DNA of 56,147 nucleotides from Sandaracinus sp. (GTDB lineage: Bacteria > Myxococcota_A > Polyangia > Polyangiales > Houyiibacteriaceae), in NCBI GenBank assembly GCA_002699025.1, contig PABA01000221.1, positions 1-56,147 on the forward strand. The letters run 5' to 3'. A program made the position numbers and the translations under genes. Positions 1 through 56,147 of the stretch are shown here, piece by piece. The notes under the pieces are model-generated. The model saw only the letters and a list, made by a program, of their open reading frames with translations. It had not been told where the DNA came from and searched no databases. How positions within the stretch are numbered: the first letter of the stretch is position 1; each line of letters starts with the position of its first letter.

Positions 1-83
1 CGAGGCGCGGGGCACAGGGGGCACTCTCGGAGGGCGGGCTACTCGAGCCGGCTGGAACGCCCAGCCGACGTGTTCACGGTACA

Positions 84-130
84 GGGCACGGGCACGGGCG
101 CGGGGTGAGGGCACGGGGTGAGGGCACGGG
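84..130. repeat. GGGCAC-type hexamer repeat block, copy 1
   Basis: This G-rich run is built from GGGCAC and GGGGTGA units just upstream of the first gene. It belongs to a dispersed family whose reverse complement (GTGCCC units) recurs near 8.4, 8.6, 11.9 and 14.7 kb. The preceding CCGGCTGG and GTGTTCACGG resemble, in reverse complement, the flanks of the copy at 14731. Bases 1-197 otherwise show no gene I would support. Confidence 0.6.
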
Positions 131-197
131 TCGGGGAGGGCGGCGGTCTTCTGGCGTAGAATGCGGGCGCCCCGGTCGGGGTGGAGGAGCGAGCGAG

Positions 198-830
198 ATG
201 CTTCAGGGAGCGATCATCGGGCTGGTGGTGGGCCTCACCATCGCCGTCGTGCAGTACTTCCGGCAGAAGAAGGGGGGCACGAAGGTCATGGCCGCCCTCC
301 GCGCTGGCGGGCCGGAGGCGCGCGCGGCCCTCGACGGCTACGTGCCCCCGCCGAGCGGCAAGGTGGCCGCCGGCAAGCTCGCCAACTACTTCGAGCGCTT
401 CTCCTGGCTCGCGATCATCGGCGACCTGGACACGCTCGAGCGCGAGAGCGCGAGCGTGCAGGGCATGCTCAGCGTGCGCACGCAGCTCCAGGTGATGGCG
501 CTCATGGGCCTGCTCGGCCACCGCAGCGAGCAGCGCGACGTGGACGCCCTCGAGCAGGTGGCGGCGCACATCGAGCAGGAGGGCGGCGCGCTCCTGAAGC
601 TCGTGAAGAAGCAGGCCGCCGACGCGCGCTCCATGGCGCGGGCCATGGTCCGGCGGGAGCCCCTCGACACGCAGGCGCGGCAGCGGCTCGCGGGCCGGGC
701 GAACCAGTCCGGCCCGGCGACGAAGGCGGTGATCTTTCGCTTCCTCGCGCGCGCCTCCGAGGCCTCCGGGCAGGACCCGCGCGGCTTCCGCCAGCTCGCC
801 GACGAGGCGCTGGCGAAGCTCCAGGGATGA
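198..830 (+). CDS. Single-pass membrane protein of unknown function
   Basis: The protein has 210 aa. I chose ATG 198 because GGAGGA lies nine bases upstream; an in-frame start at 105 would add an implausible low-complexity leader. Residues 4-20 form one hydrophobic helix, followed by Arg/Lys, so the N terminus is anchored in the inner membrane with a cytoplasmic body. The rest is Ala/Arg/Glu-rich and probably helical, with no catalytic motif that I recognise. A second membrane protein follows after 55 bases in the same direction, so the two are probably co-transcribed. Function unknown. Confidence 0.75.
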   Translation: MLQGAIIGLVVGLTIAVVQYFRQKKGGTKVMAALRAGGPEARAALDGYVPPPSGKVAAGKLANYFERFSWLAIIGDLDTLERESASVQGMLSVRTQLQVMALMGLLGHRSEQRDVDALEQVAAHIEQEGGALLKLVKKQAADARSMARAMVRREPLDTQARQRLAGRANQSGPATKAVIFRFLARASEASGQDPRGFRQLADEALAKLQG

Positions 831-885
831 CGCGCCTCCGATGACGAGCCTCCGACGATGAGCGTCCAGGAACGAGCCTCCCGGA

Positions 886-1875
886 TTGCCTGAGGACGCG
901 CCCCCGCGCCGCCGCCCGCGCCGCCGCCCGCGCCTCCTGCGCGGCGTGCTGCTCTTCCTCCTCACGCTCCTCGCGCTGGTCTGGCTCTTCCGGAGCGCCA
1001 TCGCGACCGCCGTCGCGGAGCGCGCGCTCGAGCGGCGCGGCGTGCGCTGCGAGGCGCTCGCCCTCGAGCTCGCGCCCACGCTCGGCTCGGCCACGCTCGC
1101 GCCCGGCCGCTGCACGCTGCCGAGCGAGCGCATCCTCTCCGTTGCCTTCCCCGAGGGCGCCACGGCTACCCTCGGCCTGGACGGCGTGCAGCGGGTGGAG
1201 GCGCCCGTCGTGGAGCTCGAGCGCGGCCGCCGCATCCCCCTCGAGGGGCTCGGCGCCGCGCTCCTCGCCGGCGGGCCGGTCCCCGAGAAGCTCCGCCGCG
1301 CCGTCGACGGGCTCGCGCGCGCGAGCGGAGAGGAGCTCCCCGCGATCGAGGTCGGGCGCCTCGTGCTCACCTCGCCGGAGCGGGCGCCGGTGGCCATCGA
1401 AGGCGTCCGCGCGCGGCGGACGGAGAGCGGGCTCCGCCTCGAGGCGGAGGGGCTCGCGCTCCCGCCGACGGAGCGCCCCGGGCTGAGGCTCGAGGTCGCG
1501 CTCGGCGAGCTCGTCGCCGAGGCGAGCGCCGCGGAGGTGTCCATCGGCGCGACCGCCACGCTCGACTTCCGCGGCAGCGCCCGCCTGCTCTCGCGCTTCG
1601 GCGGGGCGCGGACGGTGGGCCTCCGCCTCGAGGGCGAGGCGCTCGACACGGAGGACCCGCGCTACGCGCTCGAGCTCGACGGCCCGATCCTCCCGCGCGT
1701 CCGGCGCCTGCTCGAAGGGCTCCGCGACGCCCTCGAAGAGCGCCGCGGGGATCTGGAGGAGGGGCGGGAGGAGCGTCGGCAGGAGCGCCGCGACGCCCTC
1801 GAGGAGCGCCTGGACGAGCGCCGCGAGACCCGCGGAGGCGGTCGCCGCGAGCGCCTCCGAGAGCGCCTCCGCTGA
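886..1875 (+). CDS. Membrane-anchored protein with a charged C-terminal tail
   Basis: The protein has 329 aa and the start is uncertain. No ATG fits, because the in-frame ATG at 841 runs into a stop. TTG 886 is used because it keeps the Arg-rich N terminus that precedes the single membrane helix (about residues 19-40), which suits an inside-positive anchor. The middle has alternating hydrophobic/acidic beta-like segments, loosely like AsmA-type or periplasmic proteins, but I see no diagnostic motif. Residues from about 275 to the end are a Glu/Arg repeat that is probably a helix or coiled coil. It likely shares a transcript with the gene before it. Confidence 0.65.
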   Translation: MPEDAPPRRRPRRRPRLLRGVLLFLLTLLALVWLFRSAIATAVAERALERRGVRCEALALELAPTLGSATLAPGRCTLPSERILSVAFPEGATATLGLDGVQRVEAPVVELERGRRIPLEGLGAALLAGGPVPEKLRRAVDGLARASGEELPAIEVGRLVLTSPERAPVAIEGVRARRTESGLRLEAEGLALPPTERPGLRLEVALGELVAEASAAEVSIGATATLDFRGSARLLSRFGGARTVGLRLEGEALDTEDPRYALELDGPILPRVRRLLEGLRDALEERRGDLEEGREERRQERRDALEERLDERRETRGGGRRERLRERLR

Positions 1876-1906
1876 GCGCCGACGCCCCGCGCGCTACTCG
1901 CCGACC

Positions 1907-3043
1907 TCAGTCGCTCACGCAGGCGACGAAGGCCGTGTCGCCGCTGTTCTCGACCGGGCCGAAGCCGCTCGCGAAGCCCATGCTCCGACAGAAGCGGTGG
2001 ATGGCCGCGTTGCAGTTCCGGCCGAAGCGTTCGCTGCTCCCGTCGCAGCTCGGGTGGTGCGTGCTCAGCGCCGTGTAGCTCGTACCCATCACGCTCGCGA
2101 GGCGCGTGCACGCGACGAAGGCCGCGCCCGGGGCGGCGTGCTCGAGCGGGCCGAAGCCGCTCACGTAGCCCCGCCCGCGGCACCAGCGGTGGATGGCCGC
2201 GTTGCAGGCCGCGCTGTGGATCCCCTCGGCGCTGGCGCCGTCGCAGGGCCCGAGCTCCGCCGAGAGCTGCGCGAAGGAGCTCTCGAGCACGTCCACCTCG
2301 GCGCAGACCGTCGTCGCCGAGTCGCCGGCGTTCTCGACGGGTCCGAAGCCGCTGTTCCCGCAGGCGCCCCCGACGGCGTCGCACTCGCGGTGGATCGCGG
2401 CGTTGCAGTCGGGCCCGAAGCGCGTCGCCGCCGTGCACCCCGGGTGGCGGGCCGAGAGCGCCGTGTAGCTCGTCCCGCGCACGGTCGCGCGCGTGCCCTC
2501 GTCGACCTCCCCATCGCAGTCCTCGTCCGCCCCGGAGCAGACCTCCGCGCCGGGCGCGCCCGGCGTCACGCCGCAGGTCGTTCCGTCCGGCGCGCAGATG
2601 GTCACGCCCTCGCGGCGGCAGAGCCCCTCTCCCACGGCGCAGCTCTGCCCGGTCGCGCGGCAGGTGCCGCTGCAGTCGGTCTGTCCATCGGGGCACACGC
2701 CGACGCAGCTCCCGCTCCGGCACTCGGCCGTGCCGCCGGTCGGCGCGATGCACGCCCGCCCGCAGACGCCGCAGCTCGAGGGCTCGCTCGTCAGGTCGAG
2801 GCAGGCCCCGCCGCAGCGCGTGAGCCCGTCCGGGCAGGCCCCGCCGTCCGGCGCCGGCGCCGCGTCCACGCCGCCGCCCGCGTCACCCCCGCCACCCGCG
2901 TCCCGCACGGAGCCAGCGTCCACGCCTCCGCCGGCGTCCCGGGTCCCGCCCGCGTCGCGGCGTCGGTCCGGATCGTCGGGCGCCCCGCCGCCGGCGCAGG
3001 CGAGCGCGAGGACGAGCGCGAGGCACGCAAGAGGTCGGAGCAC
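1907..3043 (-). CDS. Cys-rich lipoprotein with PMBM motif and three C-terminal repeats
   Basis: The protein has 378 aa. A signal peptide ends at a lipobox-like LALAC (Cys16), followed by a Gly/Asp/Ala-rich linker to about residue 70. A Cys-rich stretch follows (pattern CPDG..RCGGAC, CGVCGRAC). Then comes ADEDCDGEVDEG, the putative metal-binding (PMBM) motif common in myxobacterial surface proteins. The last ~190 residues are three related units of about 60 aa, each with a CNAAIHR core and SGFGP, CGNSGFGP or similar ending. Each unit has paired cysteines, so the domain is probably disulfide-stabilised and exported. Likely a surface lipoprotein; ligand unknown. Confidence 0.85.
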   Translation of the reverse strand: MLRPLACLALVLALACAGGGAPDDPDRRRDAGGTRDAGGGVDAGSVRDAGGGGDAGGGVDAAPAPDGGACPDGLTRCGGACLDLTSEPSSCGVCGRACIAPTGGTAECRSGSCVGVCPDGQTDCSGTCRATGQSCAVGEGLCRREGVTICAPDGTTCGVTPGAPGAEVCSGADEDCDGEVDEGTRATVRGTSYTALSARHPGCTAATRFGPDCNAAIHRECDAVGGACGNSGFGPVENAGDSATTVCAEVDVLESSFAQLSAELGPCDGASAEGIHSAACNAAIHRWCRGRGYVSGFGPLEHAAPGAAFVACTRLASVMGTSYTALSTHHPSCDGSSERFGRNCNAAIHRFCRSMGFASGFGPVENSGDTAFVACVSD

Positions 3044-3145
3044 GGCCCCATCTTATCCGCAGAACCGACGGGGGGCCTTTCACGGGCCGCGCCGTCCGTC
3101 CTCTCCCGACGCGCGCTCGGCCTCGGAGCGAGTACGCGGCGCCCT

Positions 3146-4984
3146 TCAGCCCGTCGCGGAGGCCGGCTCGTCCACGGGCTCCGCCCGGGCGCCCTCGGCC
3201 GGCGGCGGCCCGCTCTCGCTCGGCGCGTCCATCGCCTCCCCCGCCTCGGCGCGCAGCCGGGCCTCCTCGCGCTCCACGAGCTCCTCGAGCTCCTCCCGCG
3301 TCACACCGAGCCGCGACGCGATCTGCTGCGCCAGCGAGGTCGGCGCCACCCCGGGCACGAACTGGTAGGTCGGCCGCCCTGCCGCATCGAGCTCCACCTG
3401 GAGGAACTCGAGCCGCTCGGTCGTCCCCTTCGCCTCGAGCGCCCGCGCCGCGTCGAGGAAGTGCGTCGTCAGGAAGACCTGCGGCCGCAGCCGCGGCAGG
3501 AGCGAGAGCACCATCTCGAAGATCGCGATGCCCTCGCTCGGGTTGGTCCCCGAGCAGAGCTCGTCGAGGAAGACGATCGCGCCCGGCCGGAGCTGTTCGA
3601 AGAGGCGCCGCACGCGCATCAGCTCGGTGCCGAGCCGCCCCTCCTTCTGGTCCGCCTGGCCCGGCTCCACGAGCGACACGAACATCGCCGGCGCCCGCGT
3701 GAGCTCCGCCGCCGCCGCCGGCACGAAGAGCCCCGCGTGGGCGAGGAGCTGCGCGAGCCCGAGGGCCTGGAGCAGGCGCGTCTTTCCGCCGCTGTTCGGC
3801 CCCGTCACCAGCACGAGCGCGTCGTGCCCCGCCGGCGCCACGTCGCAGGGCACGGGCGTCACGTCCTGCAGGAAGAGCAGCGGGTTGAAGAGGCGCTCGA
3901 TGCGGAGCGGCCCCGGCGGCCCGTCGATGGCCGGCGTCTCGTGCATCACCGGCAGGCAGGTCGCCAGGCCCCGCTCGGCGGCCCGATCCCGGAAGGCCAG
4001 CGCGCCGAGGTAGAGCTCGAGGTGCGCGACGAGCCGGAAGCAGGGCAGCACCGCGTCCTCGAGCTTCGCGAAGACCTCGTCGATGACGCGCAGGAGCACC
4101 TCGTGCTCGCCGTAGCGGTAGCCGCGCACGAAGGCCCAGAAGCGCTGCCAGGCGCGCTTCCACGCCGGCTGCACGAGCGGGTTGGCGACGTTCTCGCGCG
4201 CCTCGAGGAGCTGCACGTCCCGGAGCTTCCCGTCCGCGCCGACGACGACCCGGAGCTCGATGCTCGCCAGGTGGCCGTCGAAGGCCAGCACCTGCAGGAG
4301 CTCCTTCCAGACCGGGCTCGCCTTCGCCTCGCGCGCGTGGGCCGCGAGCCGCCCGAGCGCCGAGCGCGCGCCGCCGAGCCCCTCGTCGCACTCGTCGAAG
4401 AAGGTGCGGATCGCCGTGAGCACCTCGAGCTTGCGGCGCACGGTCTCGCCCGGCGTCATGGGCTCCTCGTCGAGGAGCGCGCGGAGTCGGCGCAGAGTCG
4501 CGTAGGCGCGCGAGAGCGAGGCCCGGAGCGCGTCGTCCTCGCTCAGCTCGCGCAGCACCTCCTGCCGGAGCACCACGTCGCGCCCGTCCGCGGGCGGCTG
4601 GGTGAGCACGCGGGTCAGGTGCGCCTGGCTCGGCACGAAGCGCGCGCCGTCGAGGGTGAAGGAGAAGGTCTCGGCGACGAGCTCGGGGAGGAAGAGCCCC
4701 GCCTCGAAGGCCTCGCGCGACCAGGTCGAGGGGCTCAGCGGCGCCTGGTCCACGAGCAGGCGGAGGAGCCCGCCCGCGTCGCCGGACTCGAAGGCGAAGC
4801 GGAGCGCGCGGCGCAGCCGATCGGTCGAGCCCTGGAGCTGGGGCGTGTGGTGGATGAGGTCGATCCACTCCTCCGGCGCGCTCTCCTCGCCGGGGGGCAA
4901 CGCGGGCAGATCCGTGTCGCCGATGCGCCCCCGGTGGAGCCGCCGACGCTGCGCCAGGAGGCGCCGCTGCTTGGGCCGTCGCAC
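3146..4984 (-). CDS. MutS-family ATPase (MutS domain V), not canonical MutS
   Basis: The protein is 612 aa from GTG 4984. The frame is open to 5413, but the upstream part is low-complexity and overlaps the divergent kinase. Walker A GPNSGGKT lies at about residues 393-400. Walker B with the signature region (FLDELCSGTNPSEG) is at about 470-484, and the TTHFLDAA H-loop follows. The N-terminal half is helical and resembles MutS core/lever regions, but I see no mismatch-binding domain I with its Phe-X-Glu motif and no C-terminal Smr nuclease. It fits MutS-related proteins of unknown role, perhaps a DNA-structure-sensing ATPase. It is divergent from the hybrid kinase, with a 140 bp spacer. Confidence 0.85.
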   Translation of the reverse strand: MRRPKQRRLLAQRRRLHRGRIGDTDLPALPPGEESAPEEWIDLIHHTPQLQGSTDRLRRALRFAFESGDAGGLLRLLVDQAPLSPSTWSREAFEAGLFLPELVAETFSFTLDGARFVPSQAHLTRVLTQPPADGRDVVLRQEVLRELSEDDALRASLSRAYATLRRLRALLDEEPMTPGETVRRKLEVLTAIRTFFDECDEGLGGARSALGRLAAHAREAKASPVWKELLQVLAFDGHLASIELRVVVGADGKLRDVQLLEARENVANPLVQPAWKRAWQRFWAFVRGYRYGEHEVLLRVIDEVFAKLEDAVLPCFRLVAHLELYLGALAFRDRAAERGLATCLPVMHETPAIDGPPGPLRIERLFNPLLFLQDVTPVPCDVAPAGHDALVLVTGPNSGGKTRLLQALGLAQLLAHAGLFVPAAAAELTRAPAMFVSLVEPGQADQKEGRLGTELMRVRRLFEQLRPGAIVFLDELCSGTNPSEGIAIFEMVLSLLPRLRPQVFLTTHFLDAARALEAKGTTERLEFLQVELDAAGRPTYQFVPGVAPTSLAQQIASRLGVTREELEELVEREEARLRAEAGEAMDAPSESGPPPAEGARAEPVDEPASATG

Positions 4985-5038
4985 CCCCTCAGCAGTAGTG
5001 GCCCCGAGTGGCCCGCGTCCACCGCTCGGCGCGAAAAA

Positions 5039-5092
5039 GCACGGAGAGCGGACGGCGGAACGCGGACCGCATCCCGACCGAAGGGAGGGATC
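5039..5092. repeat. Dispersed ~55 bp intergenic repeat, copy 1
   Basis: The element starts GCACGGARAGCGGACRGCGGA and ends with a 24 bp identical core whose ends (ATCCC and GGGAT) are complementary. The second copy is at 10819-10879. This copy lies between the divergent MutS-like and kinase genes. The terminal complementarity suggests a hairpin, as in REP-like elements. Confidence 0.7.
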
Positions 5093-5124
5093 TCGCCCGG
5101 CTACCGAGGCCCGCGCTCGAGCGC

Positions 5125-7035
5125 ATGGACGAGCGGGCGCCCCTCCCGCATGATGGGGAGGTGGTTGGAACGGATGTTTCGCGTCTCGCGAAAATGCCGG
5201 TGGCGCTCGCTCGCCTTCGGCGCGTCGACGGGCGTTGGATCGTGGAGGACGCCTCGGAGCGTTTCGAGGCCCTGACCGGAGTCGGCAGCGGCCCCCTGCC
5301 CGCGGGCTCGCTCGTGCTCGACGCCGAGCGGCTCGAGGCCGGCTGCGCGCGCACCGAGGCGGAGGACGAGGAGGTCCTCCTCGAGGTGGGCCTCCGGTCG
5401 GCCGCCGGCACACGCCCCTACCGGCTCGCGCTGCGGGCCGCGGACGCAGGCGGCGGCGTCTGGGCCTCGCTCACCCCGCTGGCGCGGAGCGGCGAGACGG
5501 CGACGGCCGCGCACTTCGAGACCATCGTGCAGGAGTCACCGGACATCATCGCGATGATCGACCGGGACCTGCGCCACCGCTTCGTGAACCGGGCCGTCGA
5601 GGCGGCGTCGGGGCTGAGCGTCGCGGACTTCGAGGGCAAGAGCCACGACGAGATGGGCATGCCCGACGACCTCGTGCGCTACTTCCAGTCGGTCTACCGC
5701 GAGGTCTTCGCGACCGGCCAGGAGGGGCGGAAGGTCTTCGAGTTCCCCGACGAGAAGGGTGGCGTGCGCACCTACGAGTCGCGGGTCGTGCCCCTGCTCG
5801 AGCCGGATGGGAGCATCGAGGTGCTCCTCTCCTACGCGCGCGACGTGACCGAGCAGAAGGCGAACGAGGAGACGCGCCTCGGCCTCGAGCGGAAGCTCCA
5901 GGAGACCCAGCGCCTCGAGAGCCTCGGCCTCCTCGCCGGGGGCATCGCGCACGACTTCAACAACCTGCTGACGAGCATCCTCGGGACGGCGTCGCTGGCG
6001 CGGGCACAGCTGAAGGGCTCGGCCCAGGCGCGCACGGCGGGCGAGAGCCTGGCGCAGATCGAGCTGACCTGCGTGAAGGCCTCCGACCTCTGCGCGCAGA
6101 TGCTCGCGTACGCGGGGCGCGGCCGGTCCATCACGGAGCCGCTCGATCTGGGAGCGCTGCTCCAGGAGACGCGCGAGCTGCTCGGCGCATCGGTCTCGAA
6201 GGACGTGGAGTTCGAGCTCGACCTGCCGCAGTCGGTGGCGGCCGTGGAGGTGGACCGGGCGCAGATGCAGCAGGTCGCCATGAACCTGCTGCTGAACGCG
6301 GCCGAGTCCATGAGCGGCCGCGGGACCGTGCGCGTGGCCGTGAGCGAGGTCGAGGGGAGCGAGGTCGACTGGGGCGGCGCCGTGCTCGCGCCGGAGCCCG
6401 CGGACGGGCGGCTCGTGCAGGTGGCCGTCCGGGACCGGGGCGTGGGCATGGACGAGGCGACGCTGGCGCGCATCTTCGAGCCCTTCTTCACGACGAAGTT
6501 CGCCGGGCGCGGGCTGGGGCTGGCGGCGACGCTCGGCATCCTGCGCCAGCACGGCGGGGGGCTGGCCGTGACGAGCGAGCCCGGGGCGGGGACGACCTTC
6601 CGGCTCTTCTTCCACGCCTCCGAGCGGCCGAGCCAGCCGGGGCACGCGCGGGTCTCCGAGCCGACGCCGATGACGCCGGCGCGGGTGCTGCTGGTGGACG
6701 ACGAGGAGACCGTGCGCGGGGCGGCCGGGCGCATGCTCGAGGCGCTCGGGCACACGGTCGTGGGCGTGGGTGACGGGGTGGAGGCGCTGGCGCGCTACGA
6801 CGCAGCGAACGGCGACTTCGACCTGCTCGTGCTCGACCTGACGATGCCCGGCATGGACGGCATCGCGACGCTCGAGCGCTTCCGTCAGCGGGCGCCCGCG
6901 CTGCCCGTGGTGCTGATGAGCGGCTACACGGAGGAGGACGTGCGGGGCCGGCTGCGCGACGAGCGCACGGCGTTCCTGCACAAGCCCTTCCGCTTCGAGC
7001 AGCTCGAGGGCGCGCTCCGCTCCGCGATGGAGTAG
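5125..7035 (+). CDS. PAS-domain hybrid histidine kinase with C-terminal receiver
   Basis: The protein has 636 aa. ATG 5125 is chosen over an open upstream frame that runs through the intergenic repeat. Residues ~20-125 are an N-terminal sensor-like region. A PAS domain follows (~130-250, starting ETIVQESPDIIAMID and ending with a PAC-like YARDVTEQK). The HisKA H-box GGIAHDFNNLL has the phospho-accepting His276. The ATPase shows an N-box (NLLLNAAESM, ~386), G1 (DRGVGMDE, ~437) and GRGLGLAATLG. The receiver starts at ~520 with acidic VDDEE, phospho-acceptor Asp571 and conserved Lys620 (HKPF). No membrane helix is visible, so it is a cytoplasmic sensor. The H-box type (HDFNNLL) matches the family in which the kinase phosphorylates its own receiver. 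No separate output regulator lies nearby. Confidence 0.93.
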   Translation: MDERAPLPHDGEVVGTDVSRLAKMPVALARLRRVDGRWIVEDASERFEALTGVGSGPLPAGSLVLDAERLEAGCARTEAEDEEVLLEVGLRSAAGTRPYRLALRAADAGGGVWASLTPLARSGETATAAHFETIVQESPDIIAMIDRDLRHRFVNRAVEAASGLSVADFEGKSHDEMGMPDDLVRYFQSVYREVFATGQEGRKVFEFPDEKGGVRTYESRVVPLLEPDGSIEVLLSYARDVTEQKANEETRLGLERKLQETQRLESLGLLAGGIAHDFNNLLTSILGTASLARAQLKGSAQARTAGESLAQIELTCVKASDLCAQMLAYAGRGRSITEPLDLGALLQETRELLGASVSKDVEFELDLPQSVAAVEVDRAQMQQVAMNLLLNAAESMSGRGTVRVAVSEVEGSEVDWGGAVLAPEPADGRLVQVAVRDRGVGMDEATLARIFEPFFTTKFAGRGLGLAATLGILRQHGGGLAVTSEPGAGTTFRLFFHASERPSQPGHARVSEPTPMTPARVLLVDDEETVRGAAGRMLEALGHTVVGVGDGVEALARYDAANGDFDLLVLDLTMPGMDGIATLERFRQRAPALPVVLMSGYTEEDVRGRLRDERTAFLHKPFRFEQLEGALRSAME

Positions 7036-7179
7036 CCCGAGCTCGGCGGTCGACGTGCCCTCGCCGTCCTTCGGTCCGCGGCGGGTTCTCGCTTCGCCGG
7101 AACACGGCTTCGTCGGCGCCGCTTCGACGCGGCCGGGTGCCGCGGCGCTGCGCGTCGGCCCTGGGTCCGGCCTCCGCGC

Positions 7180-8343
7180 TCAGCGCGCGCCGGCGTCGGG
7201 AGCGGCGCCATCCGGCAGGGCGCCATCCAGCAGGGCGCCGTCCGGCAGGGCGCCGTCCGGGAGCGGCAGGAGCGCGCCGTCCGGCAGCCGGGGCGGCCCG
7301 GCGTCGCGCGCGGGCGGGGCGAGCCCCTGGAGCTCGGCGGCCCGGACCTGCGCGGCGAAGAGCCCCTCCTCGTCGCCGACGGCGGCGCAGACCGCCTCGT
7401 CGAGCCACTCGTGGAAGAGCGCGTCCATCTCCGGGCTCATGCGGTGCTCGACGCCTTCGAAGGTCGCCAGATCCACGTCGAAGCCGAGGTCCTGCAGGCG
7501 CGCGAAGAGCTCCACCGTGGGCTCGGGCGGGATGATCGTGTCGGCCGTGCCGTGGAGGCTGCGGATGCGCGGGAAGTAGAGGTCGTCGCGCCGGTAGGTC
7601 GGCTCGAGGGGCGGCGGCAGCCAGGCGGCGAGCGGGAGGGCGGCGCCGACCACGTCGTCGTGGTGGAGCGCGAGGGAGAGGGTGAGCAGGCCGCCCTGGG
7701 AGAAGCCCGTGACGATGGGCCGGCCGTCCATGGGCAGGTCGAGGGAGCGGAGGAAGCGCGCGAGGCGCGAGGCCGTGTCGAAGAGGGTCGCCGAGAGGCG
7801 ATCGACGAGGCCCGAGCCGACGCGCACGGGGAGCCACTGCCAGCCGTCACCGAGCGGGTCCGGCGCCTGCGGGGCGATGACGCGGACGGGGTGGGAGAGG
7901 TCGAGGAAGGGGCCGCCGGGGAGGTCGGCGGAGCCGCCGCGGCCGTGGAGGAGGACGACGAGGGGGAGCGGGTCGTCGAAGCTGGCGTCGCCGAGGACCG
8001 CCTCGAGGTAGACGAGGCCCTCGTGCTCGCCGGCGCGGGCGCGGTAGCCGGGGCGGTCCGGGAGGTCCGTCGGGAGGAGCGGGCGAGGCGGCTGGTCCTC
8101 GGCGGGGGCGGCGTCCCCGGGCGGGCCGGCGTCGGCGGGCGGGCCGGCGTCGGGGCGCGCGGTGGCGCGGGCGGAGGGCGGCCAGGAGGGCGCGTCCTCG
8201 GAGAGCACGGCCTCGGCGACCTGGTAGAGGTCGCTGAAGCGCTCGCCGAGCTCCGGGTTGCCGACGAGCCAGCCCAGGCCGAGGCCGACGCCGAAGAGCA
8301 TCACCTCGGCGCCGAGCCGCCGTCGCCGTTCACGAAGATCCAT
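7180..8343 (-). CDS. Exported or anchored alpha/beta-hydrolase (phospholipase/carboxylesterase-like)
   Basis: The protein has 387 aa with an ATG start. Residues ~12-28 are hydrophobic (membrane anchor or signal), then a Pro/Ala/Asp linker to ~97. The hydrolase fold follows: oxyanion-loop motif LLHGRGG (~131-137), nucleophile elbow GFSQGG with Ser215, acid Asp268 in HGTADTIIPP, and His300 in GVEHRM. This triad layout fits the carboxylesterase/lysophospholipase family. The C terminus ends in a tandem LPDGAL-type repeat of about 30 residues encoded by a short DNA minisatellite. It is the third gene of a minus-strand run (zinc ribbon, PASTA, esterase), but 318 bp of repeats separate it, so it may have its own promoter. 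Substrate unknown. Confidence 0.88.
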   Translation of the reverse strand: MDLRERRRRLGAEVMLFGVGLGLGWLVGNPELGERFSDLYQVAEAVLSEDAPSWPPSARATARPDAGPPADAGPPGDAAPAEDQPPRPLLPTDLPDRPGYRARAGEHEGLVYLEAVLGDASFDDPLPLVVLLHGRGGSADLPGGPFLDLSHPVRVIAPQAPDPLGDGWQWLPVRVGSGLVDRLSATLFDTASRLARFLRSLDLPMDGRPIVTGFSQGGLLTLSLALHHDDVVGAALPLAAWLPPPLEPTYRRDDLYFPRIRSLHGTADTIIPPEPTVELFARLQDLGFDVDLATFEGVEHRMSPEMDALFHEWLDEAVCAAVGDEEGLFAAQVRAAELQGLAPPARDAGPPRLPDGALLPLPDGALPDGALLDGALPDGAAPDAGAR

Positions 8344-8395
8344 CGGAGAGGTTCATGGTGCGGGAACGGGGCCAGGCGAAGCCAGCGGCCGAGCT

Positions 8396-8471
8396 CCCGT
8401 GCCCGTGCCCTGCCGGTCCGTGCCCGTGCCCTGCCGGTCCGTGCCCGTGCCCCTGCCCCTGCCCGTGCCCG
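8396..8471. repeat. GTGCCC-type hexamer repeat block, copy 2
   Basis: Two 21 bp units (CCGTGCCCGTGCCCTGCCGGT) are followed by a run of GTGCCC/CTGCCC units ending GCTGGCT. The last ~33 bases are almost identical to the block at 11881. It lies in the 318 bp gap (8344-8661) between the esterase and the PASTA gene. That gap otherwise holds no supported gene. Confidence 0.85.
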
Positions 8472-8546
8472 CTGGCTCGAGAGTCCGACGCGCCCCCCGC
8501 GTGCTCCTCGAGGCCGACTCGCGAGACCAGCGGGCCGAGCCCTTGG

Positions 8547-8640
8547 GGACGGGCACGGGTTTTCTCGCGTCCGCGTCGACCGCGCGCGTGCGGCTCTCCG
8601 GCCGGCGGGCACGGGCACGGGCACGGGCACGGGCACGGGT
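8547..8640. repeat. GGGCAC-type hexamer block, copy 3, inverted to copy 2
   Basis: A short GACGGGCACGGGT at 8549 and a run of five GGGCAC units at 8606-8640 lie in inverted orientation to the block at 8396. Together they could form a long GC stem with a loop of about 130 bases, between two genes transcribed on the minus strand. Confidence 0.75.
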
Positions 8641-8661
8641 TCTGCCCCTGTGCTTTGGGGA

Positions 8662-9390
8662 TCAGTCGTTGATCGTGATCTGCACCTCGGAGCCCGGGGG
8701 CACGACGGTGCCCGGCTCCGGCTCCATGGCGAGCACGGCGAACTCGCGGCGCGACTCCACCCAGCGCCGCCGCACCTGCACCTCGAGCCCGAGCTCCTCG
8801 AGCTGCTCCCGCGCCTGCCGGTAGCTCTCGTTGAGCAGGTCCGGCACGGTCACGCCCGAGGGCGACGCCGTGAGATCGACCTCCGTGCCGACCTCGACCT
8901 CCGCCCCCGGCTCCGGGTCCAGCGCCGTCACCGACCCGGGCGGATCGCCCTCGCCGGTCTCGTCCACGTCGCCGATCTCCAGCCCGAGCTCCTCGAGCGC
9001 CTCCCGCGCGTCCGCCAGCGGCCGGCCCACCAGATCCGGGATCTCCACCTGCGGCGGCCCGCTGCTCACGACCACGTTCACCGCCGAGTCCGCCGGCACC
9101 TGGCTCCCGGCGAGCGGCTCCTGGGATGCCACGTTCCCCGCCTCGTGCTCCGCGCTCGGCGCCTCGTCGGCGACCACGAAGCGCAGCCCCCGCGTCTGCA
9201 CGAGCTCCTGCGCCGTCGCCCGCGCCAGGCCCGTGACCGAGGGCACCTCGACCGTCTCGGGCTCCTCCTCGCCGCCGAAGCCGCCCCCCTCGAGGGCGCG
9301 CAGGCCGTAGGTCGTCAGGGCGCTCGTGACCATCGCCGCGAAGACGGCGATGTAGAGGGTCTTGCCCCGATCGTGGGTGGGCTCGCTCAT
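8662..9390 (-). CDS. Membrane-anchored protein with three PASTA domains
   Basis: The protein has 242 aa. The start is ATG 9390, which overlaps the upstream gene's stop as ATGA; a longer frame to 9501 lies inside that gene. One membrane helix lies at ~11-30. Three PASTA units follow at about 45-112, 113-178 and 179-242, each with the pattern VPDLxG..xxxAxxxLxxxGLxxxV and ending PGTxVxxGSxVxITV. PASTA domains bind muropeptides or lipid II in kinases and penicillin-binding proteins, but no kinase or transpeptidase domain is present here. The protein is probably periplasmic and cell-wall facing. Confidence 0.9.
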   Translation of the reverse strand: MSEPTHDRGKTLYIAVFAAMVTSALTTYGLRALEGGGFGGEEEPETVEVPSVTGLARATAQELVQTRGLRFVVADEAPSAEHEAGNVASQEPLAGSQVPADSAVNVVVSSGPPQVEIPDLVGRPLADAREALEELGLEIGDVDETGEGDPPGSVTALDPEPGAEVEVGTEVDLTASPSGVTVPDLLNESYRQAREQLEELGLEVQVRRRWVESRREFAVLAMEPEPGTVVPPGSEVQITIND

Positions 9391-10580
9391 TCGATCTCCT
9401 TCACGTCGAGGGGGCTCGCCAGCATCTGGATCGGCTCGCGGCAGCCGACGCAGAAGGCGGCGTCGACCGTGTTCACCTCGCCGCAGCTGCTGCAGCGCCA
9501 CGGCACGAGCGGCGCGCTGCAGCTCTTGCAGAAGCGCGCGCCCTGGGGGTTCGCCTCGCCGCAGCGGTGGCAGGCCTCCTCGACCTGGCCGCGGCTGCTC
9601 CGGCGGCGCGACTTGGCGCCGAGGTCGGCCAGGCGGCGGCGCTTCTTCTTCGGCGCGCGGCGGCGCGGGGCGACGTCCTCGACCTCGTCGAGCTCGACGT
9701 CGGCCGTGTCGTCACCCCGGCGGCGGCGCCGACCCATGACCGGCAGCGGCGAGGTGGGCCCGCCGCCCGGCTCGGACCAACCGCCGGCCTCCGCCGGGGC
9801 CGCCGCGGACGCGCCCGTCGCCTCTTCGCCAGGCGCGCTCCAGAGCCCCTTGATCGACCCCTTCGGCGCCTTCTCGAGGGCGTCGGCCTGCGCCGGGTCG
9901 AGCTCCGCGCCGTGCAGGGTCGCTTCGATCGGATCGGCCTTCTTGGGCACGGGGGCGTGGCCGCCGAGTATGGTCTCCTCGATGGCGGCGCGGGAGCTCC
10001 GCCGCAGGGCGGCCTCCGTGGAGACGTCCTCGTCGAGGTCGGGCACCGGGAGCTCGTCGCTGGGAGCGCCGACGGCCTGCGCCGGCGCAGGCGCAGGCTC
10101 CGCAGCCCTCGCCGGCTCCTTCACGGGCGGCTCCTTCGCGGGGGCCGCCTCCTTCGGGGGGGCCTCCTTCGCGGGCTCCGCGGCCGCCGCCACGGGCTCC
10201 ACCGGGGGCTTCGCCGCCGCCTTCGCGGGCTCCTTCGCCGCCGCCTTCGCGGTCTCCTTCGCCGCCGCCTTCGCGGTTCCCGCCGCCACCGGCTCGGGCG
10301 CCGCGACCCCGCTCGGCGCCGGTCCGCTCAGGAGGTCGTCCGCCACCATCCCGAAGAACGCGCCCAGCACCCCGAGGCCCGCCGCCCAGGCCGGCGGCCA
10401 GCCCGCCGCGATCAGCGCGCCCCCGCCCGCGAGCGCTCCGGCGACGACGAAGCGGAGGCGCCGCCCTCCGGCCGCGCCGACGGCGCCGATCGGCCGGCCG
10501 AGCAGGTAGCCGAGCAGGCTCGTCGCGCACAGACCGTAGAGGAGATCGGGAGTCGCCGGCATGGTGTCGAGCCGGCCCAT
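9387..10580 (-). CDS. Membrane protein with Ala/Lys-rich linker and C-terminal double zinc ribbon
   Basis: The protein has 397 aa; ATG 10580 or the in-frame ATG 10562 are both possible. Two or three hydrophobic segments occupy residues ~10-95. Residues ~100-150 are KAAAKE/KEAP-type repeats, then an acidic region with an Arg/Lys-rich patch at ~320-345. The C terminus holds two zinc ribbons, CHRCGEANPQGARFCKSC and CSSCGEVNTVDAAFCVGC, each with four Cys. Double zinc ribbons commonly mediate protein or nucleic-acid binding. It is the first gene of the operon with the PASTA protein. Function unknown. Confidence 0.85.
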   Translation of the reverse strand: MGRLDTMPATPDLLYGLCATSLLGYLLGRPIGAVGAAGGRRLRFVVAGALAGGGALIAAGWPPAWAAGLGVLGAFFGMVADDLLSGPAPSGVAAPEPVAAGTAKAAAKETAKAAAKEPAKAAAKPPVEPVAAAAEPAKEAPPKEAAPAKEPPVKEPARAAEPAPAPAQAVGAPSDELPVPDLDEDVSTEAALRRSSRAAIEETILGGHAPVPKKADPIEATLHGAELDPAQADALEKAPKGSIKGLWSAPGEEATGASAAAPAEAGGWSEPGGGPTSPLPVMGRRRRRGDDTADVELDEVEDVAPRRRAPKKKRRRLADLGAKSRRRSSRGQVEEACHRCGEANPQGARFCKSCSAPLVPWRCSSCGEVNTVDAAFCVGCREPIQMLASPLDVKEIE

Positions 10581-10937
10581 CCCACCACGCGCGGCGCCGA
10601 TTCCGCAAGCATTGCGGCGGGATGGTCCTGCATCGCCCGACGCGGCGATCGCCGCGTGCGGCGTCCACCGGCTCGCCGCCCGCGTCCACGTCCTCGTCGG
10701 CGTGCAGGTGCACGATGCGCCCGAGCATGGTGAAGCGAATCGGGCACCTCACCCGAGCCCGCCAGCCCACCCCTCGCCTTCTCCGCGAAGCGGCATGGAC
10801 CGCCGAAGCCCGGCGACAGCACGGAAAGCGGACAGCGGATAGCGGATAGCGGAGAGCATCCCGACCGAAGGGAGGGATCCCCCTCGCCGGAGGCGCTCCC
10901 CGCTGCGCCCGGGCCGCGCCCATCCTATGCTCCGCCC
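10581..10937. other. Gene-poor spacer
   Basis: This 357 bp spacer lies between the divergent zinc-ribbon gene and the next lipoprotein. Short open frames exist on both strands, but none has a Shine-Dalgarno site or a recognisable protein. The right part holds the second copy of the ~55 bp dispersed repeat. Confidence 0.5.
10819..10879. repeat. Dispersed ~55 bp intergenic repeat, copy 2
   Basis: It shares the start and the 24 bp identical end core with the copy at 5039-5092. This copy has an extra AGCGGAT-type triplet repeat in the middle, so the internal unit number varies. It lies upstream of a lipoprotein gene. Confidence 0.7.
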
Positions 10938-11840
10938 ATGCCGACCTCGCCGAGGGTGCTCGCCACGCTCCTGCTCTTCCTGCTCGCGCTCGGCTGCGGC
11001 GACGACGACGGCGGCCTCGACGCGGGCGCGCTCGACGCCGGCGTGGACGCCAGCGCCAGCTTCGACGCGGGGGGCGAGGACGCGGGCGCGCTGGACGACG
11101 CGGGCGCGCTGGACGACGCGGGCGCGCTGGACGACGCGGGCGCGCTGGACGACGCGGGCGCGCTGGACGACGCGGGTACGGACGCAGGAGCCCTCGATGC
11201 CGGCCCGATGGAGGACGCGGGGGGCGCCGCGGACGGCTTCGGCGCCATCGCCGGCCCCTGCTTCCGGGTCGCCGCCGAGCTCGACGAGGCCACCCCCTCC
11301 TACTTCGCCACGCGCCTCGACTTCATGGACGACGCCTTCGACGACCCGGAGGAGCGCGACCTGCTCACGCCCGGCGCCCGCGAGATCCTCGAGGAAGGCA
11401 CGGCCGGCGGCAGCTCCGAGATCAGCGAGGCCTTCGCCATGGAGGTGCTCGCCCGCTGCGAGGGCGCGACGCTCCTCCAGAGCGAGACGGAGATCCGGTA
11501 CGACCCGATGGAGAGCACGCGGACCGACATGCGCGTCTCCATCGACGGCATGCCCGTCGGCGTCTCCGTCACCCGCGCCTTCCGCTTCCCGCCCGGCAGC
11601 CCCTTCACGACGACCGACGCCATGGGCCTGCTCGAGGACAAGCTCGGCGACATCCTCGTGAGCAGCGCCAACGTCGAGCCGGAGTTCGACTGGGTGAAGC
11701 AGATCCTCGTCGTCATGGCCTACGCCGACATGCACGAGGAGTCCCTCCGCACGGTCTGGGACACGCTCGACGCCGAGACCCGCGCCGACACGATCGTCTA
11801 CGTGGTCATCACGGACGGCGACGACTCCCCGGTCTACTGA
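10938..11840 (+). CDS. CGDDDG lipoprotein with ALDDAG repeats, unknown function
   Basis: The protein has 300 aa with an ATG start. The signal peptide ends at lipobox LALGC (Cys20), followed by GDDDG. Residues ~25-95 are a low-complexity acidic linker with five perfect ALDDAG copies, encoded by an 18 bp tandem repeat at 11089-11178. The folded part (~100-300) contains one Cys pair candidate and many acidic residues; I recognise no family. It is probably an outer-membrane or surface lipoprotein with a flexible stalk. Its neighbours are on the other strand, so it looks monocistronic. Confidence 0.85.
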   Translation: MPTSPRVLATLLLFLLALGCGDDDGGLDAGALDAGVDASASFDAGGEDAGALDDAGALDDAGALDDAGALDDAGALDDAGTDAGALDAGPMEDAGGAADGFGAIAGPCFRVAAELDEATPSYFATRLDFMDDAFDDPEERDLLTPGAREILEEGTAGGSSEISEAFAMEVLARCEGATLLQSETEIRYDPMESTRTDMRVSIDGMPVGVSVTRAFRFPPGSPFTTTDAMGLLEDKLGDILVSSANVEPEFDWVKQILVVMAYADMHEESLRTVWDTLDAETRADTIVYVVITDGDDSPVY

Positions 11841-11876
11841 CCCGGCCCGGCCGGGGGAGAGAGCCGAACGCGAAAC

Positions 11877-11914
11877 CCCGTGCCCGTGCCCCTGCCCCTG
11901 CCCGTGCCCGCCGG
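11877..11914. repeat. GTGCCC-type hexamer repeat block, copy 4
   Basis: A run of GTGCCC/CTGCCC units ending GCCGGCTGA lies 36 bp after a lipoprotein stop. It is nearly identical to the right part of the block at 8396. The rest of the 268 bp gap to 12108 shows no supported gene. Confidence 0.8.
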
Positions 11915-12108
11915 CTGAAAGACAGGACACGCGCGTGATCGAGGCGGACGCCGATCCCCCCTGTCCCCTCCCGCTCCGAGAGCCCCGCGCGCTCCCTCAC
12001 GACCACCGAACGCTCCGAGCCAGACGACCCGACGGCCGCTTCCCCTCCGGAATGGCGGCCGGACGTCGGCGAGAGACCGAACGACGCCGCGCCCTCCCGC
12101 GCCCCCGC

Positions 12109-12864
12109 CTACTTCGCCGCCCGCGCCCCCGACGCGAACGCCCGCTCGACGAGCCGATCGAAGACCGGCGTCCAGGCATGCCACCCGTGCGGCCCCGGCA
12201 GGTGCACGACGTGGTCCTCCGGCAGCGCCGCCTCGAGCAGCTGGAAGTCCGCCACGCTCGGGTCTTGCTCGCCGTAGCCGAGGTAGATCGGCGTCCCCTC
12301 CGGATCCGCGAGCTGCGCGCGCATCCACGCCCAGTTCCGCCGCGTGACTTTCGCCCGGTCGTCCTCCATCGCCGCCAGGTCCCCGGGCTCCCACGCCTCG
12401 AGCCCCTGCTCGCGGATCTCCTCGAGCACCTCCGGCTCGCCGAGGTAGGGCGCCATGATGATCACCCCCGCCACGTCCTCCGGATGCGCCGCCGCGTAGC
12501 TCACGGCGCCGAAGCCCCCCATGGAGGTGCCGACCAGCCAGATGCGCTCGTAGCCCATGCCGCGCGCCGGGCCGATCACGTCCGTCTCGAGCCGCGGCAG
12601 GACCGAGAAGTCGCGGTAGAAGCCGAAGTGCGCGTGCGCCCCGAGCGCGTCGAAGCGCGTCTCCCGCGCGAGGATCTCGACGAGCCCGTAGCGCTCGAAG
12701 ACGCCGCCGTCGTCCCCGAAGCCCGGCAGGAAGACCACGAGCCCCTCGGCGCGCTCGGGCCCCCGCGGCGCGTGGTCCATCACCCGCAGGGGCGGCGTCG
12801 GCGAGGTGAGGAAGCAGCCGCCGAGCGTGAGGGCGGCGAGCGTGGCAGCGAGGGAGCGGGCCAT
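12109..12864 (-). CDS. Alpha/beta-hydrolase lipoprotein
   Basis: The protein has 251 aa. ATG 12864 is chosen because a signal peptide with lipobox LGGC (Cys17) follows directly; the frame is open further upstream but unrelated. Nucleophile elbow GTSMGG contains Ser114. Asp201 lies in GYGEQDPS, and His226 or His229 lies in GPHGWHAW. The overall shape resembles esterase or thioesterase-like hydrolases acting on small soluble substrates. It is second in a minus-strand pair with the secreted protein 41 bases upstream, so probably co-transcribed. Substrate unknown. Confidence 0.87.
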   Translation of the reverse strand: MARSLAATLAALTLGGCFLTSPTPPLRVMDHAPRGPERAEGLVVFLPGFGDDGGVFERYGLVEILARETRFDALGAHAHFGFYRDFSVLPRLETDVIGPARGMGYERIWLVGTSMGGFGAVSYAAAHPEDVAGVIIMAPYLGEPEVLEEIREQGLEAWEPGDLAAMEDDRAKVTRRNWAWMRAQLADPEGTPIYLGYGEQDPSVADFQLLEAALPEDHVVHLPGPHGWHAWTPVFDRLVERAFASGARAAK

Positions 12865-12905
12865 GGCCCGATGGTGGAGCCAGCGGGACCGCGCTCCAAG
12901 GCCGA

Positions 12906-13454
12906 TCAGCGCCGGCGGTAGATCACGCGGTAGCGGAGCGGGTCCGGGAGCTGGTCGCTGGTCACGGTCACGGCGAGCACCGCGCGCCCGTCCGGGCGGA
13001 GCGTGAGCACGTTGCGCCGCTGGCCGTCCTCCCCGCGGAAGACCTGCACGAGCCGCGTCTCCGTGAGCGTCTGCTGGAGCTGGACCTCCTCGCCGTCGTC
13101 CAGCGTCACCGTCTCGAAGCGCCCGGCGCGCGTGGTGCCCGTCCAGTCCTCGAGCGTCACCGCGATCCGCTCGCCCTCCCGCGCGACGACCACCGTGCCC
13201 AGCAGCCGGTTCTTCGCGCGGAGCCGGCGCCGCCCGATGGCGCGGCGGAGCGGCCCCATCGAGTCGACGGCCTCCTGGATGCCCTCGTCGATGACCGCCT
13301 GCGCGCGCGACCGGGGCGTGTGGAGGAGCCAGGTCCCCTCGAGGCCCGCCGGGGCCTCCTGCGCGAAGGCGGCGGCCGCGAAGGCGAGGGGCACGGCGAT
13401 CAGGACGGCGGCGCGCGCGAGACGCGACCGGCCGGGGGAACGAAGGGAGGACAT
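12906..13454 (-). CDS. Secreted protein of unknown function
   Basis: The protein has 182 aa with an ATG start. A Sec signal peptide is clear (Arg-rich start, hydrophobic ~14-28, likely cut after AFA-Q). The mature part begins with an LEGTW motif, as in small lipocalin-like or copper-resistance-type beta proteins. It has beta-rich alternation (GTVVVAREGERIAVTLED, VQVFRGEDG) and ends YRVIYRRR. I recognise no catalytic residues. It is divergent from the persulfide dioxygenase gene across a 209 bp spacer. Confidence 0.8.
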   Translation of the reverse strand: MSSLRSPGRSRLARAAVLIAVPLAFAAAAFAQEAPAGLEGTWLLHTPRSRAQAVIDEGIQEAVDSMGPLRRAIGRRRLRAKNRLLGTVVVAREGERIAVTLEDWTGTTRAGRFETVTLDDGEEVQLQQTLTETRLVQVFRGEDGQRRNVLTLRPDGRAVLAVTVTSDQLPDPLRYRVIYRRR

Positions 13455-13663
13455 GCCCCGCGTCCGTGCAAGGCCGATGCCGAGCGCCCCCCGCGGCGAT
13501 GCCGCCCTCGCGCGACCGCGCTCCCCCGCCCGGCGTGGACGGCATCCGCCCCACCGCGCGACCGGGCCGACCTCCAGCGGGGCGAGTGGCCTCGCGAATG
13601 GCGCGCGGGCGAAAATCTTGCGCGTGCAATGCCGTCCGTGACGCCGCTACCGTGGAGAGCGCC

Positions 13664-14710
13664 ATGCTCTTCCGCCAGCTCTTCGACGCCGAGTCCTCCA
13701 CCTACACCTACCTCCTCGCGGACCCGGTCTCCCGCGAGGCCGTGCTCGTCGACCCGGTGTTCGAGAAGCACGCCCGCGACCTGGCGCTGATCCGCGAGCT
13801 CGGCCTGACGCTCACGCACACCCTCGACACGCACCTCCACGCCGACCACGTGACCGGCGCCTGGCTGATGAAGAACGCGCTCGGGAGCCGCATCGTGCTC
13901 TCGAAGCGCTACGACGCGGAGAACGTCGACCTGCCGGTGGACCACGGCGACGCGATCCGCTTCGGGCACTTCGCCCTCGAGGTCCGCGCCACGCCCGGGC
14001 ATACGGACGGCTGCGTGAGCTACGTCTTCGCCGACCGGGTCTTCACCGGCGACGCGCTGCTCATCCGCGGCGCCGGCCGGACCGACTTCCAGGCGGGCGA
14101 CGCGCGCACGCTCTACCGATCGATCCGCGAGCAGATCTTCGTGCTGCCGAGCGAGACGCTGATCTACCCGGCGCACGACTACGCCGGCCGCACCGTGAGC
14201 TCCGTGGGCGAGGAGAGCGCGCACAACCCGCGCGTCGGTGGCGAGGCGAGCGAGGGCGACTTCGCGGGCTACATGGACAACATGGGCCTGCCGCACCCCA
14301 AGAAGATCGACGCGGCGCTGCCGGCGAACGCGCGCTGCGGAAAGCCCGAGGACGGCGAGGTGCCGAAGCCGGCCGAGTGGGGGCCGGCGGTGACGACCTA
14401 CGCGGGCATCCTCGAGATCGCGCCGCGCTGGGTGGCCGAGCATCGGAGCGCGGTGCACCTGCTCGACGTGCGCCGCGAGGAGGAGCTGAGCGGCGAGCTC
14501 GGCCACGTCGAGGGCGTGCAGCACGTGCCGCTGGACGCGCTCCGGGAGCGCCTCGAGGAGGTGCCGAAGGACAAGCCGGTGGTGGCCGTATGCCGCTCCG
14601 GGAGGCGCTCGGCGATGGCGACGCAGATCCTTCGGAAGGCCGGATGGGACGCGGCGAACCTGACGGGCGGGATGCTGCGCTGGAGAGACCTGGGGCTCCC
14701 CATCGCCTGA
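13664..14710 (+). CDS. Persulfide dioxygenase-rhodanese fusion (ETHE1/CstB-like)
   Basis: The protein has 348 aa. ATG 13664 is chosen, with GGAG upstream and the conserved MLFRQLFD beginning. The metallo-beta-lactamase domain (1-~240) has THLHADHVTG (His57, His59, Asp61, His62), His113, Asp130 and His171. This is the ligand set of the glyoxalase II-like mono-iron ETHE1 family, which oxidises glutathione or other persulfides to sulfite. The C-terminal rhodanese domain (~255-348) has active-site Cys310 in CRSGRRS, so it can carry a persulfide sulfur. The fusion fits sulfide detoxification in the cytoplasm. No sulfide:quinone reductase gene is nearby. Confidence 0.93.
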   Translation: MLFRQLFDAESSTYTYLLADPVSREAVLVDPVFEKHARDLALIRELGLTLTHTLDTHLHADHVTGAWLMKNALGSRIVLSKRYDAENVDLPVDHGDAIRFGHFALEVRATPGHTDGCVSYVFADRVFTGDALLIRGAGRTDFQAGDARTLYRSIREQIFVLPSETLIYPAHDYAGRTVSSVGEESAHNPRVGGEASEGDFAGYMDNMGLPHPKKIDAALPANARCGKPEDGEVPKPAEWGPAVTTYAGILEIAPRWVAEHRSAVHLLDVRREEELSGELGHVEGVQHVPLDALRERLEEVPKDKPVVAVCRSGRRSAMATQILRKAGWDAANLTGGMLRWRDLGLPIA

Positions 14711-14730
14711 GAAGGCCGAAGACCCGTGAA

Positions 14731-14757
14731 CACCCGTGCCCTTGCCCCTGCCCGCAG
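14731..14757. repeat. GTGCCC-type hexamer repeat block, copy 5
   Basis: This short degenerate copy (CCGTGCCCTTGCCCCTGCCC) is followed by GCAGGCTGA, like the flank at 11914, and preceded by GTGAACA. The remaining gap to 14945 holds an AGCACG run at 14825 but no supported gene. Confidence 0.65.
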
Positions 14758-14945
14758 GCTGACGAACGGAACGCGGGACCTTTCGTGGTCTCCGAGCCCC
14801 TCGTCCTCGTCGACGTGTACGTACGAGCACGAGCACGAGCCCTTCCCGCAGTCGAAGCCGCGTTCACTGGCGCGCTCCGCGGATTCGGCCTAACCCAGCC
14901 CCTTCGCGTGCGGCTCCCTCGGGCCCCGCGCGAAGGAGAACCGCC

Positions 14946-15683
14946 ATGCGCACCCTCGCTCTCTTCGCCTCGCTCTTCCTCCTCGCCGCCTGCGGCGACG
15001 ACGACGGCCGCGTCGACTCCGGCACCGGGGTCGATGCCTCCACGGGCGAAGACGCCTCCACGGGCGAAGACGCCTCGACGGGCGAAGACGCCTCCATGGC
15101 GGAAGACGCCTCCATGGCCGAGGACGCCGGCAGCGCCGAAGACGCCGGCGCGACCGAGGACGCCGGCGCGACCGAGGACGCCGGCACAGACGCCGGCTCC
15201 ACCGAGGACGCCGGCACCGACGCCGGCTCGATGGACGCCGGCACCGACGCCGGACCCGCCACCGTCGACGCCGGACCCGACGCCTGCCACGGCTACACCT
15301 TCGGTAGGCCGGCCGTGGCCATCGAGATGGTGGTCGGACCCCTGCCGGCGCTCACGGGCGGCGAGATTCCCCTCGGCACCTACGACGCCGTCGCCGCGCG
15401 TACCACGACCAGCACCACCGGCAGCTACCGCGCGACCTTCGTGTTCGAGGACGCCGACACGCTGCAGCAGCTCCAGCAGATCTCCCTCAGCGGCGTCGGC
15501 CCCATCACGCCGCGCACGATCACCTACTCCACCAGTGGCTCCATGCTGATGCGCACCGAGACCTGCCCCGGCGGAGACACCCCCGACACGGGCTACCGGG
15601 TCTTCAGTGACGGCGACGGACGCACGCGCCTCGAGATCGGCAACGCCGCCCTCCGCTTCGAGTTCGTCCGCCGCGGCGGCTGA
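14946..15683 (+). CDS. CGDDDG lipoprotein with EDAST/EDAG stalk
   Basis: The protein has 245 aa with ATG 14946 and GAAGGAG upstream. The signal peptide ends at lipobox LLAAC (Cys16), then GDDDG. A ~90-residue stalk of STGEDA, EDAG and TDAG units is encoded by imperfect 15-18 bp tandem DNA repeats. The mature domain (~110-245) is beta-rich with two cysteines (DACHGYTF and TETCPGG), and I recognise no family. Its stop overlaps the next gene's start (TGATG), so translation of the deacylase may be coupled to it, an unusual partnership for a lipoprotein. Confidence 0.85.
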   Translation: MRTLALFASLFLLAACGDDDGRVDSGTGVDASTGEDASTGEDASTGEDASMAEDASMAEDAGSAEDAGATEDAGATEDAGTDAGSTEDAGTDAGSMDAGTDAGPATVDAGPDACHGYTFGRPAVAIEMVVGPLPALTGGEIPLGTYDAVAARTTTSTTGSYRATFVFEDADTLQQLQQISLSGVGPITPRTITYSTSGSMLMRTETCPGGDTPDTGYRVFSDGDGRTRLEIGNAALRFEFVRRGG

Positions 15684-16165
15684 TGGGCAAGGCCAAGCAC
15701 CCCGTCACGCGCGCCATCCGCGCGCTCCGCGCGGCGAAGGTGGCCTTCGAGCCGGCGCTCTACGACTACGTGCCCCGCGGCGGGACGCGAGCGAGCGCCG
15801 AGGCGCTCGGGGTGGACGAGCACCAGGTCGTCAAGACGCTGATCTTCGAGGACGACGCCAAGCAGCCGCTCGTCGTCCTCATGCACGGCGACCGCGAGGT
15901 CTCGGCGAAGAACCTCGCGCGCCACCTCGGCGTGAAGCAGGTGCGCCCCTGCGACCCGAAGACGGCCGACCGGCACTCGGGTTACCAGGTCGGCGGCACC
16001 TCCCCCTTCGGCCTCCGCCGCGCCATGCCCGTCTACATGGAGCGCACCATCACCGAGCTGCCCTTCCTCTACCTGAACGGCGGCAAGCGCGGCTTCCTGG
16101 TCCGCCTCGATCCGCAGGACGTCGTCCGCGTGCTCGCGCCCGAGCTCGTCGACGTCGCGACCTGA
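15683..16165 (+). CDS. ybaK: YbaK/EbsC-type aminoacyl-tRNA deacylase
   Basis: The protein has 160 aa, the family's usual length. The start ATG overlaps the lipoprotein stop by one base. Conserved features include KHPVTRAIRALRAAKV at the N terminus, the catalytic-region Lys in VVKTLIF, and GYQVGGTSPFGLRR, the hallmark GGxSPxG loop. The C terminus is NGGKRGFLVRLDPQDV. YbaK hydrolyses mischarged Cys-tRNA(Pro) in the cytoplasm to keep translation accurate. The symbol is by family resemblance. Confidence 0.93.
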   Translation: MGKAKHPVTRAIRALRAAKVAFEPALYDYVPRGGTRASAEALGVDEHQVVKTLIFEDDAKQPLVVLMHGDREVSAKNLARHLGVKQVRPCDPKTADRHSGYQVGGTSPFGLRRAMPVYMERTITELPFLYLNGGKRGFLVRLDPQDVVRVLAPELVDVAT

Positions 16166-16180
16166 GCGCGGCGGCCCCGC

Positions 16181-16726
16181 TCACTCGGGGAGGACCCAGG
16201 GCGCCAAACGGTCGACGGTCTCCACGAGGGCGCGGCGCGCGCGGAGCCAGCGCCGGACGTTCACCAGGGCGGCGAGGAAGCCCGCGCCGAGGGCGGCCCA
16301 ACCGTAGAGCGGGACGCTCCCGGGCGCGGCGAGGACGACCAGGCACCCGAGGGCGAGGGGCGTCACCCAGAGGCTCGGGCGGTAGCGGCGGAGCTGGCGC
16401 GCGGCCTCCGCGTCCAAGGCGAGGACGGCGCGCTCGCGAAAGTCGTCCTCCGGGGCCTGCCGGTAGGCGCCCGCGCCGGCGGGGCCATCCGGGTCGAAGC
16501 GCGGGAGGCGAAGCTCGAGGGCGCGGCGGGTGACCATGGCGACGGGGGCGTTCACGACGTGGCTCAGCTTCACGGCGCGCTCGCGGTTCTCCTCGCGGAG
16601 GAGCTTCTCCACGACCTTCAGGAACATCTTCGTGTTCAGCGAGAGCCGGAAGGCGCCGTGAAGGGAGACGAGGATCACGACGGCGGCGCAAGCGATGGCG
16701 ACGACGCTGAGGAGGTCGGGCGACAC
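16181..16726 (-). CDS. Three-helix membrane protein, ExbB/MotA-like topology
   Basis: The protein has 181 aa. Predicted helices lie at ~5-25, 119-135 and 140-156, with a ~90-residue cytoplasmic loop after helix 1. The loop start (FLKVVEKLLREENRERAVKLSHVVNAPVAMVTRRAL) resembles the segment after helix 1 in ExbB/TolQ/MotA proteins, and the topology fits. However, the conserved small/Thr residues of the proton path are not obvious. I infer a divergent or degenerate member and would not claim motor function. It faces convergently the deacylase, 15 bases away, and lies close to a TonB-receptor gene. Confidence 0.7.
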   Translation of the reverse strand: MSPDLLSVVAIACAAVVILVSLHGAFRLSLNTKMFLKVVEKLLREENRERAVKLSHVVNAPVAMVTRRALELRLPRFDPDGPAGAGAYRQAPEDDFRERAVLALDAEAARQLRRYRPSLWVTPLALGCLVVLAAPGSVPLYGWAALGAGFLAALVNVRRWLRARRALVETVDRLAPWVLPE

Positions 16727-16800
16727 GGCCGGAGCATACTCCGGAGCCGGGCTCGGCGAAGGCTTCCCGGCGTCGCGCCGGGCGTGGTAGGAAGCCGTCC

Positions 16801-17028
16801 GTGGCCGACCTGAACGAGGACGAGATCGACGAGCTGCGCGAGGTCTTCGACCACTACGATGGCGACGGGAACGGCGTCATCGACCGGGACGAGTTCGCGA
16901 AGCTCATGAAGACGCTGGCGCCGGACTTCTCGGACGACGAGATCGAGACCGGCCTCGAGGTGCTCGACGAGAACCGGAACGGCGTCATCGAGTGGGACGA
17001 GTTCCTGAAGTGGTGGTCGGGCCGCTGA
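16801..17028 (+). CDS. Mini-calmodulin: protein of two EF-hands
   Basis: The protein has 75 aa from GTG 16801. Two complete EF-hand loops are visible: DGDGNGVIDRDE (~20-31) with Asp/Asp/Asn ligands and Glu at position 12, and DENRNGVIEWDE (~56-67) with Asp/Asn/Asn and Glu at 12. Amphipathic helices flank both. There is no signal peptide, so it is a cytosolic calcium-binding protein the size of half a calmodulin. Bacterial proteins of this type are calcium buffers or sensors with unknown partners. The TonB-like receptor gene starts 107 bases downstream. Confidence 0.9.
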   Translation: MADLNEDEIDELREVFDHYDGDGNGVIDRDEFAKLMKTLAPDFSDDEIETGLEVLDENRNGVIEWDEFLKWWSGR

Positions 17029-17134
17029 GCGCGCCCTGCGCCCCCCGCCCCTTCGCGCTCGGGATCCGGGTTTCGACGCCTTCGGGCACGGAACGCGGGT
17101 CGATATCCCGGCACACCGTCCCTAGCTTGGGCGG

Positions 17135-19765
17135 GTGCGGCTCCCGCTCGCCCTCACCCTGACCCTCGCCTCGACCGCCGCCGTGACGACGGCCGCCGCG
17201 CAGCCGCCCGCAGCGCGAGGGGACGAGACGTCCGGCGGCGAGGTAGACGGCGGCGAGGTAGACGGCGGCGAGGAAGACGGCGGCGAGGAAGACGGCGGCG
17301 AGGAAGACGGCGGCGAGGAAGACGGCGGCGAGCGGACCGAGGGCGACGAGCGGACCGAGGGCGAGGGCACCGACGAGGCGCCGCGGGAGCCCGAGGTGCG
17401 CCCGCCCGCCATCGAGCACCTCCCGCCCGTCGACCTCCCGGAGGGGGTCACGCCCGAGAACCTCACGGCCCGCGTGCGCATCGACCCGGACGGCACGGGC
17501 ACGCTCCTCGAGACGGACGCCCCCGGGGCCGCGCGCGCCGCCCTCGCAGCAGCCCTCGCCGAAGCCCGCTTCCGCCCCGCCACCATCGACGGAACCCCGG
17601 TCGCCGCCACCGTCCGCGTCGCCTTCGACGTCGCCGCCGCGCCGGCCGACGCGCCCGACGGGGGCGGGCCCGACGCGACCCCGACCGACAGGTCCGCCCC
17701 CGACGACGAGACCGCGGCCGACGACACCACGGCCGACGACACCACGGCCGACGACACCACAGCCGGCGAGACCACGGCCGACGAGACCGCGGCCGACGAC
17801 GACCCCGCCCCCGAGCCCGTCTTCGGCGCCACCGCCTCCGTCCAGCGCGCCCGCGCCACCGCCCGCGAGCTCGAGCTCGAGGAGATGCGCGACCTCCCCG
17901 GCGCCCTCGGCGATCCCTTCCGCGTCCTCGACTCGCTCCCCGGCGTCGTCGCCCCCTTCAGCGGCTTCCCTTACGTCTACGTCCGCGGCGCGCCCCCCGC
18001 CGGCACCGTCTACTACTACGACGGCATCCAGGTCCCCGGCCTCTTCCACCTGGTCCTCGGCCCGGCCGTCATCCACCCGGCCATGGTCGGCGACATCGCC
18101 TTCCACCCCTCCGTGGCCCCGGCCCGCTTCGGCCGCCACACGGGCGGCGTCTTCGCCGGCCAGGGCGTCGACTCGGCCCGCGCCTTCGAGGGAATCGGCG
18201 GCGAGCTCGAGCTCCGCCTGATCGACGTGCAGGGCTACGTCCGCACGCCCGTCGGCGACGACGGCGGCTCCTTCGCCTTCGCCGCCCGCTACGGCTGGCC
18301 CGGCGCCGTCGTCAGCCTCGTCAGCCAGGACCTCCGCCTCACCTACTGGGACTACCAGACGCGCCTCGACCTCCCCCTCGGCGGCGGCGACCGCTTCCAG
18401 GCCACCGTGTTCGGCTCCTTCGACCGCGCCACCCAGGGCCCGAACGAGGACGACCAGGCGACGCTCCAGTTCCACCGCGCCGAGCTCCGCTACCTCCGCG
18501 AGCGCGCGGACTTCGACTACGGCGTCGCGCTCCAGCTCGGCTGGGAGGAGAGCCAATTCGGCGACGTGGTCCAGATCGTCGCCGCGCGCGTCGGCCCGCG
18601 GGTCTGGGCCAGCGTCCGGCCGCGGAGCGACCTCTCCCTCCGCGTCGGCGGCGAGGCCTTCGCCGTGCGCGGCCGCTTCTCCAACGACCCCTTCCCCGAG
18701 GCCACCGACGACGACGAACCCCCGCCCGACGACCCGCCCGACGACCCGCCCGACGACGACGACGACGACGGCGACCCCTTCGACCAGTTCGTCGACCCGC
18801 TCCGCACCGGCGCCCGCGCCCGCAGCCTCGGCGGCGCCTTCGCCGAGCTCAGCTGGCGCCCCGGCGCCTGGACCGTCGACGCCGGCGCCCGCCTCGACGT
18901 CTGGCTCACGGGCGGCGAGGCCGAGGTCGCCGGCGAGCCCCGCCTGGCCGTGGCCTGGCAGCCGAGCGAGGCCCTCTCCCTCCACGCCGCCGTGGGCATG
19001 GGCCACCAGCCCGCCACGCTCCCGACGCCCGCCCCCGGCACCGCCGACCTCTCCCTCGATGCGGGCCTCCAGCGCGCCTACAACGCCGAGCTCGGCGCCG
19101 CCCTCGAGCTCGAGGGCATCGCCCGCGTCGAAGCGACCACCTTCTATGGCCGCTACCAGGACATCATCCCCGTGAACCTCTTCTTCGAGTGCGACGAGGA
19201 CGACGAGGAGGACTCGCCGGGCCCCGGCATCTGCCCCGACCAGGGCCTCCCGCGCGCCGACGCCGACGCCCTCGGCCTCGAGCTCTTCGTGAAGCGCTCC
19301 GTCCAGGAGCGCGTCAGCGGCTGGATCAGCTACACGCTCGCCAAGGCCTGGGCCCGCTCCCGCGCCGGTACCCGCTACACGCCCCAGTTCGACGTGCGCC
19401 ACGTCTTCAACCTCGTCGCCCAGTACCGCTTCGCGAAGCCCGAGGGCCTCGAGATCGGCGGCCGCCTCCTCTACCGCGCCGGCTTCGTCGCCTACGCGAC
19501 CACCCTCCAGGGCCTCGAGCTCGTCCCCTACGAGCAGCGCCTACCGGGCTTCTTCCGGGCCGACATCCGCATCAGCTACGCCTGGCAGAAGGACTGGGGC
19601 CGGCTCCGCCTCGCCCTCGAGTGGTTCAACCTCACCGCCGCCCGCGAGCCCTTCGGCCTCGACTGCGAGACCAACGACCTCGGCCTCGTCACCGAGACCC
19701 CCTGCGACGTGAGCTACGGCCCGCGCATCTTCTTCCCGAACCTCGGCCTCCGCGCGACCTTCTGA
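17135..19765 (+). CDS. TonB-dependent receptor with N-terminal TonB-C-like domain
   Basis: The protein has 876 aa from GTG 17135. It has a signal peptide (~1-22) and then an acidic stalk of six GGEVD/GGEED units encoded by a 15 bp tandem repeat (17234-17323). Residues ~95-175 (LTARVRIDPDGTG ... ARFRPATIDGTPVAATVRVAF) match the TonB C-terminal fold. A second acidic linker of ADDTT repeats follows. The receptor plug starts ~235 (LPGALGDPFRVLDSLPGV, VYVRGAPPAGTVYYYDG), and a beta-barrel continues to the terminal aromatic LRATF. An extracellular acidic loop (DDPPDDPPDD) sits at ~530. It is an outer-membrane transporter; its cargo is unknown. A TonB-like domain fused to a receptor is a pattern I associate with Myxococcota. 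Confidence 0.9.
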   Translation: MRLPLALTLTLASTAAVTTAAAQPPAARGDETSGGEVDGGEVDGGEEDGGEEDGGEEDGGEEDGGERTEGDERTEGEGTDEAPREPEVRPPAIEHLPPVDLPEGVTPENLTARVRIDPDGTGTLLETDAPGAARAALAAALAEARFRPATIDGTPVAATVRVAFDVAAAPADAPDGGGPDATPTDRSAPDDETAADDTTADDTTADDTTAGETTADETAADDDPAPEPVFGATASVQRARATARELELEEMRDLPGALGDPFRVLDSLPGVVAPFSGFPYVYVRGAPPAGTVYYYDGIQVPGLFHLVLGPAVIHPAMVGDIAFHPSVAPARFGRHTGGVFAGQGVDSARAFEGIGGELELRLIDVQGYVRTPVGDDGGSFAFAARYGWPGAVVSLVSQDLRLTYWDYQTRLDLPLGGGDRFQATVFGSFDRATQGPNEDDQATLQFHRAELRYLRERADFDYGVALQLGWEESQFGDVVQIVAARVGPRVWASVRPRSDLSLRVGGEAFAVRGRFSNDPFPEATDDDEPPPDDPPDDPPDDDDDDGDPFDQFVDPLRTGARARSLGGAFAELSWRPGAWTVDAGARLDVWLTGGEAEVAGEPRLAVAWQPSEALSLHAAVGMGHQPATLPTPAPGTADLSLDAGLQRAYNAELGAALELEGIARVEATTFYGRYQDIIPVNLFFECDEDDEEDSPGPGICPDQGLPRADADALGLELFVKRSVQERVSGWISYTLAKAWARSRAGTRYTPQFDVRHVFNLVAQYRFAKPEGLEIGGRLLYRAGFVAYATTLQGLELVPYEQRLPGFFRADIRISYAWQKDWGRLRLALEWFNLTAAREPFGLDCETNDLGLVTETPCDVSYGPRIFFPNLGLRATF

Positions 19766-19782
19766 GGCCGGCTCTCCAGAGG

Positions 19783-21027
19783 TCAGTCGACGGGCACGCG
19801 CACGCGACCGAACGACACGAGCTCGGGCCCGCTCCGACCGATCCCGGTCAGCGCCAGCCGCCCCGCCGAGACGTGGGCCGCGACCGAGCCCGCGCGCCAG
19901 CGCCGCCGCAGCCGCTCGGAGATCCGCTCGCGCCCTCCCGCGTCGACGCCGAGGAGGCGCACGCCCTCGAGCCAGGCCCCCTGCGGCCCCGAAGCCAACC
20001 GCGGCTCGAGGAGCTGCACCACCGCCCCCGGCGGGCCGACGACGAGCTCGGCGCCCTCCTCGAGGACGCGCTCCCAACGCAGCGTCGCGTCGGGCCCGAC
20101 GCCGAGCAGCCGGTCCGGCTCACCCGCGGGGCCCCGTACCTGGAGCGCCCAGCCCTCCCGGAAGCCCCGCAGCCGCACCGGGGTCGCCCCTTCGAGCGTC
20201 TCCCAACCCACGGAGCCGAGCAGCTCTCCGGCCTCGTCCAGGCGCCAGAGCCGCACCCCCGCGCGCCCGCCCTCCTCTCGCCCGGCGAGCAACAGCCTGC
20301 CGGCGCCGTCCGCCGCGATGCGCACCGCTCCGAAGGAGCCGGGGAGCTCCCGCGCCCAGCGCAGCGCGCCGTCCTCGAGCGCGAAGGCCGCCGCGAAGTG
20401 CCCGCGCCCCGGGGTCGACCAGCGCGGGCCGCCGGGCAGCCGGAGGCTTCCGCGGAACGCGCCCGCCACCACCAGCGCGTCCCCCACGACGGCTGCGTCT
20501 TCCCCCTCGACGAAGCGCGCGTCGCTCGAGAGCGTGACCTGCCACGGGCGCCGCGTTCCGGTCGCGCTCAGGGTCGCTTCCACCGAACGCGAGGGCCGCT
20601 GGACGACCCGCCGCCCGAGCGCCACCGCGCCCCCCTCCGGCGAGGCGAGAAGACGCGTGACGGCGCTCCCCGTGCCGCCTTCCCAGCGGAGGGCTCCGCG
20701 CTCCGTGACGCGGATCGTGCGCGTCCGCGGCGCGGCGCGGAGCCGATCGCGGAGCTGCTCCCGCTCCAAGGTGTCCGCCGTCCCGAGCTGGAGCTGACGC
20801 TCGAGCTCCGGCCGGGGCCGCTGAGGCCAGGCGACCGCCCACCCCGCGCCCGGCTCGAAGACCGCCGACGCCCGACCGGTGGCCCGCGTGGGCCCCGGGT
20901 CCGGCGGCAGGCGCCGCTCCCACTCGACGCCGCGCGCGAGCGCCGAGGAGGCCACGCCGACGATCGACAGGAGGAGGAGCGGCGCGACCCGGCGCGACCG
21001 AATGGATGACGGCATGTGTCCATTCAT
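19783..21027 (-). CDS. Secreted beta-propeller-like protein, paralogue A
   Basis: The protein has 414 aa; ATG 21027 or ATG 21015 would both serve. A signal peptide (hydrophobic ~14-31) ends near ALA-R. The mature part consists of repeated beta segments such as ALVVAGAFRGSLRLPGG, AVRIAADGAGRLLLAG, and W-x-R strands. These resemble the delta-60-type repeat proteins that report values along a propeller. The next gene has the same LPGG blade and the same ending layout, so the two are a tandem paralogous pair. No enzyme motif. Probably periplasmic or extracellular. Confidence 0.8.
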   Translation of the reverse strand: MNGHMPSSIRSRRVAPLLLLSIVGVASSALARGVEWERRLPPDPGPTRATGRASAVFEPGAGWAVAWPQRPRPELERQLQLGTADTLEREQLRDRLRAAPRTRTIRVTERGALRWEGGTGSAVTRLLASPEGGAVALGRRVVQRPSRSVEATLSATGTRRPWQVTLSSDARFVEGEDAAVVGDALVVAGAFRGSLRLPGGPRWSTPGRGHFAAAFALEDGALRWARELPGSFGAVRIAADGAGRLLLAGREEGGRAGVRLWRLDEAGELLGSVGWETLEGATPVRLRGFREGWALQVRGPAGEPDRLLGVGPDATLRWERVLEEGAELVVGPPGAVVQLLEPRLASGPQGAWLEGVRLLGVDAGGRERISERLRRRWRAGSVAAHVSAGRLALTGIGRSGPELVSFGRVRVPVD

Positions 21028-21087
21028 GCCACAGCCTCTCGGACGCCGCCCGTCCCGCCGGGAGCCCCCGGACGGCTCGGCGTCGCC

Positions 21088-22440
21088 TCAGCGCGTGAAG
21101 CTCGGCGCGCCGATCTGGACGGCGCCGGCCGCGGACGCCGTGTAGGGGGGCGGCATGGCGGGCTCGGCCGGGGCGGCGACGGGCGTCCGGGGCGCCGTCA
21201 CGCGCGGCCCGCCGACGGGCCCGAAGGCCACCTGCACGCGCCGGCCGTGGCGCGCGACGCCGCTCAGCCAGATCCCGTCCGGGCCCCCGTCGCCGCGGAG
21301 GCTCCCCACGAGCCAGCTCCGCGCCGCCCCGGGCACCGGCTGCTCGATCACGCGCCGCCCCGCCCCATCGACGCCGAGCACGTAGGCCCCCTCGGCCCAG
21401 AGCGCGACGCCCGCCCCGCTCATGCGCCGCTCGCGCCGCACCCGGGTCGGCGCCACCACGCTCGCGACGGCATGCGGCGCGCTCCGGACCAGCACCGAGC
21501 GATCGGGCACGTCGTGGACGAAGCGCACCTCGCCCTCCGCGTCGAAGCCCACGAGGCGCAGCGCCTCCCCCGCGCGCTCGCCGGGCCGCGTGGTGGCGAC
21601 GAGCACGGCGAAGCCCTCGTCGTCCGCGGCATGCACCCCATGCGGGAAGTCGTCGCGCCCCGCCGTCCCCCAGCGGATCGGCGCCGCCGCCTCGCCCTCG
21701 AGGTCGAAGCGCCGCACGATCAGCTCCTGGTCCCCGCGCCGGCCGCCGTGCGTCGCGAAGAGGATCGTGCCGCCCGGCGTCAGCGCGAGCGCCGTCTCCT
21801 CGATGCCGCCGGGCACGAGCCGCGCCCAGGTGGCCTCGCCGGTCGCGAGGTAGTGCGAGAGATAGCGCGGCGAGCGCCAGGCCGGCCCGCCCGGGAGCTG
21901 GAAGCCCCCGCGGCTGAAGCTTCCGCTCACGATCAGCGCGTCGCCGCGCACGATCGCATGCGCCATCGCGCTGAAGTCCCCCGTCGGCGCAGCGTCCCAG
22001 CGCCAGCGCACGGCGCCGTCCGCGTCGAGGCGGAGCACGCTGGTGATCGTGTGCTCCTCCTCCGAGCCGTGGCCGTGGACGATGGCGCCGCCGTCCGGCA
22101 GCCCGACGACCGCCGCCTTGTCGAAGCGCCCGCCCGTTCGCCCACGGAGGGGCCGCGCCCAGCGCACCCGCCCGCGCGGGTCCGTGCGCACCAGCACCAC
22201 GGCGAGCGACTCCTCCTGGGTCGCCCCGAGCACGCGCCCGCCGACGCGCACGCCCGTGCCGAGCCGGAGCGCCGCGAGCGTCTCGCCGTCCGGGTAGCGG
22301 TGCACGCTGACCTGCGTGTGCCCCGGCGTCAGCGGGAAACGATCCATGCGCGGGACCAGGTCGAGGGAGGTGCCCTGGGCGGCGGCGAAGGCGGGGAGCG
22401 CGAGGCCGAGGGCGACGGCGAGGAGGGGGAGGCGCGACAC
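21088..22440 (-). CDS. Secreted beta-propeller-like protein, paralogue B
   Basis: The protein has 450 aa. I prefer GTG 22440, with GAGGG just upstream and a clean signal peptide (VSRLPLLAVALGLALPAFAAAQ), over TTG 22458. The repeated strands (AVVGLPDGGAIVHG, ALIVSGSFSRGGFQLPGG, LALTPGGTILFATHGG) match paralogue A in order, especially the LPGG-PxW blade. The C terminus is a Pro/Ala-rich tail. The 60 bp gap between the genes suggests one operon with B first. Function unknown. Confidence 0.8.
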   Translation of the reverse strand: MSRLPLLAVALGLALPAFAAAQGTSLDLVPRMDRFPLTPGHTQVSVHRYPDGETLAALRLGTGVRVGGRVLGATQEESLAVVLVRTDPRGRVRWARPLRGRTGGRFDKAAVVGLPDGGAIVHGHGSEEEHTITSVLRLDADGAVRWRWDAAPTGDFSAMAHAIVRGDALIVSGSFSRGGFQLPGGPAWRSPRYLSHYLATGEATWARLVPGGIEETALALTPGGTILFATHGGRRGDQELIVRRFDLEGEAAAPIRWGTAGRDDFPHGVHAADDEGFAVLVATTRPGERAGEALRLVGFDAEGEVRFVHDVPDRSVLVRSAPHAVASVVAPTRVRRERRMSGAGVALWAEGAYVLGVDGAGRRVIEQPVPGAARSWLVGSLRGDGGPDGIWLSGVARHGRRVQVAFGPVGGPRVTAPRTPVAAPAEPAMPPPYTASAAGAVQIGAPSFTR

Positions 22441-22777
22441 GGGGCCCTCACGCTGCAACGATCGTGCGCGCCGCCGCTCCTCCCGAGATCACGCGCCTTT
22501 TCGAGCATCGCCGGGTCGATCGTGAACCTCGGTCCACGGGCGTCCCCCCCGGCTCGGGCCGGCGCCCCCACGCCTCGGCCCGCCGCTCCGTCCGCCGCTC
22601 CGGCCGCCGCTCCGAGCAGCCGGCGGCCGCTCCGAGCAGCCGGCGGCCGCCCTCGCGCCGGTGCGCGGGCAGAGGCCCGAACGCGTCACGGCCCCGCCCG
22701 CGGGAGCGAGCGAGGCCATGGATTCGGAGGCGCCGTTCGGAGGCGCCGTTCGGAGGCGCCGCGCGAACGCGCGCTCC
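22441..22777. other. Repeat-rich spacer
   Basis: The 337 bp lie between a minus-strand start and the stop of the ketoacyl synthase gene. They hold a 20 bp tandem pair (22607-22646) and three 13 bp CGGAGGCGCCGTT-type units (22725-22763) with self-complementary GGCGCC. I see no gene. The units right after the synthase stop could fold and affect transcription end. Confidence 0.6.
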
Positions 22778-23836
22778 TCAGATCTGGAAGATCGCCGAGC
22801 CCCAGGTGAAGCCAGCGCCGAAGACGGTCGAGAGGACGAGGTCGCCCTCCTTCACCTTCCCCTCCTTGCGCCAGTGATCGATCGTCAGGGGCACCGTCGC
22901 CGCCGTCGTGTTCCCGTAGAACATGATCGTGTTCAGCGCCTTCTCCGGCGGGATCTGCGCGTACTTCACGACCTGCTCGTTGATGCGCAGGTTCGCCTGG
23001 TGCGGGACGAACCAGTCGATGTCGTCCCAGGTGAGCCCGGTCTTCTCGAGGGCGCGCTTCGTCGCCGCGACCATGTTCCGCACCGCGTGCATGAAGACCT
23101 GCTTGCCCTTCATGTGCGGGTACATGTCCCAGTTCTGCTCCGGGTCGTTGCCGTCGTAGTAGACCATCGGCACCTTCCCGATGTCGAAGGCCTTCAGGTA
23201 GAGGTTCCAGGCCCCGGCGCCGTTCGCCTGCGAGTGCGTGTAGAGCACGCCGGCCTTCGGGTCCTCGGTGTCCTGCTTGCCGATGATCATCGCGCCCGCG
23301 CCGTCCCCGAAGAGGACCATCACGTCGCGCCCGCGCGTCGAGAAGTCGAGCGAGTGGCTGTGGAGCTCGGCGCCGACGAGGAGGATCTTCTCGTACTTGC
23401 CCGCCTGGATGAAGGCGTCGGCCATCTCGAGGCCGTAGACGAAGCCGCTGCACTGCTGGCGGATGTCGTAGCAGGCGCAGCCGTCCTCGGTGGCGATGCC
23501 GAGCTTGTCCTGGAGGAAGACAGCCGTGCCGGGGAAGTGGATGTCCGGCGAGAGCGTCCCGAGGATGATGCAGTCGATGTCCTCGGCGGCGACGTCGGCG
23601 TCCGCGAGGGCCGCCTTCGAGGCGTGGAGCGCGAGGTCGCTCGTGACCCACTTGCCGTCGTTCGGGACGTAGCGACGCTCTTCGATCCCCGTGCGGGCGC
23701 GAATCCACTCGTCGTTCGTCTCCGTCTGCTGCTCTTCGCAGCGGACGTGGTTGTGGTTGAGGAAGCGGATCTCGTCGTTGGTGACCACGCGGTCGGGAAC
23801 GTACGAGCCGATGCCGAGGATCTTGGAGCGAATCAC
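22778..23836 (-). CDS. 3-oxoacyl-ACP synthase III family enzyme (FabH-like)
   Basis: The protein has 352 aa with an ATG start. Catalytic triad: Cys129 in DIRQQCSGF, His279 in VPHQANLRI, Asn309 in FYGNTTAATVP. This matches KAS III, which condenses an acyl-CoA with malonyl-ACP. Other conserved motifs are TNDEWIRARTGIEERR, LFGDGAGA, and GAGFTWGSA at the C terminus. A ~10-residue insertion (LNHNHVRCEEQQ) precedes NDEW. It is not in a fab cluster, so it may serve a special starter or pathway rather than general fatty-acid initiation. It is divergent from a lipoprotein hydrolase across a 293 bp spacer. Confidence 0.93.
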   Translation of the reverse strand: MIRSKILGIGSYVPDRVVTNDEIRFLNHNHVRCEEQQTETNDEWIRARTGIEERRYVPNDGKWVTSDLALHASKAALADADVAAEDIDCIILGTLSPDIHFPGTAVFLQDKLGIATEDGCACYDIRQQCSGFVYGLEMADAFIQAGKYEKILLVGAELHSHSLDFSTRGRDVMVLFGDGAGAMIIGKQDTEDPKAGVLYTHSQANGAGAWNLYLKAFDIGKVPMVYYDGNDPEQNWDMYPHMKGKQVFMHAVRNMVAATKRALEKTGLTWDDIDWFVPHQANLRINEQVVKYAQIPPEKALNTIMFYGNTTAATVPLTIDHWRKEGKVKEGDLVLSTVFGAGFTWGSAIFQI

Positions 23837-24129
23837 TGCGCGAATGCGCTAGCGCGTTTCGCCGCGAATTGCACCACCCGAGCGTGCGCGAGCCCAGAGG
23901 CGCGCCGAGCGCGTCCGGGGAGGCCCCGCTGGCCGAAATCGCGAACGGCATTCACAATGCGCGCCCCACCGAACCTCTTTCACCTGTCCACACGCGCGGA
24001 CTGAAAGGTCCGATTCTCCCGTGATCTCGGGAAGAAGGGCGCCTGCTTCCGCCCGCCGTGCGGCGACTCACGCCGCCGGGGACGCGCCGGCCGGATGCTG
24101 AAGAGGGGGATGCTTTGGAGACGTCATCG

Positions 24130-26169
24130 ATGGAATCGCTTCGCCTCGCCCTCTGCCTCGCGCTGATCGCCGCCCTCGCCTGCGGGGACGACGACGCCGG
24201 CCCCGCCGACGCCGCCACGCCCGACGACGCCAGCAGCGCGGACGCCGGCCCGGAGGGCATCGTCGCCGAGCGCCCCGAGTGCGAGAACCTGCAGCCCATC
24301 CACTGCCTGCTCCCCTACCCCTCGAGCCACTTCCTCGCCGAGGACCCGGAGACGGAGACCGGCTTCCGCGTCGACCTCCAGCCGGACATGCTCCCGGTGA
24401 ACCAGAACGACGTCGGCGCCTCCACGGCGCGCGTCTGGAACCACTTCGACGGCTTCAGCCCGATGACCAGCCTCATGGCCGGCTTCTGGGGGAAGGTCGA
24501 CAAGGCGCCCCTCGCCGACGAGCTGCACATCGCGGACAGCCTCCTCGAGAGCTCGCCGACCGTGCTCCTCGACGCGGAGACGGGCGAGCGCGTGGCGCAT
24601 TGGGCCGAGCCCGACGAGTGGGTCAACGGCGACCCGCGGACGACGACGCTCTACATCCGCCCGGCGGCGCGCCTGAAGGAGAACCACCGCTACGTGGTCG
24701 CCATCCGCGGCCTCACGCGGCTCGACGGGAGCGTCGTGGAGCCGAGCGAGTACTTCCGCGCGCTCCGCGACGGCGAGACGAGCGACGTGCCGAGCCTCGA
24801 GGCCCGGCGCCCGGCGATGGAGCAGGTCTTCACGGACCTCGCGGCCGCCGGCGTGGCGCGCGACGAGCTACTCCTCGCGTGGGAGTTCCACACGGCGAGC
24901 GGCGAGAGCCTGCGGCGCGACATGCTCGCGATCCGCGAAGACGGCCTGCGCCGCTTCGAGGAGGGCATGGACGGCGCGGGCGCCTGCACGGTCACGGACG
25001 TCGACGAGAACCCGCGCGAGGACATCTTCCGCCGCGTCCGCGGCACCTTCACCGTGCCCCTCTACATGACGACCGCCTTCGAGGGCGCCGTCGCCAACCG
25101 CGACGCGGACGGAGACGTCGCCTACAACGGCACGGCCGAGGCCGAGTTCGAGGTGATCATCCCGAACAGCGTCGTCGAGCGCGTGCGCGAAGGCGGGGGC
25201 GCGGCGCCGGGGATGATGTACGGCCACGGCCTGCTCGGGAGCAGCGGGCAGGTGAGCTCCGGCGGGCCGCGGGAGGTGGCCGTGCGCGCCGGGATGGTGG
25301 TCTTCGGCACGACCTACTGGGGGCTCGGCGGCGACTCGGCGAACATCCTGACGAACGTCGTCCCCACCTTCGAGAACTTCGACCAGGTCGGCGAGCGGCT
25401 CATGCAGGGCACGCTGAACTCGCTGCTCCTGCCCAAGGCGTTCCGCGGGGCGTGCCGCGAGCTCGACGCGATGCGCGTCGACGTGGAGGGCGAGCTCCAG
25501 GACACGCTGAGCGCCGAGGAGCCGCTCTACTACTACGGCATCAGCCAGGGCGGCATCATGGGCGCGACCATCGCCGCGCTGAGCGAGGACATCGACGCCT
25601 ACGTGCTGCAGGTCGGCGCCATCGGCTACAGCCACATGGTGCGCCGCTCGCGCGACTTCGGGCCCTTCGAGGCGGTGATGGACCTCTGGTACCCGAACAA
25701 GCTCGATCGGGACTGGCTCGTGCTCTCGAGCCAGAGCATGTGGGACCTCGCCGAGCCGGCGACCTTCGCGCCGTGGGTGATCGAGGAGCGCCTCGAGGGA
25801 GTCGGCGGGGAGCCGCCGCGCGTGCTCTACCAGACGTCGCGCTACGACATCGAGGTGAACAACGCGAACAGCGACATCGCCGCGCGCACCATCGGGCTGC
25901 CGGCGCTCCGCTCGAGCGTGTACGAACCCTGGGGCGTGGAGCTCGTCGACGGAGACGTGCCGAACGCCTACGTCGTCTACCACCTCGACGACGTGGAGCC
26001 GCAGGAGATCGGCACGCGGGAGCCGCGCGGGGACAACTCGGCGCACGGCGACCTCCGGTTCATGGAGCCGGTCATCGAGCAGATCGTGACGTTCCTGCAG
26101 CCGGAGGGCGTGGTCGAGGACACCTGCCCGGACGGGAGCTGCCTGATCGACAACCCGCGCGCGGACTGA
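24130..26169 (+). CDS. Large lipoprotein with alpha/beta-hydrolase domain
   Basis: The protein has 679 aa. ATG 24130 is chosen because the signal peptide with lipobox AALAC (Cys18), then GDDDAG, follows it and GGAG lies upstream. A short Ala/Asp stalk is followed by a Cys pair (ECENLQPIHCLLPYPSSHF) typical of large secreted myxobacterial hydrolases. The nucleophile elbow GISQGG gives Ser472. Likely His residues lie in NSAHGDLRF near the C terminus. A final Cys pair (DTCPDGSCL) closes the protein. It is probably a surface esterase or lipase-like enzyme. The domain order is clear, but the substrate is not. Confidence 0.85.
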   Translation: MESLRLALCLALIAALACGDDDAGPADAATPDDASSADAGPEGIVAERPECENLQPIHCLLPYPSSHFLAEDPETETGFRVDLQPDMLPVNQNDVGASTARVWNHFDGFSPMTSLMAGFWGKVDKAPLADELHIADSLLESSPTVLLDAETGERVAHWAEPDEWVNGDPRTTTLYIRPAARLKENHRYVVAIRGLTRLDGSVVEPSEYFRALRDGETSDVPSLEARRPAMEQVFTDLAAAGVARDELLLAWEFHTASGESLRRDMLAIREDGLRRFEEGMDGAGACTVTDVDENPREDIFRRVRGTFTVPLYMTTAFEGAVANRDADGDVAYNGTAEAEFEVIIPNSVVERVREGGGAAPGMMYGHGLLGSSGQVSSGGPREVAVRAGMVVFGTTYWGLGGDSANILTNVVPTFENFDQVGERLMQGTLNSLLLPKAFRGACRELDAMRVDVEGELQDTLSAEEPLYYYGISQGGIMGATIAALSEDIDAYVLQVGAIGYSHMVRRSRDFGPFEAVMDLWYPNKLDRDWLVLSSQSMWDLAEPATFAPWVIEERLEGVGGEPPRVLYQTSRYDIEVNNANSDIAARTIGLPALRSSVYEPWGVELVDGDVPNAYVVYHLDDVEPQEIGTREPRGDNSAHGDLRFMEPVIEQIVTFLQPEGVVEDTCPDGSCLIDNPRAD

Positions 26170-26282
26170 CGCGAGAGAGCTCCGTCGCCGGAAGCCGACT
26201 TGCGGATCCCGACGCGCGGCTGGGGCCATCGCCGTCGCGAAGACGGCGCGCGTCGCGGGGAACCCGGCGTAGGCTGGGCAGG

Positions 26283-26854
26283 ATGACGGTCGAGCTCGAA
26301 TCGGACGGCCCCTTCCTCCGCGCCCGCGACGGCGCGCGCGTCCTGCCCTGGAGCGCGGTGCGCGAGCGGCTCGCGGGCGAGGGCCCGGCCCTCCGGGAGG
26401 CGCTCACGGCGCGTCCGAGCACGCGGCGCTCTACTGGGAGTGCCGCCCGTGGCCACCGGGCGACGACCCACCCTGGGAGTGCGCCCTCCTCCCGGCGCCC
26501 GCGCTCGCGCCGCGTCCTGCCCGAAGGGCCGCCTTCGCCGAGCACTTCGCGAGCGCTCGCGGCCCGCTCGTCGTCTTCCCCAACCTCCGCGGCGACGCGA
26601 CCCTCGTCGTCCCGACGCCGCGCGGGGACGGCAGCGACGCCGAGGCCGGCCACCTCGTGGCCTGGCTGCGCGCCGCGCCCGACGCGCTCGCGGATGAGCT
26701 CTGGCGGCGCGTGGCCGAAGAGATCGGCCGCTGGCGCGAGGCGGGCCGCGGGACGCTCTGGGTGAGCACCTCCGGCGGGGGCGTGCCCTGGCTCCACCTG
26801 CGCCTCGACTCGTCCCCGAAGTACTACCGGCACCGCCCCTACCGGCGGGCCTGA
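26283..26854 (+). pseudogene. DUF6940-like gene split by a one-base frameshift
   Basis: Translation from ATG 26283 gives MTVELESDGPFLRARDGARV and then loses sense after ~40 codons. From 26417 a different frame (shifted by -1) reads EHAALYWECRPWPPGDDP and VVFPNLRGDATLVVPTPRG. It continues to LWVSTSGGGVPWLHLRLDSS and PKYYRHRPYR at 26854. The joined product (~190 aa) resembles proteins I know as DUF6940. The break lies in 26405-26417, consistent with one missing base in GC-rich sequence. It could be a real pseudogene or a sequencing error. Function of the family unknown. Confidence 0.7.
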
Positions 26855-27022
26855 GACGCGGCCTGCGAGGAGCCGCTCGGTTCGACGCTCCGCCCGATGC
26901 CCCGCCGTCCGCCGTGCTGGGCGCAGGGCTCGGCTGCGCGGAACGACACCCGGCACGACACGCGCGAAGCGGCACCCCGACGGAGCGGCCCGCTCACCGA
27001 GGCGAACCGCTGCGCGGGCGCG

Positions 27023-27145
27023 TCAGGAGCCGAAGCTCGAGGCGCCGGCGAGGAAGCCGAAGGCGATGATGCCGACGCAGGTGAGGAGCAGCGCGATGCC
27101 GATGATCCCACCGATCACGATGACCTTCTTGTCGTCCTCGTCCAT
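27023..27145 (-). CDS. Small single-pass membrane protein (40 aa)
   Basis: ATG 27145 with a strong GGAGGAG eight bases upstream. The sequence is MDEDDKKVIVIGGIIGIALL then TCVGIIAFGFLAG and a short Ser-rich end. A negatively charged N terminus is followed by KK and one membrane helix (~8-34) rich in Gly and Ile. The strong ribosome site and clear helix make it a real small membrane protein. Function unknown. Confidence 0.8.
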   Translation of the reverse strand: MDEDDKKVIVIGGIIGIALLLTCVGIIAFGFLAGASSFGS

Positions 27146-27251
27146 CTCGTCTCCTCCGCGAAGACAGGATACGCGATCGCGGCGGGCGAGCTCCCCCGAA
27201 AGCGGCGCGCCGACCTCGCCGCTCTCCTGCTCGCCCATGCGCTCGGACGGG

Positions 27252-27322
27252 CGGCCGAGCGAGCGGTCGCGCGGACGGTTCGAGCGGACGGCCGAGCGAG
27301 CGGTCGCGCAGACGGATCGAGC
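27252..27322. repeat. 37 bp tandem duplication
   Basis: Two ~34 bp copies (27252-27285 and 27289-27322) share CGGCCGAGCGAGCGGTCGCG with few mismatches. They lie between the two tiny membrane-protein genes and contain CGGACGG/GAGCGAGCGGTCGCG runs. No gene is seen in the repeat itself. Confidence 0.6.
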
Positions 27323-27329
27323 AGGCGGC

Positions 27330-27437
27330 TCAGGTGAAGAGGAGGAGGGGCGCGAGGAGCACGGCGTCGAAGGCGAGACAGAGCAAGAGCGCACGACCGA
27401 CGCCGCGCGCCTCCGGTTCGGAGGCCGAGGAGTGCAT
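27330..27437 (-). CDS. Candidate 35-aa small membrane protein
   Basis: ATG 27437 is preceded by GGGGGG three to eight bases upstream. The sequence begins MHSSASEPEARGVGRALLLC, then LAFDAVLLAPLLLFT and stop. A hydrophilic start and Arg precede one hydrophobic helix (~16-35), and third codon positions are mostly G or C. It lies 184 bases upstream of the 40-aa membrane protein on the same strand. Supported only by the ribosome site, composition and helix. Function unknown. Confidence 0.45.
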   Translation of the reverse strand: MHSSASEPEARGVGRALLLCLAFDAVLLAPLLLFT

Positions 27438-27777
27438 GACCCCCCGTCACTGCGACGAACGTGCCAGCCCCAGCTGCCGGCGCTCGGTCGCCGAAGCGGG
27501 CGACGCCCGTGCCAGAACGGGACACCGCCCGCCTCCGAGTTCACATCGGGTCGCCGACCGGAGCGCCCCCGTGTCGGGAAGAACGCGTCGCGCCCCCGGA
27601 CTCCGACGCGCGGGATCCATCGACGTCGTCGCGGGGTGCGGGCTCGCTCTCCGCGGGGCACTCGTCGCAGCCGCCGCCAGCCGAGCTCGTCGCGACCGCG
27701 GGCATCTCGAGCTGGCCTGGACGGGCCTGCATGGGCGAGTTGCACCCGTGCACCCGACTCCGCCACGCTGCCTCGCG
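27438..27777. other. Spacer upstream of selO
   Basis: In these 340 bases I see no gene I can support. The SelO frame is open leftwards to 27334, but that part is Arg/Ser/Pro-rich and unlike SelO. The spacer must carry the divergent promoters for selO and the small membrane genes; no clear -35/-10 pair is visible. Confidence 0.4.
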
Positions 27778-29253
27778 ATGGCGGACCTCATCACGGGCGG
27801 TGGATTCCGATTCGACACGCGATACACGGAGCTGCCGTCGGTCTTCTACCGGCTCGGCGAGCCCGAGCCCGCGCCGCGGCCCGAGCTGACGATCGTCAAC
27901 GTCTCCCTCGCGCGGGAGCTCGGCCTGCGCCTGGAAGAGCTCTCTCCCGACGCGCAGGCCGCGCTCTTCTCGGGTCGGAGCCTGGCCGAGGGCTCGAAGC
28001 CCTTCTCCCAGGCCTACGCCGGGCACCAGTTCGGCGGCTTCACCGTCCTCGGCGACGGCCGCGCGCACGTCCTGGGCGAACACCTCACCCCGGACGGACG
28101 GCGGGTGGACATTCAGCTCAAGGGCTCGGGGCGCACTCCCTTCTCCCGGGGCGGAGACGGGAAGGCCACCCTCGGCCCCATGCTCCGCGAGTACATCATC
28201 AGCGAGGCGATGGTGGGCCTGGGCGTGCCCACGACCCGGAGCCTGGCGGTCGTGCGGACCGGTGAGCGGGTCATGCGCGAGGAGCCCTTGCCCGGCGCGG
28301 TGCTGACCCGAGTCGCCTCCAGTCACCTCCGCGTGGGCACCTTCCAGCTCGCGGCCGCCCTCGGCGAGCCCGAGCCGCTCCGAGCGCTCCTGACGTACGC
28401 CATCGAGCGCCACGATCCGGACCTGGCGGACGCCGCGTGCCCGGCGCTCGCGCTGTGGGACGCGGTCGCCAAGCGTCAGGCGGCGCTCATCGCGTCCTGG
28501 ATGCGCATCGGCTTCGTCCACGGGGTCATGAACACCGACAACATGACGATCTCCGGCGAGACCATCGACTACGGCCCCTGTGCGTTCATCGATCGCTACG
28601 CCGCGTCGCGGGTGTTCAGCTCGATCGACCGCGGGGGGCGCTATGCGTTCGGCAACCAGCCGCGGATCGCGCAGTGGAACCTGGCCCGCCTCGCCGAGGC
28701 GCTGCTGCCTCTGATCGACGCCGACGAGGGGCGCGCGGTCGAGAAGGCCCAGGAGCGGCTCGAGCGGTTCCAGGGGTGGATGGGCGAGGCCTGGACCGAC
28801 ATGATGCGGGACAAGCTCGGGCTCCCCGGACGGCAGGAAGACGACCTCGCGCTCGCGACCTCGCTGCTCGAGCTCATGGAGGAGGCGTCGGCCGACTACA
28901 CCGACACCTTCCGCGCGCTCTCCGGCGCGACGCCCCTGCCTTCCGCCCTCGAGGGGACCAGCGGCTGGGCCGCGTGGCGGGAGCGCTGGGACGCCCGTTG
29001 CGGCCGCGCTCCCGGCGACGTGCCGCCCCCCGAAGCGCGCGATCGCATGAGGCGCGCCAACCCCGCCGTCATCCCGCGCAACCACCTCGTGGAAGAGGCG
29101 CTCGAGGCGGCGGTGAGCTCCAACGACCTGGGGCCCCTCGACCGGCTCCTGGACGCGCTGAGGTCGCCCTACGAAGAGCGCCCCGAGCTCGCCCCCCTGC
29201 AGGCCCCACCCCCGGACTCGTTCGCCAGCTACCGCACCTTCTGCGGGACCTGA
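27778..29253 (+). CDS. selO: Protein adenylyltransferase SelO (YdiU family)
   Basis: The protein has 491 aa. ATG 27778 is chosen because MADLITGGGFRFDTRY begins the conserved domain. Hallmarks are FSQAYAGHQFGGF, the nucleotide-binding LKGSGRTPFSRGGDGKA (115-130), and the pseudokinase-like active site HGVMNTDNMTI with Asp254/Asn255 and metal-binding Asp264 in IDYGP. SelO transfers AMP from ATP to protein Ser/Thr/Tyr and affects redox responses. The conserved C-terminal position is Cys (YRTFCGT), not selenocysteine, as in most bacteria. It is the last gene before the island and ends 165 bp left of the attachment repeat. Confidence 0.96.
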   Translation: MADLITGGGFRFDTRYTELPSVFYRLGEPEPAPRPELTIVNVSLARELGLRLEELSPDAQAALFSGRSLAEGSKPFSQAYAGHQFGGFTVLGDGRAHVLGEHLTPDGRRVDIQLKGSGRTPFSRGGDGKATLGPMLREYIISEAMVGLGVPTTRSLAVVRTGERVMREEPLPGAVLTRVASSHLRVGTFQLAAALGEPEPLRALLTYAIERHDPDLADAACPALALWDAVAKRQAALIASWMRIGFVHGVMNTDNMTISGETIDYGPCAFIDRYAASRVFSSIDRGGRYAFGNQPRIAQWNLARLAEALLPLIDADEGRAVEKAQERLERFQGWMGEAWTDMMRDKLGLPGRQEDDLALATSLLELMEEASADYTDTFRALSGATPLPSALEGTSGWAAWRERWDARCGRAPGDVPPPEARDRMRRANPAVIPRNHLVEEALEAAVSSNDLGPLDRLLDALRSPYEERPELAPLQAPPPDSFASYRTFCGT

Positions 29254-29418
29254 AGCACGCGGGACCGTCCCGCGAGCCGCCGCGCGCCGCCGCGAGCCGG
29301 AGAGGAGCTCGACCGCTCCCCGCGAGAGCTCGAGACCCCACACCGTTCGAGCCCCGGCTCGATGAAGCGCGCCTGAACGACGAGGGCGACGCCTACAGCC
29401 GAGGCGCCCCCAAAGCGC

Positions 29419-29508
29419 GCGACGGAACGAAAAAGCCCCGCGAGAAGCGGGGCCGGTGCGGTGCCCAGAGTCGGAATCGAACCAACGACACGCGGATTTT
29501 CAATCCGC
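29419..29508. repeat. attL: 90 bp direct repeat of tRNA-Phe 3' part plus terminator
   Basis: This is identical base for base to 45565-45654. It contains the reverse complement of the 3' 47 bases of tRNA-Phe (29462-29508), including the anticodon arm 3' side and T arm, then the tRNA terminator hairpin (29430-29454). It is the duplicated target left by site-specific integration. Confidence 0.95.
29430..29454 (-). terminator. Terminator hairpin copy in attL
   Basis: Reading the minus strand, a GCCCCGC stem with a 5-base loop is followed by TTTTT. It is the original tRNA-Phe terminator, now separated from the gene by the island, with an identical copy at the right end. Confidence 0.85.
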
Positions 29509-29651
29509 GTTATCCGACTCATAGGATACTGAAAACACTGCACTTTGGATCCGACAACCACGCTCGGTAGCACATCAGTAGCAAAAACCACGTCTGCTAG
29601 ATTGTTCGTGGCCGCCCAGTCTGAAACCCCGGGCGGCCACGAGAGGTGATG

Positions 29652-30431
29652 ATGGAAGCCTACTCCTCGCGCGCACGAAGCGCGACGGATGATGAAGACG
29701 GTCTCGACCTCCTGACCCGTTGGCGGAACGAGAAGTGGGAGCCAAGTCGCCAGCGCCACCTGCTGACGTCCAAGCCAACCGAAGACGAGATGCAGGTCTG
29801 GGGAGGCGCGGATCCCCTCCTGCCACCGTTTTGGCGGTACGACGCCCACGTCGCTTGCATCCACGAATGGACCGACGAACGTGGCGCTCGCCTCGAGAAG
29901 GCGATCCTTCGCTTTCTCGACTGGATCGCCGGCGAGAGCCGATGGCACGTGCTGGGTGCAGGCGTCGTGGCCCCAGGAAAGCGGTTTCGCACGCTCCACG
30001 CACACCTACTGCTGAGCCCCGATCCAGCCAACCACTGGCTCGTGAGCCCAGAGGCGGTGCGCAGGATCGCACCGTACGCAGAGGGCGACTGCGACGGGCG
30101 CGAGCAGGCCACTCTCGAGTACCTCGCCACCCGGCTCCGTGAAGCGGTCCGAACGGTGAATCTGACCCCCTTCCAGAACGATCCGAAGGTCCGGTCCTTT
30201 CACGAGCGCGATTGGATCGGGGGCCCTCTTCCGGACGATCCCCTCAGCGGGCGCAAGATGACCGACTACATCAAGGGGCACTATAAGCCCAAAGCGATAC
30301 GGATACTCCAGGCTGTGTGCCCGGGCCCGAATGCGCGGCTTCGCCGCTGCAGGCCCAAGCAGAAAGGGTGTGTTTTCGGGTATCGGCGGCGGGAGGAGCG
30401 GTTCCCGTCGCGGTCTGCTAGCTTCAAGTAG
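29652..30431 (+). CDS. HUH-type Rep/relaxase-like protein (candidate)
   Basis: The protein is ~259 aa. GTG 29646, ATG 29649 and ATG 29652 are tandem starts, and GAGAGG best fits 29652. Residues in order: HVACIHEWTDERGARLEKAI (~65), then WHVLGAGVVAPGKRFRTLHAHLLLSPDP (~98-125). The latter holds a His-Ala-His flanked by hydrophobics, as in the HUH metal motif. MTDYIKGHYKPKA (~207) could supply the motif 3 tyrosine (Tyr-x2-4-Lys/Tyr pattern of rolling-circle Reps). I infer a nicking or replication initiator-like protein of the island. It is not a confirmed family match; it could instead be an unrelated hypothetical. Confidence 0.6.
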   Translation: MEAYSSRARSATDDEDGLDLLTRWRNEKWEPSRQRHLLTSKPTEDEMQVWGGADPLLPPFWRYDAHVACIHEWTDERGARLEKAILRFLDWIAGESRWHVLGAGVVAPGKRFRTLHAHLLLSPDPANHWLVSPEAVRRIAPYAEGDCDGREQATLEYLATRLREAVRTVNLTPFQNDPKVRSFHERDWIGGPLPDDPLSGRKMTDYIKGHYKPKAIRILQAVCPGPNARLRRCRPKQKGCVFGYRRREERFPSRSASFK

Positions 30432-30692
30432 CTCCTGTCAGATGGAGAGGCGTCTCTGGTCCTACCGGTCGCTCCGACAGAAGCACACGGACGACGAGTT
30501 TGGATACTGGCCCGCGCAGGGTCCGTAGGGGTCTCCTGTGCCTTCGGGCTACCTTGCGGGTATGACTGGGGAGCTCGCGGGGGGCCTTGGTGCTGGTCGA
30601 GCTGACGTCCTCGGTCCGGATCCGCTCCGGTGCAACGCAGCTGACATCCCTGCTCAGCGATACCGGTGACGTCGGTCGAGGCGCAGGGCCGT

Positions 30693-31388
30693 TCAGAGGC
30701 GCGGGAGCTGAGCGCCGTTCTCGGCGAGCCAGCGCTTGCGGCTGGCGTAGTCGGGCATGACCCGCTCCAACCGCGTCCAGAACTCCGGGGTGTGGTGGGG
30801 TTCGTGGAGGTGCACCAGCTCGTGCGCGACGATGTAGTCGACGATGCGGGGCGGGAGGAGGATGGTGCGCCAGTGGAAGTACAGGCGGTCGCCCCTACCG
30901 CACGACCCCCAGCGGTACCCGAGGTCTTGCACCAGCACCTCGGCAGGCTCCGCGCCCACCCGACGCTGCCAGCCTCGAACCCGCTTCTCGAGCCACGGCA
31001 CGGCGTGGTGCGTGTACCAGCGGACCATGTGCTCGCGACCGGCGGAGGCGACGTCACGGCGCATCTTGAAGCGACCGTGCTCGAGCTTGAGGGGCGCGTT
31101 CTGCTTCCGGACGAGCAGGAGTCGATAGCTACGGCCGAGATAGGGGAATCCCTCCCCGGACACGTACTGCTTCCGCGGGGCCTCGGCCCACAGAGCCTCC
31201 TTCTCGGCGAGCTTGGTGTAGATCCAGGAGCGCTTCTCCTGGACGAAGTTCTCCATCGTCGAGACGGGGCAGTCGTGCGGCGCCGCGAGAACCAGCTCCC
31301 CCCCACGGTCGACGGTGATCTGGACGGTCCGGCGCCGCGCGCTGCGTCGCACCTCGAACTCCAGATCGCCCACCGTGAGGGTACCCAT
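30693..31388 (-). CDS. YgjP-like zinc metallopeptidase (DUF45/M48-like)
   Basis: The protein has 231 aa. The start ATG 31388 lies two bases after the hsdR stop, so it is the last gene of the restriction operon. The N-terminal beta part (EVRRSARRRTVQITVDRGGE) and FPYLGRSYRLLLV are typical of the family. The active site is YIVAHELVHLHEPHHTPEFW: His189-Glu190-His193 with a third ligand at His198/His199. The upstream GYRWGSCGRGDRLYFHWRTILLPP is the conserved WGSC motif. YgjP-type proteins are often encoded next to type I hsdR. Their role is unproved, perhaps turnover of the restriction subunit. The 261 bp after its stop show no gene. Confidence 0.93.
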   Translation of the reverse strand: MGTLTVGDLEFEVRRSARRRTVQITVDRGGELVLAAPHDCPVSTMENFVQEKRSWIYTKLAEKEALWAEAPRKQYVSGEGFPYLGRSYRLLLVRKQNAPLKLEHGRFKMRRDVASAGREHMVRWYTHHAVPWLEKRVRGWQRRVGAEPAEVLVQDLGYRWGSCGRGDRLYFHWRTILLPPRIVDYIVAHELVHLHEPHHTPEFWTRLERVMPDYASRKRWLAENGAQLPRL

Positions 31389-31390
31389 GC

Positions 31391-34300
31391 TCAGCTCTCC
31401 TGCTGCAGCTTGTAGTCGTTGGCCTTCGCCAACTCCATGAGCCGGTCGGCCACGGGGTCGGCGCGGTCGAAGGGCACGATCTCGTTCTCGTCGAGGAACA
31501 TGAAGACCTGCCCGCGCAGCTCCTCCTGCCGGGGCGCGTTGCTCCAGAACCCGACGACCTGTACGGCCGGGCGGATCACGCGCTCGACCAGATCCACGGC
31601 CAGCTCCGCCAACCAGCGCGCGTCGTCCCCCGCGACCGGCGCCTCCTTCTCGCGCTCCTGCTTGAGCACGTCGAAGAAGGGGGCGTGCAGCTTCAGCTCG
31701 AGCCCGAGGCCCTCGTCTTCCTTCCGCCCCTCTTGCACCTCGTCCACCAGCCCCGCCAGGGCCTCCGCGAGCTTCTTCCAGTCGTCGCCGAACTTCTTCA
31801 AGAGCTCCTCCAAGCGCTCGGCCAGCCCCTGGTAGTAGACGGGGTCCTCGTCGAGCTTCTTTCGGATGTGGCTCCGGATCGCGTGCTCCATCTCCGACGC
31901 CTTCGCCCGGTTGGACGTCTGGCGCCCGACGTGCTCACCGAAGTCGGCGTCCGTGATCGCGATGGGCGGTATCTTCGGGTCGATCCCCAGCGAGATGAGG
32001 TGCTGGTCGATGAGCCGCTGGACCTTCCGCCCGATCGCCTTGCCCAGCAGCGGGAGGTCGTCGGTGCGGTATCGCCTACGGGCCCGGTCGTAGACGTCGC
32101 CGAGCGCCTGCGCGTCCCGGATGAACGGCAGCGCCTCCGGCCGGGGCAGCACCAGATCGAGCGTCGCCAGGAACTGCTTGAGCTTCACCTTGAACTCGGC
32201 CCGGAGCCGCTCGTCCTCCAGCAGCCGGACGGCGGGTTCCCCGTCCTCCACCGGGTCCACATCGCGGCTCTGGAAGAGACCGACCACGCGGGCGTGACGG
32301 TCGCGCAGCTTGGGGATCTCGTCGGCCAGGCTCTCCAACGCCCCGTCGATGTCCTCGGCGCTGTAGGCCGACAGGGCCTCCGTGAGATGGTTCGCGACGC
32401 CGTAGTAGTCGACGAGGATTCCGGCCGTCTTGCCGTGCCCAGTTCGGTTCACGCGGGCGATGGCCTGCAGCAGCTCCGCCTCGCGGATCGGCCGGTCCAG
32501 GTACATCACCCCCTCGATGGGCGCGTCGAAGCCCGTCAGCAGCATCGACTTCACGATGAGGAACGCCAGCGGGTCGCCGCCATCGTCACCCCCGGCCTCT
32601 GGGTCAGGCAGCGGCTTCTTGAAGCGCGCGATGCGGCTCTCGATCTTCGCCGCGTCGCTCCACTCTCTCCACCCGGGCGGATCGTTGTTGTCGGGCGAGA
32701 TGATCGCCGCGAACTCGAGCGCCTTCAGCGCCTCGAGCGACCGCCAGGCGCGCACCGCGACCTGCACCGTGCGCGGCCTCCCCTGCAGCGCCACGTCGTC
32801 CAGCGCACGCGTCGCGTCGTCCAGCTGCTCGGCCTCGGCCACCAGCGCGTCCCGCGCCGCCTCGAAGGCGGCCTGGTATCGCACGGACGCGCGCCGGCTA
32901 TAGGCCACGACCTGCGCCTTGAGGCCGCTCGGCAGGATGTGCTCGACGTAGTGCCGCAGCATGTCGCCCGCCTTCCGCTCGATGAGCTGCTTCGCCTCGA
33001 GGATCGCACCGCGCGTGCCGTGCTTCCGCTTGATGGCCTCCTTCTGCTTGGCGACGTCCCCCGGCTTGCCGTCCCGCTCCTTCTGCTCTCGCTCGACGAG
33101 GTCGTCGAAGAGCTGGTCGAGGTCTCCCCCATCCTTCACAGCGCCCTTGACCGTCCGCCCCTCGTAGAGGATGGGCACGGTCGCGCCGTCCTCCTCGGCT
33201 TCCTTGATGGTGTAGCGGTCGATGAACTCGCCGAAGATGGCGTGCGTGCGCTTCTTCTGGCCCATGATGATCGGCGTCCCGGTGAAGCCGATGCGGGCGC
33301 AGTGCGGAAGCGCTTGGAGCAGGTTGGCGTGCAGGGCGCTGCCGTGGCTGCGGTGGGCCTCGTCGACCATCACCAGGATGGCCTCGTCGTCGTTCAGCAG
33401 GCCCAGGTCGCCCACCTCGTCGTCGGGGCCGAGCCCGTCGAGGTCGCGGTCCTGCATCTTCTGGATCATCGCGAAGACGATGCCCGGCCCTTCCCGGCGC
33501 AGCAGCGTCTTCACCTCCCGCACCCGACGCGCCCGCTCGACGGTCTCGCCGGTCAGCTCGGCCGTCTCGGAGAGCTGCCGCTCCAGGTCCTTCCGGTCGG
33601 TGACCACGACGATCTTGAACCGCCGCAGCGCCGGGATGGAGCGCATCTTCCGCACCAGGAAGACCATCGTGAGGCTCTTCCCCGAGCCCTGCGTGTGCCA
33701 GATGATCCCGCCGCGCCGATCGTGCTCGCCGTCCTCCACCTTCGTCTTACCGTGAAGCAGCCGATGCACCGCGTAGTGCACGGCGCGAAACTGCTGGTAG
33801 CGGCAAACGATCTTCACGGTCCGCCCGCTCACCGTGTGGAAGAGCGTGAAGTGCCGGAGGATGTCGAGCAGGTGCGCGGGCCGCAGCATCCCCGCGACCA
33901 GGGTCTCCTGGCTGGAGAGGTGCTCCCGGTTCAGCTCATCCTGAACCTCGGCCCGGGCGACGGGCGCGGTATCCTTCCACTCCAGGTAGTACCGTGCGTC
34001 GGCGCCGATGGTCCCCACCCGGGCCTCGTCGTAGCTCGTCGCGACGAGGAACTGGTTCGTGTAGAAGAGCCGCTCGTTGCCCTCCCCCTCCTCGACTTCG
34101 CCGGCCGCCTTGCGGGCGTTGTGGTAGCGGCGCAGCTGGTCCACGGCGGCGGCGATGGGCTCCGACACGCCCGGGCTCTTGCACTCGACCACCACCACCG
34201 GGATCCCGTTGATGAAGAGCGTGATGTCCGGCCGGATGGAGCCCTTCGCCTGGCCGCCGGGGCAGTCCACCTTGAACTGGCTCACGGCCACGAATCGGTT

Positions 34301-34681
34301 CTTCTCCGGGTGCGCCCAGTCGATGAAGTGAATGGTCCGGGCCCGCCCCCCATCCCAGCCCGGCAACCCCTCGACCTGCACGCCCTTCAGGAGCAGCTCG
34401 GTCGCTTCCTGGTTGGCCTCGATGAGCTTCTTCTGCGCGATGCGCTCCAGCGCGCTGACCGCCTGCGAGAGGCGGGCGTCGTCCAGCCAGGGCTCCCCAT
34501 CCCGCAGGTTGATGCGCGCGAGCGCCGCCCGGAGTTCCTCCTTCATCAGGACCTCGCGGAAGGACTCGCGCCCGGTCACCGAAGGGAAATCCACGCTCCC
34601 CTCGACGACCTTCCACCCCATCGTCGCGAGCTGCTCCAGGAAGGGCCGCTCGACCTCGCTGAGCTCGGGCCCGCCGGTCAT
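31391..34681 (-). CDS. hsdR: Type I restriction endonuclease subunit R
   Basis: The protein has 1096 aa, usual for HsdR. The N-terminal nuclease domain has Asp152 and VVVVECKSPG with Glu166/Lys168 (PD-(D/E)xK). The helicase motor has Walker A HTQGSGKS (329-336), DEAH box VDEAHRSHG (439-447), GFTGTP, and motif VI-like QAIARVNR. The C terminus is helical, for docking to HsdM/HsdS. It translocates DNA with ATP and cuts unmodified DNA as part of the R2M2S complex. The start ATG overlaps the stop of a small ORF by four bases. No frameshift is seen, so it looks active. Confidence 0.97.
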   Translation of the reverse strand: MTGGPELSEVERPFLEQLATMGWKVVEGSVDFPSVTGRESFREVLMKEELRAALARINLRDGEPWLDDARLSQAVSALERIAQKKLIEANQEATELLLKGVQVEGLPGWDGGRARTIHFIDWAHPEKNRFVAVSQFKVDCPGGQAKGSIRPDITLFINGIPVVVVECKSPGVSEPIAAAVDQLRRYHNARKAAGEVEEGEGNERLFYTNQFLVATSYDEARVGTIGADARYYLEWKDTAPVARAEVQDELNREHLSSQETLVAGMLRPAHLLDILRHFTLFHTVSGRTVKIVCRYQQFRAVHYAVHRLLHGKTKVEDGEHDRRGGIIWHTQGSGKSLTMVFLVRKMRSIPALRRFKIVVVTDRKDLERQLSETAELTGETVERARRVREVKTLLRREGPGIVFAMIQKMQDRDLDGLGPDDEVGDLGLLNDDEAILVMVDEAHRSHGSALHANLLQALPHCARIGFTGTPIIMGQKKRTHAIFGEFIDRYTIKEAEEDGATVPILYEGRTVKGAVKDGGDLDQLFDDLVEREQKERDGKPGDVAKQKEAIKRKHGTRGAILEAKQLIERKAGDMLRHYVEHILPSGLKAQVVAYSRRASVRYQAAFEAARDALVAEAEQLDDATRALDDVALQGRPRTVQVAVRAWRSLEALKALEFAAIISPDNNDPPGWREWSDAAKIESRIARFKKPLPDPEAGGDDGGDPLAFLIVKSMLLTGFDAPIEGVMYLDRPIREAELLQAIARVNRTGHGKTAGILVDYYGVANHLTEALSAYSAEDIDGALESLADEIPKLRDRHARVVGLFQSRDVDPVEDGEPAVRLLEDERLRAEFKVKLKQFLATLDLVLPRPEALPFIRDAQALGDVYDRARRRYRTDDLPLLGKAIGRKVQRLIDQHLISLGIDPKIPPIAITDADFGEHVGRQTSNRAKASEMEHAIRSHIRKKLDEDPVYYQGLAERLEELLKKFGDDWKKLAEALAGLVDEVQEGRKEDEGLGLELKLHAPFFDVLKQEREKEAPVAGDDARWLAELAVDLVERVIRPAVQVVGFWSNAPRQEELRGQVFMFLDENEIVPFDRADPVADRLMELAKANDYKLQQES

Positions 34682-34830
34682 CGAGCGAGCCTCGCCATAA
34701 CGTAAACGTCATGGCAGCCGTATAGCGCTCCAGCGCTACCCCAGACAAAAACACCCGAAACCACTGAGCTTTTCGCGCACCCCGGGTTTCGCGTAAACGT
34801 AAGCTCTATACGTATTCGGGCTCGAGCCAT
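34678..34830 (-). CDS. Small ORF coupled at both ends between ATPase gene and hsdR
   Basis: The ORF has 50 aa, beginning MARARIRIELTFTRNPGCAK and ending VYVMARLAR. Its ATG overlaps the upstream ATPase stop (TGATG), and its stop overlaps the hsdR start (ATGA), so ribosomes could pass through three genes without a break. The DNA is unusually AT-containing and holds two ACGTTTACG copies about 90 bp apart. The sequence has no recognised domain. It may be a leader or coupling ORF rather than a functional protein. Confidence 0.45.
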   Translation of the reverse strand: MARARIRIELTFTRNPGCAKSSVVSGVFVWGSAGALYGCHDVYVMARLAR

Positions 34831-36491
34831 CAGGAAGGCTCCTCGGTCACGGGGTAATACCGAGCCCAACGCCGAACCCCCTCCCTGCGCAGCCGGCCAT
34901 CCCGCACGAGCCGAGCGAGCAGCTGGGTCGCCTGATCGGGGGTGAGCGTACGACACAGCTCCAGCACGTCCTTTCGGGCCACCGAGCCATGGTGCGCCGC
35001 GTGATTCAGGACGAGCTCCTCCTGCCGAGCGCGATCGAGGCCCACCTGCCGCGTGTACTCGGCCTTGGCGCCCTCCTCCGCGTAGAAGTCCCGGGCCAAC
35101 ATGTAGGTCCTCGCCTTGGTGTTCCCGCGCCGCTCGATGAGCCCCGCTTCGACGAGCCGCCCGAGCTTCCTCCGGGCGTCGTCGACCGGCCGCTGCATGG
35201 CCTCGGCGAGCTCGGCGGTCGTCATCCGGCGCACCTCGCGCAGCCGAGACAGGACGATCAGGCTCTCGATGGGCAGGGCCGCGCCCGCCCGCCGCTCCGC
35301 CTCGAGGATGGCCCTGATGAACTGCAGGTCGGTATCCGCAGCCGGCAAGCGCAGCACCACGGTCGTCGCGTCGGAGCGGCTGTAGTCGGGGGCAGGTCGA
35401 CCGAAGCGGAGCACCTGACGGTAGATGAGGTCCACCCCGCGACCGGTCCGCTCGGCCAAGCCGATGCGCTTGAAAGCGTCCGCGAGCACCGGGTTTCGTG
35501 GGCGCGGGGGCGTCGTGAGGATGTTCTGGGGAGACACCCCTTCGACGAAGCCCCCCGGATTGCTCAAGGTCAGCTCCTCGTCATCCAGCTTCACGTGGAC
35601 GGCTCCGAGTCGCGTGTAGTCGCGATGCACGAGCGCGTTGGCGACCGCCTCGCGAAACGCCTGGAGATCGACTCGGGGGACACCGACGCGGAAGAGCCCG
35701 ACCTGCAACTCCTTCTCGCGGTTGCGTGCCTTGAACTGGGTCTCGATCCACTCCACCACCCGCAGGAGCGGCGCCCGGCTGAACTCGTTGTAGCGAACCT
35801 CTTCGCCCTCCAGCACCTGGAAGGCGACCTCGTGGGTCGGGACGAGTCGCCGGATGGCCTCGTCCCGGCCGAGCAGGAGCAGCCCCGCCAGGGTCGGGAG
35901 ACCGGTCGTGGCGTCTACCAGGCCGAGGGCGCCATCCAGCTCTCCGTCGGATAGGTCGAGCAGGGCGCGTTCGCCGTGGAAGCGGTCGACGAACTGGCGC
36001 AGCCGGGCGCGCTCGACGGGGTCGAGGTCCGCCGCCGTGGCCGCCGACACGGGCTGCGCGCTGGCATCCATCGCGCCCAGGTCCGAGAGCCGCCTCGAGA
36101 TCTCCCCCGGCAACATCGGCACGCACTCCGGGCGCCCATCGGAGCCGATCCGGCGGCGCTTCATCGTGCCCTGGCTCGTGGCGACGACCTCGCGCGCCTT
36201 CGGCACCTCGATCCGGGCGACGAGCCGCCCCTCCATCTCGAGGCGCTCGACCCTCACGTGCACCGACGGCGAGGTGTGGTTGGCGACCATCGCCGGCAGA
36301 CCCACGACGTTCTGGTGACTCGGGTGGAGCCCCGTGACGCGGCCGTCGTCCTCGACTCCGAGGTAGATGGAGCCTCCCTCGGTGTTGGCCAGGCACACGA
36401 TGGCCTCGGCCAGCTCCGCGTCCGAGAGGCGCTTCTGATCGCTCTTGAACTCGATCGTCAGAGTCTCCGCGGCCGGTATCGAACGCGTCAT
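34830..36491 (-). CDS. AlbA_2/Schlafen-type ATP-binding protein with HATPase_c_4-like domain
   Basis: The protein has 553 aa. The N-terminal ~10-140 is the AlbA_2 (Schlafen-like) domain: TIEFKSDQKR and GSIYLGVEDDGRVTGLHPS. The middle ~275-375 has EAVANALVHRDYT, LSNPGGFVEGVSPQNIL and NPVLADAFKRIGLAERTGRG, the ATPase-like C-terminal domain usual in this family. The last ~150 residues include two winged-helix-like segments (MTTAELAEAMQRPVDDARRK and EELVLNHAAHHGSVARKDVL). Such proteins are frequent companions of type I systems in defence islands. A regulator or nucleic-acid sensor is inferred, not shown. Gap to hsdS is 40 bases. Confidence 0.9.
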   Translation of the reverse strand: MTRSIPAAETLTIEFKSDQKRLSDAELAEAIVCLANTEGGSIYLGVEDDGRVTGLHPSHQNVVGLPAMVANHTSPSVHVRVERLEMEGRLVARIEVPKAREVVATSQGTMKRRRIGSDGRPECVPMLPGEISRRLSDLGAMDASAQPVSAATAADLDPVERARLRQFVDRFHGERALLDLSDGELDGALGLVDATTGLPTLAGLLLLGRDEAIRRLVPTHEVAFQVLEGEEVRYNEFSRAPLLRVVEWIETQFKARNREKELQVGLFRVGVPRVDLQAFREAVANALVHRDYTRLGAVHVKLDDEELTLSNPGGFVEGVSPQNILTTPPRPRNPVLADAFKRIGLAERTGRGVDLIYRQVLRFGRPAPDYSRSDATTVVLRLPAADTDLQFIRAILEAERRAGAALPIESLIVLSRLREVRRMTTAELAEAMQRPVDDARRKLGRLVEAGLIERRGNTKARTYMLARDFYAEEGAKAEYTRQVGLDRARQEELVLNHAAHHGSVARKDVLELCRTLTPDQATQLLARLVRDGRLRREGVRRWARYYPVTEEPS

Positions 36492-36531
36492 CCTCCACCC
36501 ACGTGAGTGCTATCCAGTGGACCGAACGTGC

Positions 36532-37824
36532 TCATTCGGCCGCCTCCTCCAGGAGCGCGGTGACGCGGACGCGGCCGGTGAGGAGGTCCTCCATGAGGCC
36601 TTGCTTCACCAACCGGAGCTTCCCCGCGTCGTGCTCCTCAGCGCCAATGCGCCTGTCGAGGGTCGCAACTCTGCTCGCGAGGCGATCCTGCTCTTCTGTG
36701 GGCGGTAGCGGCACAAGGAACTTCGACAGCTCGCCGAGGGTCACTGTCTTCTGTGCGTTGCCGATGGCAACTACGTCGGCGTGCCGCCGAGCTTGTGGGC
36801 CGTTGAGGATGAGCGCGAGATAGCCGCCGCGCAGCCGGTTCTGCACGGGATAGATGCAAGCGATGTGGCGTTGGAAGGCGAACGGACGTTGGTGGCTCAC
36901 TACCGCCGCATGACCGAAGGAGCCCACCGCCGTGTAGAGGACCATCCCCGCATCTGGTTCCCGGCCGCGTGAGATCTCAGCGAAAGTGCGCGTTGTGATT
37001 CGCGCCGCACGATCCCAGTGGATGACGCCGTCCCGGATGCACGACACGTAGAGGAACGGCACCGTGTTGTCCTGGTGGAGGACCGTGCGGACGGCCTGAT
37101 GCGTGCCATCTGTAACGCGATGGCTCAGCGCTCCAAGGGGCATCACCTCCCACGCCTTCGGAATCCGCCCGAGGGGGGAGTCCTTGAACTGCTCGGGGTG
37201 GCGGTCGGGGTCGCGCAGCTCGCCGTTGTCGTCGATGCCGCGGGTGAGGAGGTCGTGGAGCAGGCCCTGCTTCACCTGCTCGAGCTTGGCGATGATCTCC
37301 TCGGTCTTCCGAATCGCCTCATCGACCGTGTCGAGGATCTCCGCGATCCGCCGCTGCTCGGGGAGGGGCGGGATCCACACCGGAAGCCCTTGGAGATGCT
37401 TAGCCCCGATGTGGATGACCGAGCTGCCCTGGCCAAGGCGTGCCTTGAACCTCGCGGCGTCAGTGGTGTTTGCTGCGTAGCTGAGGAAGACCGGGTCGGC
37501 GCCTGGTCTGGGAGTGAAGATGATCGTGTCTCCTCCCGCGACGGCGGGCTCGTCGCCGACGAAGACAGCGCCCTGGCCGATTTCGGCGTGCGTCTCACCG
37601 GAGGCAGCGAAGACGATGTCCCCCGGCGCTAGTCGCGTGTATCGAGACGCCGCGGCCGGGTCGATGAACGAAACAAACCGGCGGATCCGGATGTGGTGCG
37701 CCGTATACAGCTCGCCGTACCGAACGCACGGTACGCCTTCCAACCGGGCGTCCTTCTTCGTACCGCCCTGTCCGCGCGAGAATGTACCAAGATCACCCAG
37801 GCGGCTGGTGAGGGTTTCAGGCAT
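36532..37824 (-). CDS. hsdS: Type I restriction-modification specificity subunit S
   Basis: The protein is 430 aa from ATG 37824, which overlaps the hsdM stop by eight bases. It has two target-recognition domains (~5-165 and ~215-375). Each is followed by a conserved helical spacer: [20 protein letters not shown]...[12 protein letters not shown] and [20 protein letters not shown]...[13 protein letters not shown]. It sets the bipartite DNA target of the complex; the target cannot be read from sequence. Both halves are intact. Confidence 0.96.
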
Positions 37825-40213
37825 ACCCCAGCCCCCCAAGGAACTCGCGCAGCTTGCCCGCCGCAGCGTCGCGGTCCTCCTCGATGCTCGTCAGGGTGGT
37901 TCGGTACTTGTCCCACCAGCCCTCGAACGCGGAGACGAGCTGCTGCCGATGGTCGGCGACGTAACGCCCGAGGATGGCGTCCAGGTCGGCGCGGAGGATG
38001 CCGAGCGCCAGGTCCCTCGCCCCGTCCTCGTCGAGCGCTGCGCGGGCCTCCTTGAGCCGCTTGGTGAAGTTGCCTTCTTTCGTCTTGAGCTTCTTCTTCA
38101 CCGCGCTCAGCTCCTTCTTGAGCGCCTTCACCTCGGCCTCCGAGAGCTGCTCCTCGGACTCCTCGTCTTCGTCTTCGTCGGATGCCGTCGCGCCCTTGAT
38201 GGTCGCGTCCAGCTCGGCCTTCTTCGCCTCCAGCTCGGAGATGGCTTCGAGGTACTCCGGGAGCAGGCGCCGGACGAGGCGGTGGTCGAAGGGGTTGTCC
38301 TTGTTCTTCTTGTCCTCCATCGCCGTGAGGATGCTGACCTCCCACGCCTCGATGAGGCCGAGGAAGCCTCGGGCGGCAATCGTCTTGAGGTCGTTCTGCA
38401 CGTCGCCCCACCAGGTCGCGACCACGCCCGAGACCTGGAAGCGGTCGAGGAGACCCACGGGCCGCAGCGCGTCCTCGAAGCTCACGAGGAGCTGCTCGCG
38501 GAGGGTCATGAGCTGGTTGGTGTTGGGCAGCGCGGCGATGTCGTCGCGGTTGGCCGACCACCAGGTCTCGACGGCGTCGGTAAGCGCCCGCTCCTTCGCG
38601 GCCACGCCCTCGTCGGCCACGATGCGCTTCTTGAGGTCGGCCTTCTCGGCGAGGCCGTCCGCGAAGTCGAGGTAGCGGTCGTCCTTGTCCGTGAGCAGGT
38701 GCCGCGGGTCGAGGCCGTGGGCGTCGAAGAGGGGGCGCTTCGACTCGACCTCGGCCTTGGGGATGCCGCCGAAGAGGTGCGCGCGAACGTCGTGGGGCTC
38801 GGGCGGTGGGGCGTTGTCGGCGTAGCGGCGGATGTTGAGGTTGTCGTCGTTGTCCCGGAGCTCCTCGCGGCTGACGACGCGGGCGAAGCCCTCGATGTCC
38901 TCGAAGGCGCGCCAGGCGCTGACGATCTTCTCGATGTGCTCGGGGTACAGGTAGTTCTGTGCCCGGCCCTCGTAGAACTCGCGGTCCGCGTTGATGAAGA
39001 GCACCTTGCCCTTCCGCTCGGAGGGCTTGGCGCCGGGCGCGCGGAGCACGAGTAGGCACGCGGGGATGCCGGTGCCGTAGAAGAGGTTCGGGCCGAGGCC
39101 GATGACCGCGTCGAGCTGGTCGGCGTCGAGGATGCCGGTGCGGATCTCCTTCTCCTTGCTGCCGCGGAAGAGCACGCCGTGGGGCATGACGGTGACGCAC
39201 ATCCCGCCCGGCCGGAGCACAGCGAGCATGTGCTGGACGAACATGAGGTCCGCCTTCTTGCCGCCCTCGGGGCAGAAGCCGAAGCGGAAGCGCTCCGGGA
39301 AGGGGATGCCGGCCTTCGTGTAGTTCTGGCTGAAGGGCGGGTTGGTGAGGACGCGGTCGAAGCGCATCAGCTCGCCGCCCTCGGTGTGCATCGGCTCGGC
39401 CAGGGTGTCCCCGTTGCGCATGTCGGCGTCGGGGATGCCGTGGAGGAGCATGTTCATCTTGCTGATCGCCCAGACGCTCCCGTTCGACTCCTGGCCGTAG
39501 AGGCCGAGGTTGCGGGAGTCGAAGCGGTGCTCGTCGAGGTACTCCTTGGAGAGGACGAGCATGCCGCCCGAGCCCGAGCAGGGGTCGTAGATGCGCATGC
39601 CCTCCTCGGGGGCGGCGATGCGGACCATCATGCGGACCACGGAGCGGGGCGTGTAGAACTCGCCGCCCTTCTTGCCGGCCGAGTCGGCGAAGTCGCGGAT
39701 GAGGTACTCGTAGGCGGCGCCGAGGAGGTCCGGGTACTCGAAGTCCTCGTTGCGGAGGCGGTGCACGGAGAAGTGCGCGATGAGGTCGCGGAGCTTCTTG
39801 TCCGACAGCTTCGACTGGCCGACCTTCCGGTTGAAGTCGATGTGGGCGAGGACGCCTTCGAGGCTGGTGTTGGTCTCTTCGAGGGCCGCGAGGGCCTTGT
39901 TGAGGCCGTCGCCGACGTTGTGGTGGACGTCGTTCAGGAGGTGGGCCCAGCGGGCCTCGGGCGGCACGAAGAAGTGCTCGCCGGCGTAGTAGCTCGGGTG
40001 GTTGGCGCGCTTCTCCGCTTCTTCGCGGGAGCGGCCGCGTTCGAGCTCGCGCGCGATGACCTCCTCGAAGCGCTCGTCGAAGACGTCCGAGCAGCGCTTC
40101 AGGAAGAGGACGCCGAAGATGTACTCCTTGAACTCCGAGGCATCCATCTTGCCGCGGAGGATGTCGGCGGCAGCGAAGAGGTGGCGTTCGAGCTGAGGCA
40201 GGGTCAGGGGCAT
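37817..40213 (-). CDS. hsdM: Type I N6-adenine DNA methyltransferase subunit M
   Basis: The protein is 798 aa. ATG 40213 is chosen because [21 protein letters not shown] is the usual HsdM beginning; the frame is open to 40273. SAM-binding motif I is DPCSGSGGM (210-218), and catalytic motif IV is NPPF (291-294), with [14 protein letters not shown] just before motif I. The C-terminal ~250 residues are a charged, coiled-coil-like extension ([20 protein letters not shown]), making it longer than the classical ~500 aa HsdM but like other large M subunits. It protects host DNA by adenine methylation. Confidence 0.97.
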
Positions 40214-40516
40214 CGGCGGTGAGCGGTATCCACGAGGCCCGAGGGGGTCTCGAGCGAGAGGGTGCAGGGGCACCGGGCCGGGTATCCCCCGAACCAGGTA
40301 CGACCTCGATGACGCGGTATCCGGCCCCTCATCCAGCGGGGAGTATCCCGCCGTAGTGGGGAGGGCGCGGTATCCGCTCCCGCGATACTACCCAACGCGC
40401 TGGCTCGCTGCCGAGAAGCGAGATTCGCGGGTGATTTCGGGCGCTCTCAGGGACTCGTGAAGAATTTCGGGCGAGTTCTGCACAGGGACCCCCGACCTGA
40501 TCCTTCTACCTAGGTG
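40214..40516. other. Upstream region of hsdM with repeated words
   Basis: These 303 bp have no gene. They hold four exact GGTATCC words, one AGTATCC and a pair of ATTTCGGGCG direct repeats. They must contain the promoter of the hsdM operon, since the XRE gene ends at their right edge on the same strand. Confidence 0.6.
40434..40473. promoter_or_regulatory. Paired ATTTCGGGCG direct repeats, possible operator
   Basis: Perfect 10 bp copies at 40434-40443 and 40464-40473 are 30 bp apart, near three helical turns. They lie between the XRE gene and hsdM, where a small dimeric regulator could bind. The site assignment is inferred only. Confidence 0.4.
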
Positions 40517-40780
40517 TCAGCCTTTCGGAGGCCGGCCGCGGCGCGCGTCCCGACTCTCCGGCGGAGCGAAGAGCTCGGCCACGCCGACAGCCAAGACCGC
40601 GGCGAGCTTCACGAGCGAGCGAACCGAGAGGTTCGCCCGACCGCTCTCGATGCGCTGCAGGTACTTCACCGAGAAGTCGGCCTTCTCGGCGAAGACCTGC
40701 TGAGTCCAGCCTCGGCGTGTGCGCAGCTCGGCGACCCGACGACCGAGGTCGCGAAGCACGGCATCGGCGTCGCCTTCCAC
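40517..40780 (-). CDS. XRE-family HTH regulator, controller-protein-like
   Basis: The protein is ~87 aa from GTG 40780; GTG 40759 is another possible start and neither has a good ribosome site. The helix-turn-helix is LGRRVAELRTRRGWTQQVFA then EKADFSVKYLQRIESGRANLSVRSLVKLAAVLAV, with the classic xxLQRIExGR recognition region. The tail is ARRGRPPKG. Size and place upstream of hsdM on the same strand resemble C proteins that time restriction gene expression, though those usually serve type II systems. It is divergent from a lipoprotein gene. Confidence 0.85.
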   Translation of the reverse strand: MEGDADAVLRDLGRRVAELRTRRGWTQQVFAEKADFSVKYLQRIESGRANLSVRSLVKLAAVLAVGVAELFAPPESRDARRGRPPKG

Positions 40781-40838
40781 CGGGGAGAGGCTCGAAGGCG
40801 TGCCGTGGTGATAAAACCAACCTATCAGTGGGTGTCCA

Positions 40839-42140
40839 GTGGTCCGATTCGCTCTCGCTCTCCTGATCCTGGCGGGCTGCGTGGTATCTCCGCGCCGCTC
40901 GACTGCGCCGTCGCCCGCCGCCGAACCGGGTCCGCTGACGCCGGCCGTGACCCCGAACCACGAGGAGGAGCGGGCCACGCGCCGCGTGCGGTTCTTCCCA
41001 GGCGAGGGAGAGGTATCCGTCCAGGTCTGGGTCTTCGACGAGTGGTGTACGCAGCGGAACGAGTGCCGCGAGGTATCCGTCGCCGGGGCAACGGTGGAGA
41101 TCTGGACCAACGGCGGCCTCGAAGCCTCGCGGGTCACGGACGAGCGGGGTGTCGTGCGTCTCGGGGACGCGGAGCTTCGACGCGTGGGGTCGCTCCACGT
41201 CAACGGGACACGGATCCGCGGCGCGGATGAGGCCCTCCGCCAGCTGGTCGGCCGCATGCGCGCCGAGCTGGCAGGAGTCGGCGGTACCCCGGAGTTGAGG
41301 GGCGAGGTCAGCACCGGGGAGGGGGCGGCGCCTCCGCTCCGCATCCGAGTCGCGTCCCGCAGCTGCGCCTCGGAGGACTGCCCCTGGTCGCCAGTCGCGC
41401 ACGTCTCGGTCGAGCTACAGGGTGCCTCGGAGGCGGGCGCGACGGTATCCGTCTCCGGGCGCACGGATCGACAGGGGGTGGCCGAGATTCCCCTCCAGGA
41501 GGTCGCCGATGGCCTGCTCGAGAGCGTGGCTCCCTACACGCTGGTGGTCGACGGCGCGCGGATGGTGGAGCCGACGGGTACGGCCCGAGCGCTGGAGCGG
41601 ATGCGACGCCGGGCGCACATCGCGCGACTCTTCCGGCAGGACGAACGGGTCGTGACGGTCTGGGACGGGGGGCTGGCGGGGCTCCCGGTCGCGGGCGGTC
41701 AGCGTCGGCAGATCGCCGCCGCCTGCCGCCGGGCGAACCTCCGTTGGCAGCGGCGCGACGATGGGGCCTTCGAATGCATCGGCTACGATCTGCCGACGCC
41801 CAGGCACGTCGCGGATCACCGCGGCGCGAAGATCGTCTACGTCTTCGACGGGGATACCGTGCGTGAGGCGCGGCTTGCCCTGCCCTACGCACACACCGGC
41901 CTCGCGGAGCGTGCCGGGACCAACCTCGCTTGGGAGATCATGCGGCGGCGCGGCCCGTGGCGCGACGGGGGCGGCGGTTGGGCAAGCTGGGTGCGGACCT
42001 GGCACGTCCAGGACGTCGAGGGGCGCTCCTGGGACCTGAGCGTCGGGCAGAACGGGGTGTCCCTGATCCTGCAGTATCGGGTGCGACCGGACCGGCCACC
42101 TTCGAACCATCCTCTGAGTCCCCTCGACACCCCTCAGTAG
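40839..42140 (+). CDS. Island-borne lipoprotein of unknown function
   Basis: The protein has 433 aa from GTG 40839. The signal peptide ends at lipobox ILAGC (Cys14). The mature part has two similar beta domains: VSVQVWVFDEWCTQRNECREVSVAGATVEI and VSVELQGASEAGATVSVSGRTDRQGVAEI. These resemble carboxypeptidase-regulatory or Ig-like folds that display hydrophobic strands and a TDxxGV turn. The C-terminal ~150 residues (YDLPTPRHVADHRGAKIVYV) are unrecognised. Use of GTATCC codons is unlike the core genes. A surface or periplasmic protein on a defence island is unusual. No partner is evident. Confidence 0.8.
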   Translation: MVRFALALLILAGCVVSPRRSTAPSPAAEPGPLTPAVTPNHEEERATRRVRFFPGEGEVSVQVWVFDEWCTQRNECREVSVAGATVEIWTNGGLEASRVTDERGVVRLGDAELRRVGSLHVNGTRIRGADEALRQLVGRMRAELAGVGGTPELRGEVSTGEGAAPPLRIRVASRSCASEDCPWSPVAHVSVELQGASEAGATVSVSGRTDRQGVAEIPLQEVADGLLESVAPYTLVVDGARMVEPTGTARALERMRRRAHIARLFRQDERVVTVWDGGLAGLPVAGGQRRQIAAACRRANLRWQRRDDGAFECIGYDLPTPRHVADHRGAKIVYVFDGDTVREARLALPYAHTGLAERAGTNLAWEIMRRRGPWRDGGGGWASWVRTWHVQDVEGRSWDLSVGQNGVSLILQYRVRPDRPPSNHPLSPLDTPQ

Positions 42141-42216
42141 GCTCCGGAGGCCGAAGGACCGGCCGCCTTCGAACCATCCTCTGAGCCCCCTCGATACGGC
42201 TCGGTAGGCTCCGGAG
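42089..42216. repeat. 61 bp tandem duplication at a gene end
   Basis: Copies at 42089-42149 and 42156-42216 (period 67) share CCTTCGAACCATCCTCTGAG and GTAGGCTCCGGAG. The first copy contains the last codons and stop of the lipoprotein gene, so the second is a non-coding duplicate of the 3' end. The rest of the gap to 42438 has three GGTATCC words but no gene. Confidence 0.8.
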
Positions 42217-42438
42217 CCCGGGGGGATACCGAGCCCACTCAGGCCAGCGGATACCGCGGGGGAACTCGCGCCTCGAAAAAAAATCGGGCCGCCTCTTCGA
42301 AGGGTATCCGTCTGGCCGAAACGGCAGCGATTCCAACTCGATGGGCGCCGGGGCGACCTCTCTTCGAGGGGCGCCGCAGAGGCCCGTTTCGCGCCGAGCG
42401 CGCGAAGTGCACCGGGGAGTATCCGCTACTGGCCTTGT

Positions 42439-42861
42439 GTGGGCCGGCGAGACCAGCTGTGGCGCGACCTGGAGAGGGCTCTCGAGCCCTTCCCGGCGTT
42501 CCTGAGCGCCGCCGACCTGCGCGAGCTGCTCGGTATCTCGAAGTCCGCCGCCCATCGACTGCTGGCCGAAGAGCTTCCCGTCACGACCATCGGAGACCGA
42601 ATGAGGCGGGTCTCCAAGAGCGCAGTGCTGCGCTACCTACACGAAAGGACGAGAGACCCATGTCACGGATGTACCGCAAGGGAAACAGCAAGAACTGGTA
42701 CGGCTGGTTCTACGACCCAGCCGGCAAGCGCATCACCCGATCGCTCCGCACGACGGACAAGAGGGTCGCGCGCCGGAAGCTCCAGCGCCTCGAACGAGAC
42801 GCCTTCGATCCGGCTCGTGCAACCGAGGACCAGGCCACGGAACGCCTCGAAGACGCGCTGA
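42439..42861 (+). CDS. Excisionase-like small HTH protein overlapping the integrase gene
   Basis: GTG 42439 starts a frame of 140 aa. The first ~74 residues are convincing: FPAFLSAADLRELLGISKSA then AHRLLAEELPVTTIGDRMRRVSKSAVLRYLHERTRD. This is the AlpA/excisionase-type winged HTH with a sheet end. The remaining ~66 residues run antiphase inside the integrase gene and look like non-protein translation, so the natural stop may have been lost. It would direct excision or control int. Confidence 0.65.
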   Translation: MGRRDQLWRDLERALEPFPAFLSAADLRELLGISKSAAHRLLAEELPVTTIGDRMRRVSKSAVLRYLHERTRDPCHGCTARETARTGTAGSTTQPASASPDRSARRTRGSRAGSSSASNETPSIRLVQPRTRPRNASKTR

Positions 42862-43721
42862 TGCGGCACCTTCGAGAGGCCGAAGCGAGGCTCTCGAAGG
42901 CGACCGTGCAGATGTATCGGCAGAAGTCGGGCCACCTGCGCCGGGTGCTCGGGAACCCCCGGCTGCGCGAGCTGGCGCGGAACGACGTGCTGGAGTTCGT
43001 GTCGACGCGGCAGGCCGAGGGGGCCTCCAACCATACGATCGTGAAGGAGCTGGGGACCCTTCGCCAAGCGCTCAAGCTGGCGCGGACCAGCGGCACGTTC
43101 CACCGGGACACGGGCGCCGTCATCCCGAAGCTCTCCGCGAAGTACGTGCCCAAGGACCGTTTCCTGACGCGGGCGGAGTTCCGCGCGCTGCGGGACGCGC
43201 TGCCCGAGGATCGGCGGGTCTGGGTGACCGTGGCGGTCTTCACGGGTGCACGCTTGAGCGAGCTGCGGCGTCTTCGCTGGGAGCACGTGGACCTGGAAGC
43301 GCGCCGGGTTCGCGTGCGCGGGACGAAGACGCGCGCCAGCGACCGTTGGGTCCCGATGAGCCCGGCGCTCGCAGAGGCGCTCGGGTCGGTCCCCGAAGAG
43401 GAGCGCCGCGACCGGGTGCTGAGCCACTGGAAGAACGTCCGGCGTGACCTCGCCGCCGCGTGCGACCGGCTCGGGATTCCGCGCGTCAGCCCCAACGACC
43501 TCCGTCGCACCCTCGCGTCATGGCTCAAGCAGGAGGGGGTCGACTCGATGATCGTCGCGCGGCTGCTCGGTCACACCACGTCGCGGATGGTCGAGCAGGT
43601 GTACGGGCACCTGGACGATGCCGCGAGGAAGGCCGCCGTCGCGAAGCTCCCGCCGATCGACGGGCCCGACCACGGGGAAGACAACGTGATCGCGCTGCCC
43701 ATCGGTCGCACCGGGAGCTAG
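42660..43721 (+). CDS. int: Tyrosine site-specific recombinase (island integrase)
   Basis: The protein is 353 aa from ATG 42660. The N-terminal arm-binding start is MSRMYRKGNSKNWYGWFYDP and the SAM-like core-binding part is ~60-165. The catalytic domain has Arg in TGARLSELRRLRW, Lys in GTKTRASDRW, and Arg in PNDLRRTLASW. It continues with His in LLGHTTSRMVEQVYGHL and Tyr in the same motif. The box II His is replaced by Asn (NDLRR), seen in some phage-type integrases. It would act on the 90 bp attachment repeats at the tRNA-Phe gene. Confidence 0.95.
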   Translation: MSRMYRKGNSKNWYGWFYDPAGKRITRSLRTTDKRVARRKLQRLERDAFDPARATEDQATERLEDALMRHLREAEARLSKATVQMYRQKSGHLRRVLGNPRLRELARNDVLEFVSTRQAEGASNHTIVKELGTLRQALKLARTSGTFHRDTGAVIPKLSAKYVPKDRFLTRAEFRALRDALPEDRRVWVTVAVFTGARLSELRRLRWEHVDLEARRVRVRGTKTRASDRWVPMSPALAEALGSVPEEERRDRVLSHWKNVRRDLAAACDRLGIPRVSPNDLRRTLASWLKQEGVDSMIVARLLGHTTSRMVEQVYGHLDDAARKAAVAKLPPIDGPDHGEDNVIALPIGRTGS

Positions 43722-43785
43722 AGCCACAGCCAGGTCGATCGAGACTGGGTCATCGAACGCGCAGTGGCGCAGTCGACGTCGCAAC

Positions 43786-43809
43786 GGTGCCCCCCTCGAA
43801 GGGGGCACC
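43786..43809. terminator. Hairpin after the integrase gene
   Basis: A nine-base-pair stem GGTGCCCCC / GGGGGCACC with a six-base loop lies 65 bases after the int stop and before the convergent unknown gene. No T-run follows, so termination is inferred from the stem and position only. Confidence 0.55.
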
Positions 43810-43921
43810 GGCGTCCGCGCGATCACGCGAGCGAGGGCCCAGGAGAGGGGCCGTTCTTCGCGGCGGCTTCACTCGGGTCGCGACGTTCTTCTGCTGAAGG
43901 TTGCCAGCTCTCCGCATCGAC

Positions 43922-44332
43922 TCAGGCGTCGTCGCGAGCGGCCGTGCCCAGGCCCAGTAGGCCGCCGAGGACGGAGCCGGCCAGCGCGGCCTCCTTGCTC
44001 TGGCCGATGGCGAGGCCGATGAGGGCTCCCAGCCCGACCGCGCCGAGCACGTAGGTACCGGGCGCGTCACGGCGGAGGTGCTCCGCGACGTCGCAGGCCG
44101 GATCGACCTGGTCGAGGTGCGCCTCGTAGTGCGAGCCGAAGTCTTGGACGTGCAGGCCGACGCAGTTGGCCAGCTCCAGACGGAAATCGGCCCGCTGGCC
44201 GCGAGGCAGCCCGAGGGTCTTGCGGAATCCAGCGTCGAGCGGGTGCGTCACGCACCGCTTCTCGACGCGGACGAATTGGCCGCGAGGCAGGAAGTGCAGC
44301 TGCGCCGCGACCATGTCCCATGTGTTGTTCAT
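43922..44332 (-). CDS. Island protein with C-terminal glycine-zipper helix
   Basis: The protein has 136 aa with ATG 44332 overlapping the upstream stop (ATGA), so coupled to it. The N-terminal ~85 residues are soluble with three Cys (KRCVTHPLD, ELANCVGLH, VDPACDV). The C terminus ~93-130 is a Gly/Ala-rich hydrophobic segment (GAVGLGALIGLAIG, GSVLGGLLGLG) like a glycine zipper that inserts in membrane. No family is recognised. A membrane-active effector is possible, but this rests only on composition. Confidence 0.7.
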   Translation of the reverse strand: MNNTWDMVAAQLHFLPRGQFVRVEKRCVTHPLDAGFRKTLGLPRGQRADFRLELANCVGLHVQDFGSHYEAHLDQVDPACDVAEHLRRDAPGTYVLGAVGLGALIGLAIGQSKEAALAGSVLGGLLGLGTAARDDA

Positions 44333-44916
44333 GACTCGAGGTCTCCGTGAATGAGGTCGATCAGGGCGACGCTTCCTTGAAGCGCGCGCGTGGGCGGCGG
44401 AGGGCTCGCGAGGAGGCGCGAGCGGCGGGTGTACTCCCGCTCAGGATTGGAGTCCCCGAAGGCGATGGCGTGCTGCGCCATGAACCGCTCCAAGGAGACG
44501 CGCGGTCCCCGGTACATGCCCGCCTGGTGCATGAGCAGGAGCGCGTCGCGACGATCCAGCTGACGCAGCCGGTGGACGACTCGCGCTTCTCCCTGTCTGA
44601 GGTCTCGCTCGACAGCGCTCAGGGCGTCCCGGGCGGGTTGCGCGAAGCCGTCGAGTGTCATCGACGCCGCCGCGAAGAAGAGGTCCGGCGAGAGCTCGCG
44701 GGCGGACACCTCCCCCTTCTCCGCCAGCGCGAGGAGTGATCGCATCTCGAGTTCGGCGGCAAGGTCGATGTGCTCGGAGTCGAGCCCGTGCGCGAAGATG
44801 TTCGCTTCGCCACGCGCGTGGTCGGCCAGCAGGAGGCCGAGCCGGCACAGCTGCCAGAGCGCGAAGCGCGCGAGGCAGCGGACGGCCGGGCGGCCGTCGA
44901 TCGCCCACACGGCCAT
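44329..44916 (-). CDS. Island protein of unknown function, possibly 5' truncated
   Basis: The protein has 195 aa from ATG 44916; the frame stays open to 45159, but that part is antisense to the DUF4357 remnant. The product is mostly helical (AVWAIDGRPAVRCLARFALW, LAAELEMRSLLALAEKGEVS, RDALSAVERDLRQGEARVVH) with no motif that I recognise. The reading frame may have lost its natural start where the DUF4357 fragment joins near 44940-44960. It is coupled by ATGA to the glycine-zipper gene. Confidence 0.6.
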   Translation of the reverse strand: MAVWAIDGRPAVRCLARFALWQLCRLGLLLADHARGEANIFAHGLDSEHIDLAAELEMRSLLALAEKGEVSARELSPDLFFAAASMTLDGFAQPARDALSAVERDLRQGEARVVHRLRQLDRRDALLLMHQAGMYRGPRVSLERFMAQHAIAFGDSNPEREYTRRSRLLASPPPPTRALQGSVALIDLIHGDLES

Positions 44917-44958
44917 CCCGTGGCGAAGGTCGCGCAGGAGCCCGTCCGGCGGTGCAGC

Positions 44959-45489
44959 TTGGAGCTCGAGAACGGAAACGCGCCCTCCGTCCCCTCCCTG
45001 CCGCGCTCGGAGCGCGACGCCATGGAGGAGTTCCTCGGACCCCTCACCGTTCTGCTCGGCTCCCTCGGGTTCAACGCCCTCCAGCCCGTCTCGGCCCGCC
45101 CCCAGCCCGCGATCGAGGCGGACTCTCCGCTCAGCGGCCGTCCGCTCTTCTTCACCCAATCCAAGCGTCCCATCAGCGCACGTGGCGCATCGACCGACGA
45201 AGGCTTCGTTGTGTTCGAAGGCTCACGTGGCGATGCCCAGATCCGAAGCTCACTCGGCAAGGGGTATCTCGCTCTTCGGCTGGACCTGATTGGCGAGGGC
45301 GCCATCGTCGAGGAGGGCGACACCATTCGCTTCGTTCGCGACGTGCTGTTCAGCAGCCCGTCGGCCGCTGCGGCGATTCTCGCCGGAGGTGCCTACAACG
45401 GGCGCGAAGCCTGGCGCGACGCGCAGGGCGTGACCCTCAAGGAGCTGGAGGACCAGCTCGCTGCCCGCGCCGACGTGGAGGAGCCCTGA
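44959..45489 (+). pseudogene. C-terminal remnant of a GIY-YIG/DUF4357 protein
   Basis: The frame reads LELENGNAPSVPSLPRSERD then AMEEFLGPLTVLLGSLGFNAL, which is the linker typical of GIY-YIG nuclease-DUF4357 fusions. It goes on to DEGFVVFEGSRGDAQIRSSL, FSSPSAAAAILAGGAYNGRE and AWRDAQGVTLKELEDQL, the DUF4357 domain. The GIY-YIG nuclease part is missing, and upstream sequence is antisense to an unrelated gene. A short product could still start at TTG 44959 or ATG 45022 (155 aa). It stops 76 bases before the attachment repeat. Confidence 0.75.
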
Positions 45490-45564
45490 GCGGCGGGCCC
45501 AAGCGGTAGCACATGGGTAGCAAACCCATGGTCCCCGGTGGGACGCATGGGACGCGCGAAGAGG

Positions 45565-45654
45565 GCGACGGAACGAAAAAGCCCCGCGAGAAGCGGGGCC
45601 GGTGCGGTGCCCAGAGTCGGAATCGAACCAACGACACGCGGATTTTCAATCCGC
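45565..45654. repeat. attR: 90 bp direct repeat inside tRNA-Phe
   Basis: This is identical to 29419-29508. The island's copy restores the tRNA-Phe 3' part and its terminator after insertion. Confidence 0.95.
45576..45600 (-). terminator. Rho-independent terminator of tRNA-Phe
   Basis: On the minus strand a GCCCCGC stem with GCGGGGC pairs over a 5-base loop and is followed by TTTTT, just after the tRNA 3' end. Confidence 0.93.
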
Positions 45655-45680
45655 TGCTCTACCAACTGAGCTATCTGGGC
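45608..45680 (-). tRNA. tRNA-Phe (GAA)
   Basis: The 73 nt fold as a cloverleaf: acceptor GCCCAGA/TCTGGGC, D arm with AGCTCAGTTGGTAGAGC, anticodon stem GCGGA/TCCGC with loop TTGAAAA (anticodon GAA), T arm with GGTTCGATTCC. The discriminator is A. The 3' CCA is not fully encoded (CCG follows), so it is added later. The 3' 47 nt are shared with attL. Confidence 0.98.
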
Positions 45681-45774
45681 GTTCCCTCGAAAAGGGATGG
45701 CGAGACTAGCCCAGCCGATCCGGCTGTCAAGCGTCCGATGCCTCGAAGTTGCCGCCTCGGCGGGGGGGCGCGGT

Positions 45775-46815
45775 ATGCTGTCCGTCGATATGGGGGATGC
45801 GCCCACGGATCGCGCCACGGAGGCGTTTCGTCGACTGCTCTCGGACGCCGCGGCAGGCGGCCAGGCCAAGGTCGACGCCCTCGTCGCCCTCTCGCAGCGG
45901 ACGCTCTTCGTGGCGACCTGGACGCCGGGGAGCGACGACTTCCGCACGCTCGTGAACAGCAGCGGCCAGCAGGCGCTCCCGGTCTTCTCCTCGAAGGCGG
46001 AGCTGGACGAGGCGGCCGGGCGCTTCGGCTGGGCGGGCCCGGACGGCTCGGTGCCCCACCTCGAGGTCGGCGCCCGGAAGGTCTTTCGCCGCCTGGTCGA
46101 GAGCGACCTCGGCTTCCTCATCATCGACATCGCCTCGGACCACTCGCTCGAGTGCGAGCGCGCCGAGATCGAGCCGCTCATGGGCGGGCGCGGGCGCTCG
46201 GACTCGTCGGGGCCCTATGCGGCGGTCGGGCGCATCAGCGAGACGATGCTTCAGGCGGTCAAGCCCGCGAGCGGCGCCGCCCAGCCGCCGGGGTCGCTGC
46301 CGGAGGGCGCGCTGCCCCAGGACGCCCCCACGGCGCCGGGCACGCAGGCCGCTCCCCAGACGCCGCCCGCCGCGCCCCCTCAGGCGCCGCCGCCTCCCGC
46401 GCCCGCCGCGAAGCCGCCGGGCCTGACCGTGAGCCACGACGCCCCCGCGGCCGGCGGCGCCTCGGCGACCTTTGGCAGCGGCGCGGGGAGCGTCTCGCTC
46501 CACCCGCTCGCCGAGGAGCCGAGCGACGAGCTGCTCGACGCGCTCTCGGACGTGCTCCGCGGCTACCCCGAGGTCGAGTGGGCCGCCTTCGCCCTCGCCG
46601 CGCGCGGGCCGACGGAGCCGGTGCCGACGGTGGGCCTCCGCGTGGACACGGCCTACCGGGCGCGGGTCAACGAGATCATCGCGCAGCTGAAGCAGACGGG
46701 CGACGCGCAGGGGGCGAGCCTCGACGTGCTCCTCCTCGACGACCCCTCGCTCGTGCGCGCCGCGCGGAGCGACGCGCTGGTCTTCTTCCCCTGGCGCCGC
46801 CGATCGGTCACCTAA
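45775..46815 (+). CDS. SseB-family protein
   Basis: The protein has 346 aa. ATG 45775 is chosen because a GGGGGG lies just upstream; ATG 45790 is possible. The N-terminal domain (~25-125) has the SseB pattern (LVALSQRTLFVATWTPGSDD, NSSGQQALPVFSSKAELDEAA). A Pro/Ala/Gln-rich linker (~155-230) follows. The C-terminal domain (~245-346) includes LLDALSDVLRGYPEVEWAAF and ALVFFPWRR, like the SseB C-terminal part. Predicted cytoplasmic; role unclear (enhanced serine sensitivity family). It is convergent with the next gene. Confidence 0.88.
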   Translation: MLSVDMGDAPTDRATEAFRRLLSDAAAGGQAKVDALVALSQRTLFVATWTPGSDDFRTLVNSSGQQALPVFSSKAELDEAAGRFGWAGPDGSVPHLEVGARKVFRRLVESDLGFLIIDIASDHSLECERAEIEPLMGGRGRSDSSGPYAAVGRISETMLQAVKPASGAAQPPGSLPEGALPQDAPTAPGTQAAPQTPPAAPPQAPPPPAPAAKPPGLTVSHDAPAAGGASATFGSGAGSVSLHPLAEEPSDELLDALSDVLRGYPEVEWAAFALAARGPTEPVPTVGLRVDTAYRARVNEIIAQLKQTGDAQGASLDVLLLDDPSLVRAARSDALVFFPWRRRSVT

Positions 46816-46842
46816 CCCCAGACCTCTGGCCTGGCGCATGCG

Positions 46843-46876
46843 AGACGGGCGCGGCCCTCTCGGACCGCGCCCGTCT
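46843..46876. terminator. Bidirectional terminator hairpin
   Basis: A perfect 12 bp stem, AGACGGGCGCGG with CCGCGCCCGTCT, and a 10-base loop lie between the convergent SseB and hydrolase genes. No T-run; termination by the stem for both directions is likely. Confidence 0.75.
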
Positions 46877-46893
46877 GGTCGAAGCGCTTCCGC

Positions 46894-48006
46894 TCAGCGG
46901 CTGCGGACGTCCACGCCGCCCGGGACGCTGCCGCCCGTGAGCCACTGCTCCATGGCGGTCTCGCCGGCGAGGTGGCGGCGGAAGAAGGCGACGCCGATGG
47001 TCGAGGTGATGGCCTGCACGGCCGACGCCTCGACGCTCCCGTTCGGGCACGCGCTGCACGCGAAACCGCAACCGGTCGTATCGTAGACGAAGTCCATGTG
47101 GTCGGCGCCGAGGACGTCCCACTCGGCCGCCCAGGAGGCCATGGTCGTGCCCTCGTAGAACTGCTGGAAGTTCTGGTCCATGGGCGCGCAGGGCATGAAG
47201 CCACCGCTGCCGTTGGTGGTCTCGCCGATGAAGCCCACGGCCGCGGTGATGCCGTTGCTCTGCGAGGGGACGATGTCGGGCGTGGCCGCCGGGTCGCCGC
47301 CGAGGGGGCCGCCGCCTCCGTCGACCGGGTCGATGCCGAAGACCGCGCCGACGCGCGAGTCGGCGGCCGCCACCATCGTGCTGAGCTTGCCGCCGAGGCT
47401 GTGGCCGGTGACGCCGATCTGCGTCGCGTCCACCGAGCCCGCGACGGGGCCGCTCGTCGTCGCCCAGTCGATCACGGCGATCAGGTCGTCGCGCATCTCG
47501 ACGTGGTTGGTGCCGCCGAGGAGGCCGCCCTGGTCCGGGTCGGCGCGCACGACGACGAAGCCGTGGCTCGCGAGGCGCTCGGCCAGGGGCAGGTAGTTGG
47601 TGCTCTCGAGCTGGAAGCCCGGGACGAGCACGATCAGCGGGAAGGTGCCGTCGCCCGTCGGCACGTGCGCCACCACCGGCGTCGTGCGGCTGGCGCGGCT
47701 GACGCTGCCGTCGGTCGTCGTGACGCTGAAGGGGCCGGCCGCGCTCGGATCGCCCTCGACCGGCGGCGTCCCGGCGTCCTCGCCGGGCGTGCCCGAGTCC
47801 ACGCCCGGCACACCCGAGTCGACGCCCGGCACGCCCGAGTCGACGCCCGGCACGCCCGAGTCCACGCCCGGCACGCCCGAGTCCACGCCCGGCACGCCCG
47901 AGTCCACGCCCGGGCCGCCAGCGTCCACGCCCGGGGCCACGCCGTCGTCGTCACCGCAGCCGCCGAGGGCGACCACCAGGAGGAGGGAGAGGGAGAAGCG
48001 ACGCAT
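46894..48006 (-). CDS. Lipoprotein alpha/beta-hydrolase, chlorophyllase/PETase-like
   Basis: The protein has 370 aa from ATG 48006, with GGAAAGG upstream. The lipobox is ALGGC (Cys17), then GDDDG and a stalk of repeated VPGVDSG units encoded by a 21 bp tandem repeat (~47780-47915). The hydrolase fold follows: LIVLVPGF (oxyanion loop), GHSLGG with Ser203, FGIDPVDGGGG as in chlorophyllase-like enzymes, and GADHMDFVYD with the probable catalytic His. A Cys-rich GCGFACSAC segment follows. Fold class is clear; substrate not. A surface esterase is inferred. Confidence 0.88.
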   Translation of the reverse strand: MRRFSLSLLLVVALGGCGDDDGVAPGVDAGGPGVDSGVPGVDSGVPGVDSGVPGVDSGVPGVDSGVPGVDSGTPGEDAGTPPVEGDPSAAGPFSVTTTDGSVSRASRTTPVVAHVPTGDGTFPLIVLVPGFQLESTNYLPLAERLASHGFVVVRADPDQGGLLGGTNHVEMRDDLIAVIDWATTSGPVAGSVDATQIGVTGHSLGGKLSTMVAAADSRVGAVFGIDPVDGGGGPLGGDPAATPDIVPSQSNGITAAVGFIGETTNGSGGFMPCAPMDQNFQQFYEGTTMASWAAEWDVLGADHMDFVYDTTGCGFACSACPNGSVEASAVQAITSTIGVAFFRRHLAGETAMEQWLTGGSVPGGVDVRSR

Positions 48007-48048
48007 GAAGGACCTTTCCGGGCCCCCGTGCGAAGGAGCCCTACCGAA

Positions 48049-48066
48049 AGCAAGCAGTAGGACTTC
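48049..48066. promoter_or_regulatory. Upstream motif shared with the hydrolase gene at 52021
   Basis: AGCAAGCAGTAGGACTTC shares the 10-mer GTAGGACTTC with 52151-52160. Both lie upstream of minus-strand lipoprotein hydrolase genes, at ~45-60 and ~125-140 bases from the start codons. The shared word may be chance. Confidence 0.25.
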
Positions 48067-48231
48067 GCACAATTGCTTCTCGCTGTCGAGAACCTCTCTC
48101 ACATCACCCCGAATGGGGTGCGTCTCGGGCCGTGACGGCTCGGCAGCGGGCGCGTTCGGCGGACCCACGCTCGATCGTGCTGCGCGCCGACGGGCGTCGA
48201 CGAGGCACCCGGGCGGAGCAGGTCGCCGGCC

Positions 48232-49617
48232 TCAGTCGTGCTGGAAGAGCAGCACGACGTTCTGCTCGTAGCCCGAGACCAGGATCTCGGCCCGCCCGTC
48301 CCCGTCGAGGTCGGCCACCTTCATGCCGCCGGCCTGCGGCAGGTTCGGCTGCAGCACGTGCGTCTCGAAGGCCCCGTCGATCTGCTCGAGCCAGTACACG
48401 TCCGGGTCGCCGTCCCCGCTCACGACGAAGTCCGTGTCCCCGTCGCCGTCGATGTCGCCCTCGCCGAAGATCCCCGGCGCCGCGTTCCGCTCCACGCCCT
48501 CGTTCTCCTTCGCGACGATCCCCTCGGAGAAGACGGTCCGCGCCCAGCTCTCCTCGCGCGCGTCCTCGCCGTCGGGGATCCGGTAGCCGAAGATGGCCGA
48601 GTCGATGCCCTCCTCGTGGACGTTCACGTGGTTGCTCCCGACGGCCCAGCGATCGCCCGCCTCGAAGAGCCCCTCGACGACGAACATCTCGATGGACGGC
48701 CCGGGCTCGGTGTCGATGACGTGCCGCGTCCACTCGCCGTCGCTCTCGGCCGTCGGCGCGCTCACCTGCTCGATCCACACGAAGCTCGCCGTCCCCGTGA
48801 AGAACTCGGCCGTGACGATGTCGAGGTCGCCGTCCTCGTCCACGTCGTAGGGCTCGGGGACGCTCCCGCCGGCGTCGGCCAAGATCGTCCGCGGCGTGGT
48901 CTCGAAGCGCTCGGGCGTGTCGGCGCCGCGGAACCAGACCGTGCGCGCTCCGCCCTCGCCCATCGGGCTGAAGAGCTCGGCGACGGTGAGCAGGTCGAGG
49001 CGCCCGTCCCCGTCGAGGTCCTCGAGCAGGCCGAGGTGATAGAACTCGTCGTTGCCGGCCTCGATCAGCGTGTGGCGCACCCACTCGCCGCCCTCGTTCT
49101 CGAACCAGGCGAGCCCGCCGCAGGGGCGACGGAAGAGGTTGCAGATGAGGAAGCCGTGCGGGACCAGCACGTCGAGGTCGCCGTCCTCGTCGACGTCCTC
49201 GAAGGTCACGTCGTTGGGCCACTGGAGCGCGTCCTCCGGTCGCACGACGGCCTCGCGGGTCCAGTCCTCGATGGAGTCGCCCTGCCGGTAGATCACGACC
49301 TCGCCGTTGGGGAGGCGCGTCGGGTTCTCGAGGAGCCCGAAGTGGCCGTAGACGATGTCCAGGTCGCCGTCCCCGTCGAGGTCGGCGAGGTCGCCGAAGG
49401 CCGGGCCGAGGGCGGCGTCGTCGATGACGTGGCGGGTGAAGCCATCCGCGGGATCCTCGAGCTCGAGGGGCGGGAGGCCGCCGGCGTCCTCGGGCATGGG
49501 CGAGGCCGCGTCGACGCCGGGGGAGCCCGCGTCCGGCGTGGGCGTGGCTCCGTCGTCGTCGCCGCAGGCGAAGACGGCGAGGGAGAGGAGGCAGGCGAAG
49601 AAGGAGCGGATGCGCAT
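48232..49617 (-). CDS. FG-GAP/VCBS-repeat lipoprotein
   Basis: The protein has 461 aa with ATG 49617 and GGAGA upstream. The lipobox is AVFAC (Cys18), then GDDDG and a short stalk. Calcium-loop repeats DxDGDGDxD recur: DLDGDGDLDIVYG, VDEDGDLDVLVPHG, DLDGDGRLDLL, VDEDGDLDIVTAEF, DIDGDGDTDFVVSG, DLDGDGRAEILVSG. This is the beta-propeller of FG-GAP/VCBS proteins, here likely seven blades. It binds calcium and displays a surface, perhaps for adhesion. It lies 226 bases from the hydrolase gene start. Confidence 0.93.
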   Translation of the reverse strand: MRIRSFFACLLSLAVFACGDDDGATPTPDAGSPGVDAASPMPEDAGGLPPLELEDPADGFTRHVIDDAALGPAFGDLADLDGDGDLDIVYGHFGLLENPTRLPNGEVVIYRQGDSIEDWTREAVVRPEDALQWPNDVTFEDVDEDGDLDVLVPHGFLICNLFRRPCGGLAWFENEGGEWVRHTLIEAGNDEFYHLGLLEDLDGDGRLDLLTVAELFSPMGEGGARTVWFRGADTPERFETTPRTILADAGGSVPEPYDVDEDGDLDIVTAEFFTGTASFVWIEQVSAPTAESDGEWTRHVIDTEPGPSIEMFVVEGLFEAGDRWAVGSNHVNVHEEGIDSAIFGYRIPDGEDAREESWARTVFSEGIVAKENEGVERNAAPGIFGEGDIDGDGDTDFVVSGDGDPDVYWLEQIDGAFETHVLQPNLPQAGGMKVADLDGDGRAEILVSGYEQNVVLLFQHD

Positions 49618-49712
49618 GGAGATCTCCGTCGGCCGGCGCAGACTTCGCGTCCGGTCGGCTGGGCCCCGTGGGGCCGGGCGGAAGGGCTGGCGGAAGGGCT
49701 GGGTGGAAGAGC

Positions 49713-49758
49713 GGGCGGACGATCCGCGCGGACGAGGCGGGCGGACGATCCGCGCGGA
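49713..49758. repeat. Duplicated 20 bp palindrome-containing unit
   Basis: GGGCGGACGATCCGCGCGGA occurs at 49713-49732 and 49739-49758. Each has a GCGGA/TCCGC stem with a 3-base loop. It lies in the spacer between a lipoprotein start and the stop of the small lipoprotein. Confidence 0.65.
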
Positions 49759-49780
49759 GGAAGAGGTCGAAGGAGCCGGT

Positions 49781-50203
49781 TCAGGGGACCGGCAGGGTCA
49801 CCGTGATCTCGAGGTCCGTGTCGACGACCTCGATCGGGCCCGTGACGCCGGTCGAGTCCTCGGGCCCCGGGATGGTCGGGCTCGGCGGATCGAAGTCGAG
49901 GACGCCGAGGACCCAGTAGGTGCCCGGCGGCACGTCGAGGAGCGACGCCGTGGCGGGGAAGGTGGGCGCGTCGAGGCGCTCGAGGGCGACCGGCGGCGTC
50001 ATGGGGCTCTCCTCGGTGAAGGCCCCGACGAGCACGCGCCCGTCGAAGCTCGTCGCCTCGGACTCGACGGTCACGGTGACGGTCGGGTCGGCGCCCGCGT
50101 CCATGGGCGCGCCGGCGTCGCTGGGCCCGGCGTCCGCCATCCCGCCGTCGTCGTCACCGCAGCCCAGCGCGAGCACGGCGAGGAGCGCCCAGGCGCGGCT
50201 CAC
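49781..50203 (-). CDS. Small CGDDDG lipoprotein
   Basis: The protein has 140 aa from GTG 50203, which overlaps the upstream stop by four bases (GTGA). Lipobox LALGC (Cys15), then GDDDG and a short DAG stalk. The mature domain (VTVTVESEATSFDGRVLVGAF ... LLDVPPGTYWVLGVLDFD ... LEITVTLPVP) is a small beta-sandwich as in carboxypeptidase-regulatory or B-type prealbumin-like folds. Probably a surface or periplasmic lipoprotein coupled to its neighbour. Function unknown. Confidence 0.82.
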   Translation of the reverse strand: MSRAWALLAVLALGCGDDDGGMADAGPSDAGAPMDAGADPTVTVTVESEATSFDGRVLVGAFTEESPMTPPVALERLDAPTFPATASLLDVPPGTYWVLGVLDFDPPSPTIPGPEDSTGVTGPIEVVDTDLEITVTLPVP

Positions 50204-50856
50204 GGAGCCTCACTGTGCGGCGAGGGGCAGCTGCCCGTCGTCGTGCACATGCCGAAGTAGAGGTCGCCCGGGCCGGTCGGGCCGGTGAAGGCGGCGCAGG
50301 TGCGGCACTCGGCGCCGGGGTCGCAGTCCGAGTCGACCTGGCAGAGCTCGGCGACGTTCGAGCCGGAGCAGGCGCCCGCCTGGCAGACCGCGCCGGACAT
50401 GCTCACGCAGCAGTTCTCGCCGGCGCCGCAGTCCTCGGGCCCGTCGCAGGTGCCGGCCGAGGAGAAGGCCCCGCCGCAGCCGCTCTCGGAGGCGCACATC
50501 TGACCCGAGAGGCTCGTGCAGCAGACCTGCGGCGCCATGCAGGAGGTGCCGTCGCAGCCGACGTAGCCGGGGCGCTCGTCGGAGACGAGGCGCGGGTCCC
50601 GCATGTCCGTGGAGCCGCTGCCGGCGTCCTCCCCGGGGCTCGTCGTCCCGGCGTCCACGCCCGGCGTCGGCGTGCCCGAGTCCACGCCCGGCGTCGTCGG
50701 CGTGCCCGAGTCCACCCCCGGCGTCGGCGTCGTGCCCGAGTCCACGCCCGGCGTCGGCGTCGTGCCCGAGTCCACGCCGCCGCCGCGGCCGTCGTCGTCG
50801 CCGCAGGCGAGCGCGAGACAGAGGAGGAGCGAGAGGAGGGGAAGCAAGCGGGTCAT
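50200..50856 (-). CDS. Cys-rich CGDDDG lipoprotein
   Basis: The protein has 218 aa with an ATG start. Lipobox LALAC (Cys18), then GDDDG and a stalk of TPGVDSGT units encoded by repeats of ~24-27 bp (50660-50780). The rest holds about fifteen cysteines in CCTSLSGQMC, ENCCVSMSGAVC and DSDCDPGAECRTC patterns like small disulfide-rich domains of myxobacterial surface proteins. It is first in a two-gene operon with the small lipoprotein. Function unknown. Confidence 0.85.
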   Translation of the reverse strand: MTRLLPLLSLLLCLALACGDDDGRGGGVDSGTTPTPGVDSGTTPTPGVDSGTPTTPGVDSGTPTPGVDAGTTSPGEDAGSGSTDMRDPRLVSDERPGYVGCDGTSCMAPQVCCTSLSGQMCASESGCGGAFSSAGTCDGPEDCGAGENCCVSMSGAVCQAGACSGSNVAELCQVDSDCDPGAECRTCAAFTGPTGPGDLYFGMCTTTGSCPSPHSEAP

Positions 50857-50914
50857 GGGAGCTCCGGGGGTCGGTCGAGAAAGGAGGAAGAGGTGAACGG
50901 AGACGGAAGCGGGA

Positions 50915-52021
50915 TCAGGGGTGGAGGTAGGAGGCCACCCGGCCTCCGAAGCAGGCGGCGGAGGCGTCCGCGAGGCCCGCGCTCGACGCGCCGAAGGCGG
51001 CCTCGAGGTGCGCGGTCACGTAGTGGTCGATGACCGGCCAGGCCTCCCGGACCGGCAGGTCCGTCTCGCGGCAGCCGTCCTGCGCGAGCATGAGCACCAG
51101 GTCGGGCACCTCGAAGCCGGCGCGCTCGGCGATGGCGATGACGCCGCCCTGCTCGGCGCCGATCAGGCAGATGTCCGAGAAGGCGAGGTGGCCGGCGTCC
51201 TGGATGACGACGAGGCGCTTGGTGGGCGCGTTCGCGTCGTCGTAGGTGCGCTGCGTGAGCTCGGGGGTGGCGAGCCCGTCGGTGGTGCCGCCCATGATCA
51301 GGCCGGCGCCCGTCTCGGAGGTCGGGGCGGCGACCGTGGCGAGGCCCACCCAGGCCGTGGCGCCGAGGTCCGAGTCGTCGAAGAGCGCCTGCACGGCGCC
51401 GCCGCCGGCCGAGTGGCCCATGACGGCGACGCGCGCGAAGTCGAGGCGCCCGGCGAAGCGCCCGCTCGCCGCCTCGTTCTCGGCCTGCATGAAGGCGTGG
51501 GCCGCGAGGATCTGCGAGTAGGCGTCGTCGCGGACCGGCTGGTCCTCGAGGATCTGCGTGAGGTTCCGCTCCGGATGCTCGGGGGCGACGACCACGTAGC
51601 CCCAGGTCGCGAGGTGCGCCGTGAGCGCCGAGGACTGGGTGCGGAAGCCGCTGATGCCGTGGCTGAAGTAGACGACCGGGAAGGGGCCGGCGGCGGCGGG
51701 GACGTCCCGGTAGGCGTCCATGACGAAGACCGTGTCGGCGTCGACGGGGACGTTCCGGGCGAGGTCCGGCGGGAGCCAGTCGACCATGTCGTAGGAGGCG
51801 CGCTCGAGGCCGGCGACGGCGTCCGGCTCGGCCGGGTACCAGACCTCGACCGGGAGGCCGTCGACGTCGAGGGAGGTGACGCCGGCCGCCCAGGGGCCCT
51901 CGTCCGCGTAGGGGGCGTCGGCGCAGCCGAGCCCGTCGCCGCCGTCGGACGCGCATGCGACGAGGAGCAGGGCGAGCAGCGGGGAGAAGGCGCGGAGGAG
52001 CGGACGGGAAGAGAAGCGCAT
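50915..52021 (-). CDS. Lipoprotein alpha/beta-hydrolase (dienelactone hydrolase/PAF-acetylhydrolase-like)
   Basis: The protein has 368 aa from ATG 52021, with GGAG upstream. Lipobox LLVAC (Cys23). Motifs: FPVVYFSHGISGFRTQ (oxyanion loop), GHSAGGGAV with nucleophile Ser204, Asp248 in GTTDGLATPE, and His278 in QDAGHLAF. This matches PAF-acetylhydrolase-like or chlorophyllase-like enzymes. A late Cys pair (GCRE, ACFGG) may form a disulfide. It is probably surface exposed; substrate unknown. Its upstream region is divergent from the aminotransferase operon. Confidence 0.88.
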   Translation of the reverse strand: MRFSSRPLLRAFSPLLALLLVACASDGGDGLGCADAPYADEGPWAAGVTSLDVDGLPVEVWYPAEPDAVAGLERASYDMVDWLPPDLARNVPVDADTVFVMDAYRDVPAAAGPFPVVYFSHGISGFRTQSSALTAHLATWGYVVVAPEHPERNLTQILEDQPVRDDAYSQILAAHAFMQAENEAASGRFAGRLDFARVAVMGHSAGGGAVQALFDDSDLGATAWVGLATVAAPTSETGAGLIMGGTTDGLATPELTQRTYDDANAPTKRLVVIQDAGHLAFSDICLIGAEQGGVIAIAERAGFEVPDLVLMLAQDGCRETDLPVREAWPVIDHYVTAHLEAAFGASSAGLADASAACFGGRVASYLHP

Positions 52022-52150
52022 GGGGGCTCCGGGGGCGCCGCGCGGAGCGGCCGGGGGAGAGAGCCGCCCGGTGAGCGTGCTCACGCGAAACGAGGCGTGG
52101 GCCGGACAACGGGACCGGCCCTGGGTACGTGGCAGAATAAAAAGTAGCAA

Positions 52151-52160
52151 GTAGGACTTC
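52151..52160. promoter_or_regulatory. Upstream motif GTAGGACTTC, second copy
   Basis: See the copy at 48057. It lies in an AT-rich stretch (52131-52170) of the 243 bp divergent spacer. TATTCT-like sequence on the minus strand could be a -10 element for the hydrolase gene. Confidence 0.25.
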
Positions 52161-52264
52161 TAAGTTTACTCACGTGAAATCGCTTCACCGGATCGGGCGC
52201 CGAACGGCCCTCTGGACACGCCGGCGGCCTTGACGCGGCCCAGCCGAACGGCCACCTCCTCTGG

Positions 52265-53572
52265 GTGCCCGCTCCGCCCCTCGGCGCCTCCCCGCCGCAC
52301 CTCGTCCAGCCTCCGCCCGGGCCGCGCTCCCGCGCGCTCGTGGATCGGCTCGCCCGGAGCGAGTGCCCCGCCTTCACGGCCCGCCGCGCCCGCCGCGCCG
52401 AGGCCTCCGGGGCGTCGCAGGACCCGATCGTCTGGGCCGAGGCGCGCGGCGCCAACGTGGTCGACGCCGACGGAAACGTCTTCGTCGACCTGACGAGCGG
52501 CTTCGGCGTGCAGGCCGTCGGCCACGCCCACCCGCGCGTGGTGGAGGCGGTGCGGCGCCAGGCCGGCAGGCTGCTCCACGGGCTCGGCGACCTCCACCCT
52601 TCGGACGTGAAGATCGCGCTCCTGGATCGGCTCGCCGAGCTCGCCCCCTGGGACGAGGCGCGCGTGGTCCTCTCGCTGAACGGCGCGGACGCGGTGGAGA
52701 CGGCGCTGAAGACGGCGGTGCTCGCGACCGGCCGCTCCGGCGTGCTCGCCTTCGAGGGCGGCTACCACGGCCTCGCCCACGGGCCGCTCGCCGCCTGCGG
52801 CTACGCGCCGGGCTTCCGGCGCCCCTTCGCGGCGCAGCTCAACCCGCACGTGCGCTTCGCCGCCTGGCACGAAGCGGAGCTCGGCGACGCCCTCGCTGCC
52901 GTCGACGCGGCCTGGGGCGACGACGTCGGGGCCGTGCTCGTCGAGCCCCTCCAGGGGCGCGGGGGGATCCGCCCGGCGCCGCCCGGCTTCCTCGCGGCGC
53001 TGGCCGAGCGCTGCCGCGCGCGGGGGGCGCTCCTGGTCGTCGACGAGATCCTCACCGGGCTCGGCCGCTGCGGCGCGCGCTGGCTGAGCGTGGCGCAGGG
53101 CGCGGAGCCGGACCTGCTCTGCGCGGGCAAGGCGCTCGGCGGCGGGCTTCCGGTGAGCGCCTGTCTCGGCCGGGCCGACGTGATGGCCGCCTGGGGCGCG
53201 CCGGACGGCGAGGCCATCCACACGGGCACCTTCTACGGGCACCCGCTCGGCGCGGCGGCGGCGCTGGCGGCGCTCGACGTGCTCGAGGAGGAGGCGCTCG
53301 CGGCGCGCGCCCAGGAGCTCGGCGAGCGCTTCGCCGGGGCGCTCCACGAGGCCACCGGCCGGCCCGTCACCGGCGCGGGCCTGATGCTCGGCGTGCGCTA
53401 CGAGGGGTCGACCCTGCCGCTCGTCGCGCGCCTCCTCGCGCGCGGCTACCTGACGCTCCCGGCCGGCGCGGGCGCCACGACGCTCCAGCTCGCGCCCCCG
53501 CTGACCATCGACGAGGCCCTCCTCGACGGCTTCGTCGCGACCCTCGCGGAGCTCGGCGATGGCGCCGGCTGA
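52265..53572 (+). CDS. Class III PLP-dependent aminotransferase
   Basis: The protein has 435 aa from GTG 52265. PLP features: NGADAVETALK (phosphate region, ~139-149), EGGYHGL, Asp260 in VVDEILTGLGR, and the Schiff-base Lys289 in AGKALGGGLP. HTGTFYGHPLGAAAALAAL follows. Class III enzymes (ornithine, GABA, omega-amine type) transfer amino groups to aldehydes or from omega-amines. The next two genes make a fatty-acid reductase, so I infer an aldehyde as the acceptor, giving an amine. Gene ends overlap luxE by 14 bases. Confidence 0.92.
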   Translation: MPAPPLGASPPHLVQPPPGPRSRALVDRLARSECPAFTARRARRAEASGASQDPIVWAEARGANVVDADGNVFVDLTSGFGVQAVGHAHPRVVEAVRRQAGRLLHGLGDLHPSDVKIALLDRLAELAPWDEARVVLSLNGADAVETALKTAVLATGRSGVLAFEGGYHGLAHGPLAACGYAPGFRRPFAAQLNPHVRFAAWHEAELGDALAAVDAAWGDDVGAVLVEPLQGRGGIRPAPPGFLAALAERCRARGALLVVDEILTGLGRCGARWLSVAQGAEPDLLCAGKALGGGLPVSACLGRADVMAAWGAPDGEAIHTGTFYGHPLGAAAALAALDVLEEEALAARAQELGERFAGALHEATGRPVTGAGLMLGVRYEGSTLPLVARLLARGYLTLPAGAGATTLQLAPPLTIDEALLDGFVATLAELGDGAG

Positions 53573-54653
53573 GGCCCCCCTCGAGGAGGCCCGGGCCGCG
53601 CTCCGGGACCGCGCCCTCGCGCTCGTCGCCCGCCTCGGAGACGGCGCCCGCGACGACGCCGCGCGCGACGCGCTCCTCGCCGACCTCGCCGCCTTCCAGG
53701 CGCGCCACGTCGCCCCCTACGGCAACCTCGTGCGCGCTCGCGGGGCCGGCGCGGCGCTGCCCACGGACGTCTTCCGCCACGCGCGCGTCGCGGCGCATCC
53801 GCCGAGCGCCGACCTGCGCGTCTTCCGCACCAGCGGCACCACCCACGGCGCCCGCGGCGCCCACGCCTTCCGCGACCTCGCCCTCTACGACGCCGCCGCC
53901 CGCGCCTGGGCGAAGCACATGCTCTTCCCCGACGTGGAGCGCCTCGACCTCGTCGTCCTCGCGCCGCACGAGGACGAGACGCCGGACTCGTCGCTCGGCT
54001 ACATGCTCGCGCGCTTCGCCGAGTGGTTCGGCCGCCGCACGCGCTGGGTCTGGCGCGAGGGCGGGCTCGACCTCGACGCGCTCCGCGAGGCCACCCGGAA
54101 CGCCACCGGCCCGGTCGCGCTCCTCGGGACGAGCTTCGCCTTCGTGCACGCCGACGACGGCCTCGGGGACGCGCGCGTCGAGCTCCCCGCCGGGAGCCGG
54201 GTGATGCAGACCGGCGGCTTCAAGGGGCGCTCGCGCGAGCTCGAGCCGGCCGCCATGCGGGCCATGCTCACCCGGCGCTGGGGCGTCCCCGAGAGCCACG
54301 TCGTCGCCGAGTACGGCATGACCGAGCTGAGCTCGCAGGCCTACGAGACCCCGCTCCGTGACGCCGCGCTCGGGCGCCCGATCGGCGCGCGCCGCCTGCT
54401 CTTCCCCGGCTGGGTGCGCGCCACCCCCGTCGACCCGGCCACGCTCGCGCCCACGGCGGGCGAGGGCATCCTGCGCATCGACGACGCCGCGAACCTCGAC
54501 TCCGTGGCCGCGCTCCAGACCGCCGACCGGAGCCGGCGCGTCGAGGTGGACGGCGACGCGGGCTTCGTCGTGCTCGGCCGCGCGCCCGGGGCCGTGCCGC
54601 GCGGCTGCTCGCTCGCCGTCGAGGAGGCCCTCGCCCGGAGCGGCGCGCGATGA
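53559..54653 (+). CDS. LuxE-like acyl-protein synthetase
   Basis: The protein has 364 aa. The AMP-forming loop is FRTSGTTHGARG (~89-100), and EYGMTELSSQAYE is the usual A-domain-like motif (~251-263). The C-terminal conserved cysteine Cys350 in PRGCSLAVEEAL matches the acyl-accepting Cys near the C terminus of LuxE. LuxE activates a fatty acid with ATP and passes it via its own Cys to the reductase. This gene overlaps the aminotransferase and is followed by a LuxC-like gene, so a reductase complex is expected. No luciferase genes are present. Confidence 0.92.
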   Translation: MAPAEAPLEEARAALRDRALALVARLGDGARDDAARDALLADLAAFQARHVAPYGNLVRARGAGAALPTDVFRHARVAAHPPSADLRVFRTSGTTHGARGAHAFRDLALYDAAARAWAKHMLFPDVERLDLVVLAPHEDETPDSSLGYMLARFAEWFGRRTRWVWREGGLDLDALREATRNATGPVALLGTSFAFVHADDGLGDARVELPAGSRVMQTGGFKGRSRELEPAAMRAMLTRRWGVPESHVVAEYGMTELSSQAYETPLRDAALGRPIGARRLLFPGWVRATPVDPATLAPTAGEGILRIDDAANLDSVAALQTADRSRRVEVDGDAGFVVLGRAPGAVPRGCSLAVEEALARSGAR

Positions 54654-54841
54654 GCCGCCTCCGCGAAGCCCGACCGAGCCGCTCGCCGGGGAGAAGCGCC
54701 GCGCCGCCGCGCGCGCGCGGCGGGCGCCGGGAGCGCGGAACGATGAGCGCCTACCGCGACGCCCGGCCGAGCCGCTCGCCGGGGAGAAGCGTGACCGCCG
54801 CGCCGCCGCGCGCGGCGGGCGCCGGGAGCGCGGAACGATGA
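54650..54841 (+). CDS. Arg-rich small ORF, ATGA-coupled to both luxE-like and luxC-like genes
   Basis: The ORF has 63 aa. Its ATG overlaps the luxE-like stop (ATGA at 54650) and its stop overlaps the luxC-like start (ATGA at 54838). The DNA consists of two copies (offset 93-95 bp) of a segment that includes a ribosome site and MSAYRDA start, so it arose by duplication of the luxC 5' end. The product is mostly Arg/Ser/Pro/Ala without a fold signal. It may be a coupling ORF rather than a protein with a job. Confidence 0.35.
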   Translation: MSRLREARPSRSPGRSAAPPRARGGRRERGTMSAYRDARPSRSPGRSVTAAPPRAAGAGSAER

Positions 54842-54858
54842 GCGCCTACCGTGACGCC
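54670..54858. repeat. Imperfect ~95 bp tandem duplication before luxC-like gene
   Basis: Copy 1 (54670-54763) and copy 2 (54763-54858) share GAGCCGCTCGCCGGGGAGAA and GGGAGCGCGGAACGATGAGC. The offset is 93 at the left and 95 at the right, so one copy has a small indel. Copy 1 contains an out-of-frame duplicate of the luxC start (ATG 54743). Confidence 0.85.
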
Positions 54859-56040
54859 CCGGCCGAGGCCATCGACGCGCTCGCGCGGCGGCTCCGGGAC
54901 CGCGCGCCCGTCGAGCTCGACGCCGACTGGGCCTCGGACAAGCTCGCCGACGCCGCGCAGCGCCTGGTCGGCGACGAGCCGCTGGTCCAGGCCATCGCCG
55001 AGCGCGCCGCGCTGGCCCCGGAGCTGGTGCGCTGGGGCATCGCGACGACCGCCGAGGGCGTGCGGCGGGACGCGCTCCGGCGACTCCGGGAGGACGCCGG
55101 CCTCGGCGAGCGGGCCCGCCCCAACCGCGCGCGCCTGGCCGTGGTCGCGCTCGCCGGCAACGTCTTCAGCGCCTGCGTGCGCCCCATCCTCCTCGCGCTC
55201 CTCCACGAGCTGCCCGTGCTCGTCCGCGCCTCCTCGCGCGACGACGTCCTCGCCCGCGCCCTCGTCGCGCGCCTGCCCGCGCCTTTCGACGAGGCCGCCG
55301 CCGTCGTCGGCTTCCCGCGCGACGACGCGGCCGCCTGGGCCGCGCTCCTCCGCCACGCCGACGTGGTCCACGCCTACGGGGGCGACGCCGCCCTGCGCGC
55401 CATGCGCGACGCGACGCCCCTCCAGGCGCGCTTCGTCCCCCACGGCCACGGCCTCGGCGTCGCCGCGCTCCGGGGCGAGCCCGACGAGGTCGACGCCGGA
55501 GCCCTTGAGGCCCTCGCCGAGGACGTCGCCGCCTACGACCAGCGCGGCTGCCTCTCCCCGCAGCTGCTCCTCTGCCGCGCCCCCGCGCGCCTCGCCCCGC
55601 GCCTCCTCGAGGCGCTCGACGCGCTCGGCCGCCGCTGGCCCCTCGGGCCCCGCTCCTCCGCCCAGGACGCCGCGACCAGCCAGTGGCGCGGCACCGCCGC
55701 CGCGCTCGGCACGCTCCTCGAAGGCGAGCACGCTGCCCTGGCGATCGAGACCGGGACCCCGCTCCCGCTGCCGCCCGGCCGCCGCCAGCTCGTCGTGCGC
55801 TCCTGCCCCGACGAGGCCGCCCTCACCCCGGCGCTCGCCGCCTTCGGCCCGACGCTCAAGGCCCTCGGCGCCCACGATCCCCGCCGCCCGACGGCCGCCG
55901 TCCCCCACGCCCTCGCCACCCTCCCCGCCGGCGTCGCCCCGCGCGTGAGCGAGTGGGGCCAGATGCAGCGCCCGCCGATCGAGGCGTGGCTCGACGGCTT
56001 CCCCCCGAGCGAGGGGCTGCTCTGGCGGGCGGGGGAGTAG
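54838..56040 (+). CDS. LuxC-like acyl (acyl-protein/CoA) reductase
   Basis: The protein has 400 aa from ATG 54838 with GGGAG upstream. LuxC features: the ALAGNVFSACVRPILLAL nucleotide region (~104-121), ALLRHADVVHAYGG (~169-182), and catalytic Cys238 in AAYDQRGCLSPQLLL, the aldehyde-dehydrogenase-like Cys that holds the acyl group. The enzyme reduces the acyl thioester made by LuxE to a fatty aldehyde with NADPH. It is the last gene of the operon; after 56041 only repeats are seen. Confidence 0.93.
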   Translation: MSAYRDAPAEAIDALARRLRDRAPVELDADWASDKLADAAQRLVGDEPLVQAIAERAALAPELVRWGIATTAEGVRRDALRRLREDAGLGERARPNRARLAVVALAGNVFSACVRPILLALLHELPVLVRASSRDDVLARALVARLPAPFDEAAAVVGFPRDDAAAWAALLRHADVVHAYGGDAALRAMRDATPLQARFVPHGHGLGVAALRGEPDEVDAGALEALAEDVAAYDQRGCLSPQLLLCRAPARLAPRLLEALDALGRRWPLGPRSSAQDAATSQWRGTAAALGTLLEGEHAALAIETGTPLPLPPGRRQLVVRSCPDEAALTPALAAFGPTLKALGAHDPRRPTAAVPHALATLPAGVAPRVSEWGQMQRPPIEAWLDGFPPSEGLLWRAGE

Positions 56041-56081
56041 GCGGAACGCGGGCGGAGCGCCGGGCGGAGACGAGCGGGAGC

Positions 56082-56147
56082 CACAGCACGAGCCGGAGCC
56101 ACAGCGCGAGCCGGAGCCACAGCGCGAGCCGGAGCCACAGCGCGAGC
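56082..56147. repeat. 18 bp tandem repeat running off the window
   Basis: GAGCCGGAGCCACAGCGC units repeat about 3.5 times to the end of the window, with GAGCCACAGCACGAGCC as the first variant. No gene is visible. Confidence 0.85.

Follow-up and report, generated by a model that had tools for sequence, protein, structure and literature searches.

A gene at the end of a Sandaracinus integrative island most likely encodes a replication protein that nicks DNA and belongs to a little-studied family recurring in similar islands

The gene at 29652-30431 (+) of a 56,147-nucleotide stretch of DNA (the whole stretch analysed, hereafter the window) from Sandaracinus sp., a marine relative of the myxobacteria, probably codes for an HUH endonuclease with a single tyrosine, a divergent one of the PF23343 (REP_ORF2-G2P) kind, acting as replication or mobilisation initiator of the island on which it lies. 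The family to which this product most likely belongs is little studied and recurs in similar islands. We consider it very probable that the product is an HUH Rep-type protein, and somewhat less so that the island still depends on it for replication or mobilisation.

Results

The island and its cargo

A direct repeat of 96 nt, 98% identical between its copies at 29413-29508 and 45559-45654 (spacing 16,146 bp), covers the 3′ half of tRNA-Phe. A tRNA-Phe was called by ARAGORN at both copies, 29460-29534 (−) and 45606-45680 (−), and the right one is probably the host gene, because it alone has its 5′ half outside the island. The left att copy (29413-29508) also contains a terminator-like hairpin (site at 29434-29454, −), and the right att site with its tRNA-Phe spans 45559-45680. 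As the first-pass annotation had placed them, the rep gene stands at the left end of the island, just inside the left repeat, and an integrase lies near the other end: a tyrosine integrase with a Phage_integrase domain is found at 42663-43721 (+) (PF00589, 2e-23). Two marks of an integrative and mobilizable element, an integrase and att repeats, are present; for a third, a relaxase or oriT that would allow transfer through the channel of a helper, the Rep-like protein is the only candidate. The island is most likely an integrative, defence-carrying element.

The cargo includes a type I restriction cluster on the minus strand, with HsdR at 31391-34681 (TIGR00348, 6.5e-129), the specificity subunit HsdS at 36532-37839 (PF01420) and the methyltransferase HsdM at 37817-40213 (PF02384, 9.6e-96); a Schlafen/AlbA_2 protein is encoded between HsdR and HsdS (34830-36491, −; PF04326, 2.7e-17). 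Directly after HsdR in this cluster comes a YgjP-like metallopeptidase (30693-31388, −; PF01863, 6.1e-57). Further along are an HTH_3/HTH_31 regulator (approximately 40517-40900, −; Pfam), a 433-aa ORF with no assigned family, and an HTH_17 protein (approximately 42439-42705, +; PF12728, 1.6e-6), a possible excisionase, whose frame (42439-42861) overlaps the start of the integrase gene in a different frame. The last cargo gene, at 44770-45489 (+), encodes a DUF4357 protein (PF14267, 1.4e-17; PADLOC PDC-S14). Its residues 64-232 match only the C-terminal half of PDC-S14, a candidate defence family (146-315 of 320), so that a defence gene may have been truncated here, close to the right att site. 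In the island proteins scanned, nothing was recognised as a capsid or other phage protein, nor as a coupling or secretion protein.

The candidate rep gene

The ORF starts with an ATG at 29652, ends with its stop at 30431 and encodes 259 aa. An alternative in-frame GTG at 29646 gives a protein of 261 aa, called P0001, whose numbering is used for all residues below. The stretch GAGAGGTG upstream of the ATG makes a good ribosome-binding site, and the C-terminal end of P0001 reads CPGPNARLRRCRPKQKGC. From 29640 to about 30300 the ORF frame has the best codon usage of the six frames, and GC by codon position (0.68/0.50/0.77) is coding-like. Third-position GC and codon bias are nevertheless below those of most neighbouring genes, and the codon-usage signal drops over the last ~40 codons, that is, over the Cys tail described below.

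The segments GVVAPGK, HAHLLL and DYIKGHYK occur in the translation, in agreement with the motifs on which the first-pass annotation had based its proposal of a nicking protein. An HxH is found by chance in 25% of shuffles; with hydrophobic flanks the figure falls to 2.6%, and with a later Y..K..K in addition to 0.13%, this last pattern having been composed after the sequence was seen. Taken by itself we regard the motif pattern as suggestive evidence for an HUH protein, and only that.

Searches with P0001 alone

With P0001 by itself, Pfam and PHROGs gave no match at E ≤ 10, which leaves it below the curated PF23343 cut-off of 27.8 bits, and NCBIfam and PADLOC gave none at 0.001. Against PDB sequences there was one match, by chance. 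Plasmids and phages (tblastn) gave no match, four scans of viral contigs no relative, and no P0001-like protein was seen beside integrases related to that of the window in 15 regions. At a threshold of 0.01, matches were obtained in 7 of 282 phylum genomes and in 6 of 183 order genomes, one in each set being the window itself. The other 11 (6 phylum, 5 order; E 4e-4 to 0.01) were dropped as spurious after translation: several lay in clearly different proteins, 4 contained stops and none had the motif set. The sole match in a genome contig, CALDQK010000100.1 from a metagenome bin titled ERR599081 (presumably a sea-water run), was not kept as a homologue either: over 11,110 bp it agrees with the window at every position (100% identity) and is hence the same locus.

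An AlphaFold model made without an alignment had a pLDDT of 32. The strand-helix-strand-strand order predicted agrees with an HUH fold, but at this pLDDT it was given no weight, and the Foldseek matches were disregarded for the same reason; none of the 50 listed was named as an HUH protein.

Relatives in Myxococcota

A search for PF23343 in 188 phylum genomes gave 4 places in 3 genomes and no match in the window's own genome. The proteins found have an HxH strand, then a Tyr, then a three-Cys tail of the form CPR..CRRK.GC. Searched with a profile of four members, 377 genomes yielded 9 places, spread over 7 of them; the window's genome was absent from these matches, 9 of its 104 candidates having been scored. 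Eight distinct members were aligned (alignment A3). All 8 match PF23343 at E ≤ 0.1, and at E ≤ 0.01 at most 3 of the 8 match any one of three replication-initiation PHROGs. Searching the PDB with the 8-member profile gave 7 matches, 4 of them HUH Reps by name, which we take to mean HUH folds, at a non-significant E of 0.35-0.49.

A profile including P0001 then had matches in 15 of 317 class genomes. Setting aside the window and two weak matches, the 17 matches come down to 14 places in 12 genomes. The two weak ones are probably decayed copies, one being a Rep of which little more than the N-terminal part is left (L086, genome G361) and the other a Cys-tail fragment (L087, G263). Genome G111 has two near-identical Rep copies (L067 594-1100 and L068 7-510), both of which lack the first His of HxH (AYH). 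Of the near-identical G111 pair L062/L068, a single copy entered the alignments, while both stayed in the count of 14.

P0001 compared with the relatives

Profiles built without P0001 were used for testing it, and E values are given as for single tests. The 4-member profile gave P0001 5.9 bits, a score equalled or exceeded by 6 of 5,000 shuffles; the 8-member profile gave 13.4 bits (E = 3.3e-6; 0 of 5,000 shuffles). With 13 members the score was lower, 10.4 bits (E = 2.4e-5; 2 of 20,000 shuffles), and this test is not wholly independent, as the last 5 members had been found with the profile holding P0001. Among the 2,997 ORFs of the window and 15 other regions, P0001 ranked first with both larger profiles (13.1 versus 6.7 bits for 8 members, 10.2 versus 7.2 bits for 13), and the reversed P0001 as well as nine other island proteins scored 0.6 bits at most or were unreported. 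Comparison of P0001 with the relatives by hhalign was weaker than the profile search (probability 22.5%, E 9e-4).

A motif not conserved among homologues, which the first-pass annotation would have counted against its reading, was not what we found. The pair H118/H120 (H118-A-H120, codons at 29997-30005, +) aligns with the HxH of motif II, in a hydrophobic strand, in 12 of 13 relatives, the exception being L067 with YH. The candidate catalytic tyrosine lies in YIKGHY, from Y208 to Y213 (codons at 30267-30284, +). Alignment favours Y208, which falls on the family Tyr of motif III (usually YxxK/H), invariant in 9 alignment rows; a first alignment had placed Y159 rather than Y208 at this column, and a strict YxxK is found at Y213-K-P-K. 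After the Tyr, C225, C235 and C242 (codons within 30318-30371, +) align with the conserved tail Cys, C-(x)n-C-R-(x)n-C, of the relatives, L084 being without the third one. The ordered HxH-Y-three-Cys pattern is present in P0001 and in 11 of 13 relatives, in no other of the 2,997 ORFs and in none of 100,000 shuffles, though it was composed after the alignment was seen. Two features set P0001 apart: at motif I, near the first strand, it has ACIH instead of the TLTF, or a variant of it, seen in most relatives, and the distance from HxH to Tyr is longer by about 45 residues.

The HUH-type reading is in this way supported, indirectly, by profiles of HUH Reps from other Myxococcota built without P0001, and the His pair, the Tyr and the three Cys align with conserved residues. 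P0001 can be described, from its sequence, as a divergent member of the Myxococcota three-Cys subfamily (not of PF23343 by Pfam's own cut-off): we call it a member because profile and motifs match, and divergent because motif I is not recognisable and the insertion of ~45 residues is present. Of the proposed likeness to Reps and relaxases, that to Reps is supported. In classical relaxases the order of His pair and Tyr differs from that in Reps; a classical relaxase is unlikely here, because the Tyr comes after the His pair, as in Reps, and was rejected on this motif order. A RAYT/IS200-type transposase, a mark of which is a YIxxNP pattern, was considered and set aside on that pattern.

Genomic context of the relatives

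For 6 of the 14 relatives a PF00589 tyrosine integrase is found at a distance of 10 kb or less, for an expectation of 0.40 (P about 1e-6 if all 14 places are independent; the two G111 copies are not). PF00589 was searched in the 12 genomes that hold these relatives and in that of the window, and the expectation was derived from the integrase density of each genome. The six are in G154 (two), G111 (contig C110), G362, G317 and G322. The other 8 of the 14 have no Pfam integrase within 10 kb; for three of these the contig ends about 0.6 kb away or less, and several others are on short contigs. A possible integrase near L094, seen by motif only, was left uncounted as Pfam did not report it. One of the two G111 Rep copies adjoins an integrase that is itself next to a tmRNA.

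Two relatives lie in islands with perfect repeats at both ends and integrase and Rep inside: 25-nt repeats 11.1 kb apart at the 3′ end of a tmRNA (L071), and 44-nt repeats 11.3 kb apart at the 3′ half of a tRNA-Thr (L072), where an HTH_17 protein and the Rep adjoin the outer repeat. At L064 the order is tmRNA, integrase, an AlpA-like protein just under the Pfam cut-off, Rep, and Schlafen/AlbA_2; at L090 a tRNA-Arg is found at the start of the Rep frame. By Pfam, a Schlafen/AlbA_2 protein with HATPase_c_4 is encoded both on the island of the window (34830-36491) and at L064 (3283-4746), and the protein at L091 7453-8352 resembles it by eye only. Such a protein may be recurrent cargo of these islands.

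A hairpin before the gene

Between the left att repeat and the rep gene, at 29606-29642, the two arms of an inverted repeat pair perfectly over 12 bp around a loop of 13 nt; the repeat ends 9 nt before the rep ATG. Only one other perfect 12-bp stem with a loop of up to 20 occurs in the 56-kb window (46843-46876), and it is outside the island. Folded as DNA, the hairpin before the gene reaches −16.8 kcal/mol (z −4.04; 0 of 200 shuffles). It could serve as the origin at which the strand is nicked, act as an operator, or form an RNA structure ahead of the ribosome-binding site. Around the 14 relatives, from 400 bases before to 300 bases after each, the longest stems had 9 bp and none reached 12 bp, in a search where several stretches end at contig ends and some starts were guessed.

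Discussion

A role for the protein, and alternatives

HUH proteins in general nick an origin and become attached to the 5′ end, and a single strand is rolled out by host enzymes (PMC5714925, from the part of that text available). On this model, the integrase, probably with the HTH_17 protein, would excise the island between the two tRNA-Phe repeats. Rep would bind an origin near its own gene, for which the hairpin at 29606-29642 is a candidate, and would nick one strand by Y208 (or Y213), with H118/H120 holding a metal ion. It would remain on the 5′ end, and rolling-circle synthesis by host enzymes would proceed from the 3′ end. The single-stranded copy could give a higher copy number, passage via the transfer or packaging machinery of another element, or both, and the circle would reintegrate at tRNA-Phe. 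Our reading of the gene hence suggests that the island, once excised, could be copied or transferred in single-stranded form.

Three other explanations were weighed. The nick may serve conjugative mobilisation through the channel of another element rather than copying, P0001 being then a Rep-like, non-canonical relaxase; we see this as a possibility of the second rank. Streptococcal IMEs do pair a tyrosine integrase and an excisionase with a relaxase related to rolling-circle proteins (PMC5357655, in the portion available), and the island has a similar set in its integrase, HTH_17 protein and Rep-like protein. On the other hand, in streptococcal IMEs these are neighbouring genes, whereas here Rep is 12 kb from the integrase, and the scan of island proteins recognised no coupling or secretion gene. 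Less likely again is that the gene is the non-functional remnant of an HUH Rep, the island moving, if at all, by its integrase alone. The lost motif I, the insertion, and the weak codon bias that fades at the 3′ end would fit such decay; yet the frame is open, the ribosome-binding site good and the hairpin before the gene perfect, and none of the motif residues (two His, the Tyr, three Cys) is missing.

It is improbable that P0001 is not an HUH protein at all, and that an orphan gene resembles one by chance, even though single-sequence searches yielded no relative in 282 phylum genomes, 183 order genomes, viral contigs, phages or plasmids, and the structure model was unusable: profile scores, shuffles and the ranking among ORFs all favour the HUH Rep family. 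We keep a replication or mobilisation initiator of the island as the preferred reading.

Comparison with known systems

P0001 is like the Myxococcota subfamily of PF23343 Reps in its HxH strand after a helix-strand unit, its downstream Tyr and its three-Cys tail, and the subfamily too is found, in several cases, on tRNA or tmRNA islands with a tyrosine integrase. It is unlike PF23343 Reps in falling below Pfam detection, in lacking a TLTF-like motif I and in the ~45 residues added between HxH and Tyr. Among better known elements, the actinomycete ICEs (AICEs, pSAM2-type) likewise are integrated elements; their integrase is of the tyrosine or serine type, and their rolling-circle initiator, RepSA, is an HUH protein (PMC3218068, in the extract available). 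Unlike them, the island has no recognised FtsK/SpoIIIE-type Tra among the proteins scanned; RepSA (PF20199) matched 2 of 8 relatives, weakly. Streptococcal IMEs, according to the sections available of PMC5357655, are small elements whose tyrosine integrase acts mostly at the 3′ ends of tRNA or ribosomal-protein genes, and this island is also small, with a tyrosine integrase and with repeats of a tRNA 3′ half at its ends. They differ from it in having other Rep families, an adjacent gene order and often TcpA.

Given their likeness to known AICEs and IMEs, these islands are not new in kind; for Myxococcota, our searches of open-licence papers listed no such elements. The way in which small islands lacking transfer genes move is treated as an open question in the part available of PMC11389934. 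An initiator with a conserved tail offers a handle on it, as the family can be searched for, the origin mapped and a helper sought, and our reading, if true, would link restriction cargo to a single-stranded stage of life. More tentatively, and with some doubt on our side, Myxococcota may carry a class of tRNA/tmRNA islands with a three-Cys HUH initiator as hallmark, which would make single-stranded copies of the excised circle, whose cargo (type I restriction, Schlafen/AlbA) would travel via a helper, and in which the Cys tail would be a metal-binding module recognising the origin or a partner.

Phages were considered as well. An inovirus was set aside, no such gene having been recognised among the island proteins scanned, and the island differs from Microviridae in that neither a capsid nor another phage gene was recognised in the same scan. 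Compared by eye with the relatives, the Rep of the Citromicrobium phage vB_Cib_ssDNA_P1, considered here among Microviridae initiators, is without the CPR..CRRK tail; one of the relatives matches this phage Rep with 29% identity (E 4e-4).

What the first reader, a model, noticed from the sequence alone, without database searches (positions are those of the whole stretch)
52265..56040. Aminotransferase-LuxE-LuxC operon: a predicted acid-to-amine pathway
Three overlapping or coupled genes encode acid activation and acyl transfer (LuxE-like, Cys350), reduction to aldehyde (LuxC-like, Cys238) and a class III aminotransferase (Lys289). In order, this would turn a carboxylic acid into an aldehyde and then a primary amine without luciferase. 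I know LuxC/LuxE from bioluminescence, but a fixed link to an aminotransferase suggests fatty-amine or omega-amine making, possibly for a lipid or secondary metabolite. Gene order puts the aminotransferase first.
Basis: partly seen in the sequence, partly recalled or inferred. Interest (0 to 1): 0.75.

Follow-up and report, generated by a model that had tools for sequence, protein, structure and literature searches.

The report
Core acid-to-amine enzyme trio
Three neighbouring genes, an aminotransferase and two relatives of the enzymes that feed bacterial light production, form a trio found in about three quarters of sampled genomes of the phylum Myxococcota; gene fusions and shared presence or absence indicate that they turn a still unknown carboxylic acid into an aldehyde and then an amine.

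Summary
Window 52265-56040 encodes a class III aminotransferase, a LuxE-like ligase and a LuxC-like reductase with the stated catalytic residues. The operon is not a local curiosity. In 284 Myxococcota genomes, LuxE was found in 226, LuxC in 226 and the aminotransferase in 220; 212 have all three and 49 have none. In Verrucomicrobiota the aminotransferase occurs only in genomes with LuxE, although the genes are unlinked. Natural fusions occur: LuxE-LuxC, and LuxC joined to a different class III aminotransferase. That second type was found in LuxE-bearing Bacteroidota, Binatota and Sumerlaeota that lack the first. The window's aminotransferase belongs to one sharply bounded clade in which the usual carboxylate-binding arginines are lost and the gate glutamate is replaced by an invariant arginine. 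Best reading: acid to acyl-enzyme to aldehyde to primary amine. The substrate, and whether it is fatty, is not shown; the breadth argues against a clade-specific secondary metabolite. Gene order differs between phyla, so 'aminotransferase first' carries no mechanistic meaning. The chemical logic is known from TamH/PigE; this LuxE-LuxC version, as a widespread core pathway, was not found described in the library searched.

The parts
52265..53572 (+). class III aminotransferase of the 'QGR' clade; PLP lysine Lys289 at 53129-53131, gate residue Arg232 at 52958-52960, Gln408 at 53486-53488
   Evidence: Pfam PF00202 278 bits; Lys289 invariant; AlphaFold model pLDDT 90.3, best PDB matches GABA transaminases; diagnostic residues and clade support
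53559..54653 (+). LuxE-like acyl-protein synthetase (adenylate-forming, PaaK-like fold); acyl-carrying Cys350 at 54606-54608
   Evidence: family profile against 7xc6_E LuxE 8.4e-38; 27 of 29 relatives hit PF04443; AlphaFold model pLDDT 91.5 matches PaaK-type ligases; Cys350 invariant
54648..54867 (+). 95-bp tandem duplication (2.3 copies) of the luxE-stop/luxC-start region; relict luxC start codons at 54650 and 54743, both out of frame with luxC
   Evidence: Tandem Repeats Finder, repeat search, sequence
54838..56040 (+). LuxC-like acyl-enzyme/acyl-CoA reductase; catalytic Cys238 at 55549-55551
   Evidence: Pfam PF05893 87 bits over its cut-off; 7xc6_A 4.3e-7 alone, 1.4e-32 by profile; Cys238 invariant

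Best explanation
The three genes encode one short pathway. The LuxE-like enzyme uses ATP to adenylate a carboxylic acid and takes the acyl group onto Cys350. LuxC accepts it on Cys238 and reduces it with NAD(P)H to the aldehyde. The PLP-dependent aminotransferase, perhaps taking the aldehyde by contact or channelling, converts it to a primary amine with an amino acid as donor. Shown here: gene identity, catalytic residues, operon conservation, co-occurrence, fusions and the altered aminotransferase site. Inferred: the reactions themselves, the direction, the donor and the channelling. The acid and the final product are unknown. Its conservation points to a house-keeping or envelope role, not a clade-specific secondary metabolite.
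For: Adjacent AT-LuxE-LuxC in nearly all order-level loci, with other neighbours changing, and in most loci of other Myxococcota families; typical 4-bp overlaps. Myxococcota, n=284: LuxE 226, LuxC 226, AT 220, all three 212, none 49; AT together with LuxE 218, odds ratio 763 (genomes are not independent). Verrucomicrobiota, n=115: LuxE 7, AT 5, all 5 inside the 7, and the genes far apart (p 1.4e-7). The clade aminotransferase is also present but unlinked in two Gemmatimonadota and one Holophagales genome with LuxE-LuxC. Fusions: LuxC with a class III aminotransferase in one 866-aa ORF (L139) and LuxE with LuxC in L120. LuxE-LuxC-AT order in L128, L132, L163 and, with another aminotransferase type, L143. 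In the AT clade the residues equivalent to GABA transaminase Arg141, Glu211 and Arg398 are Leu (rarely M/V/T), Arg and a non-arginine throughout the high-scoring rows, the clade having 100/100 support: no site for a second carboxylate, as expected for a plain aldehyde. The analogous class III aminotransferases TamH and PigE act on aldehydes made by their own reductase domain (PMC9594044, PMC8341465).
Against: No biochemistry; chain length and donor unknown. Loss of the usual donor-binding arginine could mean an unusual donor or another reaction such as an aminomutase. Ten genomes with LuxE (8 Myxococcota, 2 Verrucomicrobiota) show neither aminotransferase type at the thresholds used; some are incomplete genomes. 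In Bacteroidota the link to a second aminotransferase rests on fusion and linkage seen in other phyla. The L139 and L120 fusions are on metagenome-assembled or draft contigs.
Confidence: 0.77

Rival explanations
1. LuxE-LuxC make an aldehyde (or, with another reductase, an alcohol) for ether lipids or waxes, and the aminotransferase only shares regulation or supplies a precursor upstream.
For: LuxE and LuxC are linked more tightly to each other than to the aminotransferase in Gemmatimonadota, Verrucomicrobiota and one Myxococcota family (f27); ten LuxE genomes lack both aminotransferase types.
Against: The aminotransferase follows LuxE presence and absence even when unlinked, and LuxC is fused to an aminotransferase in L139.
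Confidence: 0.12
2. A variant of the best explanation: the substrate is an amino acid or other polar acid and the aminotransferase acts like glutamate-1-semialdehyde aminomutase or makes a diamine: amino acid to amino aldehyde to an isomer or diamine.
For: Loss of the Arg398-equivalent, which to my knowledge aminomutases also lack; an invariant aspartate (Asp109) at a position that lines the substrate pocket in related enzymes (pocket position from own knowledge).
Against: Known LuxE/LuxC act on fatty acids; the gate arginine Arg232 offers a donor carboxylate site, so an ordinary amino-acid donor remains possible; similarity is to GABA, ornithine and putrescine transaminases.
Confidence: 0.2
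3. The operon runs in the catabolic direction: an amine is deaminated to an aldehyde and then oxidised to an acid.
For: Transaminases are reversible and LuxC belongs to the aldehyde dehydrogenase superfamily.
Against: An ATP-consuming LuxE-like ligase with an invariant acyl-carrying cysteine is not needed for catabolism; no transporter or regulator is conserved beside it.
Confidence: 0.05

Closest known systems
Tambjamine TamA-TamH and prodigiosin PigE (acid or thioester to aldehyde to amine)
   Same: Acyl activation, reduction to aldehyde and class III transamination to an amine; reductase and aminotransferase naturally coupled (PMC9594044, PMC8341465).
   Different: Their reductase is of the acyl-ACP reductase type and works with carrier-protein or CoA thioesters in secondary-metabolite clusters; here the ligase and reductase are LuxE and LuxC relatives, unfused in most genomes, in a core operon without a metabolite cluster.
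Bioluminescence fatty acid reductase LuxC-LuxE (luxCDABE; structure 7xc6)
   Same: LuxE and LuxC families, catalytic cysteines, and expected acid-to-aldehyde chemistry.
   Different: No luciferase or luxD neighbour is conserved; the aldehyde is predicted to go to an aminotransferase; LuxE keeps the ordinary ligase motif EYGMTEL, which is altered in 7xc6_E.
GABA, putrescine, ornithine and acetylornithine transaminases
   Same: Same fold and catalytic lysine; 26-39% identity in the top structural matches.
   Different: Separate clade with the carboxylate-binding arginines lost and the gate glutamate turned into arginine.
LuxE/LuxC genes in Aeromonas flagellar glycosylation islands and the LuxE homologue AS87_03730 of Riemerella
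   Same: Non-luminous bacteria carrying luxE (and in Aeromonas luxC) homologues (PMC7874193, PMC4772473).
   Different: Those reports concern glycan islands or a virulence phenotype; no aminotransferase partner or acid-to-amine pathway was proposed in the passages read.

Membership tests
LuxE acyl-protein synthetase (PF04443) | profile match | tested here: met
   Window protein alone scores no Pfam family, but 27 of 29 family members do, and the family profile matches 7xc6_E at 8.4e-38
LuxE acyl-protein synthetase (PF04443) | acyl-accepting cysteine near the C terminus | tested here: met
   Cys350 in RGCSL, invariant in 29 members, aligned with GCSL of 7xc6_E
LuxE acyl-protein synthetase (PF04443) | activates fatty acids | not testable with these tools
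   needs an assay
LuxC acyl-CoA reductase (PF05893) | profile match over the curated cut-off | tested here: met
   87 bits against 21
LuxC acyl-CoA reductase (PF05893) | catalytic cysteine | tested here: met
   Cys238 invariant in 24 members
lux bioluminescence operon | luxA/luxB luciferase genes beside luxC and luxE | tested here: not met
   no luciferase family is conserved beside the trio in 41 loci; the only recurrent neighbours are syntenic ones of other kinds
Class III aminotransferase (PF00202) | profile match and PLP lysine | tested here: met
   278 bits; Lys289 invariant
GABA/ornithine-type omega-amino-acid transaminase | arginines binding the substrate and donor carboxylates (Arg141, Arg398) and gate Glu211 | tested here: not met
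   Leu170, Gln408 and Arg232 in the window; same pattern throughout the clade
TamH/PigE-type bifunctional enzymes | acyl-ACP-reductase-type domain fused to the aminotransferase | tested here: not met
   the reductase here is LuxC and is a separate gene in the window

The most novel reading that the evidence does not exclude
An undescribed core pathway of primary metabolism or envelope synthesis makes an amine from a carboxylic acid in most Myxococcota and in scattered Gemmatimonadota, Verrucomicrobiota, Acidobacteriota, Omnitrophota and Eremiobacterota, and, with an aminotransferase from a second clade, in Bacteroidota; its amine product is a new cell constituent.
Probability: 0.4. Interest if true: 0.85.

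Novelty: new variant of a known kind. Interest (0 to 1): 0.64.

Why it matters
A single-copy trio kept by about three quarters of a phylum, and re-found with its parts scattered in other phyla, must do something steady and useful, yet I found no description of it in the library searched. The fusion in L139 also gives a first functional lead for a class III aminotransferase found in all five Bacteroidota genomes examined. It makes a clear, cheap question testable: which acid, which amine, and where in the cell does the amine go?

Tried and rejected
Secondary-metabolite cluster: rejected, because no pathway genes are conserved around the trio. Chance grouping: rejected by conservation. Operon extension downstream: cannot be seen in the window (the contig ends), but in many order-level relatives a convergent gene follows LuxC. 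Functional clues from neighbours of the unlinked aminotransferases (glycogen synthase, enoyl-ACP reductase, repair and sigma-factor genes) gave nothing consistent. Literature searches for LuxE/LuxC with an aminotransferase found no description of this trio. A search for the gate-residue literature of GABA transaminase found nothing usable, so residue roles rest on own knowledge.

Full report
Observation. The window (a whole 56,147-base contig of a 9.24-Mb, 96% complete genome) ends with three + strand genes: a class III aminotransferase (52265-53572), a LuxE-like protein (53559-54653) and a LuxC-like protein (54838-56040). Family scans confirm the aminotransferase and LuxC directly. LuxE is too diverged for a single-sequence hit (E 0.066 to 7xc6_E), but the family profile finds the solved LuxE at 8.4e-38 and 27 of 29 relatives match PF04443. 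Its predicted structure (pLDDT 91.5) is that of a PaaK-type adenylate-forming ligase.

Conservation. A LuxE homologue is present in 54 of 58 relatives and 226 of 284 Myxococcota genomes. In the fetched order-level loci the order AT-LuxE-LuxC is kept while everything outside changes; 26 of 40 AT-LuxE junctions are 4-bp overlaps. Most loci from other families of the phylum keep the order too. Counting each gene in the same 284 genomes gives LuxE 226, LuxC 226, aminotransferase 220, all three 212, none 49. All 16 genomes listed from other orders of the same class lack LuxE and the aminotransferase; one of them, G255, has a LuxC. LuxE and aminotransferase agree in 274 of 284 (218 both, 56 neither). 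The Fisher p-value (7e-48) ignores shared ancestry and should not be read literally.

Other phyla. A scan of named genomes found LuxE in Gemmatimonadota, Verrucomicrobiota, Holophagales, Omnitrophota, Sumerlaeota, Eremiobacterota, Bdellovibrionota (Oligoflexales), Binatota and Bacteroidota. Gemmatimonadota, Verrucomicrobiota and Holophagales have LuxE-LuxC in one place and the same aminotransferase elsewhere in the genome. In 115 Verrucomicrobiota only 7 have LuxE; 5 of these 7 and none of the other 108 have the aminotransferase. This patchy, unlinked co-occurrence is the strongest single argument that the aminotransferase belongs to the pathway.

Fusions. In L139 one 866-aa ORF carries LuxC (residues 41-422) and a class III aminotransferase (489-863), directly after LuxE. 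In L120 one 745-aa ORF carries LuxE and LuxC. So each pair of successive steps is found fused somewhere.

Two aminotransferases. The window's aminotransferase belongs to a clade with 100/100 support. Against GABA, putrescine and acetylornithine transaminases, the clade has Leu where they have the Arg/Lys that binds the distal carboxylate, Arg in place of the gate Glu (EPIQGRGG for EPIQGEGG) and Gln/Ser/Thr or similar in place of the donor-binding Arg. Every row scoring 462 bits or more shows the Arg gate; no full-length row scoring 339 or less does. My reading (residue roles from own knowledge of GABA transaminase) is that the donor arginine has moved across the pocket and that the acceptor has no second carboxylate. 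The aminotransferases of L139 and of the Binatota operon L143 are of a second type with the motifs AQTSxxP and HVMVYGE; they group with class III aminotransferases of five Bacteroidota genomes and one from Sumerlaeota. In 60 genomes tested, this type scores 600 bits or more only in those Bacteroidota, Binatota and Sumerlaeota, none of which has the first type, and 352 bits or less elsewhere. The positive genomes supplied the profile, so only the negatives are an independent test. In Bacteroidota the three genes lie apart, and a diverged LuxC sits beside a ferredoxin gene.

Mechanism. LuxE adenylates an acid and carries it on Cys350; LuxC takes it on Cys238 and reduces it; the aminotransferase makes the amine. 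This is inference from families with known chemistry. TamH accepts C7-C14 aldehydes with L-Glu and is fused to its reductase (PMC9594044), and PigE reduces a thioester and transaminates the aldehyde (PMC8341465), so the logic has precedent. The substrate is open: nothing here shows that it is fatty.

Novelty. Same chemical logic as TamH/PigE, different enzymes for activation and reduction, a distinct aminotransferase clade, and a core rather than secondary setting. I found no paper describing the trio, within a library that lacks most subscription journals. I therefore call it a new variant of a known kind.

Limits. G044, a single 10,327,335-base contig carrying the trio, matches the length I remember for Sandaracinus amylolyticus, which I could not verify. 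Bit-score thresholds were chosen by the gap in scores. No coordinates of the structural models were available for measuring distances, so the placement of Arg232 rests on ungapped sequence alignment.

Noticed in passing
window 54648-54867; L033 10541-10835: The luxE-stop/luxC-start junction is expanded by tandem repeats in the window (95-bp unit, about 2.3 copies) and in its closest relative (47-bp unit, several copies), each unit holding a copy of the luxC start; other relatives have a plain 4-bp overlap. Possibly independent expansions affecting LuxC translation.
   Followed up: partly
window 56071-56147: The contig ends inside an 18-bp tandem repeat (4.3 copies), probably why the assembly stopped.
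   Followed up: no
window 45775-46815: An SseB-like gene lies directly upstream of the aminotransferase in many relatives; in the window it is separated from it by five minus-strand genes (two alpha/beta hydrolases, an FG-GAP protein and two small lipoproteins).
   Followed up: partly
window 46894-48006, 48232-49617, 49781-50203, 50200-50856, also 10956, 14946, 24130: Many predicted lipoproteins share the start ...CGDDDG after the lipobox and low-complexity linkers such as PGVDSG.
   Followed up: no
L226 17479-19831: In a Sumerlaeota genome LuxE overlaps what looks like a class I (aspartate-type) aminotransferase gene, a further association of LuxE with an aminotransferase.
   Followed up: no
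L248 9403-12513 and L249 7418-10410: In two Flavobacteriia the type-2 aminotransferase sits directly beside an OstA-like (lipopolysaccharide-transport type, by eye) gene, a hint of an envelope role.
   Followed up: no
L222, L223, L224: The diverged LuxC of Bacteroidota is divergently paired with a 116-aa ferredoxin gene in all three genomes looked at.
   Followed up: partly
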